Of a stretch of DNA of 64,000 nt, positions 1 to 64,000 are shown in pieces (the first letter of the stretch is position 1; every line of letters begins with the position of its first letter). Source of the DNA: Verrucomicrobiota bacterium (GTDB lineage Bacteria; Verrucomicrobiota; Verrucomicrobiia; Chthoniobacterales; Terrimicrobiaceae). Location: the NCBI GenBank assembly GCA_026398275.1, contig JAPLTF010000053.1:1-64000 (forward strand), read 5' to 3'. A program made the position numbers and the translations under genes. Below the pieces are notes generated by a model. It saw nothing but the letters and a program-made list of their open reading frames with translations. It did not search any database and was not told where the DNA came from.

Positions 1-203
1 AAACCCCGCACCGCTCGCCGCGGCAGGCGTTCGGGGGGAACTCAAGAAATGGCGCTTCGCGCCTGAAACCGCAACGACTCGTTACCTCAACGCGTCGCAG
101 GCCCTCTTTTTTTTGTTGACCGATTCGGCTTCATAGCAGGGTCGGGCCTCCGGACCGACCGCAGGTGGTCATCAATTCGACCTGTTCCAACGGGAAAACG
201 GTA
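1..203. other. Intergenic left edge, no gene seen
   Basis: I see no convincing coding region here on either strand. A run of T's near 109-117 could belong to a terminator, but I could not find a convincing stem directly before it. The ComB-like gene ends at 204, so this stretch is its 3' flank. Confidence 0.4.
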
Positions 204-896
204 TCAGTTCGCGCACTTGCGAAGAGCAAGGGACCCGGGGGCGGACTCGACCTTGAGCGCGAAATCAAAAACATCCGCCCGTGCGCAGAAGTCCACATCG
301 GCTGGCGCGTGGAGCGGGCTGGCGGGATCCATGAATGTGGCGGCCGCCACGGACTCGCGGACTCGGTCGAGAAAGGGTTCCACCGGCGGACGGTTTCCGC
401 GAAGAAGTTCAGTCATCCACTCCGCGCAGGCGACATCCTCGTCCGCGTGGCCGTAGTGGACCGTGCCGGTGATGATGAAGGCGACGCTTTTTGCGCCGGA
501 GGTCTTCAATGCGGCAACTGTCGCTGATGCCACGAGAAAGCTCGCAGCCCAAAGTGACGGCGCTGCCGAGCAGGTGACGAGGCCACGGGTTCCCGCCGTC
601 GTGCGCTGGACGGCGCGTCGGCCGGAGAACGGAAATGCCGCAGCATCGACCGGAGAATTTCCCAAGTCGAAGCCCGGGATCGGCCGGCAGTCGGTCTCGC
701 CCATCAGGACGAGATCCGGCTCGCGCGCGCGGCGCTCGAACGCTTCCGCGACATCGAGCACGGGATAAATCTCTGCGGCCCCGCGGTCGAGCGCGACCGC
801 CGCCGTGCTGAACGCCCGCAGCACGTCGATGACGACAACCGCGTCGGCATCCGGCGGGTCGGATAAATCCCTCAAATCCTCAATCTGTGTTTTCAT
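204..896 (-). CDS. comB: ComB-like 2-phosphosulfolactate phosphatase family protein
   Basis: A 230-residue protein of the ComB family, whose founding member removes phosphate from 2-phosphosulfolactate in coenzyme M synthesis. Bacteria without coenzyme M often carry homologues, so the substrate here is uncertain. Family hallmarks are visible: VVIDVLRAFSTAAVAL near the N terminus, the MGETDCRPIPGFDLGNSP block, RTTAGTRGL, and a C-terminal HYGHADEDVACAEW segment (family G-x-x-x-x-EDxxxA). The start at 896 (MKTQIEDL) was chosen because an upstream extension would run through the ParE toxin gene in another frame. The start overlaps the ParE stop by 17 bp, so the gene is probably translated from the toxin-antitoxin transcript. 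Confidence 0.75.
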   Translation of the reverse strand: MKTQIEDLRDLSDPPDADAVVVIDVLRAFSTAAVALDRGAAEIYPVLDVAEAFERRAREPDLVLMGETDCRPIPGFDLGNSPVDAAAFPFSGRRAVQRTTAGTRGLVTCSAAPSLWAASFLVASATVAALKTSGAKSVAFIITGTVHYGHADEDVACAEWMTELLRGNRPPVEPFLDRVRESVAAATFMDPASPLHAPADVDFCARADVFDFALKVESAPGSLALRKCAN

Positions 897-1194
897 CGTC
901 CTTGATCCTTGCAGGCAGATCCATGCTTTCATGGAGAACGGTGATGATACCCACCGTCCCACGGGAAAGTTCCCGGAAAAATATGTAATGGTGTTCATGC
1001 CGGGCGAACCAGATTCCTGCAAGAGTCTTGTCGGGAACCCTCCGCCAGAGGTGCCGGGTGTCACCGAGCGAATGGATCGCTGCGACCAGCCTCCGGACAT
1101 AAGCATCCGCCTTTTTTTCTCCCCACTTTTCCAGCGTGTAGTTCCAGATTTCGATCAGCCGCGACTCGGCGGCCGCGTGGATTTTAGCGGGCAT
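880..1194 (-). CDS. parE: ParE/RelE-family toxin
   Basis: A 104-residue protein starting MPAKIHAAAESRL. The fold signature of ParE toxins is readable: RLIEIWNYTLEKWGEKKADAYVRR (helical hairpin), then a beta-sheet half with IWFARHEHHYIFFRE and ITVLHESMDLPARI. ParE toxins poison gyrase, whereas RelE relatives cleave mRNA; the paired antitoxin is ParD-like, which favours ParE. The start lies 11 bp inside the antitoxin gene, so translation is coupled. The 3' end overlaps the comB-like start. An upstream start 45 bp earlier is open but would overlap the antitoxin more deeply. Confidence 0.8.
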   Translation of the reverse strand: MPAKIHAAAESRLIEIWNYTLEKWGEKKADAYVRRLVAAIHSLGDTRHLWRRVPDKTLAGIWFARHEHHYIFFRELSRGTVGIITVLHESMDLPARIKDDENTD

Positions 1195-1453
1195 GGGATG
1201 CCCGGCGGGCTTTGGCTTTCCGGAGGACGGTCTCCGCATCCAGTGGGGTAAACTGCTTTTCGTCTGCCTCAGCGCCCGCTTTCAGTTCGTCGCGCAGCCA
1301 GCTCCATTTGCGCTTCTCCTCACGTTCATAGTCCCGTCGAACCAGATCGCGGATGTATTCGCTGGCCGAGCCGTAGAGCCCGCTGGCACGGGACCGCTCT
1401 TGAATGAATTGCTGCAGGGCTCCTGCAAATCTGACGTTGATTCCTTCGGCCAT
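1184..1453 (-). CDS. parD: ParD-like antitoxin
   Basis: An 89-residue antitoxin with an N-terminal ribbon-helix-helix (GINVRFAGALQQFIQERS, then GSASEYIRDLVRRDYE) and a charged, flexible C-terminal tail that would wrap the toxin. The size and the SASEYIRDLVR signature match ParD/CopG proteins. It is the first gene of a ParD-ParE unit and overlaps parE by 11 bp. A palindrome with an embedded promoter lies directly upstream (1476-1515), as expected for an autoregulated module. Confidence 0.82.
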   Translation of the reverse strand: MAEGINVRFAGALQQFIQERSRASGLYGSASEYIRDLVRRDYEREEKRKWSWLRDELKAGAEADEKQFTPLDAETVLRKAKARRASHAR

Positions 1454-1475
1454 GGGTGATTATTGGTTGCGATTC

Positions 1476-1515
1476 AGGCTACAAGCCGTCCCACAATATG
1501 TCAAACCTGTGGGAC
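1476..1515 (-). promoter_or_regulatory. parDE promoter with palindromic operator
   Basis: On the minus strand TTGACA (1504-1499) is followed by a 17-bp spacer and TAGCCT (1481-1476), 23 bp before the parD start. A perfect 8-bp inverted repeat, GTCCCACA at 1488-1495 and TGTGGGAC at 1508-1515, is centred on the -35 box. Dimeric ribbon-helix-helix antitoxins bind such sites, so ParD autorepression is the natural reading. The site lies in the short gap after the amidase gene (stop at 1523). Confidence 0.6.
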
Positions 1516-1522
1516 GTATTCT

Positions 1523-2407
<885 letters not shown>

Positions 2408-2435
2408 GCCCGGAATGCTGCCACATTTTCCGCCG

Positions 2436-2999
2436 ATGAAAACCACACTTTTACTTCTGAGTTTGACATTTGCCGTGTTCTCCGCGACGAACGCACTCTC
2501 CATGGACGACATCCGCATCATTGTAAAAACCAACAAGGGAGACATCGAAGGCACGCTGTTCGCCTCGAAGGCCCCCATCACCGTTGCCAACTACCTCAAC
2601 CTCGCCAAGCACGGCTACTACGACGGCCTCACGTTTCATCGCGTGATCCCGAATTTCATGATCCAGGGCGGCGACCCGACCGGCACCGGAATGGGCGGCC
2701 CCGGATACAAGTTCGAGGACGAGGTCAAAACCGGCCTCAAGCACGACAAGGCGGGCATCTTCTCGATGGCCAACGCCGGCCCCGGCACGAACGGCAGCCA
2801 GTTCTTCATCACCCACCTTCCGACCCCGCACCTCGACGGCAAGCACACCGTCTTCGGCGAGGTCACCAAGGGCCAGGACGTGGTGAACTCCATCGCGGGG
2901 GGCGACAAGATTGTAAAAATCGAAGTCCTCGACTCCACAGACGCCCTCTTCGAGGCCCAGAAGGCCCGGATCGCCGAGTGGAACAAGTGTCTGAAGTAG
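2436..2999 (+). CDS. Exported cyclophilin-type peptidyl-prolyl isomerase
   Basis: A 187-residue protein with an N-terminal signal peptide ([20 protein letters not shown]) followed by a cyclophilin domain. The active-site blocks [37 protein letters not shown] and [10 protein letters not shown] are all present, including the catalytic Arg and the QGGD and QFF motifs. It should catalyse proline isomerisation of proteins in the periplasm. It is divergent from aguB with only 28 bp between start codons. The start was chosen for its signal peptide; longer extensions lie in the amidase gene. Confidence 0.9.
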
Positions 3000-3192
3000 G
3001 GCGCTGAAGCGACCCTGCAGGACTTTTAGTATTTTCTGCCCTTCGGCGCACGATCGGGCTGCCGGTGAGCCAGCGATGTCCGGATGCGCTCGCGCGAACT
3101 CATTGCTGCCGGGCTGCCACTGGTGGTGTGTGGTTTCATCATCTGCGGCCTCATGCTGTCTGATGAAAAGTGCGAGTGCGGGCGTGCAGTTT
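3000..3192. other. Spacer without recognisable gene
   Basis: Downstream of the cyclophilin a small stem (AGGG..CCCT around 2999-3017) is followed by a short TTTT at 3026, a possible weak terminator. No coding sequence is supported in the rest of the stretch. Confidence 0.3.
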
Positions 3193-3471
3193 TTAAAGGC
3201 CCAGGAGGCGCACTGCGTTTTGATGGAGGATCTTCGCGGCGATGTCCTTCGGCAGGCCGAGGCCGTGGATTTCAAATGGCGCGATGCTACGTTTGAAGGG
3301 GGGCGCGGTCTGGATCCGCGACGAGGTGATGAACTCGATGTTGGAGATGTTGAAGGCGGCGGTGGTCTCGATGTAGCGCTCCCTCGGGTCTGGTGCCACA
3401 CACCTACGAACAGTGGCGAATATGGAGGGATACGTTATGAAAACTCGGTCAGACAGCAACCCGGCGTTCAC
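3193..3471 (-). pseudogene. Remnant of an amidohydrolase C terminus
   Basis: The reading frame encodes 92 residues ending in IAAKILHQNAVRLLGL, which resembles the last helix of amidohydrolase (TIM-barrel metal hydrolase) proteins, where a conserved NAxRLLGL follows the barrel. Only this C-terminal piece is present; no metal-ligand motif (HxH, catalytic Asp) is seen, and the first ~25 residues do not look like family sequence. I read it as a decayed fragment, consistent with the remnants on its right. The assignment rests on a short motif. Confidence 0.4.
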
Positions 3472-3639
3472 GCAATCACGGATTGCCCCTGTTCCTCCCT
3501 GCTATGAGGCCGGAAGAGTCAATAACAAAAACACCGCGACATAACAAAAACACCACCGCCGCGTCTCCCAAAGACGCGTTCATAACAAATGGCGTAAAAG
3601 AAAGTTCCCCCCGAACGCCCCTGCGGCGAGCAGTGCGGG

Positions 3640-4000
3640 GGATTGGGGGCGCAAAGCCTCCATCAAACTGTCTGCCAAAAACTCAGGTAAATGCGTCGGT
3701 GACGCGTTCTTCAAGCAATCGTTCGAGCTCAAGATCAAAGGTGACCTGATCCCGGAAGCCGCCTCGGAAGAAATCATCGGTGAACTCCAAGCCCTGTTCA
3801 CCCGCCACAACGCCGGGGCTGCCAGAGTGCCAAGGCAGTGTTCAAGCCCTCCAAGGAATTCCACACCGCCCGCCATCGAAAATGTTGAATTGGGAAGGCT
3901 GAATTTTGAATTCAATCAGCTTTCAGCCTTCCAGTTTCCGCTTTTTCTACCCGTGGTGCCGGTCGCGGCGAGTGTGAAGACGAAGCTCGGACGCGAAGGC
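3640..4000 (+). pseudogene. Broken accessory gene, copy A of an inverted pair
   Basis: One frame reads DAFFKQSFELKIKGDLIPEA, then SEEIIGELQALFTRHNAGAA. It then shifts frame near 3822 into SAKAVFKPSKEFHTARH, and after a short insertion into VVPVAASVKTKLGR. A related copy lies inverted at about 6385-6660, where the frame is continuous through the HNAGAALSAKAVFKP junction. The protein family is not one I can name; it looks like a phage- or plasmid-type accessory protein. The frameshift and lack of an intact start make copy A a pseudogene. Confidence 0.5.
3893..3932. repeat. Short palindromic insertion inside copy A
   Basis: Perfect 11-bp arms GGAAGGCTGAA (3893-3903) and TTCAGCCTTCC (3922-3932) flank a TTTTGAATTCAATCAGCT centre. 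The inverted copy B carries the same type of AT-rich segment at the same place, but with less perfect arms (around 6425-6490). It interrupts what would otherwise be continuous protein between HTARH and VVPVAASVKTK, so it looks like a small palindromic insertion that predates duplication of the gene. Confidence 0.45.
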
Positions 4001-4051
4001 GGTGATGAATCTCAGAGCGGAATCCGCCAATCAACATTTCCCGTTTAAGTA

Positions 4052-5329
4052 TCAGGAAATGCCGGCTTTCCTCATGCGGACAAGTGCCATGATTTCTGCG
4101 GGCGCGCGTCCGTTACGAAGCCTCCCGGTCATTTCTTTCATATACGGGTCCACATGTCGGAAAAATTGCTTGTAAGCCATACATAGGTAATTCAGGCCCG
4201 GTTCTCCGTCCGGGGTGCGAATGAAACGGTGTTTCGGACACTCGCCGTGGCAGGCGAAGCGCACGTCACATTCCCGGCAATACTTCGGGAGCATATCGGA
4301 CTTGCCCTGACCGAATCGGCTCTGAAATGCTGAGCCCGCCATGTCTCCTAAGGACGCATTCATGATGTTGCCCAAGTGGTAGTCCGGATAAACGTAATGG
4401 TCGCAGGAATAGACGTCGCCATTGTGCTCCATGGCCAGGGCGGTCCCGCAGGTTGGGTTGAATACGCACAATCCCCCGCCATGGCCGCTCCAGTTTCCGA
4501 GGGCCACATCGAAAATCTGGACAAACACCCGGCCGACGTCCCGCTGGATCCACTCGTCAAATATCGTGCAGAGAAATTCCCCGTATTCCTTCGCTGGCAC
4601 GCTCCACTCGGTGACCCGCCGGAAAACTTCCTCGTCCTGCCCCAGCCTGGGAGGCAAGGCCAGATCGAGTCCAAGCGCCTTCGCATCCTTGTCGGGAAGC
4701 CGTTCGACCAGCGGGATGAACTGGATGAACCCGGAGCCGATGTCGCGCAGGAACCGATAAACCTCCAATGCGTGCCGGACGTTTTTTCGGTTCACCACCG
4801 TGAGCGTGTTGAACTCGACGCCGTGCTTTTTCAGGAGGCGCAGTCCCGCGAGCACCTCGTCGTAGGTCGAACCGCCCTTTTTATCCACCCGGCAGGCATT
4901 GTGCAGCCGCGCGGGGCCGTCGATGCTCAGGCCGATCAGGAAGTCGTTCTCCTTGAAAAAGGCGCACCACTCGTCGTCGAGCAGTGTGCCGTTGGTCTGG
5001 AGCGCATTGTGGATGCTTTTCCCGTTGGCATGGCGGGCCTGCAGCTCCACCACCTTGCGGAAAAACTTCACGCCCAAGAGCGTCGGTTCGCCACCCTGCC
5101 AGGCGAAGCTGACCACGGGAGCCTCCTGGCCGCCGATGTATTGCCGGATGTAGCTCTCCAGAACCTCGTCGGTCATTTTAAAATTGTGTCCGGCAGGAAA
5201 GAGCTTTTCTTTCTCCAGATAAAAGCAGTATTTGCAGTCCAGATTGCAGATCGGCCCCATCGGCTTCGTCATGACGTGAAAACCTTTGGGCTCGCTGAAC
5301 TTTGAAGAGAATGACTCGGCAGTGGTCAT
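4052..5329 (-). CDS. Anaerobic sulfatase-maturating enzyme (radical SAM)
   Basis: A 425-residue radical SAM/SPASM protein that oxidises a Cys or Ser of type I sulfatases to the catalytic formylglycine. The radical SAM cluster motif C28-x3-C32-x2-C35 (PICNLDCKYCFYLEKEKLF) is followed by FAWQGGEPTLLG and ALQTNGTLLDDEWCAFF, which are characteristic of anSME rather than PQQ or peptide-maturation relatives. The SPASM domain carries CGTALAMEHNGDVYSCDHY and CRECDVRFACHGECPKHRF, enough cysteines for two auxiliary 4Fe-4S clusters. Length matches the family. No sulfatase lies nearby. Inverted remnants flank the region on both sides. Confidence 0.9.
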   Translation of the reverse strand: MTTAESFSSKFSEPKGFHVMTKPMGPICNLDCKYCFYLEKEKLFPAGHNFKMTDEVLESYIRQYIGGQEAPVVSFAWQGGEPTLLGVKFFRKVVELQARHANGKSIHNALQTNGTLLDDEWCAFFKENDFLIGLSIDGPARLHNACRVDKKGGSTYDEVLAGLRLLKKHGVEFNTLTVVNRKNVRHALEVYRFLRDIGSGFIQFIPLVERLPDKDAKALGLDLALPPRLGQDEEVFRRVTEWSVPAKEYGEFLCTIFDEWIQRDVGRVFVQIFDVALGNWSGHGGGLCVFNPTCGTALAMEHNGDVYSCDHYVYPDYHLGNIMNASLGDMAGSAFQSRFGQGKSDMLPKYCRECDVRFACHGECPKHRFIRTPDGEPGLNYLCMAYKQFFRHVDPYMKEMTGRLRNGRAPAEIMALVRMRKAGIS

Positions 5330-5366
5330 CGTATACGTTGGGTTCGGCCAGTTATGGCATTACCTC

Positions 5367-5399
5367 CCAATAGGCACGATCCGAAACTGATCCTATTGG
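5367..5399. promoter_or_regulatory. Inverted repeat upstream of anSME
   Basis: CCAATAGG (5367-5374) and CCTATTGG (5392-5399) form a perfect 8-bp inverted repeat with a 17-bp centre, 38 bp upstream of the anSME start codon. It could be an operator for anSME or for the rightward HicBA unit. No regulator gene is adjacent, so the role is inferred from position only. The 140 bp between it and hicB hold direct repeats of AAGCGTTTC but no gene. Confidence 0.35.
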
Positions 5400-5540
5400 A
5401 GGGGCTCCGGCGGAAATGGATGCGAGACACCGACGGATGGAATCCCCCAAGCGTTTCACAAGCGTTTCGCCAAGCAGTATCCCGCTGGCCCGCCTCTTCC
5501 GGCTTGCGGCATCGGGGAATCTCTGCGACATTACCGGGCG

Positions 5541-5759
5541 ATGAAGGAAATCGTTTTCACGGTGTCGGCGGATGAGGCGGACGGCTTTTCGGCTTCATGG
5601 GATGATCCGTGCGGCGGCGGGATTTCCACGCAAGGGAAAGACCTGGCTTCCTTGCAAGCGATGATCCGGGATGCGGTGCTCTGCCATTTTGACGAAGGCG
5701 AGGTTCCGGCCCGTGTGCGGCTTCACTTCACGGAAGACCCGGCCCTTGCCTTCGCGTGA
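5541..5759 (+). CDS. hicB: HicB-like antitoxin
   Basis: A 72-residue protein with a single HicB core domain: MKEIVFTVSADEADGFSASW, then GGISTQGKDLASLQAMIRDAVLCHF and a C-terminal RVRLHFTEDPALAFA strand. The degenerate RNase H-like fold of HicB is recognisable, but there is no C-terminal DNA-binding domain, so this is the short form. Its stop overlaps the next start (GTGA), the standard HicBA arrangement, although in HicAB systems the toxin often comes first. Confidence 0.72.
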   Translation: MKEIVFTVSADEADGFSASWDDPCGGGISTQGKDLASLQAMIRDAVLCHFDEGEVPARVRLHFTEDPALAFA

Positions 5760-5920
5760 AGCTGCCCCGTGACCTGAGCGGCCCGGAGATTGTCCGGGCA
5801 TTGCAGCGGATGGGCTTCATGGTTGACCGGCAGCGGGGAAGCCATATCAGGCTTGTGAAAGGCCCGCTCGCACCAAAGGTGTCACGGCCCGCGCCAAAGG
5901 TGTCAGGCCTTGCTCATTGA
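5756..5920 (+). CDS. hicA: HicA-like toxin with aberrant C terminus
   Basis: GTG start overlapping hicB by 4 bp; 54 residues. The N-terminal half is classic HicA: KLPRDLSGPEIVRALQRMGF, then RQRGSHIRLVKG, with the catalytic His in GSH. HicA proteins normally continue with a VTVPxHxxL strand and a helix like TLRSILRQAG. Here the frame instead reads two copies of a PKVS unit and stops. A helix-like sequence (LLIDILRDSM) appears in another frame at 5910, so a short duplication (CCAAAGGTGTCA occurs twice) has probably shifted the frame. The toxin is likely damaged. Confidence 0.6.
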   Translation: MKLPRDLSGPEIVRALQRMGFMVDRQRGSHIRLVKGPLAPKVSRPAPKVSGLAH

Positions 5921-5936
5921 CATTTTGCGCGACTCG

Positions 5937-6332
5937 ATGGGCGAGAGCTACGCCGAGTTCCATGTCGCGCCGAACGGAAAGCGACTCCAACTTTTATGGC
6001 CCGATACGGCGACCATTCGACGGGTCGGAAAGAAGGAAGTATCCCTCGATGAACTGAAGGTTTACGAGCCAATCTTCGACTTCGCGCAGTGGTCGGAAGG
6101 CCAGACATGGTTTATCTGCGTTTCCGTACCCAGCTCTGCATTTCTGCCTGTCGGAATGTCGCTTAAGGGCCGGAAGTGGCTGGCTTCGTTCAGCCGGTAT
6201 GACTACACGTCAGCCGGGGAACCTCCAGTCCTCTCCTCGACCTCGCCCCACGCGGAACTCTCCTTCCACCGCCAGCAGGAGTGGACGGAGGTTTTGTTTT
6301 CGGAGGAGATCGAGCTTGTGCGAACTCAATAG
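5937..6332 (+). CDS. Hypothetical protein next to HicBA
   Basis: 131 residues if the ATG at 5937 is used; an in-frame TTG at 5910 would add nine residues that look like the missing HicA tail. The protein is acidic to neutral, without signal peptide or membrane segment, and contains RLQLLWPDTATIRRV and WFICVSVPSSAFLPVG stretches suggesting a beta-rich fold. I do not recognise the family. It lies 17 bp after hicA and is followed by the copy B remnant. It could be an independent gene, or a reading frame created when the locus was rearranged. Confidence 0.4.
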   Translation: MGESYAEFHVAPNGKRLQLLWPDTATIRRVGKKEVSLDELKVYEPIFDFAQWSEGQTWFICVSVPSSAFLPVGMSLKGRKWLASFSRYDYTSAGEPPVLSSTSPHAELSFHRQQEWTEVLFSEEIELVRTQ

Positions 6333-6384
6333 CGAGGGTGGTAACCCAGATCACTCACCTCACTCCTCCCCCGTCCCTCCGCGT

Positions 6385-6660
6385 CCAAGCTTCGTCTTCA
6401 CGCTCGCCGCGACCGGCACCACGGGAAGAAAATGCTGAAACTGGAAATCTGAAAGCTGATTGAATTCATAATTCAGCATTCCCAATTCAAAATTGTATCG
6501 GTTCCGTGCGGTGTGGAATTCCTTGGTCGGCTTGAACACTGCTTTGGCACTCAGTGCGGCCCCGGCGTTGTGGCGGGCGAACAGGGCTTGGAGTTCGCCG
6601 ATGATCTCCTCGGCAGCGGCTTTCGGGATCAGGTCGCCCTTGATCTTGAGGCTGCATAAA
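6385..6660 (-). pseudogene. Broken accessory gene, copy B of the inverted pair
   Basis: The minus strand reads SLKIKGDLIPKA, then AEEIIGELQALFARHNAGAA, LSAKAVFKPTKEFHTARNRY, an AT-rich insertion, and VVPVAASVKTKLGR. This is clearly related to copy A at 3640-4000 but in opposite orientation and without copy A's frameshift. Its 5' end is cut off at the AbiE palindrome (6655-6685), so it has no start. The two copies bracket the anSME-HicBA segment. Confidence 0.5.
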
Positions 6661-6685
6661 TAGCGTAGATAATACGCTATTTATG
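6655..6685. promoter_or_regulatory. Perfect palindrome upstream of the AbiE pair
   Basis: Arms CATAAATAGCGTA (6655-6667) and TACGCTATTTATG (6673-6685) are perfectly complementary over 13 bp with a GATAA centre, 37 bp before the antitoxin start. AbiEi antitoxins are known to repress their own promoter by binding inverted repeats. The AT-rich palindrome stands out from the GC-rich surroundings and contains TA-rich hexamers that could serve as a -10 box. Confidence 0.6.
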
Positions 6686-6722
6686 TTGATCTGTGCCATC
6701 CATGCGGATACACGTCTAGCTG

Positions 6723-7322
6723 ATGAAGCGGTCATTCCAAGAAAGCCAGGCCGGGCTATTCGCGGTTGCGGAAGCTCAAGGGGGCTTTTTTACTGCGAAA
6801 CAGGCGGAGGCGGCTGGGTTTGACCGGACCAATCACGCCTACCATGTCCGCTCGGGAAAATGGACGCGCGAGTATCGAGGCATCTACCGCCTCAAACAGT
6901 ATCCGCTTCCTCCAGATTCCGATCTCATTCTTTGGTCGCTTTGGTCGCGGGGCCGGGACGACGTGCCGCAGGGGGTCTATTCACACGAGACGGCGCTCCG
7001 GATCTTTGACCTCTCGGACAACATGCCGCCCAAACTGCACATGACGGTTCCGGCAAAGTTCCGCAGGGGAGCGGAGATTCCTGCGATTCTTGTCCTGCAC
7101 CGCGCCGACCTTGCACCGGCTGATGTGGAGGAGAGAGAAGGTTTTCGTGTCACCCGCCCGACGCGGACGATTCTTGATCTGGTCGCTGCTGGGGGACTTT
7201 CCTCAGATCTTCTGAAACAAGCTTTCGACGAGGCGAGAAATCGCGGGTTGATCACAGCAAGGGAAACGCACAGTGACAAGCTGCCGGCCTGGCTCACGAG
7301 CAACAGAACGGGGAAGCGATGA
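6723..7322 (+). CDS. abiEi: AbiEi-family antitoxin
   Basis: A 199-residue protein with the N-terminal winged-helix of AbiEi antitoxins (LFAVAEAQGGFFTAKQAEAAGF, then HVRSGKWTREYRGIYRL) followed by the AbiEi C-terminal domain (VYSHETALRIFDLSDNMPPKLHMTVP, then GFRVTRPTRTILDLVA). In type IV-like AbiE systems this protein neutralises the nucleotidyltransferase toxin and represses the operon. The stop overlaps the toxin start (ATGA), and a strong palindrome lies upstream. Shorter than some AbiEi proteins but complete in its motifs. Confidence 0.85.
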   Translation: MKRSFQESQAGLFAVAEAQGGFFTAKQAEAAGFDRTNHAYHVRSGKWTREYRGIYRLKQYPLPPDSDLILWSLWSRGRDDVPQGVYSHETALRIFDLSDNMPPKLHMTVPAKFRRGAEIPAILVLHRADLAPADVEEREGFRVTRPTRTILDLVAAGGLSSDLLKQAFDEARNRGLITARETHSDKLPAWLTSNRTGKR

Positions 7323-8161
7323 AACCGGCACACCGCTACGCGACAGCCACCGCATTCCGGATCGCATTGGAAGCGCGGCTGAAATCCCTTGCACAAGCCG
7401 AGGGCATCGATCTCCAACGCATGAGGCGACAGGTGTCGTTTGACAGACTGCTGGCGCGCTTGTTTTCGGAACCAAACACACCATGGCTGCTCAAGGGAGG
7501 TTACGCCATGGAACTCCGGTTGCGATCCGCCCGCACGACGAAGGATATTGACCTGTCATTGCCCGGAGAAGTTGAGGAGAAAGGCGACGTTCTGGAACGC
7601 CTTCAAGACAGGGCGGCGACGGACATGGGTGACTATTTTACGTTCGCTATCGGCCTTCCCCAAATGGATTTGGAAGGCGCTCCTGAAGGAGGTTCCCGAT
7701 ACCCTGTCACCGCATCGCTGGCCGGGCGGGTCTTCACGAAATTCCATCTCGATGTCGGGATCGGTGATGCCATTGTCCGGCCCACGGAAATTGTCCGAGG
7801 ACGCGATTGGCTGGAATTTGCAGGCATCCCGTCCGTCGCGTGCATCGCCATTTCGCGGGAGCAACAGTTCGCCGAGAAACTTCACGCCTACACACGCCAG
7901 CGCGAAAGGCCGAACAGCCGGGTGAAAGATCTGGTGGACATGGCGCTGCTCGTGAAAATGGGGATGCTGGAAAGCCCGAAGCTAAAGGAGGCGATACAGA
8001 TGACGTTCGAGCAGCGCGGCACTCATGCAGTTCCAATCGTGTTTCCAGAACCGCCCGAATCATGGGAACAACCCTACGCGCAACTTGCCGTGGAATGCGG
8101 CCTGGAATGGACAATCGATGAGAGTGTCCAAGCCGTCGCATCCCGATTGGCCGGAATGTGA
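7319..8161 (+). CDS. abiEii: AbiEii/AbiGii nucleotidyltransferase toxin
   Basis: A 280-residue DNA polymerase beta-fold nucleotidyltransferase. The motif LLKGGYAMELRLRSARTTKD followed by IDLSL supplies the GG pair (residues 60-61) and the D76-x-D78 metal site, and ISREQQFAEKLHAYT is the downstream conserved block with its Lys. Related toxins (AbiEii, MenT) block translation, in MenT by adding nucleotides to tRNA; the precise target here is unknown. It overlaps the antitoxin by 4 bp. A two-gene abortive-infection/toxin-antitoxin operon is the clear reading. Confidence 0.87.
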   Translation: MKPAHRYATATAFRIALEARLKSLAQAEGIDLQRMRRQVSFDRLLARLFSEPNTPWLLKGGYAMELRLRSARTTKDIDLSLPGEVEEKGDVLERLQDRAATDMGDYFTFAIGLPQMDLEGAPEGGSRYPVTASLAGRVFTKFHLDVGIGDAIVRPTEIVRGRDWLEFAGIPSVACIAISREQQFAEKLHAYTRQRERPNSRVKDLVDMALLVKMGMLESPKLKEAIQMTFEQRGTHAVPIVFPEPPESWEQPYAQLAVECGLEWTIDESVQAVASRLAGM

Positions 8162-8225
8162 AAACCCGACACTCATGAGATTGTCTCCCGCCTTGGCTTC
8201 GACCGAGGAGGTGAAGCTGACAGCT

Positions 8226-8259
8226 AAAAGAAACCCACCCCGGCAAGCAGGCAGGTTTC
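8226..8259 (-). terminator. Likely rho-independent terminator of the leftward small operon
   Basis: On the minus strand GAAACC (8259-8254) pairs with GGTTTC (8235-8230), with further C/G pairs inside, followed directly by TTTT. It sits just downstream of the last gene of the leftward operon (ending at 8276) and faces the abiEii stop at 8161. Confidence 0.5.
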
Positions 8260-8275
8260 TCCGACCACACACGGT

Positions 8276-8509
8276 TCAGTGCATGGTCATGCACATCTGC
8301 TCGATATGCTCGATGGCGGGAACGGCCTCCCGCTTGGCATCCCCGGTGCCGCTTGAGAACCAGCATCGCCCGCCAGCCACATCCTTCCACACCACCTTGA
8401 CCAGGCCATGTTTCGTCCAGACGGTGGCCCGCAGTGGACGTTCCCAGCGGTTCAGGCGGATGGAGCGGATGCGGGGGTATTGTTCGCCCCATGGGCTTTT
8501 CTGGCTCAT
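8276..8509 (-). CDS. Small conserved-looking protein, third gene of leftward operon
   Basis: 77 residues starting MSQKSPWGEQYPRIRSIRLN. It is rich in Trp, Arg and Val, has no membrane segment, and contains LRATVWTKHGLVKVVWKDV, which looks like a small beta barrel. I do not recognise the family. Support comes from the ATGA overlap with the preceding gene and the terminator immediately after it. Confidence 0.5.
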   Translation of the reverse strand: MSQKSPWGEQYPRIRSIRLNRWERPLRATVWTKHGLVKVVWKDVAGGRCWFSSGTGDAKREAVPAIEHIEQMCMTMH

Positions 8510-8769
8510 GACGCCAACGCCACTGCTCCATCGAAGAGTCCATGAAGGGCTTCTCCTCTGGCGATGGCGGTGTGCGGGTTGATCTCCTTGAACGCTTCCG
8601 TGAAGGCGTTGAAGAGGGACCATGCTGTGCGGGGGCGGAACTCCTTCGTGTGCGCTTCGCACCTGAGGAAGAAGTCGTTACCGACCCGCGTGAACCTGTG
8701 GGCTCTCTTTCCGGCAATCTCCAGCGCGAACTGCTTCACTTGGGCTCGATTGATGAGCGGGGTTTTCAC
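8506..8769 (-). CDS. Small hypothetical protein, second gene of leftward operon
   Basis: 87 residues starting MKTPLINRAQVKQFALEIAG, followed by HRFTRVGNDFFLRCEAHTKEF and a helical tail WSLFNAFTEAFKEINPHTAI. It resembles small plasmid- or phage-borne proteins, but I cannot name the family. It overlaps the upstream ligase-like gene and the downstream 77-residue gene by 4 bp each (ATGA), which argues for a genuine co-translated operon rather than chance frames. Confidence 0.55.
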   Translation of the reverse strand: MKTPLINRAQVKQFALEIAGKRAHRFTRVGNDFFLRCEAHTKEFRPRTAWSLFNAFTEAFKEINPHTAIARGEALHGLFDGAVALAS

Positions 8770-9314
8770 GCTGCCACCTCCTCAGGCTCCCTGCGGAACT
8801 TGAGCTGAGCCCGGCTGCATTCGACACACATGATGTCGTCCCGCACCCCCAGATAAACCGGCTGGAACAGACTGCCGCTGGCAAGGTGGGCATACAGATA
8901 CCTGACCTCCGCCGTATCCCCGACTTGCGGGATTGGTTGATCTGCCGGGATGGTGACGTTGCCGCATGGAACGAGTTTTGCGTTTTCCCATACGGCCATC
9001 TGGACACTGCGCTTGGCATTGATCGCACTGATGGCCACAGACGCGGTCTCGACGAACTTGAACTTGAACTGACTGCTGCCGGAGTTTGGGCGACCTGGCG
9101 AATGCGGTGCGCCGATCTGCTTGAATACAACTCCCTCCGCGTTGTCTTTGCGGAGCTGGTCATAGACTCGGCGTTTGGGTTCCTGCCCGCTGATCGTGGC
9201 GACCCATTGGATTCCTGTCTGCTGGCCGCTGGCGAGCAGGTTGAGGAGTTTCACGAGCCGGTCCCTGTAGGGAATTGCCCGGATGAGGGGCGAGTAGTGT
9301 GCGGATCGTGCCAT
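8766..9314 (-). CDS. C-terminal part of an ATP-dependent DNA ligase-like protein
   Basis: 182 residues. YDQLRKDNAEGVVFKQIGAP, then SPGRPNSGSSQFKFKF and RSVQMAVWENAKLVPCGNVT, then VRYLYAHLASGSLFQPVYLG match the end of the adenylation domain (EGVVFK, motif IV; KFKF, motif V) plus the OB-fold of ATP-dependent ligases. The N-terminal part carrying the catalytic Lys (KxDG, motif I) is absent, so this is either a truncated ligase or a stand-alone nucleic-acid-binding remnant. It starts a tight three-gene operon, which suggests the shortened form is expressed. The short upstream frame ending GNGFAARVLER is not obviously part of it. Confidence 0.6.
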   Translation of the reverse strand: MARSAHYSPLIRAIPYRDRLVKLLNLLASGQQTGIQWVATISGQEPKRRVYDQLRKDNAEGVVFKQIGAPHSPGRPNSGSSQFKFKFVETASVAISAINAKRSVQMAVWENAKLVPCGNVTIPADQPIPQVGDTAEVRYLYAHLASGSLFQPVYLGVRDDIMCVECSRAQLKFRREPEEVAA

Positions 9315-9449
9315 GTTGCTTATCTTTCGAGGACGCGGGCAGCGAAGCCGTTGCCTTCATGGAATCATACCGGAAATACCGGGGTTTCTGGGGAGGGGGG
9401 TAGCCAGCCGCAAAAATCCGTCACCCCGGCCGATTTTCACGGGGAATCT

Positions 9450-9458
9450 TGGTATAAT
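9450..9458 (+). promoter_or_regulatory. Extended -10 promoter of a tiny transcription unit
   Basis: TGGTATAAT is an exact extended -10 element (TGn plus the consensus TATAAT at 9453-9458). The -35 region is weak (TTTTCAC nearby at 9434-9440), as is usual with extended -10 promoters. The leader that follows contains a CGGGGA-GTTT-TCCCCG hairpin (9497-9512) flanked by CCGTTCAAC repeats (9486-9494 and 9516-9524). Confidence 0.6.
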
Positions 9459-9556
9459 CCATTGGAAGCGTGCTTTTCGCCTCTTCCGTTCAACGGCGGG
9501 GAGTTTTCCCCGTCACCGTTCAACACTCAACCGATCAGAGAGAGGAGGTGATGATC

Positions 9557-9634
9557 ATGAACCCAGCCAAAATCGTGGCCCTCGCGCTGCAAGCCGCAGC
9601 CGCCGTAATCGAGGAAGTGGTCCGCAAGAAATAA
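9557..9634 (+). CDS. 25-residue small protein with an ideal ribosome site
   Basis: ATG at 9557 is preceded, at 8-nt spacing, by AGGAGGTGAT (9543-9552), a full complement of the usual 16S rRNA 3' end. The peptide begins MNPAKIVALALQAAAAVIEE and ends VVRKK: an Ala/Val/Ile-rich amphipathic or membrane-seeking helix with a basic tail. The size and composition recall type I toxin peptides or small membrane peptides, but I know no specific match. A strong promoter upstream and a clear terminator downstream make expression likely. An in-frame ATG at 9551 would add two residues but lies inside the ribosome site. Confidence 0.6.
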   Translation: MNPAKIVALALQAAAAVIEEVVRKK

Positions 9635-9654
9635 TCCGGGCGGTCCCGGAGGGG

Positions 9655-9700
9655 AAGTGACTCGGATACCGGAGACGGTGTCTGGGCCACTTTTCTTTTT
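9655..9700 (+). terminator. Rho-independent terminator of the small unit
   Basis: GATACCG (9665-9671) pairs with CGGTGTC (9676-9682) around a GAGA loop, and AAGTG (9655-9659) pairs with CACTT (9688-9692). The sequence then runs TTTTCTTTTT. It is 21 bp after the small ORF stop. Confidence 0.75.
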
Positions 9701-9907
9701 GCCGGTGGGGCTCTCAAACCAACGGAATATCCGAAACGCGGTTGAGGGAAATCACTGCCCCGCAGAACAAAAAAACGACGTCTTCAAACGTCCCAAAACG
9801 TCCCTGACAATCAGGCCGAAATTTAGCAGTTTTGGCTTGGATTTTTAGCAGTCAGCCGATTTAAATTCACTGCAACATGCTGATAATATGTTGTTTGTAA
9901 GAAAATG

Positions 9908-9979
9908 AGGCGAGGGTCGGAATCGAACCGACGAATACAGCTTTTGCAGAGCCGTGCCTTACCACTTGGCTACCCCGCC
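9908..9979 (-). tRNA. tRNA-Cys (GCA)
   Basis: The minus strand folds as a cloverleaf: acceptor GGCGGGG pairs with CCTCGCC (one G-U), D arm AGCCAAGTGGTAAGGC, anticodon loop CTGCAAA with anticodon GCA, and T arm CGGTTCGATTCCG. The discriminator is U, as usual for tRNA-Cys. CCA is not encoded. The 3' end faces the accessory patch at lower coordinates. Confidence 0.95.
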
Positions 9980-9991
9980 GTTTGAAGAGCT

Positions 9992-10753
9992 CTACCAATA
10001 CACATTCAGCGGGGGGATGACAACTGATACTTGTCCGCCGGTGGTGGTTCCTTCGGATTGATCGAGGGATTCGACGATGTTGTCCTTGAATGTGACCGTG
10101 AGGGTGCCGACGGGGACTTTGACGTAGATGGTGTTGGCGGCGAGTCCCTGGCTGTTCTGAACGAGGGTTCCGCCGGGACAATTTGTGGTGCTCTGGTAGG
10201 TGATGACGGTCTGGTTGTTGACCGGGGTGTAGGCGGTCTGGGGGACGAGTTGATATTTGATGTATTCCCAAACCTGCTGGGTTCCGGTCTTGTCCGCCCG
10301 GTTGGATTTTTTCTGCGGTTTTCCGAGGCTGCGTCCGACTTCCTCGGGGGTCATCCCGATGGCGACTTCATTTTTGGCGACGAGGGCCTCGACCTGATTT
10401 CTCCGGGCTTCGCTCTTGCGGAGGTTTTCGGCGAATTTCGCAGGGAGGGGCTCCAGGAACTGCGGGCTGATCCATGCGACGACTCCTCCCTGGCGGGCAT
10501 TCCCTCGCACGCGGATGAGGCCGTTGGCATCGAGGCCTTCGGCCAGCACGATCTGTGGGAACCGGAGCGTGCCTGCGTATCTGGTCTGCGCGGTATCGAA
10601 GTAGACCGGGGCTGGTTCAAGGACTTTGAGCTTGAGGGGTTTGATTCCAAAATCCGAAAGGTAGATCGCGCCGGCTTCGCGGACAATCGGGGCGGAGGCG
10701 CCGGCGGAAAGGGCAAAGGCCAGAACCAGCAGCAGCGGGGAGAGGCGGCTCAT
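9992..10753 (-). CDS. Exported BamE/SmpA-like domain protein
   Basis: 253 residues with a signal peptide (MSRLSPLLLVLAFALSAGAS), an SH3-like N-terminal region (VYFDTAQTRYAGTLRFPQIV, then GLIRVRGNARQGGVVAWISP) and a coiled helix rich in charges. A BamE/SmpA-like segment follows: VAIGMTPEEVGRSLGKP, the usual helix-turn signature. BamE proteins help outer-membrane protein assembly, but the divergent architecture leaves the role here open. Start chosen for the signal peptide. It lies 12 bp from the tRNA-Cys 5' end. Confidence 0.6.
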   Translation of the reverse strand: MSRLSPLLLVLAFALSAGASAPIVREAGAIYLSDFGIKPLKLKVLEPAPVYFDTAQTRYAGTLRFPQIVLAEGLDANGLIRVRGNARQGGVVAWISPQFLEPLPAKFAENLRKSEARRNQVEALVAKNEVAIGMTPEEVGRSLGKPQKKSNRADKTGTQQVWEYIKYQLVPQTAYTPVNNQTVITYQSTTNCPGGTLVQNSQGLAANTIYVKVPVGTLTVTFKDNIVESLDQSEGTTTGGQVSVVIPPLNVYW

Positions 10754-10845
10754 GTCGGAAATATCGCAGATCGTCTCCGAATTGACAAATCCGAAGAGAG
10801 CGATTCCCCTTGAAGCGGAGGTCCGGCCGACTTCTAATCGCCCGC

Positions 10846-11247
10846 ATGTCCACACTCTCGGAATTCGTCGTGCAAGGAGGCCAGGCCATCACAGCGGGGC
10901 AGGTGGGTGCGTTTCGCAATCATCTCGCCGCCTACAAACTCAAAGCCGAAACGCTTGAGGCCGCCGGCCAGCCGCTGCTGCGGGAGCAGTGCTCGTTTCT
11001 CCTGCGCTTCATCGAGGACGTCCTGGATGAAGCTTATGTGTCCGACGATTTTCCCGCGCTGCCCGAGGCCATCTTTGCGGTCCGGTATCTTGTCAAAGGC
11101 GTGGACATCATTCCCGACAGCACCTCTGGCGGCTACAGTGACGATGCGGCCGTGATGCGCGAGGTGCTGACGGAGCATGAGGCGGAGTTCCGCAAGTATT
11201 GCAAGGAGAACAAAATCGCATTTGACCAACTCCTGGCAAAATCCTGA
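10846..11247 (+). CDS. DUF1232/YkvA-like protein
   Basis: A 133-residue soluble protein. AIFAVRYLVKGVDIIPDSTS followed by GGYSDDAAVMREVL resembles the YkvA/DUF1232 core, in which a helix ends in IxPIDxIPD and is followed by GxxDDxAV. The surrounding helices are charged rather than transmembrane. Function of the family is unknown. It is divergent from the BamE-like gene and 23 bp upstream of the OmpA lipoprotein gene, with which it may be co-transcribed. Confidence 0.55.
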   Translation: MSTLSEFVVQGGQAITAGQVGAFRNHLAAYKLKAETLEAAGQPLLREQCSFLLRFIEDVLDEAYVSDDFPALPEAIFAVRYLVKGVDIIPDSTSGGYSDDAAVMREVLTEHEAEFRKYCKENKIAFDQLLAKS

Positions 11248-11270
11248 CCGCTTCCCGAAGGACGCTTATT

Positions 11271-11954
11271 ATGAACCGAACCCTTGGATATTTTTTTGTC
11301 GCGCTGGCGATTTGGCTTTCCGGCTGTGACCGGCTGGGGCTGAGATTTGCGCCGAAGCCGCCCGCTGCCACGCCAACTCCCGACCCGGGCTATGCGGGGA
11401 CCACAGTCACCACCCCTCCCGTTTCCCTGGAGACCAGGCCCGCTGCTCCCGCGGCGGAGGAAGTCTCTGCGCCGGCCACCATCAACATGGATGCCGAGGA
11501 TGCCGGGAACCGGGCGATGCGGGCGGAGGTGCTGAAGCGGATCGACGTGATGCCCAACCTTGGCGAAGCCGAGAAAGACAAGCTCTACGTCCAGGTCGAG
11601 CGGGCCCGAGCGATGGGGCAGGTGATCACGATTCCGTTTGCGTCCGGGGAGAAATCGATTTCCTCCACATCCGCAGGGGCGCTTGCGAAGGCGGTTGCGC
11701 TTCCTCAGATTCAAAAATTCTCGGACGACCCCACTGTGGTTTTCGTGGTGCTCGGCTACGCGGATAAAAAGGGCGATCCGAAATCCAACCTGGCCATCTC
11801 GCTGCAGCGGGCCGAGGCGGTGGTGAAGGTCTTGAAGGAAAAGGCCGGCGTGATGAATGTCGTGCATGCGGTCGGGATGGGCGGATCGGAATTGTTCGAT
11901 GCCTCAAACCTCGGCAAGAACCGGGTGGTGGAGGTGTGGGCTGTTCTCCCTTGA
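11271..11954 (+). CDS. OmpA-family lipoprotein
   Basis: 227 residues. The N terminus carries a lipoprotein signal ending in the lipobox LSGC (Cys19). A Pro/Thr/Ala-rich linker (KPPAATPTPDPG and onward) leads to an OmpA C-terminal peptidoglycan-binding domain with IPFASGEKSISS, VVFVVLGYADKKGDPKSNLA (the GxxDxxG region), LSLQRAEAVVKVL-like helix and GKNRVVEVW at the end. It should anchor the outer membrane to peptidoglycan. The gene overlaps the following FHA-ABC gene. Confidence 0.82.
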   Translation: MNRTLGYFFVALAIWLSGCDRLGLRFAPKPPAATPTPDPGYAGTTVTTPPVSLETRPAAPAAEEVSAPATINMDAEDAGNRAMRAEVLKRIDVMPNLGEAEKDKLYVQVERARAMGQVITIPFASGEKSISSTSAGALAKAVALPQIQKFSDDPTVVFVVLGYADKKGDPKSNLAISLQRAEAVVKVLKEKAGVMNVVHAVGMGGSELFDASNLGKNRVVEVWAVLP

Positions 11955-13852
11955 AGCCGGAGCCTCCCGCGGTTTCCGGCCTCGAGCCGGTGGTTCTGTC
12001 GGCCGGCATGGTCATCGGCCGCGGTGAGGAGGCGGATCTGCTCCTGCCGCATCCCTCGGTGTCGCGCCGGCACACGGTCCTCTCGGGCGGCGTGGGGAAC
12101 TGGTTTGTCGAGGATGCCGGCAGCAGGTCGGGGTCGTATTTGAATGGACGGCTTTTTCAAAAGGAGGAGCTTTATCTCGGGGACATCCTTCAGGCAGGCC
12201 CCTTCGCGTTCCGCTTCGATGGCACGCGTCTCATCGAGTCCTCGGAGGCCACGGGTGCCGCGCTCGAGGCCTGGCAGCTTTCTCAATCGGCGGGCGGAAC
12301 AACCATCCTCGATCACGTGTCGCTGAGCGTTGAGCCCTGTCAATTTGTCGGCGTCATCGGGCCGAGCGGGGCCGGAAAGTCCACTTTGCTCGATGCGCTC
12401 TGCGCGCTGCGGCCGGCGCAGAGCGGGCAGGTGCTGGTGGATGGGGTCGATCTCCACCGCCACTACGAATCGCTGCGGGAATTTCTCGGCTACGTGCCGC
12501 AGGACGACATTGTTCCGCTGGAACTTCCTGTCGGGGAGGCGCTCTTTTACAGCGCCCGGCTGCGGTTGCCTGCCGACGCCCCGTCGATTGAGATCCGGAA
12601 GCTGGTGGCGCGGACGCTTTCCCAACTGGGCCTGGCCGAACGGGCGCGGACACGTGTGGGAAGCCTCTCGGGGGGGCAGAGAAAACGGGTGAGCGTCGGT
12701 GCCGAACTGCTCGGCCGCCCCCGCCTGCTGTTCCTGGACGAGCCGACATCCGGGCTCGATCCGTTCGCGGAATTCAAGCTCATGGAATCCCTCCGCCTGC
12801 TCGCGACCGGCGGATGCACGATCGTCTGCACGACACATGTGATGGAGAATGCGCACCTGATGGACCGGCTCGCCGTGTTGAATGAGGGCCGTCTTGTGTT
12901 TTTCGGAGAGCCGGCATCCGCCAGAACGGCGTTTGGGGTCGAGCGGCTCACGCAGATTTACGACCAGCTGGATTCGTTTCCAGCGGATCCTCCCTCGCCG
13001 CTCCCGCCTCCTGTGCCCCGGGAGCCCATGCGGCAGCAGAAATCGAAACGGGCCGCCGCGCTGCCGATCCTCCTCCTCCGCCAATGGGCCATCCTCCGTG
13101 CGGATTGGAAGAACCTGCTGCTCGTTCTCGGGCAGCCGGTGCTGATTGCCCTGATGGTGACATGGGTGACCCGCGATTCCGCGCTCATCCTGTTTTTTGC
13201 GATGATTTCGACGCTTTGGTTCGGGTGCGGAAATGCCGCGCAGGAAATCGTGAAGGAACTCGCGATGTTCCGGCGCGAGCGGCTGATCGGGCTCGGGCGG
13301 AACTCCTACCTTCTGGCCAAGTTCCTCACTCTCGGCCGCATCACGGTTGTGCAGAGCCTGCTTCTCTATGGCGTGATGCAGCTGTGTTCCCGCGGGATCG
13401 GGGGTTCTGTCGGCTGGCAACTGGCCGCGCTGGTGGCGACGTCGTTTGCCTCCGTCGGGCTCGGGCTCGCGATTTCCGCGCTTTCGCGGACGATTCTCCA
13501 GGCGGTGATGCTCGTTCCACTCGTGCTCATCCCGCAGATTCTTTTCTCCGGCTTCACCCCTCCCGCCGGTGACATGAAGACAGGCCCCTACGTCCTCTCG
13601 CGCGTGATGCCCAGCGCCGCCACGCAATCGGTGATGGATGTCAGCCTCTTCTGGGACAGGAAGATCACCGGTTCGATGAGGGTGGACTATCCGACGGCAT
13701 TCTCGAATTTGAACCGCGATCGCGGCCTGCGGAACGGGCAGATATTTGAGAATCGGCTGCCCGGGGCTCTCGGACTCGCAAGTCTCACGGCCTGGACTCT
13801 GCTGACTTACGTCGCCGCATGGCTGGGGCTTCGCGGCAAGGAGCGAGGGTAA
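11936..13852 (+). CDS. FHA domain-ABC transporter fusion (ABC-2 type)
   Basis: Up to 638 residues. An N-terminal FHA domain (VIGRGEEADLLLPHPSVSRR, then RSGSYLNGRLF) should bind phosphothreonine. A full ABCG-like ATPase follows, with Walker A GPSGAGKST, signature LSGGQRKR, Walker B LLFLDEPTSGLDP and H-loop TTH. The C-terminal half is an ABC-2 permease with about six membrane helices (LLVLGQPVLIALMVTW to WTLLTYVAAWLGL). The GTG start at 11936 overlaps ompA by 19 bp; a TTG at 11951 forming a TTGA overlap is an alternative. FHA fusion suggests control by the Ser/Thr kinase encoded 3 kb away, an inference from domain logic. Confidence 0.85.
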   Translation: MGCSPLKPEPPAVSGLEPVVLSAGMVIGRGEEADLLLPHPSVSRRHTVLSGGVGNWFVEDAGSRSGSYLNGRLFQKEELYLGDILQAGPFAFRFDGTRLIESSEATGAALEAWQLSQSAGGTTILDHVSLSVEPCQFVGVIGPSGAGKSTLLDALCALRPAQSGQVLVDGVDLHRHYESLREFLGYVPQDDIVPLELPVGEALFYSARLRLPADAPSIEIRKLVARTLSQLGLAERARTRVGSLSGGQRKRVSVGAELLGRPRLLFLDEPTSGLDPFAEFKLMESLRLLATGGCTIVCTTHVMENAHLMDRLAVLNEGRLVFFGEPASARTAFGVERLTQIYDQLDSFPADPPSPLPPPVPREPMRQQKSKRAAALPILLLRQWAILRADWKNLLLVLGQPVLIALMVTWVTRDSALILFFAMISTLWFGCGNAAQEIVKELAMFRRERLIGLGRNSYLLAKFLTLGRITVVQSLLLYGVMQLCSRGIGGSVGWQLAALVATSFASVGLGLAISALSRTILQAVMLVPLVLIPQILFSGFTPPAGDMKTGPYVLSRVMPSAATQSVMDVSLFWDRKITGSMRVDYPTAFSNLNRDRGLRNGQIFENRLPGALGLASLTAWTLLTYVAAWLGLRGKERG

Positions 13853-13853
13853 C

Positions 13854-14752
13854 TCACGTATCCAGGACCGAGGAATACACGCCGGTGACCTGGGAGATCA
13901 GGGAAAACATGCGGAAGACGACGAGGGCGACGACGAGAAGGTAGAGGAGCCGGGGGAGCCATTCCGTGAGCGACTCGATGCGTTTGAAGAACCGCTCGCG
14001 GTAGATGCCCGCCCATCGCGTGATTTCCTCATCCAGCCTGCCGGAAGCCTCGGCGACATGGAAGGCGCGCTCGAGGTCTACGGGAAAGGCCTGCGAGGCG
14101 GCCAGGGAAGCGGCGAATCCGGTGCCGGCGCGGATGGCCGGGACCGCAGCCTTCGCAGCCGCATCAAGGGAGGCGCTTTTGCTTGCGCGGCCGGCCCGGC
14201 GCAGGCTGGAGAGCACGCCGTCCGCCGAGCGGATGCCGAGGGAGAGGACGAGGCAGAAGCGGGCGAGCGCTGCATCCCGGAAGAACCCTCCCACGGCGGG
14301 AACCTTCCGGATGAAGGTGTCTGCAGCCGTGCTGGATTGGAACGCCCGGGCAACAAGCCAACCGGCGAGAACGAAGAGCCCTGCGGCCAGATAAGCGGTT
14401 CCAAGAAAGAGGGCGACCCCGGTGAAAAACTTCATCAGGTTGCCATCGACGATCGCCGGCGGGATGGACAGCAGGAGGGCTCCGAGGTGAAGAATGAAGA
14501 CGGGGTAGAGCGAGGCTGCGATCGCGCGATTCCGGCCGCGCGTCAGGTGGGCGTAGTAATCGGCCAGCTCCTTGAAAGCCTCCTCCATTCTTCCGCTGGA
14601 TTCGCCGGCGGCAAGGATCTCGCGGTCCACGATGGAAAATCCTCCCGCCCTCGGGCGAGGTGCTCCCACGCCCGCTGGAGGGGGATCCCGCTCCGGAGCA
14701 TCTGGGCGGTGTCGTGAAAGAAGTGCTCTTTATCTTGGAAGCGAAGTTGCAC
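13854..14752 (-). pseudogene. gspF: GspF-like type II secretion inner-membrane protein, frameshifted
   Basis: A GTG start at 14752 opens FFHDTAQMLRSGIPLQRAWE and HLARG, the usual first helix of GspF. The frame then shifts near 14670, and the other frame continues GGFSIVDREILAAGESSGRM, then EEAFKELADYYAHL, three membrane segments, a second GspF repeat (FPVDLERAFHVAEASGRLDE) and a final transmembrane helix. About 40 residues normally found between these parts are missing, so this is a deletion plus frameshift, not just one base. The ATG at 14669 could give a 271-residue truncated protein. The main secretion operon lies at 59-64 kb. Confidence 0.65.
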
Positions 14753-14775
14753 GATGAATCCGGTTGTGGATGATC

Positions 14776-15867
14776 ATGCCTGTGAGCGGCAATTTTCGCG
14801 AGGACATAAAATTTCTAAAGGCCGCGCTTGTTGAGGCGGAGAAGGGGCGGGGACTGACGCACCCGAATCCCGCGGTCGGCGCGGTCGTGGTGAGGCAGGG
14901 GGAAATCCTCTCGCGAGGCTGGCACCATGCGGCGGGGTGTCCGCACGCCGAGATCGAGGCAATGAGGGGGGCGAAGAAAAAATCCGATCTGCGCGGAGCG
15001 ACGCTCTACGTGACGCTCGAGCCCTGCTCGACCCACGGGCGGACTCCGCCCTGCACGCAGGCGATCATTGATGCCGGGATCCGGCGCGTCGTGTATGGGG
15101 CCCGGGATCCGAATCCCCGGCATGCCGGGCGGGCGGATCGGATATTGAAAAAGGCAGGGGTATCTGTGACGCATGGCATCTTGGAACGCGAGTGCGCCCT
15201 GCTGAACGAGGCCTGGAACAAGTGGATTGCGACCGGGCTTCCCTTTGTGGTGGCCAAGGCGGGGATGAGCCTCGATGGCTGCATTGCTTCTCCGCCGGGG
15301 AGGCGGTGGATTACCTCGGAGGAGTCCAGGTTGGATGCGATGAATCTGAGGGCCGGCTGCGGGGCGGTTCTTGTGGGAGGCGAAACGGTCCGCGCAGACA
15401 ATCCGCGCCTCACGATTCGCGGGATGGAATCCGCGTCACAGCCGTGGCGTGCGGTCTGGACGCGGTCCGGGAAATTTCCACGCGCGAGCCACCTTTTCAC
15501 TGATGAATTCCGGGATAAAACCCTCGTCTATAAAAATGTCCCCCTCCGGGAAGTCTTGAAAGACCTCGCGACCAAAGGGGTGGGGAAGGTGCTCATCGAA
15601 GGCGGGGGGCGGACGCTCGGTGAGGCGATGGATGAGCGGTTGGTGGATCGCTTGGTATTCTATGTGGCTCCGATCCTCATCGGTGGCGGAGTGCCCGCGA
15701 TTGCGGGGCAGGGAGCCGGCTCAAACGGGGAGGGGATCCGCCTTGCGGATGTGACGTATCAAAAGATTGGTCCCGATCTCAAAATCGAAGGGCGACTGGT
15801 TTCAACCCGAAACATGTTCCATGTTCCGCTACAGGGAAAACCGTTCCCGCGTTCAGAGCAGTCCTGA
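14776..15867 (+). CDS. ribD: Bifunctional riboflavin deaminase/reductase RibD
   Basis: 363 residues. The N-terminal deaminase has the zinc site H57-A-E59 (GCPHAEIEAM) and C84/C93 (LEPCSTHGRTPPC), preceded by THPNPAVGAVVV. The C-terminal reductase has FVVAKAGMSLDGCIASPPGR, ITSEESRLDAMNLRA, DAVLVG-like GAVLVGGETVRADNPRLTIR and LIEGGG. It converts the pyrimidine intermediate of riboflavin synthesis in two steps. Possible starts are TTG 14764, ATG 14770 and ATG 14776; the last was chosen because it gives the usual N-terminal length. The 3' end overlaps the convergent pseudouridine synthase gene by 15 bp. Confidence 0.93.
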   Translation: MPVSGNFREDIKFLKAALVEAEKGRGLTHPNPAVGAVVVRQGEILSRGWHHAAGCPHAEIEAMRGAKKKSDLRGATLYVTLEPCSTHGRTPPCTQAIIDAGIRRVVYGARDPNPRHAGRADRILKKAGVSVTHGILERECALLNEAWNKWIATGLPFVVAKAGMSLDGCIASPPGRRWITSEESRLDAMNLRAGCGAVLVGGETVRADNPRLTIRGMESASQPWRAVWTRSGKFPRASHLFTDEFRDKTLVYKNVPLREVLKDLATKGVGKVLIEGGGRTLGEAMDERLVDRLVFYVAPILIGGGVPAIAGQGAGSNGEGIRLADVTYQKIGPDLKIEGRLVSTRNMFHVPLQGKPFPRSEQS

Positions 15868-16785
15868 TCCCATTTTCAACGGGGCCTTCGAGGCGGCGAC
15901 CGCCCAATCGGGAAAATCCGCAGGGAGGGGGGCGCAGAACTCCAGCGGCTTTCCTGTCTCCGGATGCGCGAAAGCGATTTTCCAGGCATGGAGAAAATGG
16001 CGGGCGTGACCTCCCCGGCGCCCGTAGAGCGGATCTCCGACGATCGGATGGCCGAGGTGCTTGAGATGAACCCGGATCTGGTGGGTTCGTCCGGTGTGGG
16101 GCTGGCACTGGATGAGAGTTTTTCCGAGCGAGGAGGCGAGGACACGGTATTGGGTCACCGAGTCCCGTCCGCGCTCGCTGACCGTCATTTTTTGCCGGTG
16201 GACGGCATGCCGGCCGATCGCGGCCTCGATCTTTCCATGCGGCATCCGGGGAATCCCATCTACAAGAGCGAGGTAGGTTTTTTTGACGAGCCGGTCGGCG
16301 AACTGGCCGGAGATCGAGCGGTGGGCGGAGTCGGTCTTGGCGATGATCAGGCATCCGCTGGTTTCCTTGTCGAGCCGGTGCACGATGCCCGGCCGCTCGA
16401 CGCCGCCGATCACGCTGAGCCCCGCACAATGGAAGAGCAGCGCGTTGACCAGGGTGCCGTCGGCATTTCCCGCGCCGGGATGCACGACAAGCCCGGCCGG
16501 CTTGTTCAGCACGAGGAACGAGGCGTCCTCATGGAGGATATCCAGCGGGATGTCCTGCGCCCTTGCGACCGAAGGCTCGACCTCGTCGGGAACCGTCACG
16601 CGGAGTTCATCCCGGGCCCGGAGGGTCTGCGAGGCGCGGGCAGGCAAGCCGTTCACGAGCACGCAGCCCTCGCGAATGAACGTCTGGAGCCGCACGCGGG
16701 AATACGCCGGCATCACCGCGCTCAGGTGCCGGTCCAGCCGGGCGCCCTTGCCGGCATCCCCCGCGATCCATGTTTCGCCATTCAT
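15853..16785 (-). CDS. rluD: RluA/RluD-family pseudouridine synthase
   Basis: 310 residues: an N-terminal S4 RNA-binding domain (RLDRHLSAVMPAYSRVRLQT, then IREGCVLVNG) and the RluA catalytic domain with VLNKPAGLVVHPG, GIVHRLDKETSG (catalytic Asp139) and the PHTGRTHQIRVHLKHLGHPI motif. Domain order and length match RluD, which modifies helix 69 of 23S rRNA, but RluA-family specificity cannot be fixed by eye. The start at 16785 (MNGETWIAGD) was chosen over a long upstream extension that crosses the kinase gene. Confidence 0.88.
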   Translation of the reverse strand: MNGETWIAGDAGKGARLDRHLSAVMPAYSRVRLQTFIREGCVLVNGLPARASQTLRARDELRVTVPDEVEPSVARAQDIPLDILHEDASFLVLNKPAGLVVHPGAGNADGTLVNALLFHCAGLSVIGGVERPGIVHRLDKETSGCLIIAKTDSAHRSISGQFADRLVKKTYLALVDGIPRMPHGKIEAAIGRHAVHRQKMTVSERGRDSVTQYRVLASSLGKTLIQCQPHTGRTHQIRVHLKHLGHPIVGDPLYGRRGGHARHFLHAWKIAFAHPETGKPLEFCAPLPADFPDWAVAASKAPLKMGSGLL

Positions 16786-16863
16786 GCGGGCTTTTGCATT
16801 GCGGGATTCATGGCAACAGGGTAGTTCTCGGCACAGTCCTAGTTTTGACCCCTGCCGAGAATA

Positions 16864-18720
16864 ATGGCAAACGAATCTTCCCCCATCCCCGAGTCCACAG
16901 AGACATTGGACAACGCAATGCCCGTGGAATCCGGGGCGGAGAATGTTTTTGAGGCGTGTCCCTCGTGCAAGACCCTCATGGACATGTCGGATGTGATGCC
17001 GTTCACGGAGGTCACGTGCCCGAACTGCCAGCACAAGATGCGTGCGAGGCAGCATTTCAACCATTTCACGCTGATCGAGCAGATCGGCGAGGGCGGGATG
17101 GGGGCTGTCTTCAAGGCGCTCGACAATAATCTCAACCGGTATGTCGCGCTGAAGATCCTGAAAAAGGAGATCAGCTACAATGCGGAGGAGCAGGAAAAGC
17201 TGGCCAAGGAGGCGCGCCTGACGGCAGCGATCAACCATCCGCACGTGGTCAAAGTTTTTCATTTCGGGCGGGATCACGGGCAATTTTATCTGGCGATGGA
17301 GCTCGTCGAAAAAGGCTCTCTCGACCAGTTGATGGCGGTCCAGAAGCGGATAGGCGAGGCGCAGGTGCTGGAGGTGGGAATGCAGATTGCCATGGGACTA
17401 GGAGCTGCGCTCGAACTGGATCTCATCCATCGCGACATCAAGCCCGGGAACATCCTTTTTGCCGATGCGCACACGGCCAAGCTGGTGGATTTCGGTCTGG
17501 CGATCGTGATGGACGAGGAAGCGATGGTGCGCGGGGAAATCTGGGGGACCCCGTATTACATCGCCCCGGAGAAGCTCGACAACCAGCCCGAGGATTTCCG
17601 AAGCGATATCTACAGCCTTGGCGGAACGCTCTTTCATGCCCTTGCGGGGCGGCCGCCCTACGAGGCTGAATCCGCCTCGATGGTCGCCCTCAAGCAGCTC
17701 AAGAGCCAGCAGGTGAGCCTGCAGGCATTTGCGCCGGATGTGTCGAGCGAGACGGCCTACGTCATCAACCGCATGATGGCGAAAAATCCGGAGGAGCGCT
17801 ACCAGTCCTACGAGGAGCTGATCGGGCACCTGACCTATGCCCGCGACAAGCTTCTCGAGCGGGCGCGCAAGCCTCTCCAGCCGAAGCAGAGGGTTGTTTT
17901 GGAGACCGATGAAACGCGGAAGTTCACAGCGATCATCTCTCTGATCCTCCTGGGGGTCGTCCTTCTGGCCGGGGTCGGCGTGTATGTGATGCGCGACAAG
18001 ATTTTTCCCGCGATGGCAACTGGCATGGAGAAGGGCCCCGGGCTGCAGGGCCAGGAGGAGGCGCAATCGCAGCTGTTATCCGGGGTTTCGACGCTTGCGC
18101 AGGGCGACGTGGAGGGAGCAAAAACCGAGTTCCTGCGCCTGGCGGCGCGCGCCGACTTCCCGCAGCCGCAGAAAAACTGGGCCATCCTGAACGGGGCACT
18201 CGCCTCCTTGGTGCTCGGCGAAGCAAATCCGCCGCTCGCGAGCCTGAAGAAAATGAGCGAGGCAGAGCTCTTTTCCACAACGCCGGAGAACCAGCAGCTT
18301 GCCAATTTCTTTGTCGAGGTCAGCCGGGTCGTGAGCCAGAACAAGCCGATCTCCTCGACCATCCGCTCGCTCTACGATTCCAGGAAGGAAGCATTCGCGC
18401 TTTTGTTTTTTGCGATCTGGGACTGGGAGGCGAAGTCGGAATTTTCGGATGCGGGACCGCTTTTGAAGACATTTTTGAGCCGGGTTTCCCCGGATGACTG
18501 GGCTGTCCAATACAAGCCGCTCGCCGAAAAATACCTTGCCGATTGGGTGCTCCTGGAGCCATTGGAGAAGAGCGCTGAGAAGTTGGATTCTCCTGCGGCG
18601 GCAACGGCATTTCTTGGCCAGCTCAATAATGCCCGTTCGCAGGTTCAGACCGGCACCAGGGTCAGCGATCGTCTGGATCAATTGGAGAAACAAGCCAAAG
18701 CCAAGGCTGGAAATCCCTGA
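16864..18720 (+). CDS. Membrane Ser/Thr protein kinase with zinc-ribbon head
   Basis: 618 residues. Two CxxC pairs (C32/C35 and C52/C55) form an N-terminal zinc ribbon. The Hanks-type kinase domain runs about 66-325 with glycine loop GEGGMG (75-80), Lys97, HRDIKPGN (189-196) and DFG (209-211), so it should be active. One membrane helix follows (about 354-375), then an external alpha-helical domain of 240 residues that may be TPR-like. Such kinases phosphorylate Thr on partners including FHA proteins, and an FHA-ABC transporter is encoded upstream. It is divergent from rluD by 78 bp. Confidence 0.88.
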   Translation: MANESSPIPESTETLDNAMPVESGAENVFEACPSCKTLMDMSDVMPFTEVTCPNCQHKMRARQHFNHFTLIEQIGEGGMGAVFKALDNNLNRYVALKILKKEISYNAEEQEKLAKEARLTAAINHPHVVKVFHFGRDHGQFYLAMELVEKGSLDQLMAVQKRIGEAQVLEVGMQIAMGLGAALELDLIHRDIKPGNILFADAHTAKLVDFGLAIVMDEEAMVRGEIWGTPYYIAPEKLDNQPEDFRSDIYSLGGTLFHALAGRPPYEAESASMVALKQLKSQQVSLQAFAPDVSSETAYVINRMMAKNPEERYQSYEELIGHLTYARDKLLERARKPLQPKQRVVLETDETRKFTAIISLILLGVVLLAGVGVYVMRDKIFPAMATGMEKGPGLQGQEEAQSQLLSGVSTLAQGDVEGAKTEFLRLAARADFPQPQKNWAILNGALASLVLGEANPPLASLKKMSEAELFSTTPENQQLANFFVEVSRVVSQNKPISSTIRSLYDSRKEAFALLFFAIWDWEAKSEFSDAGPLLKTFLSRVSPDDWAVQYKPLAEKYLADWVLLEPLEKSAEKLDSPAAATAFLGQLNNARSQVQTGTRVSDRLDQLEKQAKAKAGNP

Positions 18721-18864
18721 GAACCTGTGAAATCATTAGGAAAAGCCGCGCGAGAGTAGAAAAGGCCGGATGGCAAGGCGCTCGCGAAGGCGCATCCCCT
18801 CAGCGGGCTGTCACTGAGCGAGCAACACCGCCAGACGGCCTTTTCCTACTTATTTCACAGGTTC
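18721..18864. repeat. Long imperfect palindromic element
   Basis: Outer arms GAACCTGTGAAAT (18721-18733) and ATTTCACAGGTTC (18852-18864) are perfectly complementary. Inside them AGGAAAAGCCG (18738-18748) matches CGGCCTTTTCCT (18836-18847) with one base inserted, and an additional AAAAGGCCGG occurs at 18760-18769. The element is about 144 bp, starts at the base after the kinase stop, and carries no ORF. It resembles a MITE or REP-like palindrome; no second copy was noticed in the window. Confidence 0.6.
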
Positions 18865-18892
18865 CTGAGCCCGGGGGGGGCGTTTTGGAAAC

Positions 18893-19096
18893 TTGCGAAA
18901 GAAGTTCCCCGGGCTGATAAAATTCATTCCTGTGCGTGACTTGTGCGAAAGTCTGTTTAAAGATGACAGGTTCGGGCTTGGCCTGATCCGCCGCAACAGC
19001 GGACGCTCGGAGTTTCTGATCCCCGCAGGTGCGGTGGATGCTCCCGACCGCGTCCTGAGCCAGTGGGTCGTGGCCTCCGATCGCGACAATCCATGA
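18893..19096 (+). CDS. Small protein, first gene of the exopolysaccharide operon
   Basis: 67 residues from a TTG start; the frame is open only back to 18869, just after the palindromic element. The sequence KFPGLIKFIPVRDLCESLFK, then GLGLIRRNSGRSEFLIPAGA looks protein-like but I cannot name a family. Its stop overlaps the next start (ATGA), supporting real translation. The lack of a good start and the abrupt left boundary raise the possibility that the upstream palindromic element truncated a longer gene. Confidence 0.45.
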   Translation: MRKKFPGLIKFIPVRDLCESLFKDDRFGLGLIRRNSGRSEFLIPAGAVDAPDRVLSQWVVASDRDNP

Positions 19097-20358
19097 GATA
19101 TCTAAAAGCCACTATTTTGATCGGCACGGTCTCGGCCGTCGTCGTGCTTGTGCTGTATGCCACCGGCTGGCTGACGAACACGCTCGATCTCGTCTCGCTG
19201 CAGGCCTACAAAATGAAGAAGCCCATGGTCACCCAGCAGGGGGTCCATGTGGCGCTGATCGCCATCCTCGCATTCGCCGCCGCCTGGACGACGGTTGATA
19301 TCACGCGGCCGGTTCTGAAGGCGATCGTCGCGTTCGGTGCGGCGATCCTTCTGCTGACCGGCTCGATGGTTCTTGCGCTCTACAACGTCTACTTTTCTCC
19401 CTTCCCGTCGATCTTTGCGATCCTCACCAGCTTCTTCATCGGGCTCGCCTACGGGCACACCGGCAGCGGCTCGCGGAAAAAGGTGATGGAGCGGCTGTTC
19501 GGGCAGCGGCTTTCGCGCGGGGCGTTCAGCGAGCTGGTCAACTCGAATACTCCCCTGGATTTCCCCGGTTCCCTGCAGGAGGGGACCGTGCTGGTGGTGG
19601 CCGTCCACAACCACTCGGAGCTGATGGAGCTTCTCACGCCGGAAAATTATGCGGCGATGACAAACCTCTACCTCCGCACCGCCTCGGACTACCTGGTCGA
19701 GGTGGGCGGGTATCTTGACGAATGCGGCGGCGAGAGCGTGCGGGTGGTCTTCGGCGCCCCGGTTTCCGACCCGAGGCATGCGGCCAAGGCCTGCCGTGCG
19801 GCGCTGGATCTTGCGGCGCGGCTCGATGACCTGAACCGCGAATGCGACGCCACCTGGCAGAGGCGGCTGGATTTCCGGATCGGCATCAACTCCGGAGAGA
19901 TGATCGCTGCGGCCTACGGCGGATCGCGGCTGGGCAGCTTCAGCGTGGCCGGTCCCGTGGTCGAGTTTGCGCGGCGGCTGTGCTCCGCGTGCGCGACCTA
20001 TGGCTGCAAAATCCTGATCGGGCCGGAGACCTATGAGCCGGCGGCCGAGACGCTGGAGGTCCGCCCGATCGAGGTGGTGAAATCCGCCGGCGAGCGCCGC
20101 CGGGTCGAGCTTTACGAGATTCTTGCCCCCAAGCACGGCCTCTCGCCCGAGCGCGAGCGCAGCCGCAACCATTACTGGACCGGCGTCCTCCACTACCGCG
20201 AGCGCCAGTGGGACAAGGCGATCGAGGAATTTTCCAAAGCCCGCATCACCGGGATCCCGGATTCCGTTTTGGATTATTACATCCGCCGGGTCGAGCGCAG
20301 CCGCCGGGGCGAGGAGGAGGTCAACAAAGACCAGATGCTCCTCTTCAGCGCAGCGTGA
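19093..20358 (+). CDS. Membrane-anchored class III cyclase-like protein, probably inactive
   Basis: 421 residues. Several hydrophobic N-terminal helices (ATILIGTVSAVVVLVLYATG, then IAILAFAAAWTTVDI and VAFGAAILLLTGSMVLALYN) precede a class III adenylate/guanylate cyclase homology domain and a C-terminal TPR-like hairpin. Catalytic positions are degenerate: the usual FxDI metal Asp is replaced in VLVVAVHNHSELME, the second Asp (GDAVMxVFG) is Glu in GESVRVVFG, and the VNLAAR Asn is Glu in VVEFARRL. It is therefore more likely a regulator or scaffold than a cyclase. ATGA overlap upstream and GTGA overlap downstream show translational coupling. Confidence 0.75.
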   Translation: MRYLKATILIGTVSAVVVLVLYATGWLTNTLDLVSLQAYKMKKPMVTQQGVHVALIAILAFAAAWTTVDITRPVLKAIVAFGAAILLLTGSMVLALYNVYFSPFPSIFAILTSFFIGLAYGHTGSGSRKKVMERLFGQRLSRGAFSELVNSNTPLDFPGSLQEGTVLVVAVHNHSELMELLTPENYAAMTNLYLRTASDYLVEVGGYLDECGGESVRVVFGAPVSDPRHAAKACRAALDLAARLDDLNRECDATWQRRLDFRIGINSGEMIAAAYGGSRLGSFSVAGPVVEFARRLCSACATYGCKILIGPETYEPAAETLEVRPIEVVKSAGERRRVELYEILAPKHGLSPERERSRNHYWTGVLHYRERQWDKAIEEFSKARITGIPDSVLDYYIRRVERSRRGEEEVNKDQMLLFSAA

Positions 20359-21527
20359 AAAGCGGCAGCGTGATCTTCCGGATCGGCGGCGTCCTGCTCG
20401 TCGTCGTCCTTTTCGGCTGGTATCTTTTTACCAACGTTTTCAACCTCGTGAGCGTATCCGGCGTGGTGAGCGCCCCGCTGCTGAACATCACGAGCCCGAT
20501 CGACGGGGTGATCGTCGAGTCGTTTGTGCAGGATGGCCAGCCTTGCATCAAGGGGCAGGACCTGATGACCGTCCGCAACGACCGTCTCGACCGGCGTCTG
20601 GAGTCAAAACTTTCCGCAGACATCGCCTCGGCGAAGGCCGATCTGGCAACGCTTGCCGGGCAGATCGACCAGATTTCCAAATTGGTGGGGGAGATGGGGA
20701 CGCGGCTCGCCGCACATACCGCATCAAACGCGGGGCGGCTTGAGCAAAACCTCGTCGAGGCCACAGCCGAGGCCTCGGGAGCAGAGGTCGATCACGTGCA
20801 AAAAGTCAAAGATCTGGAGCGCATGGAAACCCTCGCATTAAAAAATGTGGACTCCCGCAAGCAGGTGGACGACGCCCGCTTTTCCGCGCAGCGCGCCGAG
20901 ACGGATCTCGCCCGCGCGACCGCGAAGCGCGAGAGCCTCCGCCATCAGCTCGACGCCGCCAAATCGGGGATCCTGCTCGGCGAGGGATACTCCGGATCAG
21001 CCTACAGCGAGCAGCGCTCCGACGAACTCCGCATCCAGCTGGTCGCGCTCAACGGCGAGCGCCAGCGACTGGAGGCTTCCCTGCAGGCGCTCGAGGCCCA
21101 GCTCAAGGCCGAGCAGCTGTTTATCGAGGAGCACGGGCACCGCCACATCACGAGCCCGGCCAACGGGGTCGTGGCTGTTGTTTTCGGGGGGGAGGGGGTC
21201 GAGGTCAGCAAGGGGGCTCCGCTGGTTGACATCGTCGACACGGACCGCTCCTATGTCGAAGCCGCCGTTCCCCAGAAGGGGTTCAGCAGCATCTCCATCG
21301 GGCAGGTGGTCAAGGTTCGGCTTGCGGGGAGCAGCGGGGAAATCCCGGGAACGGTCCGTTCGTTTCAAGGGGGCGGCGCGAATCGGGAGGCCACAGGACG
21401 GGCTTCGATCACGCTCAAATCCGGCCCCGGAGATGTGCTGGTCACCATCGGGTTGGATTCCGCGGAACTTCGCCGGCAATTCGGCAACTCCCCGCAGATC
21501 GGACGCCTGGCCAGGGTGCATTTCTGA
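20355..21527 (+). CDS. HlyD-like membrane fusion protein
   Basis: 390 residues. A single N-terminal membrane helix (IFRIGGVLLVVVLFGWYLF) is followed by a biotinyl-lipoyl-like half (LLNITSPIDGVIVESFVQDG), a long coiled coil (about 80-245, LESKLSADIASAKADLATLA and onward), the second lipoyl half (HITSPANGVVAVVFGGEGVE) and a beta barrel (GQVVKVRLAGSSGEIPGTVR). Next to a GT2 synthase this recalls Alg44 and similar periplasmic partners of secreted polysaccharides. GTG start at 20355 overlaps the cyclase-like stop. Confidence 0.82.
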   Translation: MKSGSVIFRIGGVLLVVVLFGWYLFTNVFNLVSVSGVVSAPLLNITSPIDGVIVESFVQDGQPCIKGQDLMTVRNDRLDRRLESKLSADIASAKADLATLAGQIDQISKLVGEMGTRLAAHTASNAGRLEQNLVEATAEASGAEVDHVQKVKDLERMETLALKNVDSRKQVDDARFSAQRAETDLARATAKRESLRHQLDAAKSGILLGEGYSGSAYSEQRSDELRIQLVALNGERQRLEASLQALEAQLKAEQLFIEEHGHRHITSPANGVVAVVFGGEGVEVSKGAPLVDIVDTDRSYVEAAVPQKGFSSISIGQVVKVRLAGSSGEIPGTVRSFQGGGANREATGRASITLKSGPGDVLVTIGLDSAELRRQFGNSPQIGRLARVHF

Positions 21528-21552
21528 TCCCTCACGCCATGCCGGACAATCC

Positions 21553-23547
21553 ATGATCTGGGATTTTGACTGGCCGGTGGCGCTGATCGGGGGGTGCCTT
21601 GCGGTGGTGGTATTGGCGGTGGGGTGGGGATCTCCCATGAGAACCGCCGCGCGCGCGGCGGTTGCCGGCGCGACATTCGCCGCCTCGATCGTCTACCTGT
21701 GGTGGAGGATTTCGACCTACCCGTTTTTCTCCGATCTCCCTCCGGCCGACCGGATCGCCTCGCTGGTTTTTCTTGGATGCGAGGTGATCGTGTTCTTCGA
21801 ATACGGAATTTTTCTTCTGGGCATGGCCCGCCGCAGGGACAACAAGCCGTTTGCGGACAGGAAGGCGGCCGAGCTGCGGGCGATTCCCCCGGACGGGCTG
21901 CCGGAGGTCGATGTCTTTGTGACGACATACAACGAGGAGTGGAGGATCCTCTCCCGCACGATCCATGCGGTCAAAGCCCTCGACTACCCGAAAAAGAATA
22001 TCTGGATCCTCGACGACGGCCGGCGGGAGTGGCTCGCGGAAAAATGCCGCCTGCTCGGGGTCCGCTGCGTGCACCGTCCGGACAGCAGCCATAAAAAGGC
22101 TGGCAACCTCAACCACGGATTATCCGTGAGCTCCGCGCCATTCATCCTCAGCATCGATGCCGACTTCATCCCGTTCCCGCATTTTCTGTGGCGGGTGCTG
22201 GGGTTTTTCGAGGACCCGAAAGTGGGCGCGGTGCAGACCCCGCAATACAGCTACAACGTGGACCCGATGAGAAACACGCTCGGCCTCCAGCGCGGCGGCT
22301 TCGATGACCAGCTGATGTTCTACACGGAGATCCAGCCCTGCCGGGATGCCTGGAACGCCGCATTTTTCTGCGGGACGTCTGGCATCCTCCGTCGCGCGGC
22401 GCTCGAGGATATCGGCGGGTTTGTCACCGGCTGCGATGTCGAGGACCAGATCACCTCGATCGCGCTTTACTGCAAGGGCTGGGTCACCCGCTTTCTCGAT
22501 GAGGAGCTGAGCATGGGGCTGGCGCCCGAGTCGCTGGAAGCGTTCTTCCAGCAGCGCGTGCGCTGGTGCCGCGCCAGCCTGCAAATCCTCTTCACGCGCT
22601 ACGGGCCGTTTTCCCGGAACCGCCTCAACCCCGTACAGCGAATCCTGTTTTCGCAAAGTTTCTGGCTGCTCGGGCAGATCGGCCCGATCGCTTATGCGCT
22701 CGTCCCGGCCGCCGTGTGGTTCTTCGGTTTGGACATCGTTCCCAAAATGGATTCCAGGCAGATGTTCCTCGTTCCGCTGGTGATGTTTTGCACCGTGTCC
22801 CTGGCCACGAGCTGGCTTTGCGGGCGGAAATGGATCCCCGTGATCTCGGCCGGCATCGGGCTGTTCCAGGCGGTCTCGCTGCTCCCCACCGCCATCTTCA
22901 GCATCATCAAGCCGTTCGGGAAACCGCTTTTTTCCAAAGTCACGAGGGCCACACCCAAAGGGGCCGAGGCGAGGGGTGGCTCCCGGTTCTATTGGAAGAC
23001 ACTGCTCCCCCTGGCCACGCTCATGGCCGTCTCCATCATCGGAATCGCCACGAGCAACGTCGCACAAAACATGCTCCTCTCCGACCCGGATGTGATCGTG
23101 ACGGTCATCCTCTGGTCCGTCGTGAGTTTGACCACGATCGGGATCGCCATGTTTTGCTGCATCGAGCTTCCGTATGCCCGCGAGGAGGAGCGCTTTCTGA
23201 TCGACAGGCCATGCGTGGTGAGCGGCCCGGGAGGCGAAGAATCCCGGGGGGTTGCGGTCAATCTCTCAATGGTATCCGCGCTGGTGGATTCCTGCCAGCC
23301 TCCTCTGAGGGCAGGCGAAAAGGTCATGCTTCGTGTGCAGGGATTCCCGGATCTGCCCTGCACTGTCGAGCGGGATCTGCCCAATGGCGGGGCACTTCTC
23401 TCCTTCGAAAGCCTGGACATCGAAACCGAGGAGGAACTGGTCCAGACACTGCTGCTGAACCCCAAAGTGCTTCTGCCCCCGCTGACGCAGGTCCGGTATT
23501 TCCTCCCGGCTCTCATCCGCAGGTTGCTGACATCCTCCGGTTCCTGA
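21553..23547 (+). CDS. BcsA-like processive glycosyltransferase with PilZ-like C terminus
   Basis: 664 residues with about seven membrane helices. The family 2 catalytic core shows ILDDGRREW (DDG 154-156), SIDADFIPF (DAD 202-204), FFCGTSGILRR, a VED triplet (296-298, in place of TED) and QQRVRW (333-338). This is the D,D,D,QxxRW pattern of cellulose and alginate synthases. The last ~100 residues resemble a PilZ domain (VAVNLSMVSALV), but the c-di-GMP-binding RxxxR and final Gly of NxSxxG are not clear. Polymer identity cannot be told by eye. Start at 21553; longer frames run through the HlyD gene. Confidence 0.86.
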   Translation: MIWDFDWPVALIGGCLAVVVLAVGWGSPMRTAARAAVAGATFAASIVYLWWRISTYPFFSDLPPADRIASLVFLGCEVIVFFEYGIFLLGMARRRDNKPFADRKAAELRAIPPDGLPEVDVFVTTYNEEWRILSRTIHAVKALDYPKKNIWILDDGRREWLAEKCRLLGVRCVHRPDSSHKKAGNLNHGLSVSSAPFILSIDADFIPFPHFLWRVLGFFEDPKVGAVQTPQYSYNVDPMRNTLGLQRGGFDDQLMFYTEIQPCRDAWNAAFFCGTSGILRRAALEDIGGFVTGCDVEDQITSIALYCKGWVTRFLDEELSMGLAPESLEAFFQQRVRWCRASLQILFTRYGPFSRNRLNPVQRILFSQSFWLLGQIGPIAYALVPAAVWFFGLDIVPKMDSRQMFLVPLVMFCTVSLATSWLCGRKWIPVISAGIGLFQAVSLLPTAIFSIIKPFGKPLFSKVTRATPKGAEARGGSRFYWKTLLPLATLMAVSIIGIATSNVAQNMLLSDPDVIVTVILWSVVSLTTIGIAMFCCIELPYAREEERFLIDRPCVVSGPGGEESRGVAVNLSMVSALVDSCQPPLRAGEKVMLRVQGFPDLPCTVERDLPNGGALLSFESLDIETEEELVQTLLLNPKVLLPPLTQVRYFLPALIRRLLTSSGS

Positions 23548-23590
23548 CGCCCATAGCGTTCCCGCACAGCCCGCGAAATTGCGGGCATCG

Positions 23591-23614
23591 AAAAAGCCTG
23601 CCGGGATGCCTTTT
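23591..23614 (+). terminator. Possible terminator after the synthase operon
   Basis: AAAAG (23592-23596) can pair with CTTTT (23610-23614), with further imperfect GC pairing inside, ending in a short T run. A GCCCGC-GAAATT-GCGGGC hairpin lies just upstream around 23568-23585. Either may end the operon; the pairing is imperfect. Confidence 0.35.
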
Positions 23615-23767
23615 CGGATTGAGAAGAACCCGCCTCGGTTCCCGACCGAAATTGCGGGCAAGCCAACCACGGATGCATTGACCCCGAAGCACTTCCCGCG
23701 CACAATTCACCCCATCATGGCGAAGGAATACAGTCGGAATCGGACGTAATTTTGGTAGCCTGAACCT

Positions 23768-24976
23768 ATGAAAGTTGCGGCAATTGAAAACTCCAGAACT
23801 CGTCAGGAGGAACTTGGACAATTCCTCACCGCGACGCCTGTTGCTGACTTCATGGCTTCAATGTTCGGACCGCTCCCGCAAACGGTGCGCTTGCTGGATG
23901 CGGGCGCGGGCGCGGGCTCACTCACTGCCGCCTTTATCTCACGCCTGTGTGAGAGAAAAGACGGTGTGCGCGCCATTGAAGTGACCCTCTACGAATTGGA
24001 CCCGAAAATCTTGGACGCTCTTTCTGCGACAATGCAGGAATGCCAGCGTCGTTGCACGGATGCGGGCATTCGCTTCACGTTCGCAATCCATTCCGCCGAC
24101 TTCATCCAAGAAATGTCGGCACGTATCGGAGGTGATTTGTTCGGCACGCTCCCGCCCTCCTTTGATGCCGCTATCGCGAATCCGCCTTACCGGAAAATCG
24201 GGGCCGACTCAGCCGAGCGACGCGCTTTGCGTTCAGTCGGCGTAGAAACCAGCAATCTCTACACCGGCTTCATTGCACTTATCCAGCGCCTGTTGGCACC
24301 CGGCGGACAACTCGTCGGCATCACGCCGCGCAGTTTCTGCAACGGCCCATACTTCCGGCCTTTTCGCGAGGACTTCCTGAATCATTTGGAACTCCGCCGC
24401 CTCCATGTTTTTGAATCCCGCCAAGCCGCCTTTCGCGGTGACAGCGTGCTGCAGGAGAACATCATCTTCCATGCGGTGAAGGGGCGGAAACAACCCGACA
24501 AAATGATCATCTCCAGCAGCAGCGGAGAGCATGGCGACGACATCACCGAGACGGTCTTTCCTTTCGCTGAAATCGTCCATCCGCACGACGCCGAGAAGTT
24601 CATCCACATCCCCTCCGCGGCCAGCCACTCCGCGGCCAAGGAAACCTTGGGCGGTCTCAGTTCCAGCCTCGCATCGCTGGGCGTGACCGTTTCGACTGGG
24701 CGCGTCGTGGACTTCCGCCTCAAGGAAGCTCTGCGCAAGGAACCCGAACGCGGTGCCGTCCCTCTGCTCTATCCATGCCATTTCAACGGCAGCACTGTTC
24801 ACTGGCCCAAGCGCGAATCCCGCAAACCCAACGCCATTCTCGACAACGACGAGACGCGCCCGTGGCTCGTGCCCTCCGGCATTTATCTCCTCACGAAACG
24901 CTTCACGTCAAAGGAAGAACGTCGCCGTCTTGTGAGAGCGGACCGACTTCAAAAGGAGATGCTCCAAGTCGGGTAA
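23768..24976 (+). CDS. BsuBI/PstI-type adenine methyltransferase, C-terminally truncated
   Basis: 402 residues of an N6-adenine DNA methyltransferase: GQFLTATPVADFMASMF (motif X), LLDAGAGAGSLTAAF (SAM site), IANPPYRKI (NPPY catalytic motif IV) and LVGITPRSFCNGPYF. Family members from BsuBI/PstI systems are about 500 residues. Here the expected region TKRFTSKEERRRLV is followed by an unrelated RADRLQKEMLQVG and a stop, so roughly 100 C-terminal residues are missing. The 3' end overlaps a convergent gene by 28 bp. The partner endonuclease domain is encoded at 25707. Confidence 0.8.
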   Translation: MKVAAIENSRTRQEELGQFLTATPVADFMASMFGPLPQTVRLLDAGAGAGSLTAAFISRLCERKDGVRAIEVTLYELDPKILDALSATMQECQRRCTDAGIRFTFAIHSADFIQEMSARIGGDLFGTLPPSFDAAIANPPYRKIGADSAERRALRSVGVETSNLYTGFIALIQRLLAPGGQLVGITPRSFCNGPYFRPFREDFLNHLELRRLHVFESRQAAFRGDSVLQENIIFHAVKGRKQPDKMIISSSSGEHGDDITETVFPFAEIVHPHDAEKFIHIPSAASHSAAKETLGGLSSSLASLGVTVSTGRVVDFRLKEALRKEPERGAVPLLYPCHFNGSTVHWPKRESRKPNAILDNDETRPWLVPSGIYLLTKRFTSKEERRRLVRADRLQKEMLQVG

Positions 24977-25398
24977 ATGCCCCGTGCTCTCGCAAAAACC
25001 TCGTTCAATTGCAGTTCCAGATGCGCTCCAGAAACAGTGTTGACGAAAATAAAGCGAAACTGGGACTTGAGGCTTTGCGCAACCAACACCTCGGCAGCCG
25101 TCAGACCGAAGAAATAGCCCTTGAAGTCAGCCGTGACATCCTTCTTTGTGGACTTGATTTCGCACACCACGACCTTGCGCAGGTTGGCTTCAATTTCCGC
25201 CAATGAATCTAAATCAACAGGCTCCGAAAGATGGACCACGTCGAACGCTTTTCCATAAACAATCATATCCCGCTTCGCGAAAGCCACGACGAGATTCTTT
25301 TTCTGCTTCGCTGTGGGGACCAAGTAGCCGAGTCCTTTGGACGCCAAAAGTAATGCGGCCTTCCCTGCCGTGGCGCTCCCGGAGTCAACGTTTGTCAT
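24949..25398 (-). CDS. Putative PD-(D/E)XK-like protein paired with an XRE regulator
   Basis: 149 residues, no membrane segment. LRKVVVCEIKSTKKDVTADF has the E-x-K half of a PD-(D/E)XK nuclease core (Glu80, Lys82), with hydrophobic strands before and after (FRFIFVNTVSGAHLEL). The family is not one I can name, and the first acidic residue of the motif is not certain. Its start overlaps the XRE gene stop (ATGA), so the two are one leftward operon. It sits between the methyltransferase and endonuclease genes of a BsuBI/PstI-type system and runs opposite to both. Confidence 0.55.
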   Translation of the reverse strand: MTNVDSGSATAGKAALLLASKGLGYLVPTAKQKKNLVVAFAKRDMIVYGKAFDVVHLSEPVDLDSLAEIEANLRKVVVCEIKSTKKDVTADFKGYFFGLTAAEVLVAQSLKSQFRFIFVNTVSGAHLELQLNEVFARARGIYPTWSISF

Positions 25399-25676
25399 GC
25401 GCCTCCTCCCTTCTTCGATTCGGCAAGTCTCGCTTCAAACTTCTTCACGAACGCTGTCAGAGTGGAGTCCAAGGATTGGCAGATCGCACGCACTTCAATC
25501 ACATCGAGCCGCCGTTCACCCGTTTCGTATTTGCTCACGAAACTTTGGGGCATGCCCAAGGTCTCGGATAGTTGAACTTGGGTGAACCCCTTCTCCATGC
25601 GGAGTTCTCGCAACAGGTCTCTGAAAACTGCATGCTCTGGTGTGAAGATGGATTTTGGCACTTGCAAAGATTCCAT
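25395..25676 (-). CDS. XRE-family HTH regulator
   Basis: 93 residues with a canonical Cro/C1-type helix-turn-helix: LLRELRMEKGFTQVQLSETL, then GMPQSFVSKYETGERRLDVI. The C-terminal helix (AFVKKFEARLAES) probably dimerises. Small XRE proteins beside restriction genes act as controllers or as antitoxins. Here the protein is co-translated with the nuclease-like gene, and tandem repeats in the 30-bp divergent gap (25684-25705) are plausible binding sites. Confidence 0.82.
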   Translation of the reverse strand: MESLQVPKSIFTPEHAVFRDLLRELRMEKGFTQVQLSETLGMPQSFVSKYETGERRLDVIEVRAICQSLDSTLTAFVKKFEARLAESKKGGGA

Positions 25677-25683
25677 CCGATTT

Positions 25684-25705
25684 TAGGATAACCCAAAATA
25701 GGATA
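25684..25705. promoter_or_regulatory. Tandem TAGGATA repeats in the XRE-endonuclease gap
   Basis: TAGGATA occurs at 25684-25690 and 25699-25705, a 15-bp period, both inside an AT-rich 30-bp gap between the divergent XRE gene and the endonuclease gene. The spacing fits an XRE dimer binding the same DNA face about one and a half turns apart. The second copy ends one base before the endonuclease ATG, so binding there would block its expression. Confidence 0.45.
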
Positions 25706-25706
25706 T

Positions 25707-26321
25707 ATGCGCCACCTAAAGCACCGCAAAACGACCACCACGCGTTTCCATTCCACATCAGCGGGAGTTGATAAACTTGCCAATGCGCTGGGAGTCCCTC
25801 GACGGGAAGTGAGGGCACAACGATGGCAATTTCCAGATGGGTCATTCTTTTACCATCCCCGCTACCGCTGGTGCCTGCTCATCAAGGCCATTATCGAACG
25901 CTTCTGCCCCGCCTTCGCGCCCGGCGGCGTGGTCCTCTACATCGGGGACGCCGAAAACAAGTTCGTCCACTTGGAAACTGCGGCCTTGACAGCGCTCGGC
26001 GTCACCTTGGATTCTGCCGCAAAGATTCCCGATGTCATCGTCCACCACCGCGCCAAGAACTGGCTCCTGCTCATCGAAGCCGTCACCAGCGCCGGGCCGG
26101 TGGACGGCAAGCGCCGCAAGGAACTCAAAGACCTCTTCGCCGACTGCAAAGCCGGCCTCGTATTCGTCACCGCCTTCGAGAACCGCCGCACCATGCAGAC
26201 CTTCGTTTCGCACATCGCCTGGGAATCCGAAGTCTGGATTGCCGGTGACCCCGACCACATGATCCACTTCAACGGCGAAAGGTTCCTCGGACCGTATCCA
26301 GACGTCATGCCCTCAAAATAG
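25707..26321 (+). CDS. BsuBI/PstI-type restriction endonuclease, N-terminally truncated
   Basis: 204 residues. From about residue 45 the protein is a close match to the BsuBI/PstI catalytic domain: AIIERFCPAFAPGGVVLYIG, then KIPDVIVHHRAKNWLLLIEA, VTSAGPVDGKRRKELKDLF, AWESEVWIAGDPDHMIHFNG and ERFLGPY, which hold the PD and E-x nuclease residues. Complete enzymes are about 310 residues with an extra N-terminal domain that is absent here; the first 40 residues look unrelated. With the truncated methyltransferase this points to a decayed CTGCAG-type system, the recognition sequence being inferred from the family. Confidence 0.75.
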   Translation: MRHLKHRKTTTTRFHSTSAGVDKLANALGVPRREVRAQRWQFPDGSFFYHPRYRWCLLIKAIIERFCPAFAPGGVVLYIGDAENKFVHLETAALTALGVTLDSAAKIPDVIVHHRAKNWLLLIEAVTSAGPVDGKRRKELKDLFADCKAGLVFVTAFENRRTMQTFVSHIAWESEVWIAGDPDHMIHFNGERFLGPYPDVMPSK

Positions 26322-26584
26322 AAAAGCCCTCAAAATGAATTGCCATCTTTCTTCGCCAGCCATCCTCCGACGTTTTCACAGCACAGTGCCCGGGAGACGC
26401 TCGAGACCCATGCATATAGGCAAATGCACGGTTTGGTACCCAGTTCCGAAATTTCGATATTAAATGCCCGAACGTTTTTTCTTTGCGGGCTCTGCGCCTT
26501 TGCGTGAGGAAATCTCTCCGGCTTCATGGCCATTCCCTTCTTGCCGCTGGGGCGCTCCCTGCACGACTCTGTCCCGCTTTTCCG

Positions 26585-28417
26585 ATGCTCACCATTTCCC
26601 GTGTCAGTAAATCCTTTGCCGGCCGCACCCTTTTTGAGGATGCGTCGCTGCAGGTCAATTCCGGCGACCGGATCGGGCTGATCGGGCCAAACGGGGCCGG
26701 CAAGACGACGCTCTTTTCCCTGCTTTTGAAGCTGGATGAACCGGACGAGGGATCGATCAGCCTCCAGCGCGGGGTGCGCTGCGGGTATCTGCCGCAGGAG
26801 ACCGCGGCATCGACCGATGGCACGGTGATGGAGCTGGCCGCCGGGGAGGACGCCGACGGGCGGGCAGAGGCGGCGGCGAAGCGGATTCTGGCGGGGCTGG
26901 CATTCCGCGAGCAGGATTATTTTCGTCCGGTCAACGAGCTGAGCGGCGGGTGGATGATGCGCGCCCACCTCGCGCGCCTGCTGGTCGAGCAGCCGGACCT
27001 GCTCCTGCTGGACGAGCCGACGAACCACCTGGATCTCGAAACGCTGGGGTGGTTCCAGAACCACCTGCTGGGCTATCCGGGCGCGATCCTCACCATTTCG
27101 CACGACCGCGAATTTCTCAACATCCTCTGCCGGGGGATCGTCGAGATCCGGCACCGGAAACTCCTGCGCTACCACGGGAATTACGACGCGTTCGTGGAGC
27201 TGAAAAAGGCCCGGGAGGAGCAGCAGCTTTCCGCCTACAGAAACCAGCAGAAGGAGATCGAGCACCTCCAGGATTTCATCACCAGATTCCGCGCCAAGGC
27301 CAGCAAGGCCGCCCAGGCACAGGACCGCGTGAAGCAGCTTGCGAGGATGGAGCGGATCGAGGCACCGGAGTCCGACGAGCCGACGGTGCACTTCAAGTTT
27401 CCGCAACCCGTCCGAAGCGGCCAGCGGGTGATGAGCCTGGAAGGAGTCAGGCAGGCGTATGGAGACCACGTGGTCTATGAGAATCTCCACATCCGGGTCG
27501 AGCGCGGACAGCGGATCGTGCTGGTCGGGCCGAACGGAGCCGGAAAATCCACCTTGTTGAAAATCCTTGCCGGCGACCTCCCGCTCGAAGCCGGGGAGCG
27601 CACCCCCGGCCACAATGTCAGCATCGGATACTTCGCCCAGCACCGCTCGGATGCGCTGGATCTGAAAAAAACCGTATTGGCTGAGGTGCAGAGCATTTCG
27701 CGTCCGGTCCCCGAGCAGGCCGCCCGGAATATTCTGGGAGCGTTTTTGTTCCGCGGGGAGGATGTGTTCAAATCGGTATCCGTCCTCAGCGGCGGGGAAA
27801 AGAGCAGGCTGGCCCTCGTGAAGCTGCTGCTGGACCCGCCGAATCTCCTGCTGCTCGACGAGCCGACGACCCACTTGGACATGCCCAGCATTGATGCACT
27901 GATCCGGGCGCTCGCCCCGTATGAGGGCACGATTGTTTTTGTGAGCCACGACGTGCATTTCATCCGGGCGCTCGCGACTTCGGTCATCCATGTGCAGCGC
28001 GGACACCTCACCCCCTACGCTGGAGATTATACCTACTACCTCGACAAGTCCCGCGCTTCAGGAGCCCGGGCCGGGACGATTGCATCGCTGGGAAACCACC
28101 AGCCGGAGGCGGCTCCGGTTGAACGCGTGGCATCCGGGCCCGGAATGAAGGAAGTTCGTGCCCAAAGGCGCGCAGAGTCGGAAGCCAGGCAGGCAGCAAA
28201 CCGGGAGCGGCGCGAACGCGAGAAGCGGGTTGCCGAGCTCGAAGCGGAAATCGCAACGCTCGAAGCCCGGCAATTGGAGCTCACCGAGAAGCTGGAAAAC
28301 CCCGGGACCTACGACAATCCCTCGCTGGCGATGGAGGTCAACCGCCAGCTTGCGGGCGTTGCGGATGCACTCGAGAAAGCCAACGCCGAATGGCTGGCGA
28401 CCGCAGAGACGGAGTAG
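26585..28417 (+). CDS. ABC-F family ATPase
   Basis: 610 residues with two ABC domains and no membrane segments: Walker A GPNGAGKTT and GPNGAGKST, signatures LSGGWMMRA and LSGGEKSRL, Walker B LLLLDEPTNHLDL and LLLLDEPTTHLDM, joined by the ABC-F linker (ELKKAREEQQLSAYRNQQKE). The C-terminal coiled coil (about 520-610) resembles Uup/YheS-type proteins. ABC-F proteins act on the ribosome to resolve stalls or protect against antibiotics. Start at 26585 (MLTISRVSKSF); an upstream extension lacks family sequence. Confidence 0.88.
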   Translation: MLTISRVSKSFAGRTLFEDASLQVNSGDRIGLIGPNGAGKTTLFSLLLKLDEPDEGSISLQRGVRCGYLPQETAASTDGTVMELAAGEDADGRAEAAAKRILAGLAFREQDYFRPVNELSGGWMMRAHLARLLVEQPDLLLLDEPTNHLDLETLGWFQNHLLGYPGAILTISHDREFLNILCRGIVEIRHRKLLRYHGNYDAFVELKKAREEQQLSAYRNQQKEIEHLQDFITRFRAKASKAAQAQDRVKQLARMERIEAPESDEPTVHFKFPQPVRSGQRVMSLEGVRQAYGDHVVYENLHIRVERGQRIVLVGPNGAGKSTLLKILAGDLPLEAGERTPGHNVSIGYFAQHRSDALDLKKTVLAEVQSISRPVPEQAARNILGAFLFRGEDVFKSVSVLSGGEKSRLALVKLLLDPPNLLLLDEPTTHLDMPSIDALIRALAPYEGTIVFVSHDVHFIRALATSVIHVQRGHLTPYAGDYTYYLDKSRASGARAGTIASLGNHQPEAAPVERVASGPGMKEVRAQRRAESEARQAANRERREREKRVAELEAEIATLEARQLELTEKLENPGTYDNPSLAMEVNRQLAGVADALEKANAEWLATAETE

Positions 28418-28458
28418 GTGCTTGGCGGCAGCTATAGAAGGCAGAAAACCGCAGAGGG

Positions 28459-28589
28459 TGCCCGCGAATCACGCGAATCTTCGCAAATGACAGATGCTTC
28501 CAAGAGGAGACAAAAGGCCCGCATTTGTGGCGTCCATTTCTTCCTGACTTCTTGTGAGTTTATTCGCGGTTGCCCGTGATTCGCGGGCA
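28459..28589. repeat. Long-range inverted repeat in intergenic DNA
   Basis: TGCCCGCGAATCACG (28459-28473) and CGTGATTCGCGGGCA (28575-28589) are perfectly complementary over 15 bp and separated by about 100 bp that holds no gene. Additional GCGAAT/ATTCGC partial matches lie just inside. It may be a small palindromic repeat element or a structured end of the ABC-F transcript. Confidence 0.45.
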
Positions 28590-28605
28590 GATTCTGAGGC
28601 CGGAG

Positions 28606-28842
28606 TTAGTGGCAGCCGCAGGCGGAGCCGCAGCAATGCCCGCCTCTTGAGGGGGCTGGAACGCGTGGCGCAGGCTGGCCGGACTTGAGAACCCCGTAGC
28701 CTCCGAGAACGACTCTTCGGATCGCCTCGCCGGTTTCCGGGTGCTTGGTCAGGGCATTGTCCTTCATGCTCTGCTTGATCTCGAAATGGCGGACCTTTTC
28801 CCCTTTTTTGGCGGGAATGCTCTCGTAAACGTAAGTCGTCAT
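28606..28842 (-). CDS. FmdB-like small protein
   Basis: 78 residues: MTTYVYESIPAKKGEKVRHF, then EIKQSMKDNALTKHPETGEA, IRRVVLGGYGVL and a Cys/Gly/His tail (GGHCCGSACGCH). This matches a variant of the FmdB putative regulatory family in which the central zinc-ribbon cysteines are replaced (usual CEDCG is absent) while the PTYxY start and the TGExIRRVxxGG block are kept. The Cys-rich tail could bind metal. Function of the family is unknown. Confidence 0.65.
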   Translation of the reverse strand: MTTYVYESIPAKKGEKVRHFEIKQSMKDNALTKHPETGEAIRRVVLGGYGVLKSGQPAPRVPAPSRGGHCCGSACGCH

Positions 28843-28981
28843 GGTTCTGCGAATTTATGCTTTCTCGCGCGGATGCGTCAACAGGAGGGTTTTCCATTTC
28901 TTGTCCGGGGTCATTGGTGGATTCAAATACTAATTTTTTTCTTCGATCAACCGGCGGGGATCATCGTAATCTCCCGGGGCC

Positions 28982-30061
28982 ATGCCAGAAGACTCGCACA
29001 TCAGACTGTATATTCCGGGACCGATCGAAGTATCTGAAAAGACATTCCGCGCCATGTGTGCGCCGATGATCGGGCACCGGGGAGGGGAATTCAAAAAGCT
29101 CTATGCAGGGATCCAGCCCCGGCTCCAGGAGCTGTTCGGGACCAAGCGTCCGGTCTTTCTTTCGACATCCTCCGCATGGGGGGTCATGGAGGGCTCGATC
29201 CGCAACCTGACCAAGAAAAAAGTTCTCAACGCGATGTGCGGGGCATTTTCCGACAAGTGGTTTGATGTGAGCCAGCGCTGCGGCAAGCAGGCGGAGGCGC
29301 TGCAGGTGCCCTGGGGATCGGCGATCCTGCCGGAGATGGTGCGCGAAAAGCTGTCCACGGGGGAGTTTGATTCGTTCACGCTGATCCACAACGAGACATC
29401 GTGCGGGATCCGGAATCCGCTCCGCGAAATCTCCGCGGTGCTCAAGGACTTCCCCGATGTGCAGTTCATCGTCGACAGCGTCTCCTCGTTTTCCACCGAG
29501 CCGATCCCGATGGACGAGCTCGGGATCGACGTCCTGCTGACCGGCAGCCAGAAAGCCCTCGCCATGCCGCCCGGGCTGGCGATTTTTGCAGTCTCCGAGC
29601 GCGCCCTCGCGCGGGCGGCGACCGTCCCCGACCGCGGGTATTATTTCGACTTTGTCGAGTTCGCCAAAAACCAGGAGCAGGACATGACGCCGAGCACGCC
29701 CGTGATTCCGCTCATCAATGCCCTGACCTCGAAGCTGGACGATATCTTTTCCGAAGGCCTCGCGAACCGGTATGCCCGGCACGCCGCGCTGAACGCCCAT
29801 GTCCATGATTGGGTGAAGGCCCGCGGGTTCGAGTTTTTCGCCCCCGAGGGCTATCGCTCGATCTCCCTCACCTGCGTGAAAAACAATCGCGAGGTCGACG
29901 TGGCCGCATGGATCAAGCGGCTCCGCGAAAAGCATCGCTACGTCATCGACGGCGGCTACGGCAAGATCAAAGGAAAGACGTTCCGGATCTCGAACATGGG
30001 AGACGAAACGCCGGAGAGAATTGCCATGCTGCTCGCAGCGCTCGACGACACGATCGCCTGA
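28982..30061 (+). CDS. Class V aminotransferase (alanine/serine-glyoxylate type)
   Basis: 359 residues of a PLP-dependent fold type I enzyme. LYIPGPIEVSEKTFRAMCAP, then MIGHRGGEFKKLY and FLSTSSAWGVMEGSIRNL open the protein; VDSVSSFSTEPIPMDELGID precedes the PLP lysine in LLTGSQKALAMPPGLA. The closest functional group is alanine/serine-glyoxylate aminotransferases; some bacteria use such enzymes in place of SerC in serine synthesis. Exact substrate cannot be fixed. Monocistronic by position. Confidence 0.85.
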   Translation: MPEDSHIRLYIPGPIEVSEKTFRAMCAPMIGHRGGEFKKLYAGIQPRLQELFGTKRPVFLSTSSAWGVMEGSIRNLTKKKVLNAMCGAFSDKWFDVSQRCGKQAEALQVPWGSAILPEMVREKLSTGEFDSFTLIHNETSCGIRNPLREISAVLKDFPDVQFIVDSVSSFSTEPIPMDELGIDVLLTGSQKALAMPPGLAIFAVSERALARAATVPDRGYYFDFVEFAKNQEQDMTPSTPVIPLINALTSKLDDIFSEGLANRYARHAALNAHVHDWVKARGFEFFAPEGYRSISLTCVKNNREVDVAAWIKRLREKHRYVIDGGYGKIKGKTFRISNMGDETPERIAMLLAALDDTIA

Positions 30062-30109
30062 TTGTCCGAAATCGCGGGCGCTGACGGCGCAACGCCGTCC
30101 AGGCCACGG

Positions 30110-30967
30110 TCACGGTGCGCGGCCGGCTTTCCTTGCCTCGCGGAATTCCCCCGGGGAGCAGCCGGTGAGCTTTTTAAATATCCGGTTGAACTGCGAGATC
30201 GAGCGGAACCCGGAGGCGAAGGCGACCTCCCCGATTCCGAGCCTGGTGGACTCGAGCAGCCGGCGGGCGCGTTCCGTCCGAAGTCTCGCCAGGCAGGCGG
30301 TGAAGGTCTCGCCGGTCGACTTCCGGAACCTGTCGCTGAAATAGCTGGGGCTCATCTTTGCCTTCGCCGCCGCTTTGGAAAGCGTCCAGTCGTGCTCCAG
30401 ATCCTCCCGGATCAGGCGCAGGGTCTTTTCCACGTCAGGGTATGCTGTCGCGGGCAGGGGGAGGGAATCGGAGAGCTGCCGGGCAAAGATTTCCAGCAGA
30501 TCGATCGCGGACTGGTAGTGCTTCGGATCGGTGACCTTCACCGCCATGAGCGCCCGTTCGCAGGCCTCCGGGTCGAGGCCTTGTTTGGTGAGAAACTTCC
30601 TCAGCTTCTCCCAGTGTGTTTTTGCGCCGCGACCGAGAAAGACGTGCCCTGTGTGCAGGTAGGCCACGACCTTTCCCCGGACATGCACGGGAACCGATGA
30701 GGAGGTCAGCCCGGCAAAACACTCCCGCGAGTTTGTGCGGCCATTCGGCGCATCTTGAAGCAGGTTGTGGGATTCGTGGCAGGCGTCGCACGATTGGCTG
30801 GTGAGTCCCATCATCCGGCAAAACTCCGGGGCCCCGTCGGGGATGTGGTATTCCCCCGGAGACAACACGTCCAGCGGCAGCCCCGTGATATTCGTAAAAG
30901 CCGCTTGGAATTGCCGGAAAAGATTGCTGCCTGTCGATGGCGGGGGTGTCGGGAGCCTGGATTTCAT
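30110..30967 (-). CDS. PocR-domain AraC-family regulator
   Basis: 285 residues. The N-terminal PocR-type sensor (FRQFQAAFTNITGLPLDVLS, then EFCRMMGLTSQSCDACHESH, RECFAGLTSSSVPVHVRGKV and VAYLHTGHVFLG) is followed by an AraC HTH (SKAAAKAKMSPSYFSDRFRK, then GIGEVAFASGFRSISQFNRI and FKKLTGCSPGEFR). The sensor keeps the conserved cysteines and contains a CDACH sequence. It is divergent from the cbb3 oxidase cluster across 152 bp, so it is a candidate regulator of it, an inference from position. Start at 30967 gives the usual length. Confidence 0.82.
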   Translation of the reverse strand: MKSRLPTPPPSTGSNLFRQFQAAFTNITGLPLDVLSPGEYHIPDGAPEFCRMMGLTSQSCDACHESHNLLQDAPNGRTNSRECFAGLTSSSVPVHVRGKVVAYLHTGHVFLGRGAKTHWEKLRKFLTKQGLDPEACERALMAVKVTDPKHYQSAIDLLEIFARQLSDSLPLPATAYPDVEKTLRLIREDLEHDWTLSKAAAKAKMSPSYFSDRFRKSTGETFTACLARLRTERARRLLESTRLGIGEVAFASGFRSISQFNRIFKKLTGCSPGEFREARKAGRAP

Positions 30968-31081
30968 GCCCGGCTGAATCCTACGCCCGGACACCGGTTG
31001 CTCAACTCGAAAACACTGAGGTTTCAAAAAATCTGCGCAGAGAATCAAAAACCATGCGGAGACGGGGGAGGCGCGGATCTT

Positions 31082-31095
31082 TAGATTCAGGTCAA
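31082..31095. promoter_or_regulatory. FNR-like half-matching box upstream of ccoS
   Basis: TAGAT-TCAG-GTCAA matches the FNR/ANR consensus TTGAT-N4-ATCAA at eight of ten positions and lies 25 bp before the ccoS start. FNR-type proteins often control cbb3 oxidases. The spacing would place a classical start site inside ccoS, so this may be chance or a different mode of control. Confidence 0.3.
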
Positions 31096-31119
31096 ATAAA
31101 TGGTCTGCCCGCCCTCCAG

Positions 31120-31290
31120 ATGAGCGTTTTGTATCTCACGATATTTGTGAGCGTGATGCTCGCGCTCTTCTTCGTGGCGGGGTTCATCTACCACCATGAT
31201 TTTTCAGGCGGCGACCCGTTGCGCGACAGCCTTCTCCCTTTTCAAAAAGAAAATCCGCCGAAGCCCGGCGGAGAACAAGATGATTCATGA
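31120..31290 (+). CDS. ccoS: CcoS-like cbb3 oxidase assembly protein
   Basis: 56 residues: MSVLYLTIFVSVMLALFFVA, then GFIYHHDFSGGDPLRDSLLP. One membrane helix with a short charged tail is typical of CcoS, which is required for haem and copper insertion into cbb3 oxidases. Its stop overlaps the ccoNO start (ATGA). The family usually ends after a QFDDLE-type segment; here that is replaced by a longer tail, so the name rests on size, first helix and position. Confidence 0.65.
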   Translation: MSVLYLTIFVSVMLALFFVAGFIYHHDFSGGDPLRDSLLPFQKENPPKPGGEQDDS

Positions 31291-33632
31291 AGACAAAAAC
31301 TATTGAGTATAACGACGGGGTCGTCCGGCAGTTTCTGATCGCCTCGGTTTTCTGGGGTGTGGTGGCGATGTTGGTCGGTGTGCTGATCGCTTCGCAGCTC
31401 GCGTTCCACGTGCTGAACTTCAACACGCCCTGGCTGACATTCGGCCGCCTGCGTCCGCTGCATACGAACGCGGCGATTTTTGCATTTGTCGGCAACATGA
31501 TCTTTTGCGGGATCTACCATTCGACGCAGAGGCTTGTGCGCGCGCGGCTCGCGTCGGATTTCCTGTCCCAGCTTCATTTCTGGGGCTGGCAGCTGATCAT
31601 CGTTGCGGCGGCGATCACCCTGCCGCTCGGGTTTTCGCGCGGCAAGGAATACGCGGAGCTGATCTGGCCGATCAACATCGCGGTCGTCCTGATCTGGGTG
31701 GTCTTCGCGGTCAACTTTTTTTGGACGCTGGCGATCCGGAATGAGAAGTCGCTGTATGTGGCGATCTGGTTCTACATCGCGACGATCATCACGGTGGCGA
31801 TGCTCTACATCACGAACCACCTGCAGATCCCGACCAGCCTTCTGCACTCGTATCCGATCTTCGGCGGTGTCCAGGACGCACTGGTGCAGTGGTGGTATGG
31901 GCACAATGCCGTCGCGTTTTTCCTGACGACGCCGGTGCTCGGCATCATGTATTACTACATGCCGAAGGCGGCCGAGCGGCCGGTCTACAGCTACCGGCTC
32001 TCGGTCGTCCACTTCTGGTCGCTTGTCTTTATCTACATCTGGGCCGGCCCGCACCACCTGCTCAACACGGCGCTGCCCGAATGGCTGCAGACGCTGGGAA
32101 TGGTCTTCAGCCTGATGCTCTGGGCTCCGTCCTGGGGCGGCATGCTGAACGGCCTGCTGACCCTCCGCGGGGCATGGAACAAGCTCCGCACCGATCCGGT
32201 GCTGAAGTTCCTTGCCGCTGGCGTGACATTTTATGGCATGTCCACATTCGAGGGCCCGCTCATGGCGATCCGCTCGGTGAACGCCGTTTCGCACTACACC
32301 GATTGGACGATCGGGCACGTCCACAGCGGCACGCTTGGCTGGAACAGCTTCATGGCGGCGGGCATGTTCTACTGGCTCGCCCCGCGGCTCTGGAACACCA
32401 AGCTCTATTCGACGAAGCTCGCCGACCTCCATTTCTGGATCGGCATGGTCGGGATACTGCTCTACATCGCCTCAATGTGGGTTTCGGGGATTACCCAGGG
32501 GCTCATGCTTAACGCAGTGACTCCGGACGGGGTGCTCGCGTATCCGAACTTCCTCGAGGTCGTCAACTCGACACGCGCGATGCTCCACACGCGCATCCTG
32601 GGCGGCGGCTTGTTCCTCACGGGGATGATCCTGATGGCCTACAATCTGTTCCGCACGATCCGCTCCGGCCGACCGGCTGTTGCGAGCATCGAGGTGCAGG
32701 TGCCCGACATCGCGCCGAAGGAGGGGCTGTCCTTGATCGGAGGATTTTTCAATCCGCCGGTGATCTACTCGTTCCTGCTGGTGCTCTTCGCTTGCGGCTG
32801 GGGATTTGCGCAGGGGATGGTGAGCGCCGTTTCGCTTGTCCTGCTGGTGGAGACGGCTCTGGTCGCGATGATCCACCTCGGGCTCTCCGGAAAAAAATGG
32901 AACGAGTGGTATGAGAAGCTGCTGGAGAGCTGGCTGCCGTTCACCGTGCTGACATTTGTCGCTGTCGTCGCCGGCGGCATGATCCAGATCCTCCCGACGG
33001 TTTTCATCAAGCAGACGGCGGGAACCGATGCTCCGATCCAGAAGGTTTACACTCCGCTCGAGCTCGCCGGGCGCGACATCTACATCCGCGAAGGTTGCTA
33101 CAACTGCCACAGCCAGATGATCCGTTCCCTGGTTGGGGATGTGCTCCGCTACGGAAAAAGCGGCCGCCTCACCGAGTCGATCTACGACTTTCCGTTCCAA
33201 TGGGGATCAAAGCGCACCGGCCCCGATCTGGAGCGCGAGGGCGGGAAATACCCGAACATCTGGCATTTCCAGCACTTGATGGATCCCCGTTCGACATCCA
33301 TCGGCAGCGTGATGCCGAACTACCCATGGCTCTACAAGCAGGTGACCGATATTCCGGCGCTCACATCGAAGATCCGGGTTCTCTCCAGCTACGGGGTCCC
33401 GTTTCCCCCGCGCTCGCCCGATGCAATTCTCCAGTCGTGCATTGAGCAGGGCAACCTGATTACGGCCGATCTCGCGACGAGCGGAATCAAGATCTCGCCG
33501 GACAAGGAGGTCATCGCGGTCATCGCGTATCTGCAACAGCTCGGAAGATACAGCGCGCCGGCCGCCCAGCCAGCCGCGCCTGCTCCGGCTGTTTCCGCCC
33601 CCGCCGCCCCGAAACAAGCCAGCGCCAACTGA
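31287..33632 (+). CDS. ccoNO: Fused cbb3 cytochrome oxidase subunits I and II (CcoNO)
   Basis: 781 residues. Residues 1 to about 490 are CcoN: twelve helices with haem and copper ligands in GRLRPLHTNAAIFAF, WWYGHNAVAFFLTTPVLG, IWAGPHHLLNTALPEWLQ and DWTIGHVHSGTLGWNSF. After a linker, about 560-781 form CcoO with its membrane helix, the c-type haem site GCYNCHSQM and DLEREGGKYPNIWHFQHLMD. It reduces oxygen at high affinity and pumps protons. Fusion of N and O is known in some Bacteroidota and Verrucomicrobiota. The Ala/Pro-rich tail is an extra. Confidence 0.93.
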   Translation: MKTKTIEYNDGVVRQFLIASVFWGVVAMLVGVLIASQLAFHVLNFNTPWLTFGRLRPLHTNAAIFAFVGNMIFCGIYHSTQRLVRARLASDFLSQLHFWGWQLIIVAAAITLPLGFSRGKEYAELIWPINIAVVLIWVVFAVNFFWTLAIRNEKSLYVAIWFYIATIITVAMLYITNHLQIPTSLLHSYPIFGGVQDALVQWWYGHNAVAFFLTTPVLGIMYYYMPKAAERPVYSYRLSVVHFWSLVFIYIWAGPHHLLNTALPEWLQTLGMVFSLMLWAPSWGGMLNGLLTLRGAWNKLRTDPVLKFLAAGVTFYGMSTFEGPLMAIRSVNAVSHYTDWTIGHVHSGTLGWNSFMAAGMFYWLAPRLWNTKLYSTKLADLHFWIGMVGILLYIASMWVSGITQGLMLNAVTPDGVLAYPNFLEVVNSTRAMLHTRILGGGLFLTGMILMAYNLFRTIRSGRPAVASIEVQVPDIAPKEGLSLIGGFFNPPVIYSFLLVLFACGWGFAQGMVSAVSLVLLVETALVAMIHLGLSGKKWNEWYEKLLESWLPFTVLTFVAVVAGGMIQILPTVFIKQTAGTDAPIQKVYTPLELAGRDIYIREGCYNCHSQMIRSLVGDVLRYGKSGRLTESIYDFPFQWGSKRTGPDLEREGGKYPNIWHFQHLMDPRSTSIGSVMPNYPWLYKQVTDIPALTSKIRVLSSYGVPFPPRSPDAILQSCIEQGNLITADLATSGIKISPDKEVIAVIAYLQQLGRYSAPAAQPAAPAPAVSAPAAPKQASAN

Positions 33633-33633
33633 T

Positions 33634-33801
33634 ATGTTCTACCAGGTTGAATTTGCCAACTGGAGCGCGCTCGTGACCGCCATCGCATTCGCGGTGAGCT
33701 TCTGCGTGTTTGTCACCGTTGTCGTCGGCGCGGTCCGCTGCTCGGACGCCAAAGTCCGGCACCTCGCCCGGATGCCGCTTGAGGAGGAAAAAAGGTCATG
33801 A
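33634..33801 (+). CDS. ccoQ: CcoQ-like small subunit
   Basis: 55 residues, beginning MFYQVEFANWSALVTAIAFA: one membrane helix followed by a short basic then acidic tail (HLARMPLEEEKRS). Position between ccoO and ccoP and size match CcoQ, which stabilises the oxidase. It starts 1 bp after the ccoNO stop and overlaps ccoP by 4 bp (ATGA). Confidence 0.72.
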   Translation: MFYQVEFANWSALVTAIAFAVSFCVFVTVVVGAVRCSDAKVRHLARMPLEEEKRS

Positions 33802-34343
33802 ACCATAACACTGAACACAACGATGACGGCGACCTGCGCCACCACTCGTATGACGGGATCCAGGAATACGACAAAAAGCTTCCCAACTGGTGGCTCTTCA
33901 CGCTCTACGGCGCGATCATCTACGCGGCGGGATACTGGGCGTATTATCAATGGACCGACCACATGCAGCCGGGCTACGCGAGGGTTGAGCAGCGGCTGGT
34001 TGAGTTTCAGAAGAATGCCCTGAACAGCGGAGCTGCTCCCACCGACATCCAGCTCTGGACCATGAGCACCGACCCTGCGGTCAAGTCCGCAGGCGAAAAA
34101 ATCTTCACCTCCAACTGCGTCGTCTGCCACGGTCCCGATCTGAAGGGGAAGATCGGACCGAACCTCACCGACGCCACTTGGATCCATGGCGGCAAGCCCA
34201 CGGACCTTTACAATACGGTCACGAAAGGCGTCCTGGACAAGGGCATGCCCACGTGGGGGCCGGTCCTTGGCGCATCTCGTGTCGCCGATGTCGTGGCTTT
34301 TGTGATCAGCAAAAATCCGACGATCGAGAAGCCCGCGCCGTGA
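33798..34343 (+). CDS. ccoP: Mono-haem CcoP subunit
   Basis: 181 residues. The N terminus has the CcoP signature YDGIQEYDKKLPNWWLFTLY and one membrane helix, then a single cytochrome c domain with C107-V-V-C110-H111 and the axial Met in DKGMPTWG. Canonical CcoP has two haems; this form has only one, so electron entry must differ. ATGA overlap with ccoQ. 13 bp separate it from ccoG. Confidence 0.9.
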   Translation: MNHNTEHNDDGDLRHHSYDGIQEYDKKLPNWWLFTLYGAIIYAAGYWAYYQWTDHMQPGYARVEQRLVEFQKNALNSGAAPTDIQLWTMSTDPAVKSAGEKIFTSNCVVCHGPDLKGKIGPNLTDATWIHGGKPTDLYNTVTKGVLDKGMPTWGPVLGASRVADVVAFVISKNPTIEKPAP

Positions 34344-34356
34344 GGCCTCTCCATCC

Positions 34357-35739
34357 ATGAGGCCCAAGGCTCCCACGATCGATTCGGTCACGACGATCAA
34401 CGAGGACGGGTCGAGGTATTTTGTGCAGCCGGCCGATGTGCAGGGCCGGTTCACGCTACTGAGGCGGCTTTCGGCGGTCTTTCTGATTGCGGTCTACGTG
34501 ATGCTGCCGTTCATCAGGATCAACGGCGAGCCTGCGGTCTTCCTGGATTTGATGCATGGAAAGATGCACCTTTTCGGGATCACGCTGATGTTCCAGGATC
34601 TCTGGCTGCTGTTTTTTTTGATCACGGGAATGGGGTTCTCGCTTTTTCTTGTGACCGCGATATTCGGTCGGATCTGGTGCGGGTGGGCGTGCCCGGAGAC
34701 GGTCTTTCTCGATCACGTCTTCCGGAGGTTCGAGCGGCTGATCGAGGGGGACGCGCAGGCGCGCAGGACTCTCGACAGGGCGCCGTGGACCGCCGGGAAG
34801 CTGGTCAGGCGCGTTCTCAAGCACGGGATCTACATCGTGCTTTCGGCGCTGATCGCGCACATGTTCCTCTCCTACTTCGTGTCGCTTCCGGTGCTCTACA
34901 CGATGATCCACCGCTCGCCGCTGGAAAACTGGAGCGTGTTCCTGTTTGTGGTTTCGCTCACGGGGATCCTCTATTTCAACTTCGCATGGTTCCGCGAGCA
35001 GTTCTGCATCGTCCTCTGCCCGTATGGCCGTCTGCAGTCGGTGCTGATCGACGACAACTCGATCGTGGTCGGCTACGACGAACTCCGCGGAGAACCGCGC
35101 GGCAAGCCCGGCGAGGGCACCGGCGATTGCATCGACTGCCGGCGGTGCGTCCAGGTCTGCCCGACCGGCATCGACATCCGCCAGGGCCTTCAGCTCGAGT
35201 GTATCTCGTGCGCGGCCTGCGTGGATGCCTGCGACGACGTGATGAAGAAACTGGGCCGGCGACTGGGGCTGGTCCGCCACGACTCGATGAACGCGCTGGC
35301 CGGAAAGCCGACGCGCTTCCTGCGCCCGCGGCTGTTCCTATACTTTTTTCTGATGATGATCGGGGCGGGGGTTTTCCTCTTCGCCACGCAGCAGATCAAA
35401 CCCGTGATCGTCTCCGTGCTCCGCATGCAGGGCTCGCCGTATTTCCGCGACGACACCACGGTCCGGAACAACTTCCTGATGCGCATCGCGAACAAGCTCG
35501 CGTCTCCGCAGACCTACACCATTTCGGTCCACTCGAATGTCCGGGGCGTCGAGGTCGCGGGCGGCAACGATAAAACCGTCACGCTCGGGGCGGGGGAGGA
35601 AATCCAGGAGCCGCTCATCCTCTCGATTCCGGATGCCGATTTCCACGGCCAGTTCGAGGTCGAGGTGCTCATCAAAGGGCCGGGTGGAAAAACCGAGGCC
35701 GCAAGATCCGTCCCGTTTCTCGGGCCGTTCCGCGAATGA
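34357..35739 (+). CDS. ccoG: CcoG (FixG/RdxA) iron-sulfur membrane protein
   Basis: 460 residues. About five membrane helices, the GRIWCGWACPETVFLDHVFR and EQFCIVLCPYGRLQSVLIDD blocks, and two 4Fe-4S ferredoxin motifs (CIDCRRCVQVCPTGIDIR and CISCAACVDACDDVM). The C-terminal immunoglobulin-like domain ends the protein. CcoG reduces copper during cbb3 assembly in studied bacteria. Its stop overlaps the next small gene (ATGA). Confidence 0.92.
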   Translation: MRPKAPTIDSVTTINEDGSRYFVQPADVQGRFTLLRRLSAVFLIAVYVMLPFIRINGEPAVFLDLMHGKMHLFGITLMFQDLWLLFFLITGMGFSLFLVTAIFGRIWCGWACPETVFLDHVFRRFERLIEGDAQARRTLDRAPWTAGKLVRRVLKHGIYIVLSALIAHMFLSYFVSLPVLYTMIHRSPLENWSVFLFVVSLTGILYFNFAWFREQFCIVLCPYGRLQSVLIDDNSIVVGYDELRGEPRGKPGEGTGDCIDCRRCVQVCPTGIDIRQGLQLECISCAACVDACDDVMKKLGRRLGLVRHDSMNALAGKPTRFLRPRLFLYFFLMMIGAGVFLFATQQIKPVIVSVLRMQGSPYFRDDTTVRNNFLMRIANKLASPQTYTISVHSNVRGVEVAGGNDKTVTLGAGEEIQEPLILSIPDADFHGQFEVEVLIKGPGGKTEAARSVPFLGPFRE

Positions 35740-35909
35740 ATATGCTCTGGTCATCCCTTCGCTCGCGGCCATGGTTGCTGGTGGTCCTGGCGTTCGTGCT
35801 TTTGATCCTCGGCTGGGTTGCGACCATCAGGCTGAGCAGTGGGGTTCCGGGCAAGCGGCTGACCGCCGAGGAGGAGTCGGCTGTTCTGGCCAGGAGGGCG
35901 AAGCCATGA
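35736..35909 (+). CDS. Small membrane protein at the CcoH position
   Basis: 57 residues: a basic start (MNMLWSSLRSRP), one membrane helix (WLLVVLAFVLLILGWVATIR) and a charged tail. It lies where ccoH (fixH) is found between ccoG and ccoI, but CcoH is about 150 residues with an external domain, so this could be a stub or an unrelated small protein. It is ATGA-linked to both neighbours, which argues for real translation. Confidence 0.55.
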   Translation: MNMLWSSLRSRPWLLVVLAFVLLILGWVATIRLSSGVPGKRLTAEEESAVLARRAKP

Positions 35910-36562
35910 CCGCCGGGATGGCCGCTCCGCTCGCCGCGCTTGTCGCCGGCCTCGTCACCAGCCTGCATTGCGCGGGAATGTGCGGGCCGCTCGCGTGCGC
36001 GTCCTGCGTGAAATCCAACGGTGCCGGCAGCTTTTCCGCAGCGGCGCTCTACCATGGCTCGCGCATGATTTCCTATGCCGTGCTCGGGCTTCTGGCCGGG
36101 TGGATCGGGCGCGCGGTGTCAGACATCCTCCTCCTCGGCACAGCCCGCTGGCTCACCTGGGCGTTTGTTGTTTTCTTTGTCGTCGTTGCCACCGGCCTCG
36201 ACAAGCGCCTGCGGATTCCCCTTGCGGGCGCCTGGATGTCGAAGTGCCTCGGCTCGCAGGACACGGCACCTGTCCGCGCCACGATCCTCGGTGCGCTCAC
36301 GCCATTTATCCCGTGCGGCCCACTGTATATGATCGTCGCTGCCGCTGCGCTTTCGGGATCCGCGCTGTCCGGCGCAACGGTGCTGGTCTCATTTGCCGCA
36401 GGCACGGTCCCGCTGATGTTCGCCCTGCAGAGCCAGTATTTCCGGATCGGCTCGCGGCTCTCTCCGCTGGCGCTGGAGCGCACCCGGCGGGTCCTGGCTG
36501 CCGTCAGCGTGGGCCTGCTGCTCTACCGCGGGGCCTCTGATCCAACCATTCTCTGCCAATGA
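35906..36562 (+). CDS. SafE/UreH-like membrane protein of the cbb3 cluster
   Basis: 218 residues with about six helices. LAALVAGLVTSLHCAGMCGP and ATILGALTPFIPCGPLYMIV form the internal repeat typical of the sulfite exporter TauE/SafE-like DsbD_2 group (often annotated near ccoI). The HCAGMCGP and CGP cysteines suggest metal or thiol chemistry; related proteins in cbb3 clusters are thought to help copper delivery. ATGA overlaps on both sides. Confidence 0.78.
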   Translation: MTAGMAAPLAALVAGLVTSLHCAGMCGPLACASCVKSNGAGSFSAAALYHGSRMISYAVLGLLAGWIGRAVSDILLLGTARWLTWAFVVFFVVVATGLDKRLRIPLAGAWMSKCLGSQDTAPVRATILGALTPFIPCGPLYMIVAAAALSGSALSGATVLVSFAAGTVPLMFALQSQYFRIGSRLSPLALERTRRVLAAVSVGLLLYRGASDPTILCQ

Positions 36563-38904
36563 GCACGATCTCCTCCGCGATCTGTGTGCACTGCGGAACC
36601 CCGTTCCGGCCGACTCCCCAGCGGGGCGAGTTCTGCTGCGCCGGATGCCAGTTCGTGAACCACCTTCTCCACAAGCGGGGGTTTGAGGAGTTCTACAACT
36701 ACGGCGAGCGGAAATCGCCCGCGGGGAATTCTGTTTTTCACGAGCGGGACCTTTCCTGGATCGAGGAGATCCGGGAAAATGCCGAAGCGTCGGCGGGCGC
36801 GACCGCCAGTGCGACGATGGACATCCAGGGAATTTCCTGCGCGGGATGCGTCTGGCTGCTGGAGCGGGTGTTCCTCGAACATCCCGGCGCGGTTTCGTGC
36901 CGGGTGAATTCCACGACCGGCACGCTGCGCGTCGAATGGACAAAAGGCGCATGCGACCTTGCGGCCTACGCGGAGGACGTGAGGAAGTTTGGTTACCTGC
37001 TCGGTCCTGCGGACAATTCCCGCCCGCCGTCGACCCGTCCGCTGGCGCGCAAGCTCGGCCTCTGCGGTGCACTGGCGCTGAATGCCATGCTCTTCGCGCT
37101 GCCCCGGTATCTCGGCCTGAACCCCGGCGACGAGCTTTCGCGCCTTTTCGATGTCATTTCCCTCGGCATTGCCACGGCAAGCATCCTGATCGGCGGCGGG
37201 TATTTTTTCCGGCGTGCCGCCACGGCAATAAAGTCCGGCATGCTGCATATCGACCTGCCGATTTCGCTCGGGCTGATCGTCGCCTATTCCGGCTCCTGCC
37301 TCGCCTGGGTGAACCACGTCCATTCGTTTGCGTATTTTGATTTCGTCTCGATTTTCACGTTCCTGATGCTGCTCGGGCGGTGGATGCAGGAGCGAGCGGT
37401 GGAGAACAACCGCCGCCGCCTGCTCGCGATGAAGCTCAGCCCCGGAAAGGTCGGCCTTGTGCGCGACAGCGGGACCGAGGAGGTCCCGGCGGAGGGGCTG
37501 GTGGCGGGCAATTGCTTCTCGCTGGGCAGGGGGGCGATCCTGCCGGTTCGCTCTCGGCTTCTTGGGGACCGCGCCCTCTTTGCGCTCAACTGGATTACCG
37601 GCGAACCCGCCCCGCGCGAGTTCGTGCGCGGGAGCATCGTCCCGGCCGGGGCCCGCAGCCTTTCGGACGGGGAATTTCGCATGGAAGCCCTCCAGACCTG
37701 GACGGATTCGCAACTGGCGGGGCTCATGAAGGTTGAGTCCGGAATGACCTGGAGGAATGCCTCCATGCAAAAGCTGATCTCCTTCTATCTGGCTGCTGTG
37801 ATTGTGATCGCGGCGTGCGGATTTGCGGCCTGGGGGCTGATCGGCGGCGACTGGATCCATGCCGCCCAGGTCCTCGTGTCGGTGCTTGTTGTCTCCTGCC
37901 CGTGCGCCATCGGCGTCGCGCTGCCGCTGCTCGACGACATTGCGGCAGCGAGGCTTCAGAACTCTGGAATCTACATCCGGGAAGGTTCGCTCTGGGCGCG
38001 CCTCCGGCATGTCACCAACATCCTCTTTGACAAGACCGGGACGATCACCCTCGAGACGCTTGCCCTGGCGAATCCGGACGCGCTGGAAGCGCTCGCTCCG
38101 AACGAGCAGTCGATCCTGTTGCGCCTCGTCCGGTCCAGCCTGCACCCGGTGGCTGCGTGTTTGCGGGAATCCCTGCTTCCGCGCGGCGTCGAACCCGTCG
38201 GGGGAGACGGCGATGTTGCGGAGGTGACCGGATACGGGCTTGAATGGACGAATGCAGACGGCGTCTGGCGACTGGGCCGCGCCACATGGGCCGGCGGTTC
38301 GTCCGCCGGGACGACCACCTTCACGCTCAACGGCTGCGAACTGGCCGCGTTTTCGTTCCGCGAGGAGATCCGCCAGGGGGCTGCGGAGGAACTTTCAGCG
38401 CTGCGCGACGGCGGGCGCGGGATCTGTATCCTCAGCGGAGATGATCCCCGCCGCGTCCGTAAGATGGCGGCGGACCTCGGGCTCGATGATGCGCATGCCT
38501 TCGGCGGTCTCTCGCCTGAAGGCAAGGCGGACCTCGTGAAATCGCGCTGGGCGGGCAATGCGCTGATGATCGGCGACGGGGCGAACGACAGCCTGGCCTT
38601 CGATGCCGCCCTCTGCCGGGGGACTCCCTCGGTGGATACCGGCCTGCTTGAGCACAAGGCGGATTTCTACATGCCCGGAAGCGGATTGCGCGGGCTCGTC
38701 GCATTGTTCCATGCGTCCCGCCGGCACGGGCTCACGACGCGCGCGGTCTTTGCCTTTGCCATCACCTACAATGCCGCGGCCGTCACGGCGTCGCTCGCCG
38801 GCCTGATGAACCCGCTCATCGCGGCGATCATCATGCCGCTAAGTTCGCTCGCCTCGATCGGCATTGTTGTTCTAGGATTTCGAAAAACCACCAACCCAAC
38901 CTGA
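36559..38904 (+). CDS. ccoI: Copper-translocating P-type ATPase CcoI
   Basis: 781 residues. A Cys-rich head (CVHCGTPF, FCCAGCQF) and a heavy-metal-associated domain (GISCAGCVW) are followed by eight helices with the CPC metal site (VSCPCAIGVALPLL), the phosphorylation motif DKTGT and the hinge GDGANDS. In cbb3 assembly this ATPase (FixI/CcoI) supplies copper for the binuclear centre. Gene order and ATGA overlap with the SafE-like gene support this over a general copper exporter. Confidence 0.92.
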   Translation: MSTISSAICVHCGTPFRPTPQRGEFCCAGCQFVNHLLHKRGFEEFYNYGERKSPAGNSVFHERDLSWIEEIRENAEASAGATASATMDIQGISCAGCVWLLERVFLEHPGAVSCRVNSTTGTLRVEWTKGACDLAAYAEDVRKFGYLLGPADNSRPPSTRPLARKLGLCGALALNAMLFALPRYLGLNPGDELSRLFDVISLGIATASILIGGGYFFRRAATAIKSGMLHIDLPISLGLIVAYSGSCLAWVNHVHSFAYFDFVSIFTFLMLLGRWMQERAVENNRRRLLAMKLSPGKVGLVRDSGTEEVPAEGLVAGNCFSLGRGAILPVRSRLLGDRALFALNWITGEPAPREFVRGSIVPAGARSLSDGEFRMEALQTWTDSQLAGLMKVESGMTWRNASMQKLISFYLAAVIVIAACGFAAWGLIGGDWIHAAQVLVSVLVVSCPCAIGVALPLLDDIAAARLQNSGIYIREGSLWARLRHVTNILFDKTGTITLETLALANPDALEALAPNEQSILLRLVRSSLHPVAACLRESLLPRGVEPVGGDGDVAEVTGYGLEWTNADGVWRLGRATWAGGSSAGTTTFTLNGCELAAFSFREEIRQGAAEELSALRDGGRGICILSGDDPRRVRKMAADLGLDDAHAFGGLSPEGKADLVKSRWAGNALMIGDGANDSLAFDAALCRGTPSVDTGLLEHKADFYMPGSGLRGLVALFHASRRHGLTTRAVFAFAITYNAAAVTASLAGLMNPLIAAIIMPLSSLASIGIVVLGFRKTTNPT

Positions 38905-38912
38905 TAAAAACC

Positions 38913-40187
38913 ATGGAAACCACGAACCCGAACGTCCCGGCGGATGCCGTCAAAGGCCCGCTGGCATTTATCATCGCCTCGCTTGTCTTCCTCTGCCTTT
39001 CTGCGGCATGGATGGCGCTGAACCCCTCGCTTCTTGCCAGTCCGAAGATCTCCCCGGAGAGCTCCGCGTGGGTGTATCTGGCGGTCTATGGATTTGCGGT
39101 CTCGGGATTTTACGGGCTCGTTTACCGGTCGGTTCCGATTGTGCTCGGCGTGCCGATTTACAGCCCGCAGATGGTGGTCCTGAACCTCGTGTTCCATATT
39201 GTCGGGCTGCTCATCCTGCTCCCCGCAGCGTTCTATCCCGACATGCCGCAGGGAGTGATGGGGCAGACGTTCATGGCCTGTGGAGCGGTGACATTCATCG
39301 TCAACATCGCGGCCTCGTTCAAACGCGAGGAGCGCCCCGAACCGGCGTCCGCCTTCCTGGCGACCTCGCTGCTCTGGCTCGGAATCATGATCGTCGTCGG
39401 AATCCCGTTCGCCAAAACCCCGCTCATCGCATTTTTCTCCGGAACGGATTGGAGCCCGGCCACGCTGGTGCTCTGCATTGCGGGCGCTGTCCTGAACGCG
39501 ATATTCGGCGTGGCGCTGAGCACGACGACGCTTCGCATCGGCAGCACGGTCGAGCGCACGAACACCCCGTGGTTTGCCTTTGTGCTGGTGAACTCTGGCG
39601 CAGCCTGGCTTTTCGCGGCGACCGCGTTCGGCCCCTTGGAATTTATTGTTTTCTGCGCCGCGCTTTACCTCGTGGGGGTGCTGGTCTATCTCGTCCGCTT
39701 CACGGCGCTCCTGCAGCACCGCGAGGAGGAATCCCTGGACTGGGACAGCAAGATTCTCTACTGCGCGCTTTGGATGATTCCGGTGAGCCTCGTGCTTTTC
39801 GGATTCGCCGCCTGGACGCGACACCTCAATAAGGATGCGACGTTCCAACTCGAAGCCGCCACCCTGCTCGCGGTCGTCCTCGGCGTGTGCGTGCCGGGTC
39901 TTGTGGCGCTCTTTTACCAGACGTCCTCGATCCTGCGCGGAGACGAGCGCGGAGCGGACGCCCCTCTCGATGTCCGCCTCTCGACCCAAATCCTCCTCGC
40001 CGCATTCTTCAACTATGCGGTCGGCGTCCTCATGATCATCCCCGGCGCCTGGCTCGGCATCGAAAAAATGCTCGGCCTTGGAACGCTTTTCCTCACCGTC
40101 GGCGCCCTCGGTTTTCTCGGCATCTTCCTCTACATGCTCCGCCCGAAATCCACGGAGGCGAGGCACGGATCGACACAGACTGCGTAG
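38913..40187 (+). CDS. Polytopic membrane protein at the end of the cbb3 cluster
   Basis: 424 residues with roughly twelve predicted membrane helices from FIIASLVFLCLSAAWMALNP to LGFLGIFLYMLRPK. It is 8 bp after ccoI and likely in the same operon. The general look recalls NnrS-type or oxidase-subunit-I-like membrane proteins, but I find no clear haem or copper ligand set and do not name it. A role in oxidase assembly or nitric-oxide-related metabolism is only suggested by location. Confidence 0.6.
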   Translation: METTNPNVPADAVKGPLAFIIASLVFLCLSAAWMALNPSLLASPKISPESSAWVYLAVYGFAVSGFYGLVYRSVPIVLGVPIYSPQMVVLNLVFHIVGLLILLPAAFYPDMPQGVMGQTFMACGAVTFIVNIAASFKREERPEPASAFLATSLLWLGIMIVVGIPFAKTPLIAFFSGTDWSPATLVLCIAGAVLNAIFGVALSTTTLRIGSTVERTNTPWFAFVLVNSGAAWLFAATAFGPLEFIVFCAALYLVGVLVYLVRFTALLQHREEESLDWDSKILYCALWMIPVSLVLFGFAAWTRHLNKDATFQLEAATLLAVVLGVCVPGLVALFYQTSSILRGDERGADAPLDVRLSTQILLAAFFNYAVGVLMIIPGAWLGIEKMLGLGTLFLTVGALGFLGIFLYMLRPKSTEARHGSTQTA

Positions 40188-40306
40188 GGCGAAGAGAATT
40201 TGCACGATTGACGTGGGAACGTGCCGTAAAGGGGCCGGAGAGTCGGAGAAAATCGTAGAATCTTGCCTGCCAATGTCCCACCCCCTCTGGTAGGATTCAT
40301 CCCTTC

Positions 40307-42304
40307 ATGGCCCTCTCTCTCAACAAACCCAAGCTCGACAACCTCGCTTCCGACATCTGGAAATCCGCCGAGCGGCTGCGCGGGAAGTTCAAGTCCTACG
40401 AATATCAGAGCGTCATCCTGCCAATCATCGTCATTCGGCGGCTGGAATGCGTGTTGATTGCCTGGCGTGAAGAGAAGTCGGCCAAGGTGCTCGCTGGACG
40501 GCCGAAGCTCACGGAAAAGGAGCTCGCGAAGCTGGTCAAGGAACTGGAGCTGAATCCGAAGCAATGTCCTTTCTCGAACAAGACCGATTGGACGCTTCGC
40601 GCGGTCTATGAGGAAGACCACGCGCTGCTGGAGGAAAATTTCCGCGCCTACATCAACGGCTTCTCGAAGAACGTTGACGACATCATCGAGCATTTCAATT
40701 ACCGCGCCACCATCGGGCTGATGGTGAAGAACAACCGGCTCGCGCCGATCCTGAATCAATACAAGGAACTCGCGCTCGGCCCCGACCAGCTCTCCGGGCT
40801 GGAGATGGGCTACATCTACGAGGAGTTGCTCCGGCGCTTTTCGGAACAAAGCGGCGACGAAGCAGGGGAGCACTTCACGCCGCGCGAAGTCGTCCGCCTG
40901 ATGGTCGAGTTGCTGGACATACCCATCCCGGACAAGCATCTCTCGATCTACGATCCCGCCAGCGGCACGGGCGGCATGTTGTCGGTGACGAAGGAGCATC
41001 TGCTGGAACGCGCCGACACGCCGGAGGAAAAGGCGAGGGTGGAGAAATATGTCACCGTGCACGGGCAGGAACTTTCTCCCACGAACTACGCCGTTTGTCA
41101 GGCCGACCTCCTCATCAAGAACGACCGGCAGGCCACCGTCCACCTCGGCAACTCGCTCATTCCGCACGACAAGAACAGCAAGGAGCCGGGCGACCAATGG
41201 CCGGAGCCCAAATGGCACTTCAACCGGATGCTGAGCAACCCGCCCTTCGGCGTCACCTGGGGCGGCAAGGACGGCTACGAGAAGGAAGCGCGGAAGCTGG
41301 AGCTGACCCGCTACCGGGCCGGGATGCCGCGCGTGAATGACGGTGCACTGCTCTTTCTGCAAACCATGCTCGCCAAGATGGCCCCGCCGGAGGAAGGCGG
41401 CAGCCGCATCGCGATCATCTTCAACGGCTCGCCCCTCTCGAATGGCGACTGCGGCTCCGGTGAGAGCGAAATCCGCCGCTGGATTCTGGAAAACGACTGG
41501 CTCGACGCCATCGTCATGCTGCCCGACCAGCTTTTCTACAACACCGGCATCTTCACCTATGTCTGGCTGCTGCGGAATGACAAGCCCGCCAGCCATCGCG
41601 GTCGCGTGATGCTCATCGATGCCCGCCAGCAGTTTGAGAAAGAGCCGAAATCCTTCGGCAACAAACGCCACCGCATCACCGACGCGCATCGCGCGTGGAT
41701 CGAGGCGCGTTATACCAAGGGCTGGGCCAAGGGATACGCCGATGAGCAGGTCAAAATCTTCCCGAGCGAAGACTTCGCCTACCACAAGGTCAGCGTTGTC
41801 TTCTGGCAGACCGATGAACACGACCAGCCAGCCATTGTCACCGAGCCTTACGAGAAGGCATTCACTGCTGCGAACGTGAAGAAGGAGCAGGAGTTTCACG
41901 AGAGCGAACTGACTTTCAGGGCCTCGATCAAGACCGGCGGAAAAATGCAGACCGTGGAGCTGGTTCTCAAACCGCGCGATAATGCGACCAGAAAATTCAA
42001 GGATGCCTTCGGCGAAGCCGATGACATCCTCTCTGTGGAATGGACGCACCGGCACTACGTGCAGGACGACGAATACATCCCGCACGGCGAGGACATCGAG
42101 GCGTTCCTGAAACGGGAAATCGCCAAGCCGATCATCCGCTGGGAGGAAACCAAAAAGGACGGGAAGACAATCCTCGGTTACGAGATCCTGCCGAACAAAT
42201 ACTTCTACCGCTACCAGCCGCCCACACCCGCGAAGGACTTGCTGGCGGAGTTCTGGAAGCTGGAGAAGGAGGCGGAAAAGATGCTGGAGGGGTTGGCGAA
42301 ATGA
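40307..42304 (+). CDS. hsdM: Type I restriction-modification methyltransferase HsdM
   Basis: 665 residues. N-terminal HsdM_N helices (LASDIWKSAERLRGKFKSYE), then the SAM-binding motif YDPASGTGGML (about 214-224) and the catalytic NPPFG (about 311). Longer than many HsdM proteins because of a C-terminal extension with VLKPRDNATRKFKDAFGEAD. With HsdS it modifies adenine in the target. It opens the type I island after a 119-bp gap and overlaps the DUF1016 gene by 4 bp (ATGA). Confidence 0.92.
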   Translation: MALSLNKPKLDNLASDIWKSAERLRGKFKSYEYQSVILPIIVIRRLECVLIAWREEKSAKVLAGRPKLTEKELAKLVKELELNPKQCPFSNKTDWTLRAVYEEDHALLEENFRAYINGFSKNVDDIIEHFNYRATIGLMVKNNRLAPILNQYKELALGPDQLSGLEMGYIYEELLRRFSEQSGDEAGEHFTPREVVRLMVELLDIPIPDKHLSIYDPASGTGGMLSVTKEHLLERADTPEEKARVEKYVTVHGQELSPTNYAVCQADLLIKNDRQATVHLGNSLIPHDKNSKEPGDQWPEPKWHFNRMLSNPPFGVTWGGKDGYEKEARKLELTRYRAGMPRVNDGALLFLQTMLAKMAPPEEGGSRIAIIFNGSPLSNGDCGSGESEIRRWILENDWLDAIVMLPDQLFYNTGIFTYVWLLRNDKPASHRGRVMLIDARQQFEKEPKSFGNKRHRITDAHRAWIEARYTKGWAKGYADEQVKIFPSEDFAYHKVSVVFWQTDEHDQPAIVTEPYEKAFTAANVKKEQEFHESELTFRASIKTGGKMQTVELVLKPRDNATRKFKDAFGEADDILSVEWTHRHYVQDDEYIPHGEDIEAFLKREIAKPIIRWEETKKDGKTILGYEILPNKYFYRYQPPTPAKDLLAEFWKLEKEAEKMLEGLAK

Positions 42305-43494
42305 AGAAGACCACCGACACCGCGTTGACCATCACTGCCGACTACCGGCAGTTCATAGAAGAACTGAAGGCCCGCGTCGCCACCGCTCGTGTTTCCGCCG
42401 CCCGGAAAATCAACCATGAACTGATCCTGCTCTATTGGGACATCGGGAGAGGAATCGTGGAAAAGCAGCAGGCGCTTGGCTGGGGCGAGTCCGTAGTGGA
42501 AATGGTTGCCGCTGATCTGCGGCAGGCTTTCCCATCCATGAGCGGATTTTCCCCGCGCAATGTGTGGTATATGCGGCGTCTCTACGAAGCCTGTTCCGCC
42601 CCGGAATTTCTCGCACAGGTTGTGCGAGAAATGAGCAAACGGGGGGCAAATCCAATTCTGCCACAACCTGTGGCAGAATTAGAAAAAGCCATAATTTGGC
42701 CACAAGCTGTGGCCAAAATAGGAGGTGGCGTCGAACCGGGCCAATTTCTGCAGCAGCTTGTTGCAGAAATTCCCTGGGGACATCACCGCTTCATCCTCGA
42801 CAAGCTCACCGCCCCTGCCGCCCGCCTCTGGTATCTTCGCGCTACCGCCCGCTTCGGTTGGTCGCGCAATGTCCTGCTCAACCAGATCAAGGCCGGGGCT
42901 TACGAACGCGCCGTCACGGAAAAGAAGACCCACAACTTCGATCTCGCCCTGCCGGAGCATTTCGCGGAGCAGGCGGACGAGATGCTCAAAAGCTCTTACA
43001 ACCTGGAGTTCCTCGGCATCCGCCGCGCCGTGCGGGAGCGCGAACTCGAAGACCGGCTCATCTCGCGCCTGCAAGCCTTCCTCCTGGAGCTCGGCTACGG
43101 CTTTTGCTTCGTCGGGCGGCAGCACCGCCTTGCGCTGGGGAAGAAGGAGTATTTCATCGATCTGCTGTTCTATCACCGCTTCCTCAAGGCCCTCGTCGCC
43201 TTCGATCTCAAAGTCGGGCCTTTCGAGCCGGAGTTCGCGGGGAAAATGGATTTCTACCTGAATCTGCTCAACGACAAGGAGCGCGGCCCAGACGACCAAC
43301 CCTCCCTCGGCATCATCCTCTGCGCGGAAAAGGATGACGTGGAGGTGGAGTATGCCCTGCGCTCGAAGGCCAATCCCATCGGCGTCGCCGCCTATGAATT
43401 GCAGTCGAAACTGCCGGGCGAGTTGAAAGGGAAACTGCCGACGGCGAAACAGCTCGCGGATGTCGTGCGGGGGGAAATGGAGGCGGGGAAATGA
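42301..43494 (+). CDS. DUF1016/YhcG-family PD-(D/E)XK nuclease-like protein
   Basis: 397 residues. The N-terminal DUF1016 domain (INHELILLYWDIGRGIVEKQ, then GWGESVVEMVAADLRQAFPS and GFSPRNVWYMRRLYEAC) leads to a middle section made of four repeats of a 10-residue unit of the form [FI][LW]xQxVx[EK]. The conserved IPWGHHRFILDKL follows, then a C-terminal nuclease-type core with EYFIDLLFYHRFLKALVAFD and LKVG. YhcG-like proteins accompany type I restriction genes; the role is not settled. It sits between hsdM and hsdS with ATGA overlaps on both sides. The repeats are palindromic at DNA level. Confidence 0.85.
   Translation: MKKTTDTALTITADYRQFIEELKARVATARVSAARKINHELILLYWDIGRGIVEKQQALGWGESVVEMVAADLRQAFPSMSGFSPRNVWYMRRLYEACSAPEFLAQVVREMSKRGANPILPQPVAELEKAIIWPQAVAKIGGGVEPGQFLQQLVAEIPWGHHRFILDKLTAPAARLWYLRATARFGWSRNVLLNQIKAGAYERAVTEKKTHNFDLALPEHFAEQADEMLKSSYNLEFLGIRRAVRERELEDRLISRLQAFLLELGYGFCFVGRQHRLALGKKEYFIDLLFYHRFLKALVAFDLKVGPFEPEFAGKMDFYLNLLNDKERGPDDQPSLGIILCAEKDDVEVEYALRSKANPIGVAAYELQSKLPGELKGKLPTAKQLADVVRGEMEAGK
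42606..42771. repeat. Four in-frame palindromes within the DUF1016 gene
   Basis: Units lie at 42606-42632, 42654-42680, 42693-42719 and 42743-42771. Units 1 and 2 have perfect 12-bp arms with 3-base loops (ATTTCTCGCACA-GGT and AATTCTGCCACA-ACC plus complements). Unit 3 (AATTTGGCCACA-AGC) has one mismatch in its arms and unit 4 (ATTTCTGCAGCA-GCT) one G-T pair. All are in the same reading frame and encode FLAQVVREM, ILPQPVAEL, IWPQAVAKI and FLQQLVAEI. Between copies both arms change together, keeping the stems intact. Confidence 0.85.
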
Positions 43495-44930
43495 TCGCTG
43501 CCATTAAACCATCAAACGACCTCTGGCTCGACAAGATGCCACGCGACTGGCGGCGCAGCCGCATTCGCAACGTGGCTGCCTTGTCGCCGAACTACTCCCA
43601 GACACCGCCCGCATCCGATGAATCCTGCACGGTCGTGCCGATGGAGTTGCTTTCCAACGATGGCGCAATTGACGTGTCAAATCAGCAGCCGTTAGAGGAT
43701 ATTTCGACGGGCCTGCCCCTCTTTGAAAAGGGCGACGTTCTTTTCGCGAAGATCACTCCGTGCATGGAAAACGGCAAAGGGGCATTCGTGCGGCAACTGC
43801 CAACACGCTACGCCTTTGGAAGCACCGAATTTCATGTGCTTCGAGCGGGAAACAAGGTCGATGGGCAATTCCTGTATTACGCAACATTCAATCCCATTTA
43901 CCGAGCCTACGCAGCGGACAATATGGTCGGAGCGGCTGGTCAAAAGCGTGTATCATCGCGCTTTTTGAAGGACACGCGGCTGTTTCTCCCGCCGCTGCCG
44001 GAACAACAGCGCATCGCGGCGTATCTGGATGCGAGTTGCGCGGCGATTGACGCGGCGGTCGCCGCCAAACGCCGCCAACTCGAAACCCTTGACGCGCTAC
44101 GGAAGTCCATCATCCAACGTGCTGTCACACGAGGCATCACGGAAGGCGGCGCGCTTAAATCTACCGGCAACGCGTGGATGGACCAGCTTCCAACCGGATG
44201 GAAGCTCGTTTGCCTGAAACGAATTGCTGAAATTCAAGGCGGCCTCACGCTTGGCAAACAATACGATAGTCCGCTCATTGAGCGACCTTATCTTCGGGTC
44301 GGCAACGTCCAGGACGGTCACTTTGATTTGGATGAGGTTTCCGTGATCGAACTTCCAGCCAATGTCGCACCGGGTGTGGAGCTTCGTCCCGGCGACGTGC
44401 TAATGACTGAAGGCGGTGACCTCGATAAGTTGGGGCGAGGCCATGTTTGGAACGGGGAGATTCCAGGCTGTCTGCATCAGAACCACATCTTCGCGGTGCG
44501 CTGCTTCCTTCACAAATTGAAGCCAATGTTCCTCGCGTATGTCACTGCAGCCAAGTATGGGCGTGACTATTTTGAGGCGACGGGAAAGAAGACAACAAAC
44601 CTCGCCTGCACGAATGCAACCAAGGTAGGCGAGTTTCCAATCCCATTGCCGCCCCTGTCAGAGCAAGAGGCAATCTGCGTATATCTTGAAAAGAAACTTG
44701 GTGACGTAAAGGCCATCGTCGCCTCCATCGAAACCCAAATCGCCACCCTCACCGCCTACCGCAAATCACTGATCCACGAATGTGTCACCGGCCAGCGGCG
44801 GGTCACGGAGGCGGATTCGACAGGCTCACCGCAGGCGGACGTGGCGCGCATCGAGTTGTCCGAAAAGGCCGGACAACGGAACCGTCCAAAAAAATCGGAC
44901 AGTTGGAGAGGGAGCTATCATGAGCACTAA
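43491..44930 (+). CDS. hsdS: Type I specificity subunit HsdS
   Basis: 479 residues with two target-recognition domains, each ending in a conserved PLPPxxEQ-type spacer helix: LPPLPEQQRIAAYLDASCAA and LPPLSEQEAICVYLEKKLGD, followed by TLDALRKSIIQRAVTRGI and TLTAYRKSLIHECVTGQ. This is the usual architecture that sets a bipartite recognition site. ATGA overlap with the DUF1016 gene. The last 40 residues are Arg/Ser-rich and overlap the next gene's start. Confidence 0.92.
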   Translation: MIAAIKPSNDLWLDKMPRDWRRSRIRNVAALSPNYSQTPPASDESCTVVPMELLSNDGAIDVSNQQPLEDISTGLPLFEKGDVLFAKITPCMENGKGAFVRQLPTRYAFGSTEFHVLRAGNKVDGQFLYYATFNPIYRAYAADNMVGAAGQKRVSSRFLKDTRLFLPPLPEQQRIAAYLDASCAAIDAAVAAKRRQLETLDALRKSIIQRAVTRGITEGGALKSTGNAWMDQLPTGWKLVCLKRIAEIQGGLTLGKQYDSPLIERPYLRVGNVQDGHFDLDEVSVIELPANVAPGVELRPGDVLMTEGGDLDKLGRGHVWNGEIPGCLHQNHIFAVRCFLHKLKPMFLAYVTAAKYGRDYFEATGKKTTNLACTNATKVGEFPIPLPPLSEQEAICVYLEKKLGDVKAIVASIETQIATLTAYRKSLIHECVTGQRRVTEADSTGSPQADVARIELSEKAGQRNRPKKSDSWRGSYHEH

Positions 44931-45780
44931 CAAAGACAGCAAACTGGCCGTGTTTGAAGGAAAGCGCATCCGGAAAACTCTTCATAAAGGCACTTGGTGG
45001 TTTGTCATCGTGGATGTGGTCGCCATCCTCACTGATTCCGCCAATCCCGCCGGTTACCTCAAGGATATGCGTCGGCGCGACCCCTCCTTGGCCGAGGCTT
45101 TCAAAGGGGGGGGGCAATTTGCCCCCCCCCTTGCTTTGGAGTTTGCGACGGCTGGCGGACCCCAAAAGCTCCAGTGCTGGAACACCGAGGGCCTTTTCCG
45201 CCTGATCCAATCCATCCCCAGCCCGAAGGCGGAACCCTTCAAGCGATGGCTGGCCCGCGTCGGCAAGGAGCGGATTGATGAGATCGAAAACCCCGAGCTG
45301 GCCATGGCCCGGATGCAGGCTCTCTATGAAAAGAAAGGCTATCCCAAGGAATGGATCGACAAGCGGCTGCGGGGCATCGCGGTCCGGCAGGACTTGACCG
45401 ACGAATGGCAGAACCGGGGTGCCCGAACCACGTTGGAATACGCCATTCTCACCAATGAGATCATGCAGGGAACCTTTGGCCTGAACGTGGAGGACTACAA
45501 ACAAGTGAAAGCCCTGACGCGGGAAAATCTCCGCGATCACATGACCGATATCGAGCTGATCCTCACCATGCTGGCCGAGGCCACCACCACGAAGCTCCAT
45601 CGGGATCGCGATTCGCAAGGCATGACGCCGCTGAAAAAGGATGCTCATGACGGCGGGGCGGTGGCGGGCAGAACGCGAAAAGATATCGAGGCCCAGACCG
45701 ACCAGCCCGTCATCTCCGCCGAAAACTTCAAGCAACTATCCGCCAGGAAACCGAAAAGACTGAAGGCGAAGGAAGGCTGA
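44920..45780 (+). CDS. BRO-N domain, phage antirepressor-like protein
   Basis: 286 residues. The N-terminal BRO domain (LAVFEGKRIRKTLHKGTWWF, then VIVDVVAILTDSANPAGYLK, CWNTEGLFRLIQSIPSPKAE and FKRWLARVG) is followed by a charged helical tail (IAVRQDLTDEWQNRGARTTL). Members of this variant are found inside type I restriction loci, perhaps controlling restriction; mechanism is unknown. The start overlaps hsdS by 11 bp. A G9...C9 palindrome inside the BRO domain can shift the frame by slippage. Confidence 0.82.
   Translation: MSTNKDSKLAVFEGKRIRKTLHKGTWWFVIVDVVAILTDSANPAGYLKDMRRRDPSLAEAFKGGGQFAPPLALEFATAGGPQKLQCWNTEGLFRLIQSIPSPKAEPFKRWLARVGKERIDEIENPELAMARMQALYEKKGYPKEWIDKRLRGIAVRQDLTDEWQNRGARTTLEYAILTNEIMQGTFGLNVEDYKQVKALTRENLRDHMTDIELILTMLAEATTTKLHRDRDSQGMTPLKKDAHDGGAVAGRTRKDIEAQTDQPVISAENFKQLSARKPKRLKAKEG
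45104..45132. repeat. G9/C9 palindromic homopolymer tract in the BRO-N gene
   Basis: Nine G's (45106-45114) and nine C's (45122-45130) flank CAATTTG, giving arms of about 14 bp around a one-base loop (AAGGGGGGGGGCAA and its complement). It encodes KGGGQFAPPL. Long G or C runs are classic slippage sites, so the BRO-N reading frame may be phase variable. The tract may also be hard to sequence accurately. Confidence 0.75.
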
Positions 45781-45782
45781 CC

Positions 45783-48704
45783 ATGCCCAAAAAGAAAAAG
45801 CCTCCCGAGCTGACGTTCCAGCAGCACATCGCGGATTTCCTCATCCGTGAGCACAAGTATGGGAAGTTGGAGCAGGCCGACATTACGGACACCGAGCACT
45901 TCATCGCCGAAGACCAGCTCTGGGCCTTCCTGAAAGCCACGCAGGCGGACACGCTGAAAAAGCTGGAGGACGATTACGGAACAGACGCGCGGGAGGAAGT
46001 CTTCAAGGCCCTGCGCAAGGAAATGGAACATACGCCGCTGTGGATGCTGTTCCGGCAGGGGTTGCCGGTTCGCGGGTTGGAGTTCCGGCTCTTTTATCCC
46101 AAGCCGCGCTCCGCTGCGAGTGCCTCCGCCGCCAAGTATGCGCAGAACCGCATCACCTTCCGTCCGCATTTCTACTTCGGTGATGCGAACCAAGAAATCG
46201 ATTTTGTCATTTACCTCAACGGACTGCCCATCGTTGCGCTGGAGCTGAAACACGAGGCCAACCAGAACGTACATGACGCCGTGGCGCAGTTCGCCGGGCG
46301 CGACCACACGCATAAGATTTTCCAGCATCCCTTCCTCTACCTCGCCGCCGACACCACCGACGCGATGGCCGCCACTGACCCTCGCAAGGAGGAGAATTTC
46401 CGCTGGCACAACATGGGGCTGACGAACACGCCCACCAACGCCGACGAGTATCCGGTCGAGTTCCTTTACCGCGAAGTCCTGTCGCAGGAGCAATTGCTTG
46501 AGGCGTTGTCATTCTTCCTCGTCCGCGTGCCGGAACGTGAGGCGGAGGACGACAAGCCCGCTCGCCCGGCCTCGACCATATTCCCGCGCTATCACCAGAG
46601 CCGCCTGGTGCGGCGGGTGGCGGAGGACATCACGGTCCACTTCGCCGAGGCGGGCGACATCGGCAAAAAGTATCTGGCCGACCATTCCGCCGGCAGTGGC
46701 AAGACGCTCTCCATCTGCTGGCTTGCCGACCGGCTGCACAGTCTCTTCAAACCCGGCACAAACGAGAAGCTGGTCGATATCACCTTTATCCTCACGGACC
46801 GCAAATCGCTCGATACGAACATTCGCGAGGACATCGAGAAGTTTACACACCTAAAAAACGTGGTGGGCATCGCGAAGAAGGCCGACGATCTGCCGCGTTT
46901 CCTCAAACAGCGAAAATCCATCATCGTCACGACGCAGCAGAAATTCGCCTGGGTGCTGGAGGAGATTAAGAAAAACCCGGAGTTGAAGAAGCTGCGGGTG
47001 GCGTTCCTGATCGATGAGGCCCACCGGTCGCAGGAAGGACACATGGGCGCGGCCATCCGACTGCCGTTCCGCAAGGAAGGCGAGCCGGACGAGGAAGCCC
47101 CCGAAGAGGATCTTGAAGAGCAGATTGCCAAAGTCATTCGCGAGCACGATCTGAATCAGTTGTTCGTCGCCTTCACCGCGACACCGGCACCGGTCACCGT
47201 GTCGATGTTTGGCAAGCCGTTCGACACCTACACCGAGGCGGAAGCCATCGCCGAGGGCTACATCGTGGACGTGGCAGCGAGCATCATCTCCTACAAGACG
47301 CTCTACAACCTTCATTGTCCCATCGTCCCGAAACCGGACGAGGAGAAGGTCTATCCCAAGGGGGTCGTGTCCAAGGCGCTCCAGAATGTGGCGTTTCAGG
47401 ATGATGGATTGATTCAATACAAGGCCGAGGTGATGCTCCGCATCTTCGAGAAGGATGTGAAGCCGCTCATCGGCGGACGCGCCAAGGCGATGATCGTCAC
47501 CTCGTCTCGCGTGGCCGGCCTGCGGTATTTCAATATCATCAAGGAGAAGCTCAAGGAGCGGGGGGCTGACTACAAGGTGCTCTACGCGTTCTCGGATTTC
47601 GTCCACCCGGAGACGAATGCAGCCATCAGTGAGTATGCCGTAAATGAATTGCAACAGGGAGAGTTGATCGAGAACCGCTTCGAAGGCGACGACTACCGGA
47701 TCATGGTCGTTGCGAACAAATTTCAGACCGGCTTCGACCAGCCCTTGCTCGCGGGCATGTTCCTCGACAAGCCGGTGCTGGACCGCAACGCGGTGCAGAC
47801 CGTCTCGCGCCTGAACCGTTGCCACCACGGCAAGAAGGATGTCGTGGTCGTGGACTTCACCAACAACGCCAAGCAAATCCTGAAAGCCTTCGCAAAGTAT
47901 CGGAAGGGCACACCATTTGAACCGGAGGAGCCTGACAAAGAAACCTGCCCGAAACTGCACGCGGAGATTTTGGCTGCGGGAGTGTTCGCCCAAAAAGACG
48001 CCACCGACCTGCTGAAGCTGATCAAGGCCGGGACGGACGCACAGGTGCAATTCCAAGTGAACGCCCTGCGGGGGCGCTTTCTGACTAAGATCACCGATTG
48101 GGAAGATCGCAAGGCGTTCGTGTATCTGCTGGCCCGCTTCGTGAAGAGCTTCCATTTCCTGACATGCTTCTTCACCTACCCGCCAGCGATTCAGGAGTTC
48201 GCCAGTTTCGCCGAATGCGTCGGTCCGCAACTCATCAAGGCCGGAACGGTTTCCGATCTCATGAAGCAAATTCGCGCCACTATCGTCACCAAGGCGGCGG
48301 TGAAATACGAAGGGGTGATGACCAGCGGCGGTCCCGTAAAACTCCAGCCGGGCAAAGGAAAAGGCGGCGCAGGCCCGGTGCCGGTGAAGGTGTCCGTGCA
48401 GGACGTGATCGCGCAGATTCGTGCCAAGTTCGACATCACGGACGAAGAGGCACTCTACATCAAACAGGTGACGGAAGAGAAGATCGCCGACCCGGCCATC
48501 CGCTCCACGGTCCAGGCGCACCGGGAGGACGCGCTTTATCTCGAAGGCCCGTATCGCGGGCAGGTAAACGAGGACATCCAGACGACCTACGACGAGCGTG
48601 GTCGCTTCGACGAACTTGCCGACCCAAAATACACCGACACCGGCGGCATCTTCGACATCATGGCCGTGACCGTCATCCAAACTCAGCTGTCTTTTGCCGC
48701 CTGA
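45783..48704 (+). CDS. hsdR: Type I restriction subunit HsdR
   Basis: 973 residues. The N-terminal nuclease core is EIDFVIYLNGLPIVALELKH (D...ELK, about 140-158). The motor follows with Walker A HSAGSGKTLSI (about 300), IIVTTQQKF, LIDEAHRSQEG (DEAH, about 411), FTATPAP, and helicase motifs near GFDQPLLAGMFLDKPVLDRN and VSRLNRC. HsdR cuts unmodified DNA after translocation. It is 2 bp after the BRO-N gene, completing the operon. The length fits EcoR124-type HsdR. Confidence 0.94.
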   Translation: MPKKKKPPELTFQQHIADFLIREHKYGKLEQADITDTEHFIAEDQLWAFLKATQADTLKKLEDDYGTDAREEVFKALRKEMEHTPLWMLFRQGLPVRGLEFRLFYPKPRSAASASAAKYAQNRITFRPHFYFGDANQEIDFVIYLNGLPIVALELKHEANQNVHDAVAQFAGRDHTHKIFQHPFLYLAADTTDAMAATDPRKEENFRWHNMGLTNTPTNADEYPVEFLYREVLSQEQLLEALSFFLVRVPEREAEDDKPARPASTIFPRYHQSRLVRRVAEDITVHFAEAGDIGKKYLADHSAGSGKTLSICWLADRLHSLFKPGTNEKLVDITFILTDRKSLDTNIREDIEKFTHLKNVVGIAKKADDLPRFLKQRKSIIVTTQQKFAWVLEEIKKNPELKKLRVAFLIDEAHRSQEGHMGAAIRLPFRKEGEPDEEAPEEDLEEQIAKVIREHDLNQLFVAFTATPAPVTVSMFGKPFDTYTEAEAIAEGYIVDVAASIISYKTLYNLHCPIVPKPDEEKVYPKGVVSKALQNVAFQDDGLIQYKAEVMLRIFEKDVKPLIGGRAKAMIVTSSRVAGLRYFNIIKEKLKERGADYKVLYAFSDFVHPETNAAISEYAVNELQQGELIENRFEGDDYRIMVVANKFQTGFDQPLLAGMFLDKPVLDRNAVQTVSRLNRCHHGKKDVVVVDFTNNAKQILKAFAKYRKGTPFEPEEPDKETCPKLHAEILAAGVFAQKDATDLLKLIKAGTDAQVQFQVNALRGRFLTKITDWEDRKAFVYLLARFVKSFHFLTCFFTYPPAIQEFASFAECVGPQLIKAGTVSDLMKQIRATIVTKAAVKYEGVMTSGGPVKLQPGKGKGGAGPVPVKVSVQDVIAQIRAKFDITDEEALYIKQVTEEKIADPAIRSTVQAHREDALYLEGPYRGQVNEDIQTTYDERGRFDELADPKYTDTGGIFDIMAVTVIQTQLSFAA

Positions 48705-48708
48705 GGCC

Positions 48709-49371
48709 ATGAGCAAGGCGATCCAAGACATCCCCGAAGCCGACCGTCCTCGCGAGAAGCTGCTGCGGAAGGGGGCAAAGTCATTGAGCGATCAGGAACT
48801 CCTGGCTGTGCTGCTTGGCAAAGGCACGCCCGGCACGGATGTGATGACCCTGGCCTCCAAACTGGCGAGGCTTATCGATGAGAAGGGGCTTGAAGTGCAG
48901 GCTGATGATCTTCTGCCATTCGATGGAGTGGGTGATGCCAAGGCGACTTTGATTCTAGCTGCCATTGAGTTCGCACGTCGGCGAATCAAACCCGAAGGCG
49001 CAAGGATCGAAACCCCCGCCGACCTACTGCCTCACGTCCGCCACTACGCCGACCGGAAGCAGGAACATTTCCTCTGCGCCAGCATTAACGGAGCGAACGA
49101 AATATTGAATATCCGGGTGGTGTCCATTGGTCTGATTGATCGCAGCCCCGTGCATCCGCGAGAAGTTTTTGCAGATGCGCTTTCGGATCGCGCATCAGCC
49201 GTGATCGTCGCCCACAATCACCCCAGCGGTGGGCTTGAGCCTTCACCGAGCGACATCGACATCACTGTGCAGCTCAAAGCCGCCGGATCAATCGTCGGCA
49301 TCGACCTGCTCGACCACATCATCTTCAACCGGACAGGCTACTTTAGTTTCTTGGAAGCGGGGAAACTGTAG
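48709..49371 (+). CDS. radC: RadC/JAB1-domain protein
   Basis: 220 residues starting MSKAIQDIPEADRPREKLLR. It has the helix-hairpin-helix region (LLPFDGVGDAKATLILAAIE) and the JAB1/MPN metal motif VAHNHPSGGLEPSPSDID (HxH...D). RadC proteins are often on mobile elements and defence islands; the old link to DNA repair is doubtful. It is 4 bp after hsdR and may be co-transcribed. An upstream TTG (48694) is in frame but overlaps hsdR more. Confidence 0.88.
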   Translation: MSKAIQDIPEADRPREKLLRKGAKSLSDQELLAVLLGKGTPGTDVMTLASKLARLIDEKGLEVQADDLLPFDGVGDAKATLILAAIEFARRRIKPEGARIETPADLLPHVRHYADRKQEHFLCASINGANEILNIRVVSIGLIDRSPVHPREVFADALSDRASAVIVAHNHPSGGLEPSPSDIDITVQLKAAGSIVGIDLLDHIIFNRTGYFSFLEAGKL

Positions 49372-49452
49372 AAGCTAGAGAGCGAACCGTTTCAGCGGTG
49401 CAAGCGGCGTGGCCGTGCGCGCAGTGACCAAATGCGGGAGGGGCTTGCGGGT

Positions 49453-49779
49453 TCAGTGCGCCCTTTGTGCGGGCCGGTGTTTGAACGCGAATATGAAGAT
49501 GACGATCAACCCCGCGAGGACGCCCGAGGCCGCATAGCGGCTGAGCGCCAGGCCCCCGTCATCGAGTGGCTTGTCCAGAAAATCGCCAACGACAGCCCCC
49601 AATGGCCGTGTCAGAATAAACGCGGCCCAGAACAAGATCGTGTGAGAAATCCTGGTGCGGTAGTAGCACACAGCGATTACCGCCAGCATTGTCCCGAACA
49701 CCCCGACGCTTCCCAGATATTGTGCGGGGGGAAAAATTGACTGACAATATGATTCCGCGGAGGGCATGGTCAGCGGCAT
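49453..49779 (-). pseudogene. C-terminal remnant of a COG4705-type membrane protein
   Basis: 108 residues with about three membrane helices: ISHTILFWAAFILTRPLGAV, VGDFLDKPLDDGGLALSRYA and ASGVLAGLIVIFIFAF. The FWAAFxLTRPLGAxxGDxLxKP block is characteristic of the end of COG4705 membrane proteins, which are about 250 residues with a repeated ALGD motif. The N-terminal half is missing, and the 5' end runs into the neighbouring lipocalin-type gene, so this is a fragment at the right border of the type I island. Function of the family is unknown. Confidence 0.6.
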
Positions 49780-50915
49780 TCCTGTGGACGGCGGGCCGTG
49801 GTCGAGGGTATCAGTGGTTTGTGCGCAGGGTCTTTTTGGTTTTTATGCTCGCCGCGTTCTGCGGCCGGCTGAATGCGGATTGGAAGCCGGCGTTGCCCGG
49901 CTGGAGATATGCATTCCCTGCCGATCATGGGAACCATCCGGGCTTCAAGACCGAGTGGTGGTATTTCACGGGGAACCTCCATTCCTCGGATGGCAAGGAC
50001 TTCGGGTATCAGCTGACATTTTTCCGTCAGGGGGTGAGGGAGCCGGGAGCGCCGGCGGCGACGAGCCGGTTCGTGGTCAGCGATGTGAAGTTCGCGCATT
50101 TTGCGGTGGCGGAGATATCCGGGGGAAAGTTCCACCATTTTCAACGACTGGCGCGCGGGGCATTCGGGGAGGCGGGATTCGATGAGGGAAAGCGGCTGGC
50201 GTGGATCAGGGACTGGACCTGCGAGCGGACGGGGGACAATGGCTTCCGGCTGGCGGCAAAGGAGGAAGGGATTGCGGTCGAATTGGACCTCGCATCGGCG
50301 AGGCCTCCGATCGTTCACGGGCGAAACGGGGTGAGCCAGAAGGCGGAGGGCGAGGGGAGGGCCTCGCATTACTACTCGCTCACCCGACTGGAGACAACCG
50401 GCCGCGTGACGATTGACGGGAAGGTTCATGATGTTTCGGGAACGAGCTGGTTTGATCACGAGTGGGCGAGCAACCAGCTCGCCGCCCACCAGAAAGGATG
50501 GGACTGGTTCAGCCTGCAGCTCAACGACGGCACCGAGCTCATGCTCTTCCAGATCCGCACCGACGACGACAAGCAGGATCCGCACTCGGCGGGAACGTTT
50601 GTCTTTGAAGACGGCTCCGACCTGCAGATCGGGCAGGCGGGATTTTCGCTGGAGCCGACCGCCTGGTGGCGCAGCGAAACAACCGGAGCGAACTACCCGG
50701 TTGAGTGGCGGCTTTCGGTGCGGGCCATCGACCTTGAATTGGAAATCAAGCCGCGGCTGCGCAGGCAGGAGCTGGATGCCAAGCCGTTCACCTACTGGGA
50801 GGGGGCCGTCGAAGCCGCCGGAACAAGGAACTCCAAGCCTGTCGAAGCCGTCGGATATCTTGAAATGACCGGCTATGCCGGGAATATCGTCGGACTGAAG
50901 GGTGCGAAGGAGTAG
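49749..50915 (+). CDS. Exported AttH/CrtC-like lipocalin-domain protein
   Basis: 388 residues. After a long N terminus with a signal-like segment (RRVFLVFMLAAFCGRLNADW) the protein reads ALPGWRYAFPADHGNHPGFK, then TEWWYFTGNLHSSDGKDFGY, QLTFFRQGV, and later GTSWFDHEWASNQLAAHQKG and WDWFSLQLNDGTELMLFQIR. These are hallmarks of the AttH/CrtC double-lipocalin family, which includes carotenoid hydratase; most members have unknown substrates. The start is uncertain: the signal-like segment is better placed if translation begins near 49822. Confidence 0.8.
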   Translation: MIPRRAWSAAFLWTAGRGRGYQWFVRRVFLVFMLAAFCGRLNADWKPALPGWRYAFPADHGNHPGFKTEWWYFTGNLHSSDGKDFGYQLTFFRQGVREPGAPAATSRFVVSDVKFAHFAVAEISGGKFHHFQRLARGAFGEAGFDEGKRLAWIRDWTCERTGDNGFRLAAKEEGIAVELDLASARPPIVHGRNGVSQKAEGEGRASHYYSLTRLETTGRVTIDGKVHDVSGTSWFDHEWASNQLAAHQKGWDWFSLQLNDGTELMLFQIRTDDDKQDPHSAGTFVFEDGSDLQIGQAGFSLEPTAWWRSETTGANYPVEWRLSVRAIDLELEIKPRLRRQELDAKPFTYWEGAVEAAGTRNSKPVEAVGYLEMTGYAGNIVGLKGAKE

Positions 50916-50916
50916 A

Positions 50917-51378
50917 CTACTTTGCGGCCAATCCTGCGGTCGCTGCGGGGGCCGGCGGATTCGGCTGGCCGGGAACTTTTAAACCTCCATCCCCGCCGTC
51001 CTTTTCATGCGGATCAAAATAGTGATCCAGAGCGAGGAAGAGGGATTTTGAGTGGCGGGCGAAGAGGATATTGAAGACGACGACGGGGGCGATCACCCAG
51101 AAAAGGAGCGCCTTGAGCGGGAGCTGGCAGAAAGTCTCGAGAACGAGGTAGATCGAAATCCCCATCAGGCTTCCGATCCCGTAGTTCACAGCCCAGATCG
51201 AAAGCAGGAAGTATCCGGTCTCGCGCTCGTAGGGGTATCCGCAGCGGGGGCACCCGTCGAGCGGGGTGAACCAATCCCGCAGCGAGCTCAGGCGGTGCCA
51301 CGGAACGAAGACCGGGCTGATGCCGCACATCGGACAGCGCAGGTGCAGGGCACGGATGAAATACCGCAGGGCCTTCAT
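50917..51378 (-). CDS. DUF983 zinc-ribbon membrane protein
   Basis: 153 residues. HLRCPMCGISPVFVPWH and DGCPRCGYPYERETGYF supply two CxxCG pairs of a zinc ribbon, followed by two membrane helices (IGSLMGISIYLVLETF and LKALLFWVIAPVVVFNILFA). This is the DUF983 layout; function unknown, often near cytochrome oxidase genes elsewhere. Its start overlaps the lipocalin stop by 4 bp, so they form one leftward unit. Confidence 0.8.
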   Translation of the reverse strand: MKALRYFIRALHLRCPMCGISPVFVPWHRLSSLRDWFTPLDGCPRCGYPYERETGYFLLSIWAVNYGIGSLMGISIYLVLETFCQLPLKALLFWVIAPVVVFNILFARHSKSLFLALDHYFDPHEKDGGDGGLKVPGQPNPPAPAATAGLAAK

Positions 51379-51896
51379 TTTTGAGGCGTGGGCTCGAGCC
51401 GCGCCGTGTCGTATCCACGTTCTGCGACAAGGGTCAGGATCTGCTGATACGTGGCGGCGGGGAGTTTCGGTTCGCGCGAAAGGATCCACAGGAACTGGCG
51501 CGAGGGATGGCCGACGACCGCCCAGGAATAGTTCTTCTCATCGAGCCCGATGACCCAGTAGGCACCGGAGATCGGGCCGCCGAACCGGACATTCAGTTTG
51601 GCGTTCCCGGAGCCTGGAACCACCGTCGCCGTGCCGGCCACCCGCATCGGCTTGCCATTTTTTCCGATGGATTCGTTGACGACACCGATCGAGCCATCAG
51701 GCCGTGCGGAATACTCAGCCGTCGTGTTCCCGGCGCAGTTCCTTTGAAAAAAGTTCGGATACTTGGCGACCTCATACCACCTGCCCGCATACCGGTTCAG
51801 GTCCACGGATGGAACCGTGGCCAGGGGAGGGCGGGACGCGCATCCGGAGAGAAGCAGGCTGATCAGCATTGCAGCGGCGGAGAATATCGCTTTCAT
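51375..51896 (-). CDS. blc: Blc-type outer-membrane lipocalin lipoprotein
   Basis: 173 residues. Lipoprotein signal with lipobox LSGC (Cys19), then the lipocalin signature VDLNRYAGRWYEVAKYPNFF (GxW motif) and later SGAYWVIGLDEKNYSWAVVG, HPSRQFLWILSREP. Blc proteins bind lipids, probably lysophospholipids or fatty acids. It is divergent from the OppA-type gene with only 6 bp between the two start codons. ATGA overlap with the DUF983 gene. Confidence 0.88.
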   Translation of the reverse strand: MKAIFSAAAMLISLLLSGCASRPPLATVPSVDLNRYAGRWYEVAKYPNFFQRNCAGNTTAEYSARPDGSIGVVNESIGKNGKPMRVAGTATVVPGSGNAKLNVRFGGPISGAYWVIGLDEKNYSWAVVGHPSRQFLWILSREPKLPAATYQQILTLVAERGYDTARLEPTPQK

Positions 51897-51902
51897 ACGG
51901 AC

Positions 51903-53471
51903 ATGACGTTACGCCTGACCGCACTACTTTGCATGGTCTTTTTGGGGGCATGCGACGGGCCTTCGCGGCGGGCGGATCTGGTGTTCATCAACGGGGCCGA
52001 GCCTGAGACGCTGGATCCGGGGATCATCACCGGCCAGCCGGAGGGGAGGGTCGTGAATGCGCTCTTCGAGGGGCTCTGCGCCTACGATGAAAACGGGCGG
52101 GCCGTGCCCGGGGTCGCGGAGTCGTGGGAGTTGTCCCCCGATGGCAGGCACTACACGTTTCATGTCCGCCCGGATGCGAAATGGAGCGACGGACGTCCGA
52201 TGGTCGCCGGGGATTTTGTCTCCTCCTGGAAGCGCACGCTCACGCCCGCGACCGGCGCCCAATACAACTACATGCTCTTCCCGATCAAAAATGCGGGAGC
52301 GTATGCCGATGGAAAAATCACGGATTTCGCAGAGGTGGGGGTGATGGCCCCCGATGACCGGACATTGCTCGTGGAACTCGAAAATCCGACGCCGTATTTC
52401 CTCGAGCTCTGCGCGTTCCCCACGCTGCAACCCGTGCGGGTCGACCTCATCGACCGGGTCGGGGACGACTGGGTGAAGCCCGGGCACATCATCGGCAATG
52501 GTGCGTATATCCTCGAATCCTGGCGGATCAACGACAAGATCCGGCTGAAAAAAAACCCGCACTACTGGAATCGAAACAACGTTGCGCTTGAGACCGTCGA
52601 TGTTCTCCCGATTTCGGATGCGAACGTGGCCTTCAACTATTATGCCAGCGGGCTTGCGGACCTGGTGATGGACAAGGGGCTCGCCCCGCCGGCCCTGCTC
52701 GATGAATTGAGGACGAAGCCGTGGTTCCACGCGGCACCGTTCCTGGGGATATACTTTCTGCGCTACAACTGCGAGCGCGGGCCGTTCAAGGATGAGCTCG
52801 TCCGCAAGGCATTTTCGCTGGCTGTCGACAAGAGGCGCATCGTGGAAAAGATCACGCGGGCGGGCGAGCTGCCCGCTCCCGGGTTCGTCCCTCCCGGCAT
52901 TCCGGGCTACACGGGCACCGACGGGCTGAATTTTGATCCCTCGGCCGCGCGGCGGCTGCTCGCGGATTCCGGGTATCCGGAGGGGAAGGGGTTTCCGCTC
53001 GTCAACTACCTCTACAGCAAGAGCGAACTGAACGAGGCGATCGCCGTGGAGCTCCAAAGCATGTGGCGCGACACCCTTGGCGTGAACGTCAACCTCGTCC
53101 GGCAGGAGTGGAAGGTCTATTTGAACTCGCTCTCCCTCCTCGACTACGACATCGCGCGATCGAGCTGGGTCGGGGACTATCCGGACCCGAACACTTTTCT
53201 GGATATGTTTCTCACCGGCGGAGGCAACAACCGCACGGGATGGAGCAATCCGGAATATGACAAGCTGGTCGGCGAGGCATCCCGGGAAGTCGACCCCGGA
53301 AAGCGGCTCGAGATCCTGCGCCGGGCGGAGGATCTGCTCGTCCAGCAGGCGGTTCCCGTCGCTCCGATTTACTATTATGTCGGCATCCAGCTCTACGACC
53401 CGGACAAGTTCGGCGGGGTCCGCGCCAATGTCCTCGACGAGCACCCGATCCGCGCGATCCATCGAAAATAG
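51903..53471 (+). CDS. OppA-type peptide-binding lipoprotein (SBP family 5)
   Basis: 522 residues. Signal with lipobox LGAC (MTLRLTALLCMVFLGACDGP), then the family 5 solute-binding signature: FINGAEPETLDPGIITGQPE, VPGVAESWELSPDGRHYTFH and VRPDAKWSDGRPMVAGDFVS. The C-terminal half includes VRKAFSLAVDKRRIVEKITR and LEILRRAEDLLVQQAVPVAP. It should deliver oligopeptides to an ABC importer, but no permease or ATPase genes are adjacent, so it is an orphan binding protein. Start at 51903; larger extensions have no signal. Confidence 0.9.
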   Translation: MTLRLTALLCMVFLGACDGPSRRADLVFINGAEPETLDPGIITGQPEGRVVNALFEGLCAYDENGRAVPGVAESWELSPDGRHYTFHVRPDAKWSDGRPMVAGDFVSSWKRTLTPATGAQYNYMLFPIKNAGAYADGKITDFAEVGVMAPDDRTLLVELENPTPYFLELCAFPTLQPVRVDLIDRVGDDWVKPGHIIGNGAYILESWRINDKIRLKKNPHYWNRNNVALETVDVLPISDANVAFNYYASGLADLVMDKGLAPPALLDELRTKPWFHAAPFLGIYFLRYNCERGPFKDELVRKAFSLAVDKRRIVEKITRAGELPAPGFVPPGIPGYTGTDGLNFDPSAARRLLADSGYPEGKGFPLVNYLYSKSELNEAIAVELQSMWRDTLGVNVNLVRQEWKVYLNSLSLLDYDIARSSWVGDYPDPNTFLDMFLTGGGNNRTGWSNPEYDKLVGEASREVDPGKRLEILRRAEDLLVQQAVPVAPIYYYVGIQLYDPDKFGGVRANVLDEHPIRAIHRK

Positions 53472-53499
53472 CAGATGTCGTCGCGCCGGGGGAAGAATA

Positions 53500-53572
53500 T
53501 GCAGCCTACAGGACTCGAACCTGTGACCCCCACCATGTCAAGGTGATGCTCTACCAACTGAGCTAAGGCTGC
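53500..53572 (-). tRNA. tRNA-Val (GAC)
   Basis: Minus-strand cloverleaf: acceptor GCAGCCT pairs with AGGCTGC, D arm AGCTCAGTTGGTAGAGC, anticodon stem CACCT/GGTG with loop TTGACAT (anticodon GAC), T arm CAGGTTCGAGTCCTG, discriminator A. CCA is not encoded. Confidence 0.95.
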
Positions 53573-53779
53573 GGAAAGGGGTGAAATACTACCGCAAAGC
53601 TTTTGGGTTGCAAAGAAAAATCCCAAAATCCTGGGGCGATGAAAGTGGGCGATGTAGATCAAGACGAAACTTGTTCCAAGTTCTGCTACAGGAAATAGAA
53701 TTACGGAACGTGTTTTGCTTTGGGCCATTCTCCCCCGCTTTTTATCACGCCCAAAAATCCCCGCGAGGGAACGTCCCCA
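53573..53779. other. Spacer between tRNA-Val and the glycosyltransferase-like gene
   Basis: No gene is supported. The stretch is more AT-rich than its surroundings (for example TTTTGGGTTGCAAAGAAAAA) and contains the tRNA-Val promoter region on the minus strand. Confidence 0.4.
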
Positions 53780-54940
53780 TCATGCGTCCCCCAGCATTTT
53801 TGTCAGGTTGGCGACCGCGTCGAAGCATTCCTTTGCGCAGTGGCGGGCGGATTTCGAGAGGGATTTCCAATCGGATCGCACCCTTCGGACCGCCTCGGAG
53901 GCCTCCTTGAGATTGCTGACAAAGAGGATTCCGCTTTGAGCCGGCAGGTAGGCGTCCGCGCCGGTTGGCTCGGTGATGACCGGGCGGCCGAGGGCGAGGT
54001 AGACGGCCGAGCGGTCGCTGAGCCAGCCGGACTTCGCGAAGCTCTCGAGTTTGACCGCGGTGAATTCCGCAGTGGATCGGCGCAGGTATTGGTAGTAGAG
54101 GCGCGGGGTGCGGGCGATCGAGTGCGGCACGATATGCCGCCACCCGAGGTCGTTGATCCGCTTCCGCTCCGGATCATCTGCGGCGAGGTTCATCGCCAGT
54201 TCAAACCTCGCTTCGGGGTGCAGGGCGGGGAGGTTTTGGAATTTTTCAAAGGCGGCTTTTTTTGAAAAATCCCGCCACTCGCCGTCCCATTCAATCTCGC
54301 CATCCCAATACCACTGACCGATTGTGGTGAACCGGTCTTCCTGCGGCCTGGGGGCGGCTTCGAACCGGGTTGTGTCCACGAGCGGAAAATAGGTTTTCCA
54401 GCGGACGCTGGTCGCCGGGACCCGCGAGCCTGGGCCGTAGAGGTTCAAGCCGATCGACCAGAACTCGTCGTGTTCGGATTGCCCCATCTCCATCCGCTGC
54501 ATCCAGAAGCAGACCTCGGTGGGATCGAGGCTGCAGAGCTTGCGTTCGCTGAAGAGCCCGAGCAGGGGATTCCGGATCGAGTAGCTCAGATTCAGCAGCA
54601 CGCTCGGTCCGGCCAGGAGGTCCAGAAGCTTCCGGCGCGACAATCCGAAAAAGCGCCCCTCCGCGGGATCCTGCGAGGTCGAGCCTTTCGGAAAAATGAT
54701 CAGGCAATAGTTCTGTTCCAGGTCGAACTCGCGCAGGCGCCTTCGGAATGTGGTGGCGACGCGTTGATCCAGCCCGGGGTCGCCGGTCGAGTGCATGATC
54801 TCGAGCCAGATGGCCGGACGCCGCATGCGACGGAGTCCGAGCAGGTATTGGAGGGGGACGGAGAAATTTCCGCCGCCCTCGGGATACTTCGCGGCAAAGC
54901 CGCATCCGACGACCGTGAGATCTTTGCGGCTTGCCGTCAC
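53780..54940 (-). CDS. Glycosyltransferase-like protein (GT-B fold suspected)
   Basis: 386 residues, no signal peptide. The N terminus LTVVGCGFAAKYPEGGGNFS, then VPLQYLLGLRRMRRPAIWLE resembles a GT-B donor/acceptor loop. The C-terminal part has ESFAKSGWLSDRSAVYLALG, then RPVITEPTGADAYLPAQSGI and LFVSNLKEASEAVRRVRSDW, which matches the ending typical of glycosyltransferases that check for degenerate GT4 proteins (conserved E and G-rich segment). Substrate and pathway cannot be named. It stands alone between tRNA-Val and the H1-like gene. Confidence 0.55.
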   Translation of the reverse strand: MTASRKDLTVVGCGFAAKYPEGGGNFSVPLQYLLGLRRMRRPAIWLEIMHSTGDPGLDQRVATTFRRRLREFDLEQNYCLIIFPKGSTSQDPAEGRFFGLSRRKLLDLLAGPSVLLNLSYSIRNPLLGLFSERKLCSLDPTEVCFWMQRMEMGQSEHDEFWSIGLNLYGPGSRVPATSVRWKTYFPLVDTTRFEAAPRPQEDRFTTIGQWYWDGEIEWDGEWRDFSKKAAFEKFQNLPALHPEARFELAMNLAADDPERKRINDLGWRHIVPHSIARTPRLYYQYLRRSTAEFTAVKLESFAKSGWLSDRSAVYLALGRPVITEPTGADAYLPAQSGILFVSNLKEASEAVRRVRSDWKSLSKSARHCAKECFDAVANLTKMLGDA

Positions 54941-54978
54941 GATAGGAAATCCACGGAATCCAACCCGGCTCCGGCGGC

Positions 54979-55266
54979 TCAGATTTTGTTGATGACCTTC
55001 CTCAGGATCGACGCGCTGCCGTCGAGAACATCCGAGAGGGAAGTCGAGGCCTTGCTGAGCAGGGTGTGGGCCTTTTTTCTGGCTTCGAGGCGGGCCTTCT
55101 CGCTGGAGTCGGAGCCGGTCGAGATCCCCTTGCGCAGGAGCGCTGCGGCCTCGTCGACGAGCTTCAGCGCGCTGGAGGTCACCGAGTGATCATGAGATTT
55201 CGGTGCCGGCTTGCCGGCTGGCTTTTTTGCGGATTTTTTCGCAGTTTTTTTCTTTGTTGCAGGCAT
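54979..55266 (-). CDS. Histone H1-like lysine-rich protein
   Basis: 95 residues. The first 25 are a Lys/Ala/Pro tail (MPATKKKTAKKSAKKPAGKP) like the tails of eukaryotic histone H1 and of bacterial Hc1/AlgP-type proteins. The rest is a helical segment (LKLVDEAAALLRKGISTGSD, then SSEKARLEARKKAHTLLSK). It probably binds DNA non-specifically. Such proteins occur in Chlamydiota and Verrucomicrobiota. It lies 67 bp upstream of, and divergent from, the Lrp-type gene. Confidence 0.65.
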   Translation of the reverse strand: MPATKKKTAKKSAKKPAGKPAPKSHDHSVTSSALKLVDEAAALLRKGISTGSDSSEKARLEARKKAHTLLSKASTSLSDVLDGSASILRKVINKI

Positions 55267-55333
55267 GGAGTCAACCTATTCCGATTTCCTGCGCTTGCCA
55301 AGCGGCGACTGGGTTTTCATGATGGCCGGTCAC

Positions 55334-55813
55334 ATGGACGCGATAATTGATCTCCTGCAACAGAACGCATTGATGCCCCGTGCCGACATGGCGCGCTTGC
55401 TCGACATGGAACTCGAAGAGGTGGAGTCCGCCATCGCCAAGCTTGAGGCAGAGGGGATCGTTCTCGGCTATCAGGCGATCATCAACCGCGAGAAGTGGGA
55501 CACGGAAAAAGTCACGGCGATCATCGAGGTCAAGATCACGCCCGAGCGCGACGGGGGCTTCGACCGCATCGCCGCCCGCATCGCGAAGTTCGAGGAGGTG
55601 CAGAGCTGCTACCTCGTGAGCGGCGGCTACGATCTGCTCATTATCGTCGAGGCGGCGAACCTGCGGAATGCGGCGGCGTTCGTCGCCCAGAAGCTGAGCA
55701 CGATCGATGCCGTGCAGGCCACCGCCACGCACTTCCGGCTCAAGACCTACAAGGAAAACGGGGCCTTCCACCAGTTTGATTCCGCTCCCGAGCGGCTTTC
55801 CGTCTCGCCGTGA
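55334..55813 (+). CDS. Lrp/AsnC-family regulator
   Basis: 159 residues from MDAIIDLLQQNALMPRADMA. The HTH (ARLLDMELEEVESAIAKLEA, then EGIVLGYQAIIN) is followed by the RAM ligand domain (VTAIIEVKITPERDGGFDRI, then VQSCYLVSGGYDLLIIVEAA). It probably senses an amino acid and controls its neighbour. The GTGA overlap with the aminotransferase gene downstream supports a functional link. ATG 55319 or 55322 are alternative starts. Confidence 0.85.
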   Translation: MDAIIDLLQQNALMPRADMARLLDMELEEVESAIAKLEAEGIVLGYQAIINREKWDTEKVTAIIEVKITPERDGGFDRIAARIAKFEEVQSCYLVSGGYDLLIIVEAANLRNAAAFVAQKLSTIDAVQATATHFRLKTYKENGAFHQFDSAPERLSVSP

Positions 55814-56973
55814 GCATTCGGATCGCCGACCACGTCCGCGACATTCCGCGTTCCGGAATCCGCGATTTTTTCGAGATCGTCCAGACGATGGACGATGTCA
55901 TTTCGCTCGGCATCGGGGAGCCGGACTTCGCCACTCCGTGGCACATCCGCGAGGCCGCGATCTATGCGCTCGAGAAGGGGCGAACCGGCTACACGTCGAA
56001 TCTCGGTCTGCCCCGCCTGCGCCGCTCGATCTCAGACTACGTCCGCAAAAAGTTCGGCCTGAGATATGATCCACTCGCGGAGATTCTGGTGTCGGTCGGA
56101 GTCTCGGAGGCGATCGATCTCGCCCTCCGGGCCTTGCTGAATCCCGGTGACGAGGTGCTCTACCACGAGCCATGCTACGTTTCTTACGCGCCGAGCATCA
56201 CGCTCGCCCGCGGCGTGCCACGCGCGATCGAGACAAAAGCGGAGGATGGGTTTTCTCTCCGCGCAGATGCGCTCGAAAAGGCGATCACCCCCCGCACGAA
56301 GGTGCTCATGCTGAATTTTCCCACCAACCCGACCGGTGCCACGATGACCGCCGCGCAGTGGGAGGAGATCGCCGCCATCTGCGTGCGCCACGACGTGGTC
56401 GTCCTCACCGACGAGATCTACAGCGAGCTCACATTCGAGGGAGGCACCCACTCGACCATCGCGACGTGCCCCGGCATGCAGGAGCGGACGGTTTTTCTTC
56501 ATGGGCTTTCGAAGGCGTTCGCGATGACCGGCTGGCGGATCGGGTATGCCTGCGCGCCCGCGCCGCTGATTGAGGCGATGATGAAGATCCACCAATACGC
56601 AATCCTCTGCGCGCCGATCATGGGCCAGGATGCCGCGATCGAAGCCCTGGAGCGCGGGGACGAAAGCGTGGCCAGCATGCGCCGCGAGTATGAGCGCCGG
56701 CGGAACTTTATCACGCGGGCACTGAACGATATGGGTCTGGAGTGCCTGAAGCCCAAGGGATCGTTCTACGTGTTTCCAAAAATCACTTCCACCGGGCTCA
56801 CCAGCCGGGAGTTTTCGATGCAGCTCCTGCAGGAGCACAAGGTCGCCGTCGTGCCCGGGACCGCGTTCGGCCCGAGCGGCGAGGGGCACGTCCGCTGTAG
56901 CTTTGCCACCGGCCTCGACCAGATCAAGGTCGCCATGGAACGGATGGCGGTCTTCGTCGGCGGGTTGCGCTAA
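55810..56973 (+). CDS. Class I/II aminotransferase
   Basis: 387 residues, GTG start overlapping the Lrp gene. PLP fold type I motifs: VISLGIGEPDFATPWHIREA, MLNFPTNPTGATMTAAQWEE, VLTDEIYSELTFEG and the PLP lysine in HGLSKAFAMTGWRIGYAC, with the carboxylate Arg in HVRCSFATGLDQ. It is like bacterial PatA/aspartate-type aminotransferases; the regulator next door suggests amino acid or branched-chain use. Its stop overlaps the convergent pyk stop. Confidence 0.87.
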   Translation: MSIRIADHVRDIPRSGIRDFFEIVQTMDDVISLGIGEPDFATPWHIREAAIYALEKGRTGYTSNLGLPRLRRSISDYVRKKFGLRYDPLAEILVSVGVSEAIDLALRALLNPGDEVLYHEPCYVSYAPSITLARGVPRAIETKAEDGFSLRADALEKAITPRTKVLMLNFPTNPTGATMTAAQWEEIAAICVRHDVVVLTDEIYSELTFEGGTHSTIATCPGMQERTVFLHGLSKAFAMTGWRIGYACAPAPLIEAMMKIHQYAILCAPIMGQDAAIEALERGDESVASMRREYERRRNFITRALNDMGLECLKPKGSFYVFPKITSTGLTSREFSMQLLQEHKVAVVPGTAFGPSGEGHVRCSFATGLDQIKVAMERMAVFVGGLR

Positions 56974-58373
56974 AGCACCTGGCGGAGTTGGATCGAGTCG
57001 AAGCGCTCGCTGCCGGCCATCACGTCGCTGAGGATGATCAGCTGGTCGCCCTTGACCACCAGGCCGCGGCGGGTCAGTTCGACCTCGGCGTCGGCGATCG
57101 TGTGTTCGGGATCGATGCCGAACGACATCTGGATCGGGTGGACGTTCCAGCTCAGGGCGAGGCGGCGGATGACTTCCGGCGAGGGGGAGAACGCAAAGAT
57201 CGGGGCGTTGTCCGGGCGGAGGTGGCTGGCGTGGTCGGCCATGTATCCGCGCCGGGTGAACACGACGATTTTTGAGTTCGGAAACGAGTTGGCGAGGGTG
57301 ACCGCCGAGTGCACGGTTTTCATGCGCGTGGAATCGATGATGGCGTCCTTTGCGTAGCCCGCCCCGCCGCTGCGCGCGATCCGGCGGGCGACGCGGTCGA
57401 GGATTTTGACGCACTGGACGGGATATTTTCCGACTGTGGTTTCCCCGCTGAGCATGATGGCATCCGCCTGCTCGTAGACCGCATTGGCCACATCCGTGAT
57501 CTCCGCGCGCGTGGGCAGGGGATTTTCGATCATGCTCTCGAGCATGTGGGTGGCGACGATGACCGGTCGTCCGATCTGGGCGCATTTTTTGATGATCCGG
57601 CGCTGGATGATCGGGAGTTCCTCCATGGCGCATTCGATGCCGAGGTCGCCGCGGGCGATCATGACGGCATCCGAGGCGCGAATGATGTCGTTGACAAATT
57701 TGACCGCGTGCTGGTCCTCGATCTTGGCGACGGTGTGGGCCGAGCTGCCCCGTTCGCGGAGCAGGCGCTTGAGCTCGATGATGTCCGCCGCCTCGCGGCA
57801 GAAGCTCAGGGCGACGAAGTCCACGCCGACCTGCACGCCGACTTCGATGTCGGCGAGATCTTTTTCCGTGAGCGGAGGGAGGTTCACCTTCACGCCCGGG
57901 AGGTTGATGTGGCGCCGGGAGCCGAGGGTCCCGGACGTGAGGACCTCGCAGCGGATGCGGTTGGAATTTTTATCGAGCACCTTCATGTGCATGACCCCGT
58001 TGTCCACGAGCACGACGTCCCCGACGGAGATGTCGTCCACGAGGCCATCGTAATTGACGTCCGTCGAGAACTGCTCCTCGCTCCGCGAGCCCCGGACCGT
58101 GAACTCGAAGATGTCGCCCGGCTTGAGGTTCAGCTTGTTCTTCAGATCTCCCGTTCGGATCGCCGGTCCCTGGGTGTCCATGAGGATGGCGGTCACCGAG
58201 CCGAGATCGGCGGAAACCTTGCGGATTTTTTTTACGATTTCACGGACCCACTCGTGTGTGCCGTGGCTCATGTTGAGGCGGAAAATATTCGTTCCCGCCA
58301 GAATCATTTCCCTCAAAACCTCCGGCGAATCCGTCGCCGGCCCCAGTGTGCAGATAATCTTCGTCGTGCGCAT
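56970..58373 (-). CDS. pyk: Pyruvate kinase
   Basis: 467 residues, the usual length. MRTTKIICTLGPATDSPEVL, then IFRLNMSHGTHEWV form the N-terminal barrel; MIARGDLGIECAMEELPIIQ, then ATHMLESMIENPLPTRAEIT, DVANAVYEQADAIMLSGETT and VGKYPV are the active-site blocks. The C-terminal domain holds IVVFTRRGYMADHASHLRPD. It makes ATP and pyruvate from phosphoenolpyruvate. Start at 58373 chosen by family; a longer frame to 58547 overlaps the next gene and has no family sequence. Confidence 0.95.
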   Translation of the reverse strand: MRTTKIICTLGPATDSPEVLREMILAGTNIFRLNMSHGTHEWVREIVKKIRKVSADLGSVTAILMDTQGPAIRTGDLKNKLNLKPGDIFEFTVRGSRSEEQFSTDVNYDGLVDDISVGDVVLVDNGVMHMKVLDKNSNRIRCEVLTSGTLGSRRHINLPGVKVNLPPLTEKDLADIEVGVQVGVDFVALSFCREAADIIELKRLLRERGSSAHTVAKIEDQHAVKFVNDIIRASDAVMIARGDLGIECAMEELPIIQRRIIKKCAQIGRPVIVATHMLESMIENPLPTRAEITDVANAVYEQADAIMLSGETTVGKYPVQCVKILDRVARRIARSGGAGYAKDAIIDSTRMKTVHSAVTLANSFPNSKIVVFTRRGYMADHASHLRPDNAPIFAFSPSPEVIRRLALSWNVHPIQMSFGIDPEHTIADAEVELTRRGLVVKGDQLIILSDVMAGSERFDSIQLRQVL

Positions 58374-58475
58374 CGCGCACCAGAAACGATGCGGGAGGAA
58401 AAAATGCAAGGGATCTTTGGCTGGCTGGCCAGCGATGAGGGTGGCCAAACGGGGTTTCCCAGAATAGGCTGACGG

Positions 58476-58745
58476 ATGGCCAAAGCAGAAATCGGATTTG
58501 AACGCACGCTTGAGGACGGCACCAAGCGGGACGTCTATGTGGCGCACAATGGCGGTCAGTATCGGTTTTTTGCGCGCGAGAAGCGGTTCGACCAGTGGGC
58601 GCCGGTCAAGGAGCCGCCGATCGAGGACTGGCTGGAGTTTCTGGATTGCGTGCGGCGGCGGATCGCGAGGCGGAAATTGATGCCGCCCGAGGAAAGCCGC
58701 GTGATCCAGGCGATCCGGGAGAAGTTTCCTGATCAGGAATTCTGA
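58476..58745 (+). CDS. Small hypothetical protein
   Basis: 89 residues: MAKAEIGFERTLEDGTKRDV, then YVAHNGGQYRFFAREKRFDQ and WLEFLDCVRRRIARRKLMPP. It is charged, without membrane segment, and codon use looks like the neighbours. I recognise no family, but the aromatic beta-strand start and helical end look like a real small protein. It is divergent from pyk. Confidence 0.6.
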   Translation: MAKAEIGFERTLEDGTKRDVYVAHNGGQYRFFAREKRFDQWAPVKEPPIEDWLEFLDCVRRRIARRKLMPPEESRVIQAIREKFPDQEF

Positions 58746-58960
58746 CGGCGCGTGGTGTGATCAAAATTGGGTGAGGTCTCATTGGCGCGAGAAAGGTAGG
58801 GTCAGACCTCCGGGTTGACCGTTCCCCACGCGGCGGGCCGGGACGTCCCGCCCGACCACGCATTGCGTCCAACCGCACACACATTTGATCGCACCCGAGG
58901 AAAATGGTCGCCAGAAAGCGGGCTTGAAGAGCGGGGACTTCTCGGCGATGGTCTGCTCCA
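58746..58960. other. Spacer upstream of the type II secretion operon
   Basis: No gene seen. A GC-rich hairpin centred on GGGACGTCCC (58840-58849) extends with outer CGGG/CCCG pairs (58834-58854). AGGTCTC and GGTCAGACC repeats lie before it. The hairpin may end the small upstream gene; a promoter for gspG was not clear. Confidence 0.35.
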
Positions 58961-59407
58961 GTGAAACAACCCACTCGCACTTCTCTCCATCCGGGCGGCT
59001 ACACGCTTTTCGAGATCATGCTCGTTCTGGGCATCATCGCCGTGCTGGTGGGGTCGGCGATCTACATGCTCGTTGGAAACATTGATGTGGCAAAAGACCA
59101 GCGCGTGGAGAGCGACATCCAGGCGATCTCGATGCAGCTGCGCACCTACGAGATGCTGAACTACCGCAAGCCGACAACCGAGCAGGGGCTCAAGGCGCTC
59201 GTCCAGCAGCCGAATACCGATCCCAAGCCCAGGAAATGGAAGCAGCTCATGAAGAGCGTGCCGCTCGACCCTTGGGGAGCGGAGTATGTCTATCGCAATC
59301 CCGGCAAGCTCAATCCGGGCGGTTTCGATCTTTATTCACTTGGCGCCGACGGCAAGGAAAGCGACGACGACCTCGGGAAAGAGAATAATGGGCCTTCCTC
59401 GAAGTAG
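58961..59407 (+). CDS. gspG: Major pseudopilin GspG
   Basis: 148 residues, GTG start. A short positively charged leader ends at Gly13, giving the prepilin peptidase cut before YTLFEIMLVLGIIAVLVGSA with Glu at +5. The C-terminal part has PTTEQGLKALVQQP, PLDPWGAEYVYRNPGK and GGFDLYSLGADG, the calcium-binding loop typical of GspG. It builds the secretion pseudopilus. It opens an operon of overlapping genes through at least 64000. Confidence 0.93.
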   Translation: MKQPTRTSLHPGGYTLFEIMLVLGIIAVLVGSAIYMLVGNIDVAKDQRVESDIQAISMQLRTYEMLNYRKPTTEQGLKALVQQPNTDPKPRKWKQLMKSVPLDPWGAEYVYRNPGKLNPGGFDLYSLGADGKESDDDLGKENNGPSSK

Positions 59408-59837
59408 GGGAGCTCACACGCTGCTCGAAATCCTCCTCGCACTCGGCGTGGTTGCCGTCCTGCTTGGGATCACGATCCCGTATGTCGCGGACTCCTTCGG
59501 CAAATCCCCCGGCGAGGAAGCGGCCGATGCCATGGCCCAAGCGGTCCAGGGGGTCAGGAACAGCGCGCTGGAGAAAGGCGAGGCCCGGCGGATCGCGGTC
59601 TTCGAGAACGGGATCCAGCCGGAGATCGATTCGGTGAAACCCGTGCGGCTTCCTGCGGGGTGGAAGCTGGAGATCCGGAGGATGACGGAGTCGAAATTCC
59701 GCAAGCCCGTCAAGAAGGAGATGTGGGCATTCAACGGGGCCGGGATCTGCGAGCCCGTGACCTTCCAACTTCGCGGCCCGAAGGAGACGATCGAGCTCCT
59801 CTTCGACCCGCTCACCGGACTCGTCATCGATGAGTAG
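59388..59837 (+). CDS. gspH: Minor pseudopilin GspH-like
   Basis: 149 residues. A short leader (MGLPRSRGA) precedes HTLLEILLALGVVAVLLGIT, a prepilin helix with Glu at +5, and the C-terminal domain is a small beta sheet (VRLPAGWKLEIRRM, ETIELLFDPLTGLVIDE). Position after gspG fits GspH. It overlaps gspG by 20 bp. The usual Gly or Ala at the cut site is Ala here. Confidence 0.75.
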   Translation: MGLPRSRGAHTLLEILLALGVVAVLLGITIPYVADSFGKSPGEEAADAMAQAVQGVRNSALEKGEARRIAVFENGIQPEIDSVKPVRLPAGWKLEIRRMTESKFRKPVKKEMWAFNGAGICEPVTFQLRGPKETIELLFDPLTGLVIDE

Positions 59838-60306
59838 GAAAAGTCGGAAGTCGGAAGGCGGAAGTTGGAAGTGGGCCGCTTTGCGTCCGAGTGCCCACCT
59901 GCGGCGGGGGGGGGGCTTTCGCATTGTCCGGCGTCCCCACGCAGCCTTCACGCTTTTTGAGGTTTTGATCGCACTGGGGGTCTTTGCGATTGCGGTGACC
60001 GGCCTCGTGGTTGCGCTGGACAGCGCGGTGATGGCGGCATTCGAGGCCAGGGAGCGCGCGCTGGCACGGATGGTATTGGAATCGCGGCTTTCCGCGGTCC
60101 TGAGCGATCCCCCGGTCACGGGCTACCGCGTGATCGAAGCCCGCGACAACAACGGGGTGAGGGTCGAGGAGACGATGGAGAAGTTCGAGGCCAAGACGAC
60201 CAACGGGACGCCGGTGACCGGGCTTTGGAAGATCAAGGTCTCCGCCGACTGGGGAGAGCGCGGCAGAAAAAAGGAAACCGCGGAAATCCTCCTCTTCAAG
60301 CCATGA
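59830..60306 (+). CDS. gspI: Minor pseudopilin GspI-like with long leader
   Basis: 158 residues. The prepilin segment is HAAFTLFEVLIALGVFAIAV, with cut after Ala39 and Glu at +5, followed by a long helix and a short beta domain. The 39-residue leader is far longer than usual (5-15) and is Arg/Trp-rich (KSEGGSWKWAALRPSAHLRR). The leader DNA is part of a repeat shared with gspJ. The start overlaps gspH by 8 bp. No closer start codon is obvious. Confidence 0.75.
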   Translation: MSRKSRKSEGGSWKWAALRPSAHLRRGGGFRIVRRPHAAFTLFEVLIALGVFAIAVTGLVVALDSAVMAAFEARERALARMVLESRLSAVLSDPPVTGYRVIEARDNNGVRVEETMEKFEAKTTNGTPVTGLWKIKVSADWGERGRKKETAEILLFKP

Positions 60307-60358
60307 TTATAGCAAGGAGGAAGTCGGAAGTCCGAAGTTGGAAGTGGGCCGCTTTGCG
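59841..60358. repeat. Shared repeat in the leaders of gspI and gspJ
   Basis: The copies at 59841-59885 and 60321-60358 share AAGTCGGAAGTC and, after 7 bases missing from the second copy, GGAAGTTGGAAGTGGGCC then GCTTTGCG. Both are read in the same frame, giving SWKWAALR in each leader. The feature coordinates span both copies; between them lies the gspI body. The sequence is not obviously an IS end. Confidence 0.65.
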
Positions 60359-61187
60359 GCGGGGAGGCTTCGTTCCCCAGCCTCAATCGGGAATGCGGAA
60401 TGGTGCGGTGCCGTGCCACACTTCATCCTTCATCCTTGCTCCGCTGGCGCTCCGGTTGCCTTCCCGGCAACACTCTAGACTTTCCCTGTCAGGCACTCAG
60501 CGCTATCGCGCGGGTGTTCATCCTTCCTCCTTTTCTTCGGCCTTCACTCTTTTCGAGGTGATCCTCTCGCTCATGATCCTGGCGCTGCTGACCGGGGCTG
60601 TCTATTCGATCACATCGGCGGCGACCGAGACCAGCAAGGTCACGATGGATGAGCAGGTTTCCGTGCGGCGGATGGAGGCATTTCTGAAAGTGACGCGCGA
60701 CGCATTTCTTAATCTTCCGCGGGAGGGGAAGGTCCAGCTCCGGTTTTCCAGGTCGGCCAGCGGGGCTCCGGTGCCGGAAATCATTTTCGAGGAGTCGGCG
60801 GGACTGTTCGGCATTCCGAGCCTGGGCGGCGGCTCCCTGATTCTGGCCGCGCGGCCGCGTGCGGATGGAACCCGGACGATGTCCCTGCTGAGGGTGCCGA
60901 AGGATCTTTCCGGGAACGAGCTCGAGAAGCTGAAATCCGGAAATTCCTGGATCCCGCTCCTGCCGCGCGTGGAGAAAGTCAAATGGACATTCTTTGCCAA
61001 CGGCGAGTGGAAGGAGGAGTGGCTGCCTGAGAACGGCCGCCCGCTCACGGCGCGGCTGCAGATGGAATACCTCGACATGGCCGGCTCAAAGATCGACAGC
61101 CAGTTTTGGATTCCTCCGATTTCCGCGGTGCCCCAGGCCCCGCAGGCGGGCCCGTCCCCGACGCCGCCGCAAGGGGGGGATCGATGA
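60303..61187 (+). CDS. gspJ: Minor pseudopilin GspJ-like with very long leader
   Basis: 294 residues from MIIARRKSEVRSWKWAALRR. The prepilin segment SAFTLFEVILSLMILALLTG with Glu at +5 begins only after about 80 residues of low-complexity leader, then the pseudopilin C-terminal domain (QVSVRRMEAFLKVTRDAFLN). The leader carries the repeat shared with gspI. A TTG at 60469 would shorten the leader to about 34 residues, so the true start is uncertain. It overlaps gspI by 4 bp and gspK by 4 bp. Confidence 0.7.
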   Translation: MIIARRKSEVRSWKWAALRRGGFVPQPQSGMRNGAVPCHTSSFILAPLALRLPSRQHSRLSLSGTQRYRAGVHPSSFSSAFTLFEVILSLMILALLTGAVYSITSAATETSKVTMDEQVSVRRMEAFLKVTRDAFLNLPREGKVQLRFSRSASGAPVPEIIFEESAGLFGIPSLGGGSLILAARPRADGTRTMSLLRVPKDLSGNELEKLKSGNSWIPLLPRVEKVKWTFFANGEWKEEWLPENGRPLTARLQMEYLDMAGSKIDSQFWIPPISAVPQAPQAGPSPTPPQGGDR

Positions 61188-62098
61188 ATTGGCCAGGCTG
61201 CTTCCGGCGCGGGCTGGCGCTTCCGCTGGTGCTTTGGAGCATCGCCTTTCTTGCGGGACTGGTGGTGTTGGTTTCGGGAGTCGTGGGGGATTGGGTGAGT
61301 GCCGAGATCCGGGCGGAGAAAACCTTCCGCGCCCGGCAGATGGCGCTGAGCGGGATCGCCATCGGTCTGAGCCCGGAGGTCAAGCCCGGGGATCCCCTGC
61401 TGAAGACCGGCAGCCGGGAAGGCGAGGGGTATGAGGTGAAGCTTTCCGACGAATCCGGCAAGATCAACCCGAACTTCTGGATCACCGGGAACAACCGTGA
61501 AATTTTCGTCCGGCTGTTTGAATCCTGGAACGTGGACGACGAGCTCCGCGATGCGGCGATCGACGGACTGATCGACTGGGTGGATGCCGACGACTTCCGC
61601 TCGCTGCACGGGGCCGAGCGCGGCGAGTATGAGGCCCTGGGCCGGCCGGGGTTCCCGGCGAACCGCCCGCTCCTGAACGTCCGGGAGATGGAGGCGGTGC
61701 TCGGTCTGGACCAGGTTCTGGCCTCGAAGGAGGACTGGCGCAAGGATTTCACTGTCTGGTATAACGGAAAAATCAACATTCAATATGCTTCACAGCCGTT
61801 GTTGGAGGGGTTGGCGGAATTGACCCCAAATCAATGTCGCTCGCTTTTCGAGTTGCGTGCGGGGCCGGATGCCATTGAGGGTAACGACGATGACGTCAAA
61901 TTTCAATCCATCGAGGAGGCTGCCGGGCTTATCGGCGTCGGCGGGCGTCAGCTCGATGCGCTCGTGGCATTCTTTGACGTTGCCGGTTCTGTCCGGCGGA
62001 TTGAGAGCACCGGATATTGCAATGGGATCCGGCACAAGATCGTCGTCATTTCACCCGAGAACGGCGGAGGCCAGATCATGAACTGGGAGGAGGAATGA
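61184..62098 (+). CDS. gspK: GspK-like minor pseudopilin
   Basis: 304 residues. A short leader (MNWPGCFRRG) leads to LALPLVLWSIAFLAGLVVLV, a prepilin-type helix lacking the Glu at +5, as usual for GspK. The following domain has YEVKLSDESGKINPNFWITG, DLIDWVDADDFRSLHGAE-like LIDWVDADDFRSLHG and LLNVREMEAVLGLDQVL, the saposin-like insert of GspK. It caps the pseudopilus. ATGA overlap with gspJ and gspL. Confidence 0.85.
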   Translation: MNWPGCFRRGLALPLVLWSIAFLAGLVVLVSGVVGDWVSAEIRAEKTFRARQMALSGIAIGLSPEVKPGDPLLKTGSREGEGYEVKLSDESGKINPNFWITGNNREIFVRLFESWNVDDELRDAAIDGLIDWVDADDFRSLHGAERGEYEALGRPGFPANRPLLNVREMEAVLGLDQVLASKEDWRKDFTVWYNGKINIQYASQPLLEGLAELTPNQCRSLFELRAGPDAIEGNDDDVKFQSIEEAAGLIGVGGRQLDALVAFFDVAGSVRRIESTGYCNGIRHKIVVISPENGGGQIMNWEEE

Positions 62099-63312
62099 GC
62101 GCGCCCGGTCCGGAATCCGTTCTTCGCCCCGGGGCCGACGGCTGGGAGCTCTGGCAGTTTCCCCAGAAGGAAGCCCCGAAAGTGGAGCGCAACCCCTCGC
62201 TGAAAGCGATCGCCTCAGCGCCGAGGCTGCTGCTGGCTCTTCCGACGCGGAGCCTGATGGCCATCCCGCTGTGGGTTGCCGAGCAGGGGGATCCCCGCGA
62301 GCTGGCCGAGCTCGAACTCTCCGGCCGTCATCTTATCAAGCGGGACAGCGAGGTGCGGACGATTCCGATCGAGACCGCTGACGGCCGGTCGCTGGTCCTG
62401 GCCATTGCCGTTGGCGATGACTCGCCGGCGGCGGAGTATTTTTCCAAGGCCCGGTTTTTCGATATTCCGGCGCGGCTGTTCGATCCGGGCGCAGCCGACC
62501 TGCTGGTCTGGCGCGAGTCCGGCGATCTGGTTTATGCCTTCTTCAAAAACCGCCGCTGCGTGTATTTTTCCGCGAGCGGCGAGGGGTCGCCCGGGCCGGC
62601 ATTTTGCGGACTGGTCGGACGGACGGCGCTCCGGCTGCGGGCGGAGCAGGTGATTCAAGGCCTGCCATCTTCGATCCGCGTGATCGGGGAATTTTCCGAG
62701 GACGAGCGCCTCGCCATCGGAAACGGCCTGCGGCTCACCGTCGAGCACATCGCTCCGGAGCCGCCGCCTTTGATCCCGGAAGTGCCCGCGGAGGTCACGC
62801 CGCCGGCCGCCCTGCGCGCGGGCGCGAAGCGCAAGGGAGCCAGAAAGCTGGCGCTTTTGGGGATCGCGGCCCTCGCCGTATACCTCGTTGTTGGCGCGGT
62901 GCTTGGGGGCGACCTTCTTTTCAAGAAGATCCAGCTCGATCAGCTCAAAAAAAACGCCGCGTCGATCGCCCCGGAGGCGGAGCAGGCGAAAACCCTCGTG
63001 ATCGAATGGAAGGAATTCCAGCCAGCCATCCATCCGCAGAACTTCGCGCTCGACCAGCTCGCCGCCGTTGCCGCCGAGCTGCCCGGCGACCAGGTCCGCC
63101 TGACCCAGTTCAGCCTCGAAAACGGGCGGCTTCTCCTCGCAGGCGAAGCCACGGATATCGCACAGGCCTATGCCTTTCTGGAGCGCGTCAAAAAATCGGC
63201 CGTGCTGCAGAATTACGACTGGACGTCACGCCAGCCGCAGCTCGCGGGAAAAAACAAAGTCCGATTCGAAATGGAAGGAGCCCGACCCGATGCGCAAGCT
63301 CGCAACGAATGA
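62095..63312 (+). CDS. gspL: GspL/PilN-like inner-membrane protein
   Basis: 405 residues. An N-terminal cytoplasmic region, loosely actin-like (LLLALPTRSLMAIPLWVAEQ, then FFDIPARLFDPGAADLLVWR), one membrane helix (LALLGIAALAVYLVVGAVLG) and a periplasmic ferredoxin-like domain (QNFALDQLAAVAAELPGDQV, then RLTQFSLENGRLLLAGEATD). This matches GspL with a PilN-like end, which links the secretion ATPase to the pseudopilus. No gspE is in the window. Overlaps gspK and gspM. Confidence 0.78.
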   Translation: MSAPGPESVLRPGADGWELWQFPQKEAPKVERNPSLKAIASAPRLLLALPTRSLMAIPLWVAEQGDPRELAELELSGRHLIKRDSEVRTIPIETADGRSLVLAIAVGDDSPAAEYFSKARFFDIPARLFDPGAADLLVWRESGDLVYAFFKNRRCVYFSASGEGSPGPAFCGLVGRTALRLRAEQVIQGLPSSIRVIGEFSEDERLAIGNGLRLTVEHIAPEPPPLIPEVPAEVTPPAALRAGAKRKGARKLALLGIAALAVYLVVGAVLGGDLLFKKIQLDQLKKNAASIAPEAEQAKTLVIEWKEFQPAIHPQNFALDQLAAVAAELPGDQVRLTQFSLENGRLLLAGEATDIAQAYAFLERVKKSAVLQNYDWTSRQPQLAGKNKVRFEMEGARPDAQARNE

Positions 63313-63829
63313 ACTCCGGCTGCTGATCTTTTTCTGCGCGGCCATCTTCCTGGCGCTGAACCTGCTGGCCCTTCGGGCGTGGACGGGAGCCCGGTCGTCG
63401 CTGGCCCGCGATCTGGAGGCGGCGCGCAGCAGGATTGCCGAGAGCCAGATGTGGATGGACGGGGCTTCGGGGATCTCCTCATCGCACGAATGGATCAAAG
63501 CGCATCCTCCACAGACCAGCACGCCCGATGCGGCGAGCACCGGGCTGCTGCAACTGACCCGCGCGGCGGCTGAGGACGCCGGGCTGAAGGTCACCGAGGA
63601 AAATCTGCTTCCCTCCGCAGCCACGGCTGCCGGGGATGCCGTCTCGCTGCAGGCAAAGCTTTCGGGCCCGTTTTCCGGGGTGGCTAAATTTCTCTTCGCG
63701 ATGCAGAACCCGACCGCCTGGAGGTCGGTTCCCAAGCTGATCATCCGCAGCGACGCAGAGCCCCCAAATGTGCTGGTGGACATGGAAGTGCATCAGTATT
63801 ATCTTCCCGCGACACAAAACGGTCCATGA
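63290..63829 (+). CDS. gspM: GspM-like protein
   Basis: 179 residues: a short N terminus, one membrane helix (LRLLIFFCAAIFLALNLLAL), a helix and a small periplasmic domain (GLLQLTRAAAEDAGLKVTEE, then SLQAKLSGPFSGVAKFLFAM). Size and position after gspL match GspM, its partner. It overlaps gspL by 23 bp and the next gene by 4 bp (ATGA). Confidence 0.75.
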   Translation: MRKLATNELRLLIFFCAAIFLALNLLALRAWTGARSSLARDLEAARSRIAESQMWMDGASGISSSHEWIKAHPPQTSTPDAASTGLLQLTRAAAEDAGLKVTEENLLPSAATAAGDAVSLQAKLSGPFSGVAKFLFAMQNPTAWRSVPKLIIRSDAEPPNVLVDMEVHQYYLPATQNGP

Positions 63830-64000
63830 CCTCTCTTAAAAAAGCGCTCATTTTTTCCATGGTCCTGGGTTCCGCGTTGGCCCAGAACGAAGATCCGTGG
63901 GCGCTTCCGAGGGATCTGGCCCAGTTTCAATTCCTTCTGGACCGGTCGCCGTTTTCCCTTCCGACCGCCGAGGAAAGCTCGCCGCTGGCCGACAGGTATA
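63826..64000 (+). CDS. Exported protein, partial at the window edge
   Basis: 58 codons are visible; the gene continues beyond the window. The N terminus MTSLKKALIFSMVLGSALAQ looks like a signal peptide, followed by NEDPWALPRDLAQFQFLLDR. In this operon position a GspN- or GspC-like protein or the start of another secretion component would fit, but the visible part is too short to say. ATGA overlap with gspM. Confidence 0.55.
   Translation, partial: MTSLKKALIFSMVLGSALAQNEDPWALPRDLAQFQFLLDRSPFSLPTAEESSPLADRY

Follow-up and report, generated by a model that had tools for sequence, protein, structure and literature searches.

Rickettsia palindromic elements (RPEs) are in-frame palindromes within protein-coding genes (PMC4316617). 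They are ~100–150 nt long, are found in many genes and at intergenic sites, and their repeat identity is lost over time (PMC6649704). Coding palindromes of nematomorph (Nematomorpha) mitochondria are perfect inverted repeats in which codon phase 1 is favoured, and whose arms are actively kept identical (PMC6649704). However, these palindromes are long, reaching 284 bp, and scattered without a fixed site, and they come and go between species. REP elements have an associated gene, that of the RAYT transposases. They are short palindromes of 20–40 bp with a conserved base (PMC3733652), but are extragenic, present in high copy number, and tagged by GTAG or CGTC at the base of the stem. Finally, template-switch (quasipalindrome) mutation is a process that homogenises the arms and inverts the spacers of palindromes in yeast genes (PMC8604942), and that makes and maintains hairpins (PMC8794818); it is general, with no specificity for a site or a gene family. 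The palindromic units described here, found in genes of the DUF1016/YhcG family, differ from RPEs in being 27 bp long, in occupying one fixed site per family, and in having arms that are matched across phyla. They differ from REP elements in being intragenic and of low copy number, with A/T-rich ends (AWTT in the tabulated units) in place of the tags. No published description of palindromes in DUF1016, Bro-N, ORF6N or RhuM genes was found in the open-access literature; for DUF1016, this agrees with the initial annotation of the locus, whose author knew of no such array in that family.

The window, a 64,000-nucleotide stretch of a Verrucomicrobiota contig, contains a type I restriction-modification operon in which hsdM (positions 40307–42304), the DUF1016 gene (42301–43494), hsdS (43491–44930), a Bro-N gene (44917–45780), and hsdR (45783–48704), all recognised by Pfam, follow each other on the forward strand. 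The 397-aa DUF1016/YhcG product consists of a DUF1016_N domain (residues 21–112) and a YhcG_C PD-(D/E)XK nuclease domain (residues 227–380). It matches PF17761 (E = 2.3e-38) and PF06250 (E = 5.9e-59) above the cut-offs, and also matches PADLOC PDC-S02 (1.2e-132), a phage-defence candidate.

Four palindromes with 3-base loops had been reported in one frame of this gene, at 42606–42771, and all four were confirmed. Unit 1 (42606–42632; palindromes are given without strand) reads ATTTCTCGCACA-GGT-TGTGCGAGAAAT; unit 2 (42654–42680) reads AATTCTGCCACA-ACC-TGTGGCAGAATT, its loop being the reverse complement of the unit 1 loop; unit 3 (42693–42719, called at 42695–42717) reads AATTTGGCCACA-AGC-TGTGGCCAAAAT; and the basal unit 4 (42744–42770, called at 42743–42771) reads ATTTCTGCAGCA-GCT-TGTTGCAGAAAT. 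The encoded peptides are, respectively, EFLAQVVRE, PILPQPVAE, IIWPQAVAK, and QFLQQLVAE. In the frame that starts at 42301, every one of the four centres occupies codon position 1. The centre of the basal unit (42757) is located exactly 18 nt 5′ of the codon of Trp159 (42775–42777, forward strand), an invariant alignment column within the PWGHH motif that serves as a positional anchor of the element family-wide. At six arm positions (k = 5, 6, 7, 8, 9, and 12, counted from the centre), the copies between them use at least two Watson–Crick pair types, where at least five positions with matching changes in the opposite arm had been claimed. The array contains two mismatches, a single one toward the outer end of unit 3 (k = 12) and one in unit 4 (k = 4). 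As single-stranded DNA, the array region folds with a z of −7.9. The array of an ortholog whose protein is 84% identical (locus L095) carries compensatory changes relative to the window in units 1, 2, and 3. In unit 1, for example, a G-C pair is changed to T-A (left arm, CTCGCACA to CTCTCACA; right arm, TGCGAG to TGAGAG), and in unit 2, CTGCCACA/TGTGGCAG is changed to CTGCGACA/TGTCGCAG, the left change replacing Pro with Arg and the right one being synonymous.

When the window gene was synonymously recoded in 3000 trials and palindromes with arms of at least 9 were counted, there were none in 2963 trials, one in 36, two in 1, and never four. Permutation of codons within the gene had a close outcome. 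A random-codon model, which the initial annotation had set against its own claim, thus fails to yield such arrays. These tests, together with the synonymous shuffles of linkers described below, rule out chance or codon bias as the source of the palindromes. Two further palindromes were noticed elsewhere in the window, at 6655–6685 (CATAAATAGCGTAGATAATACGCTATTTATG) and 21642–21663 (AACCGCCGCGCGCGCGGCGGTT).

While the array in the window is real, its description as a local feature of one gene proved too narrow, since the element is present nearly family-wide and three other families have equivalents. Usable DUF1016 genes numbered 182; their sources were relatives, phylum-mates, viral contigs, E. 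coli, and 80 named contigs of genomes from many phyla. When viral sequences were scanned with the E. coli protein, nothing was matched. At least one palindrome with 10 or more of 12 pairs was present in the interdomain linker in 162 of the 182 genes, which come from many phyla and include E. coli yhcG. The number of units, whose counting across the family had been proposed earlier, ranges from one to five; many genes have two to five, the window gene four, and E. coli K-12 yhcG three. Homologues lacking complementary arms, a possible objection raised by the initial annotation, form a minority, as fewer than 10 of 12 pairs were found in 20 of the 182 genes. Since about one in nine DUF1016 genes no longer has a good palindrome, the element is not strictly required.

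In the linkers, taken from the end of the N-domain to the conserved Trp (23.8 kb), 244 centres reach 10 or more of 12 pairs, while synonymous shuffles predict 6.6. Outside the linker, the same genes, at eight times that length (189 kb), contain 39 such centres, a 50-fold lower density. Almost all linker centres (237 of 244) are odd palindromes on codon position 1, a phase that has been described as the easiest for coding palindromes (PMC6649704). Genes with the shortest linker (19 aa, 81 genes) have a single unit with a mean pairing of 10.4 out of 12, the centre of which is located exactly 18 nt 5′ of the Trp codon. The unit lies directly 5′ of the PWGHH/SWSHY motif and is composed of 13-bp arms around a single central base, with the innermost 3 nt unpaired; between the A/T-rich ends, the middle is variable yet complementary, and the centre is mostly R-S-Y. 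Paralogues from the same genome, as well as relatives, have different palindromes at the same place, and most of the paralogues retrieved later, outside the initial sample, also carry one. Arm similarity is 0.685 within a gene versus 0.474 between genes. We are practically certain that a 27-bp in-frame palindrome at a fixed place is a near-universal trait of DUF1016/YhcG genes. The linker shows no sign of being a domain-shuffling joint, for the N2–C1 distance correlation (0.718) is no lower than that of N1–N2 (0.662).

Because the earlier units had been picked for being palindromic, covariation was retested, without ASCERTAINMENT, at alignment-fixed positions. In the 78 distinct sequences used, the position of the unit was set solely by the protein alignment. 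Paired cells amounted to 88.2%, compared to 69.6 ± 0.9 after shuffling; two-sided changes numbered 147 (43.0 ± 4.8 after shuffling), and the covariation score was 0.468 (0.141 ± 0.012 after shuffling). In a control in which the partner was slid by 1–3 bases, pairing fell to 33–39%. When thinning left 18 divergent sequences, pairing was 0.78 versus 0.51 ± 0.03 in shuffled sequences. The third base of the +9 codon is A in 98.7% of cases, with 47% expected, and in 35 of 35 GC-rich genes, with 33% expected. Wobble bases track the opposite arm rather than codon usage. Third codon positions in one arm are opposite second positions in the other, so that conservation of the protein could not produce this pattern by itself. 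The wobble bias at +9/−12 was also considered as sequence-specific conservation, but this idea was dropped, as such bases have to pair with position 2 in the other arm, which explains the bias. The view that DNA, and not protein, accounts for the covarying arms is borne out.

The Bro-N gene of the same operon belongs to a second family that has a fixed-site coding palindrome of its own, located in the window at 45104–45132 (AAGGGGGGGGGCA-ATT-TGCCCCCCCCCTT; as a whole, AAGGGGGGGGGCAATTTGCCCCCCCCCTT), which codes for KGGGQFAPPL. Among 30 Bro-N homologues (loci L237–L266), 29 have a palindrome with at least 9 of 12 pairs at the aligned site, where 3.4 were expected; the arms differ between homologues, and two codon phases are used. 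In ORF6N, RhuM, and HsdM, the last serving as a negative control, alignment columns were scanned for palindromes without preselecting a site. Fixed-site palindromes with variable complementary arms were found in ORF6N (loci L267–L296; mean 10.6 out of 12) and RhuM (loci L297–L326; mean 10.8 out of 12). No fixed-site palindrome was found in the HsdM scan, where the best score, 6.07, equalled the shuffle maximum. Compared to column shuffles, pairing was 0.896 versus 0.530 in RhuM, 0.875 versus 0.595 in ORF6N, and 0.872 versus 0.542 in Bro-N, the last figure being somewhat favourable because units were re-centred per gene. The RhuM and part of the Bro-N palindromes use codon phases other than that of DUF1016. 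Among the 11 ORF clusters with at least six members at the sampled loci, clear fixed-site palindromes were seen only in DUF1016 (and ORFs antisense to it), Bro-N, ORF6N, and RhuM, while the HsdS, HsdM, and HsdR clusters paired no better than shuffles. The E. coli nanQ genes (8.2 versus 7.4), a small cluster with nearly identical members, are not independent evidence.

The fixed-site covarying coding palindromes that Bro-N, ORF6N, and RhuM genes have of their own are new here. The element is position-fixed, sequence-free, and DNA-symmetric, and in four families it lies inside the reading frame. Genes of DUF1016 and of these three unrelated accessory families appear to contain a DNA signal that has gone unrecognised. 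Hsd genes were present in the short flanks of 31 out of 135 loci in the case of DUF1016; for the other three families, the counts were 3 of 26, 2 of 23, and 6 of 27. Since most of the sampled loci have no Hsd gene in their short flanks, control of type I restriction-modification operons was rejected as a general function and is not the common factor. The common factor that we can see is that the products act on or bind DNA (uncertain in the case of RhuM). Bro-N and ORF6N are DNA-binding domains of phage regulators.

As for DUF1016 itself, the PD-(D/E)XK motif, of the D...[ED]-x-K type, is present in 176 of 182 family members. YhcG was previously predicted to be a PD-(D/E)XK nuclease, with YraN-like Holliday-junction resolvases as its nearest relatives (PMC1189080). 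In a structure model that draws on 44 relatives (pLDDT 75.7 on average), the extra units encode a low-confidence linker (121–134, <50), and the last unit encodes a more confident helix. The best matches of the model among solved structures are a Pyrococcus repair endonuclease (2vld) and EndoMS (5gke), with E of about 1e-4. Given the resolvase kinship and the matches of the predicted fold to repair endonucleases, a four-way junction or a hairpin, the latter suggested as a target in the initial annotation, would be a plausible DUF1016 substrate.

Palindromic units are also found outside the reading frame. A noncoding copy is located 27 nt past the yhcG stop codon in E. coli, and another lies just 3′ of the DUF1016 gene in Lachnospira, with arms akin to those of the gene's internal unit. 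At one locus (L191, 2440–2900), a noncoding stretch between a DUF1016 gene and hsdS, 3′ of the former and behind an N-terminal fragment of DUF1016, holds eight consecutive palindromes of the DUF1016 type, whose arms covary. In Calothrix (contig 6; L235, 3450–3720), a DUF1016 remnant retains two perfect palindromes. In E. coli strain a7, which has IS1 in place of yhcG, a similar palindrome is located 27 nt past the gltD stop codon (L053, 593).

E. coli yhcG alleles contain three units or, through a 78-bp in-frame deletion, one; other alleles have frameshifted 80-bp deletions or a differing array within an otherwise similar gene. In 5,426 E. coli genomes, the common allele of the 3′ noncoding copy was matched at ≥99% in 2,823, an allele with an inverted loop in 391, and an allele combining the inverted loop with a two-arm C/G exchange in 237. 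Two one-arm intermediates (ACT loop only) had no match at ≥99% in these 5,426 genomes. Concerted arm change and loop inversion, which define a template-switch hotspot, are thus both seen in the 3′ copy. Template switching or inter-unit conversion would be expected to leave such an allele pattern.

The explanation that we favour, though tentatively and at somewhat less than even chances, is that the palindrome is a selected cis-acting DNA site that the gene's own product most likely recognises. We infer selection at the DNA level, since template switching by itself would not explain why the element is specific to certain sites and families. Recognition by the encoded protein is suggested with less confidence. 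Selection would keep the palindrome as a symmetric or hairpin-forming site, and the protein may recognise it in its own gene, for example to autoregulate or to hold a DNA-acting protein in check. Template switching or inter-unit conversion, which would also invert the loop and alter the number of units, could copy a point mutation from one arm to the other because the palindrome is in frame. Since Bro-N and ORF6N are DNA-binding domains of regulators, self-recognition is preferred over a property of nucleases only; on the other hand, palindromes are intact in a pseudogene and in noncoding arrays, which would be equally compatible with mutation alone. That at least four unrelated accessory families, DUF1016, Bro-N, ORF6N, and RhuM, independently carry a palindrome, fixed in place but free in sequence, because each protein recognises the structure in its own gene is conceivable, but the odds are against it. 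Selection for a hairpin and repair by template switching had been offered as alternatives in the initial annotation. The evidence fits both acting together: family and site specificity argues for function, and loop inversion and the missing intermediates argue for template-switch or conversion events.

A purely mutational origin, with template switching at replication hairpins repairing, loop-inverting, and duplicating a functionless palindrome whose peptide is tolerated, is unlikely in our estimation. It agrees with the closure of the loop triplets under reverse complement, with the E. coli alleles, with the arms that remain paired in noncoding and pseudogene copies, and with the published behaviour of template switching, which accounts for the dynamics of the units but not for their location. 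One fixed site across phyla, in genes whose remainder has 50-fold fewer palindromes, would be left unexplained, as would the presence of palindromes in three other families and their absence from HsdM, HsdS, and HsdR.

A special case of the favoured cis-acting site would be an intragenic operator, at which a homodimer binds the duplex sequence-specifically and acts as a roadblock repressor, arm variation reflecting diverging specificity. The phage-regulator domains of Bro-N and ORF6N, the conserved core and variable symmetric arms of the single palindrome of each family, and the greater likeness of arms within a gene would all be in line with such an operator. We nonetheless find it doubtful: arm perfection over 10–13 bp is beyond that of usual operators, and multi-unit DUF1016 genes carry unlike arms under one protein, which argues against simple sequence-specific operator binding.

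An mRNA hairpin, causing translational pausing at the domain boundary, stabilising RNA, or serving as an RNA target of the protein, is improbable, and the RNA option of the initial annotation is disfavoured accordingly by the mismatches. The site does lie at the boundary between the N-domain and the nuclease domain, and the fold is strong (with DNA parameters). However, G-T mismatches in DUF1016 do not exceed A-C mismatches (24 versus 22 in last units, 46 versus 63 in upstream units); as G-U is not favoured over A-C, selection on an RNA stem is unlikely. The corresponding counts, all small numbers, are 6 versus 0 in RhuM, leaning toward G-T, 6 versus 6 in ORF6N, and 10 versus 5 in Bro-N. An Rfam search gave no match above threshold, the sole hit, RNA-OUT, scoring 24.6 against a gathering threshold of 41 bits, and noncoding copies occur outside the reading frame. 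Moreover, the set of central triplets is nearly closed under reverse complement, which implies that both strands are treated alike.

A mobile palindromic element, similar to REP or Rickettsia elements, that homes to these genes, with a transposase or the nuclease as the agent of its spread, could account for the variable unit number and for the extra copies 3′ of E. coli yhcG and of the Lachnospira gene, but is just as improbable, since dispersed copies are nearly absent from 13 genomes, target duplication was not seen, and the basal unit, at the same codon across phyla, appears inherited rather than newly inserted. In pattern scans of these genomes (the window's own and 12 others), matches with complementary arms were located at DUF1016 genes, their remnants or flanks, with one exception, which rules out a genome-wide repeat family; neither the dispersal across unrelated genes and intergenic regions typical of RPEs nor the many extragenic copies typical of REP/RAYT systems were seen. 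The exception, a lone intergenic stand-alone unit with ~22-bp arms in Hymenobacter artigasi (L234, ~3132), would suit a mobile element; no DUF1016 gene was seen nearby.

DUF1016 is a widespread nuclease family of unknown function and a phage-defence candidate. The DNA structure embedded in nearly all of its genes is a pointer to what the nuclease acts on or how it is controlled, and makes the family directly accessible to experiment. If the palindrome is indeed a site recognised by the encoded protein, it would represent a new class of self-addressed DNA element, in which the coding sequence doubles as the cis-site of the protein. Its recurrence in Bro-N, ORF6N, and RhuM suggests an overlooked general principle, whereby DNA-acting genes associated with mobile elements or defence bear an internal recognition site. 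The units also provide a natural system for observing template-switch mutation inside protein-coding sequence.
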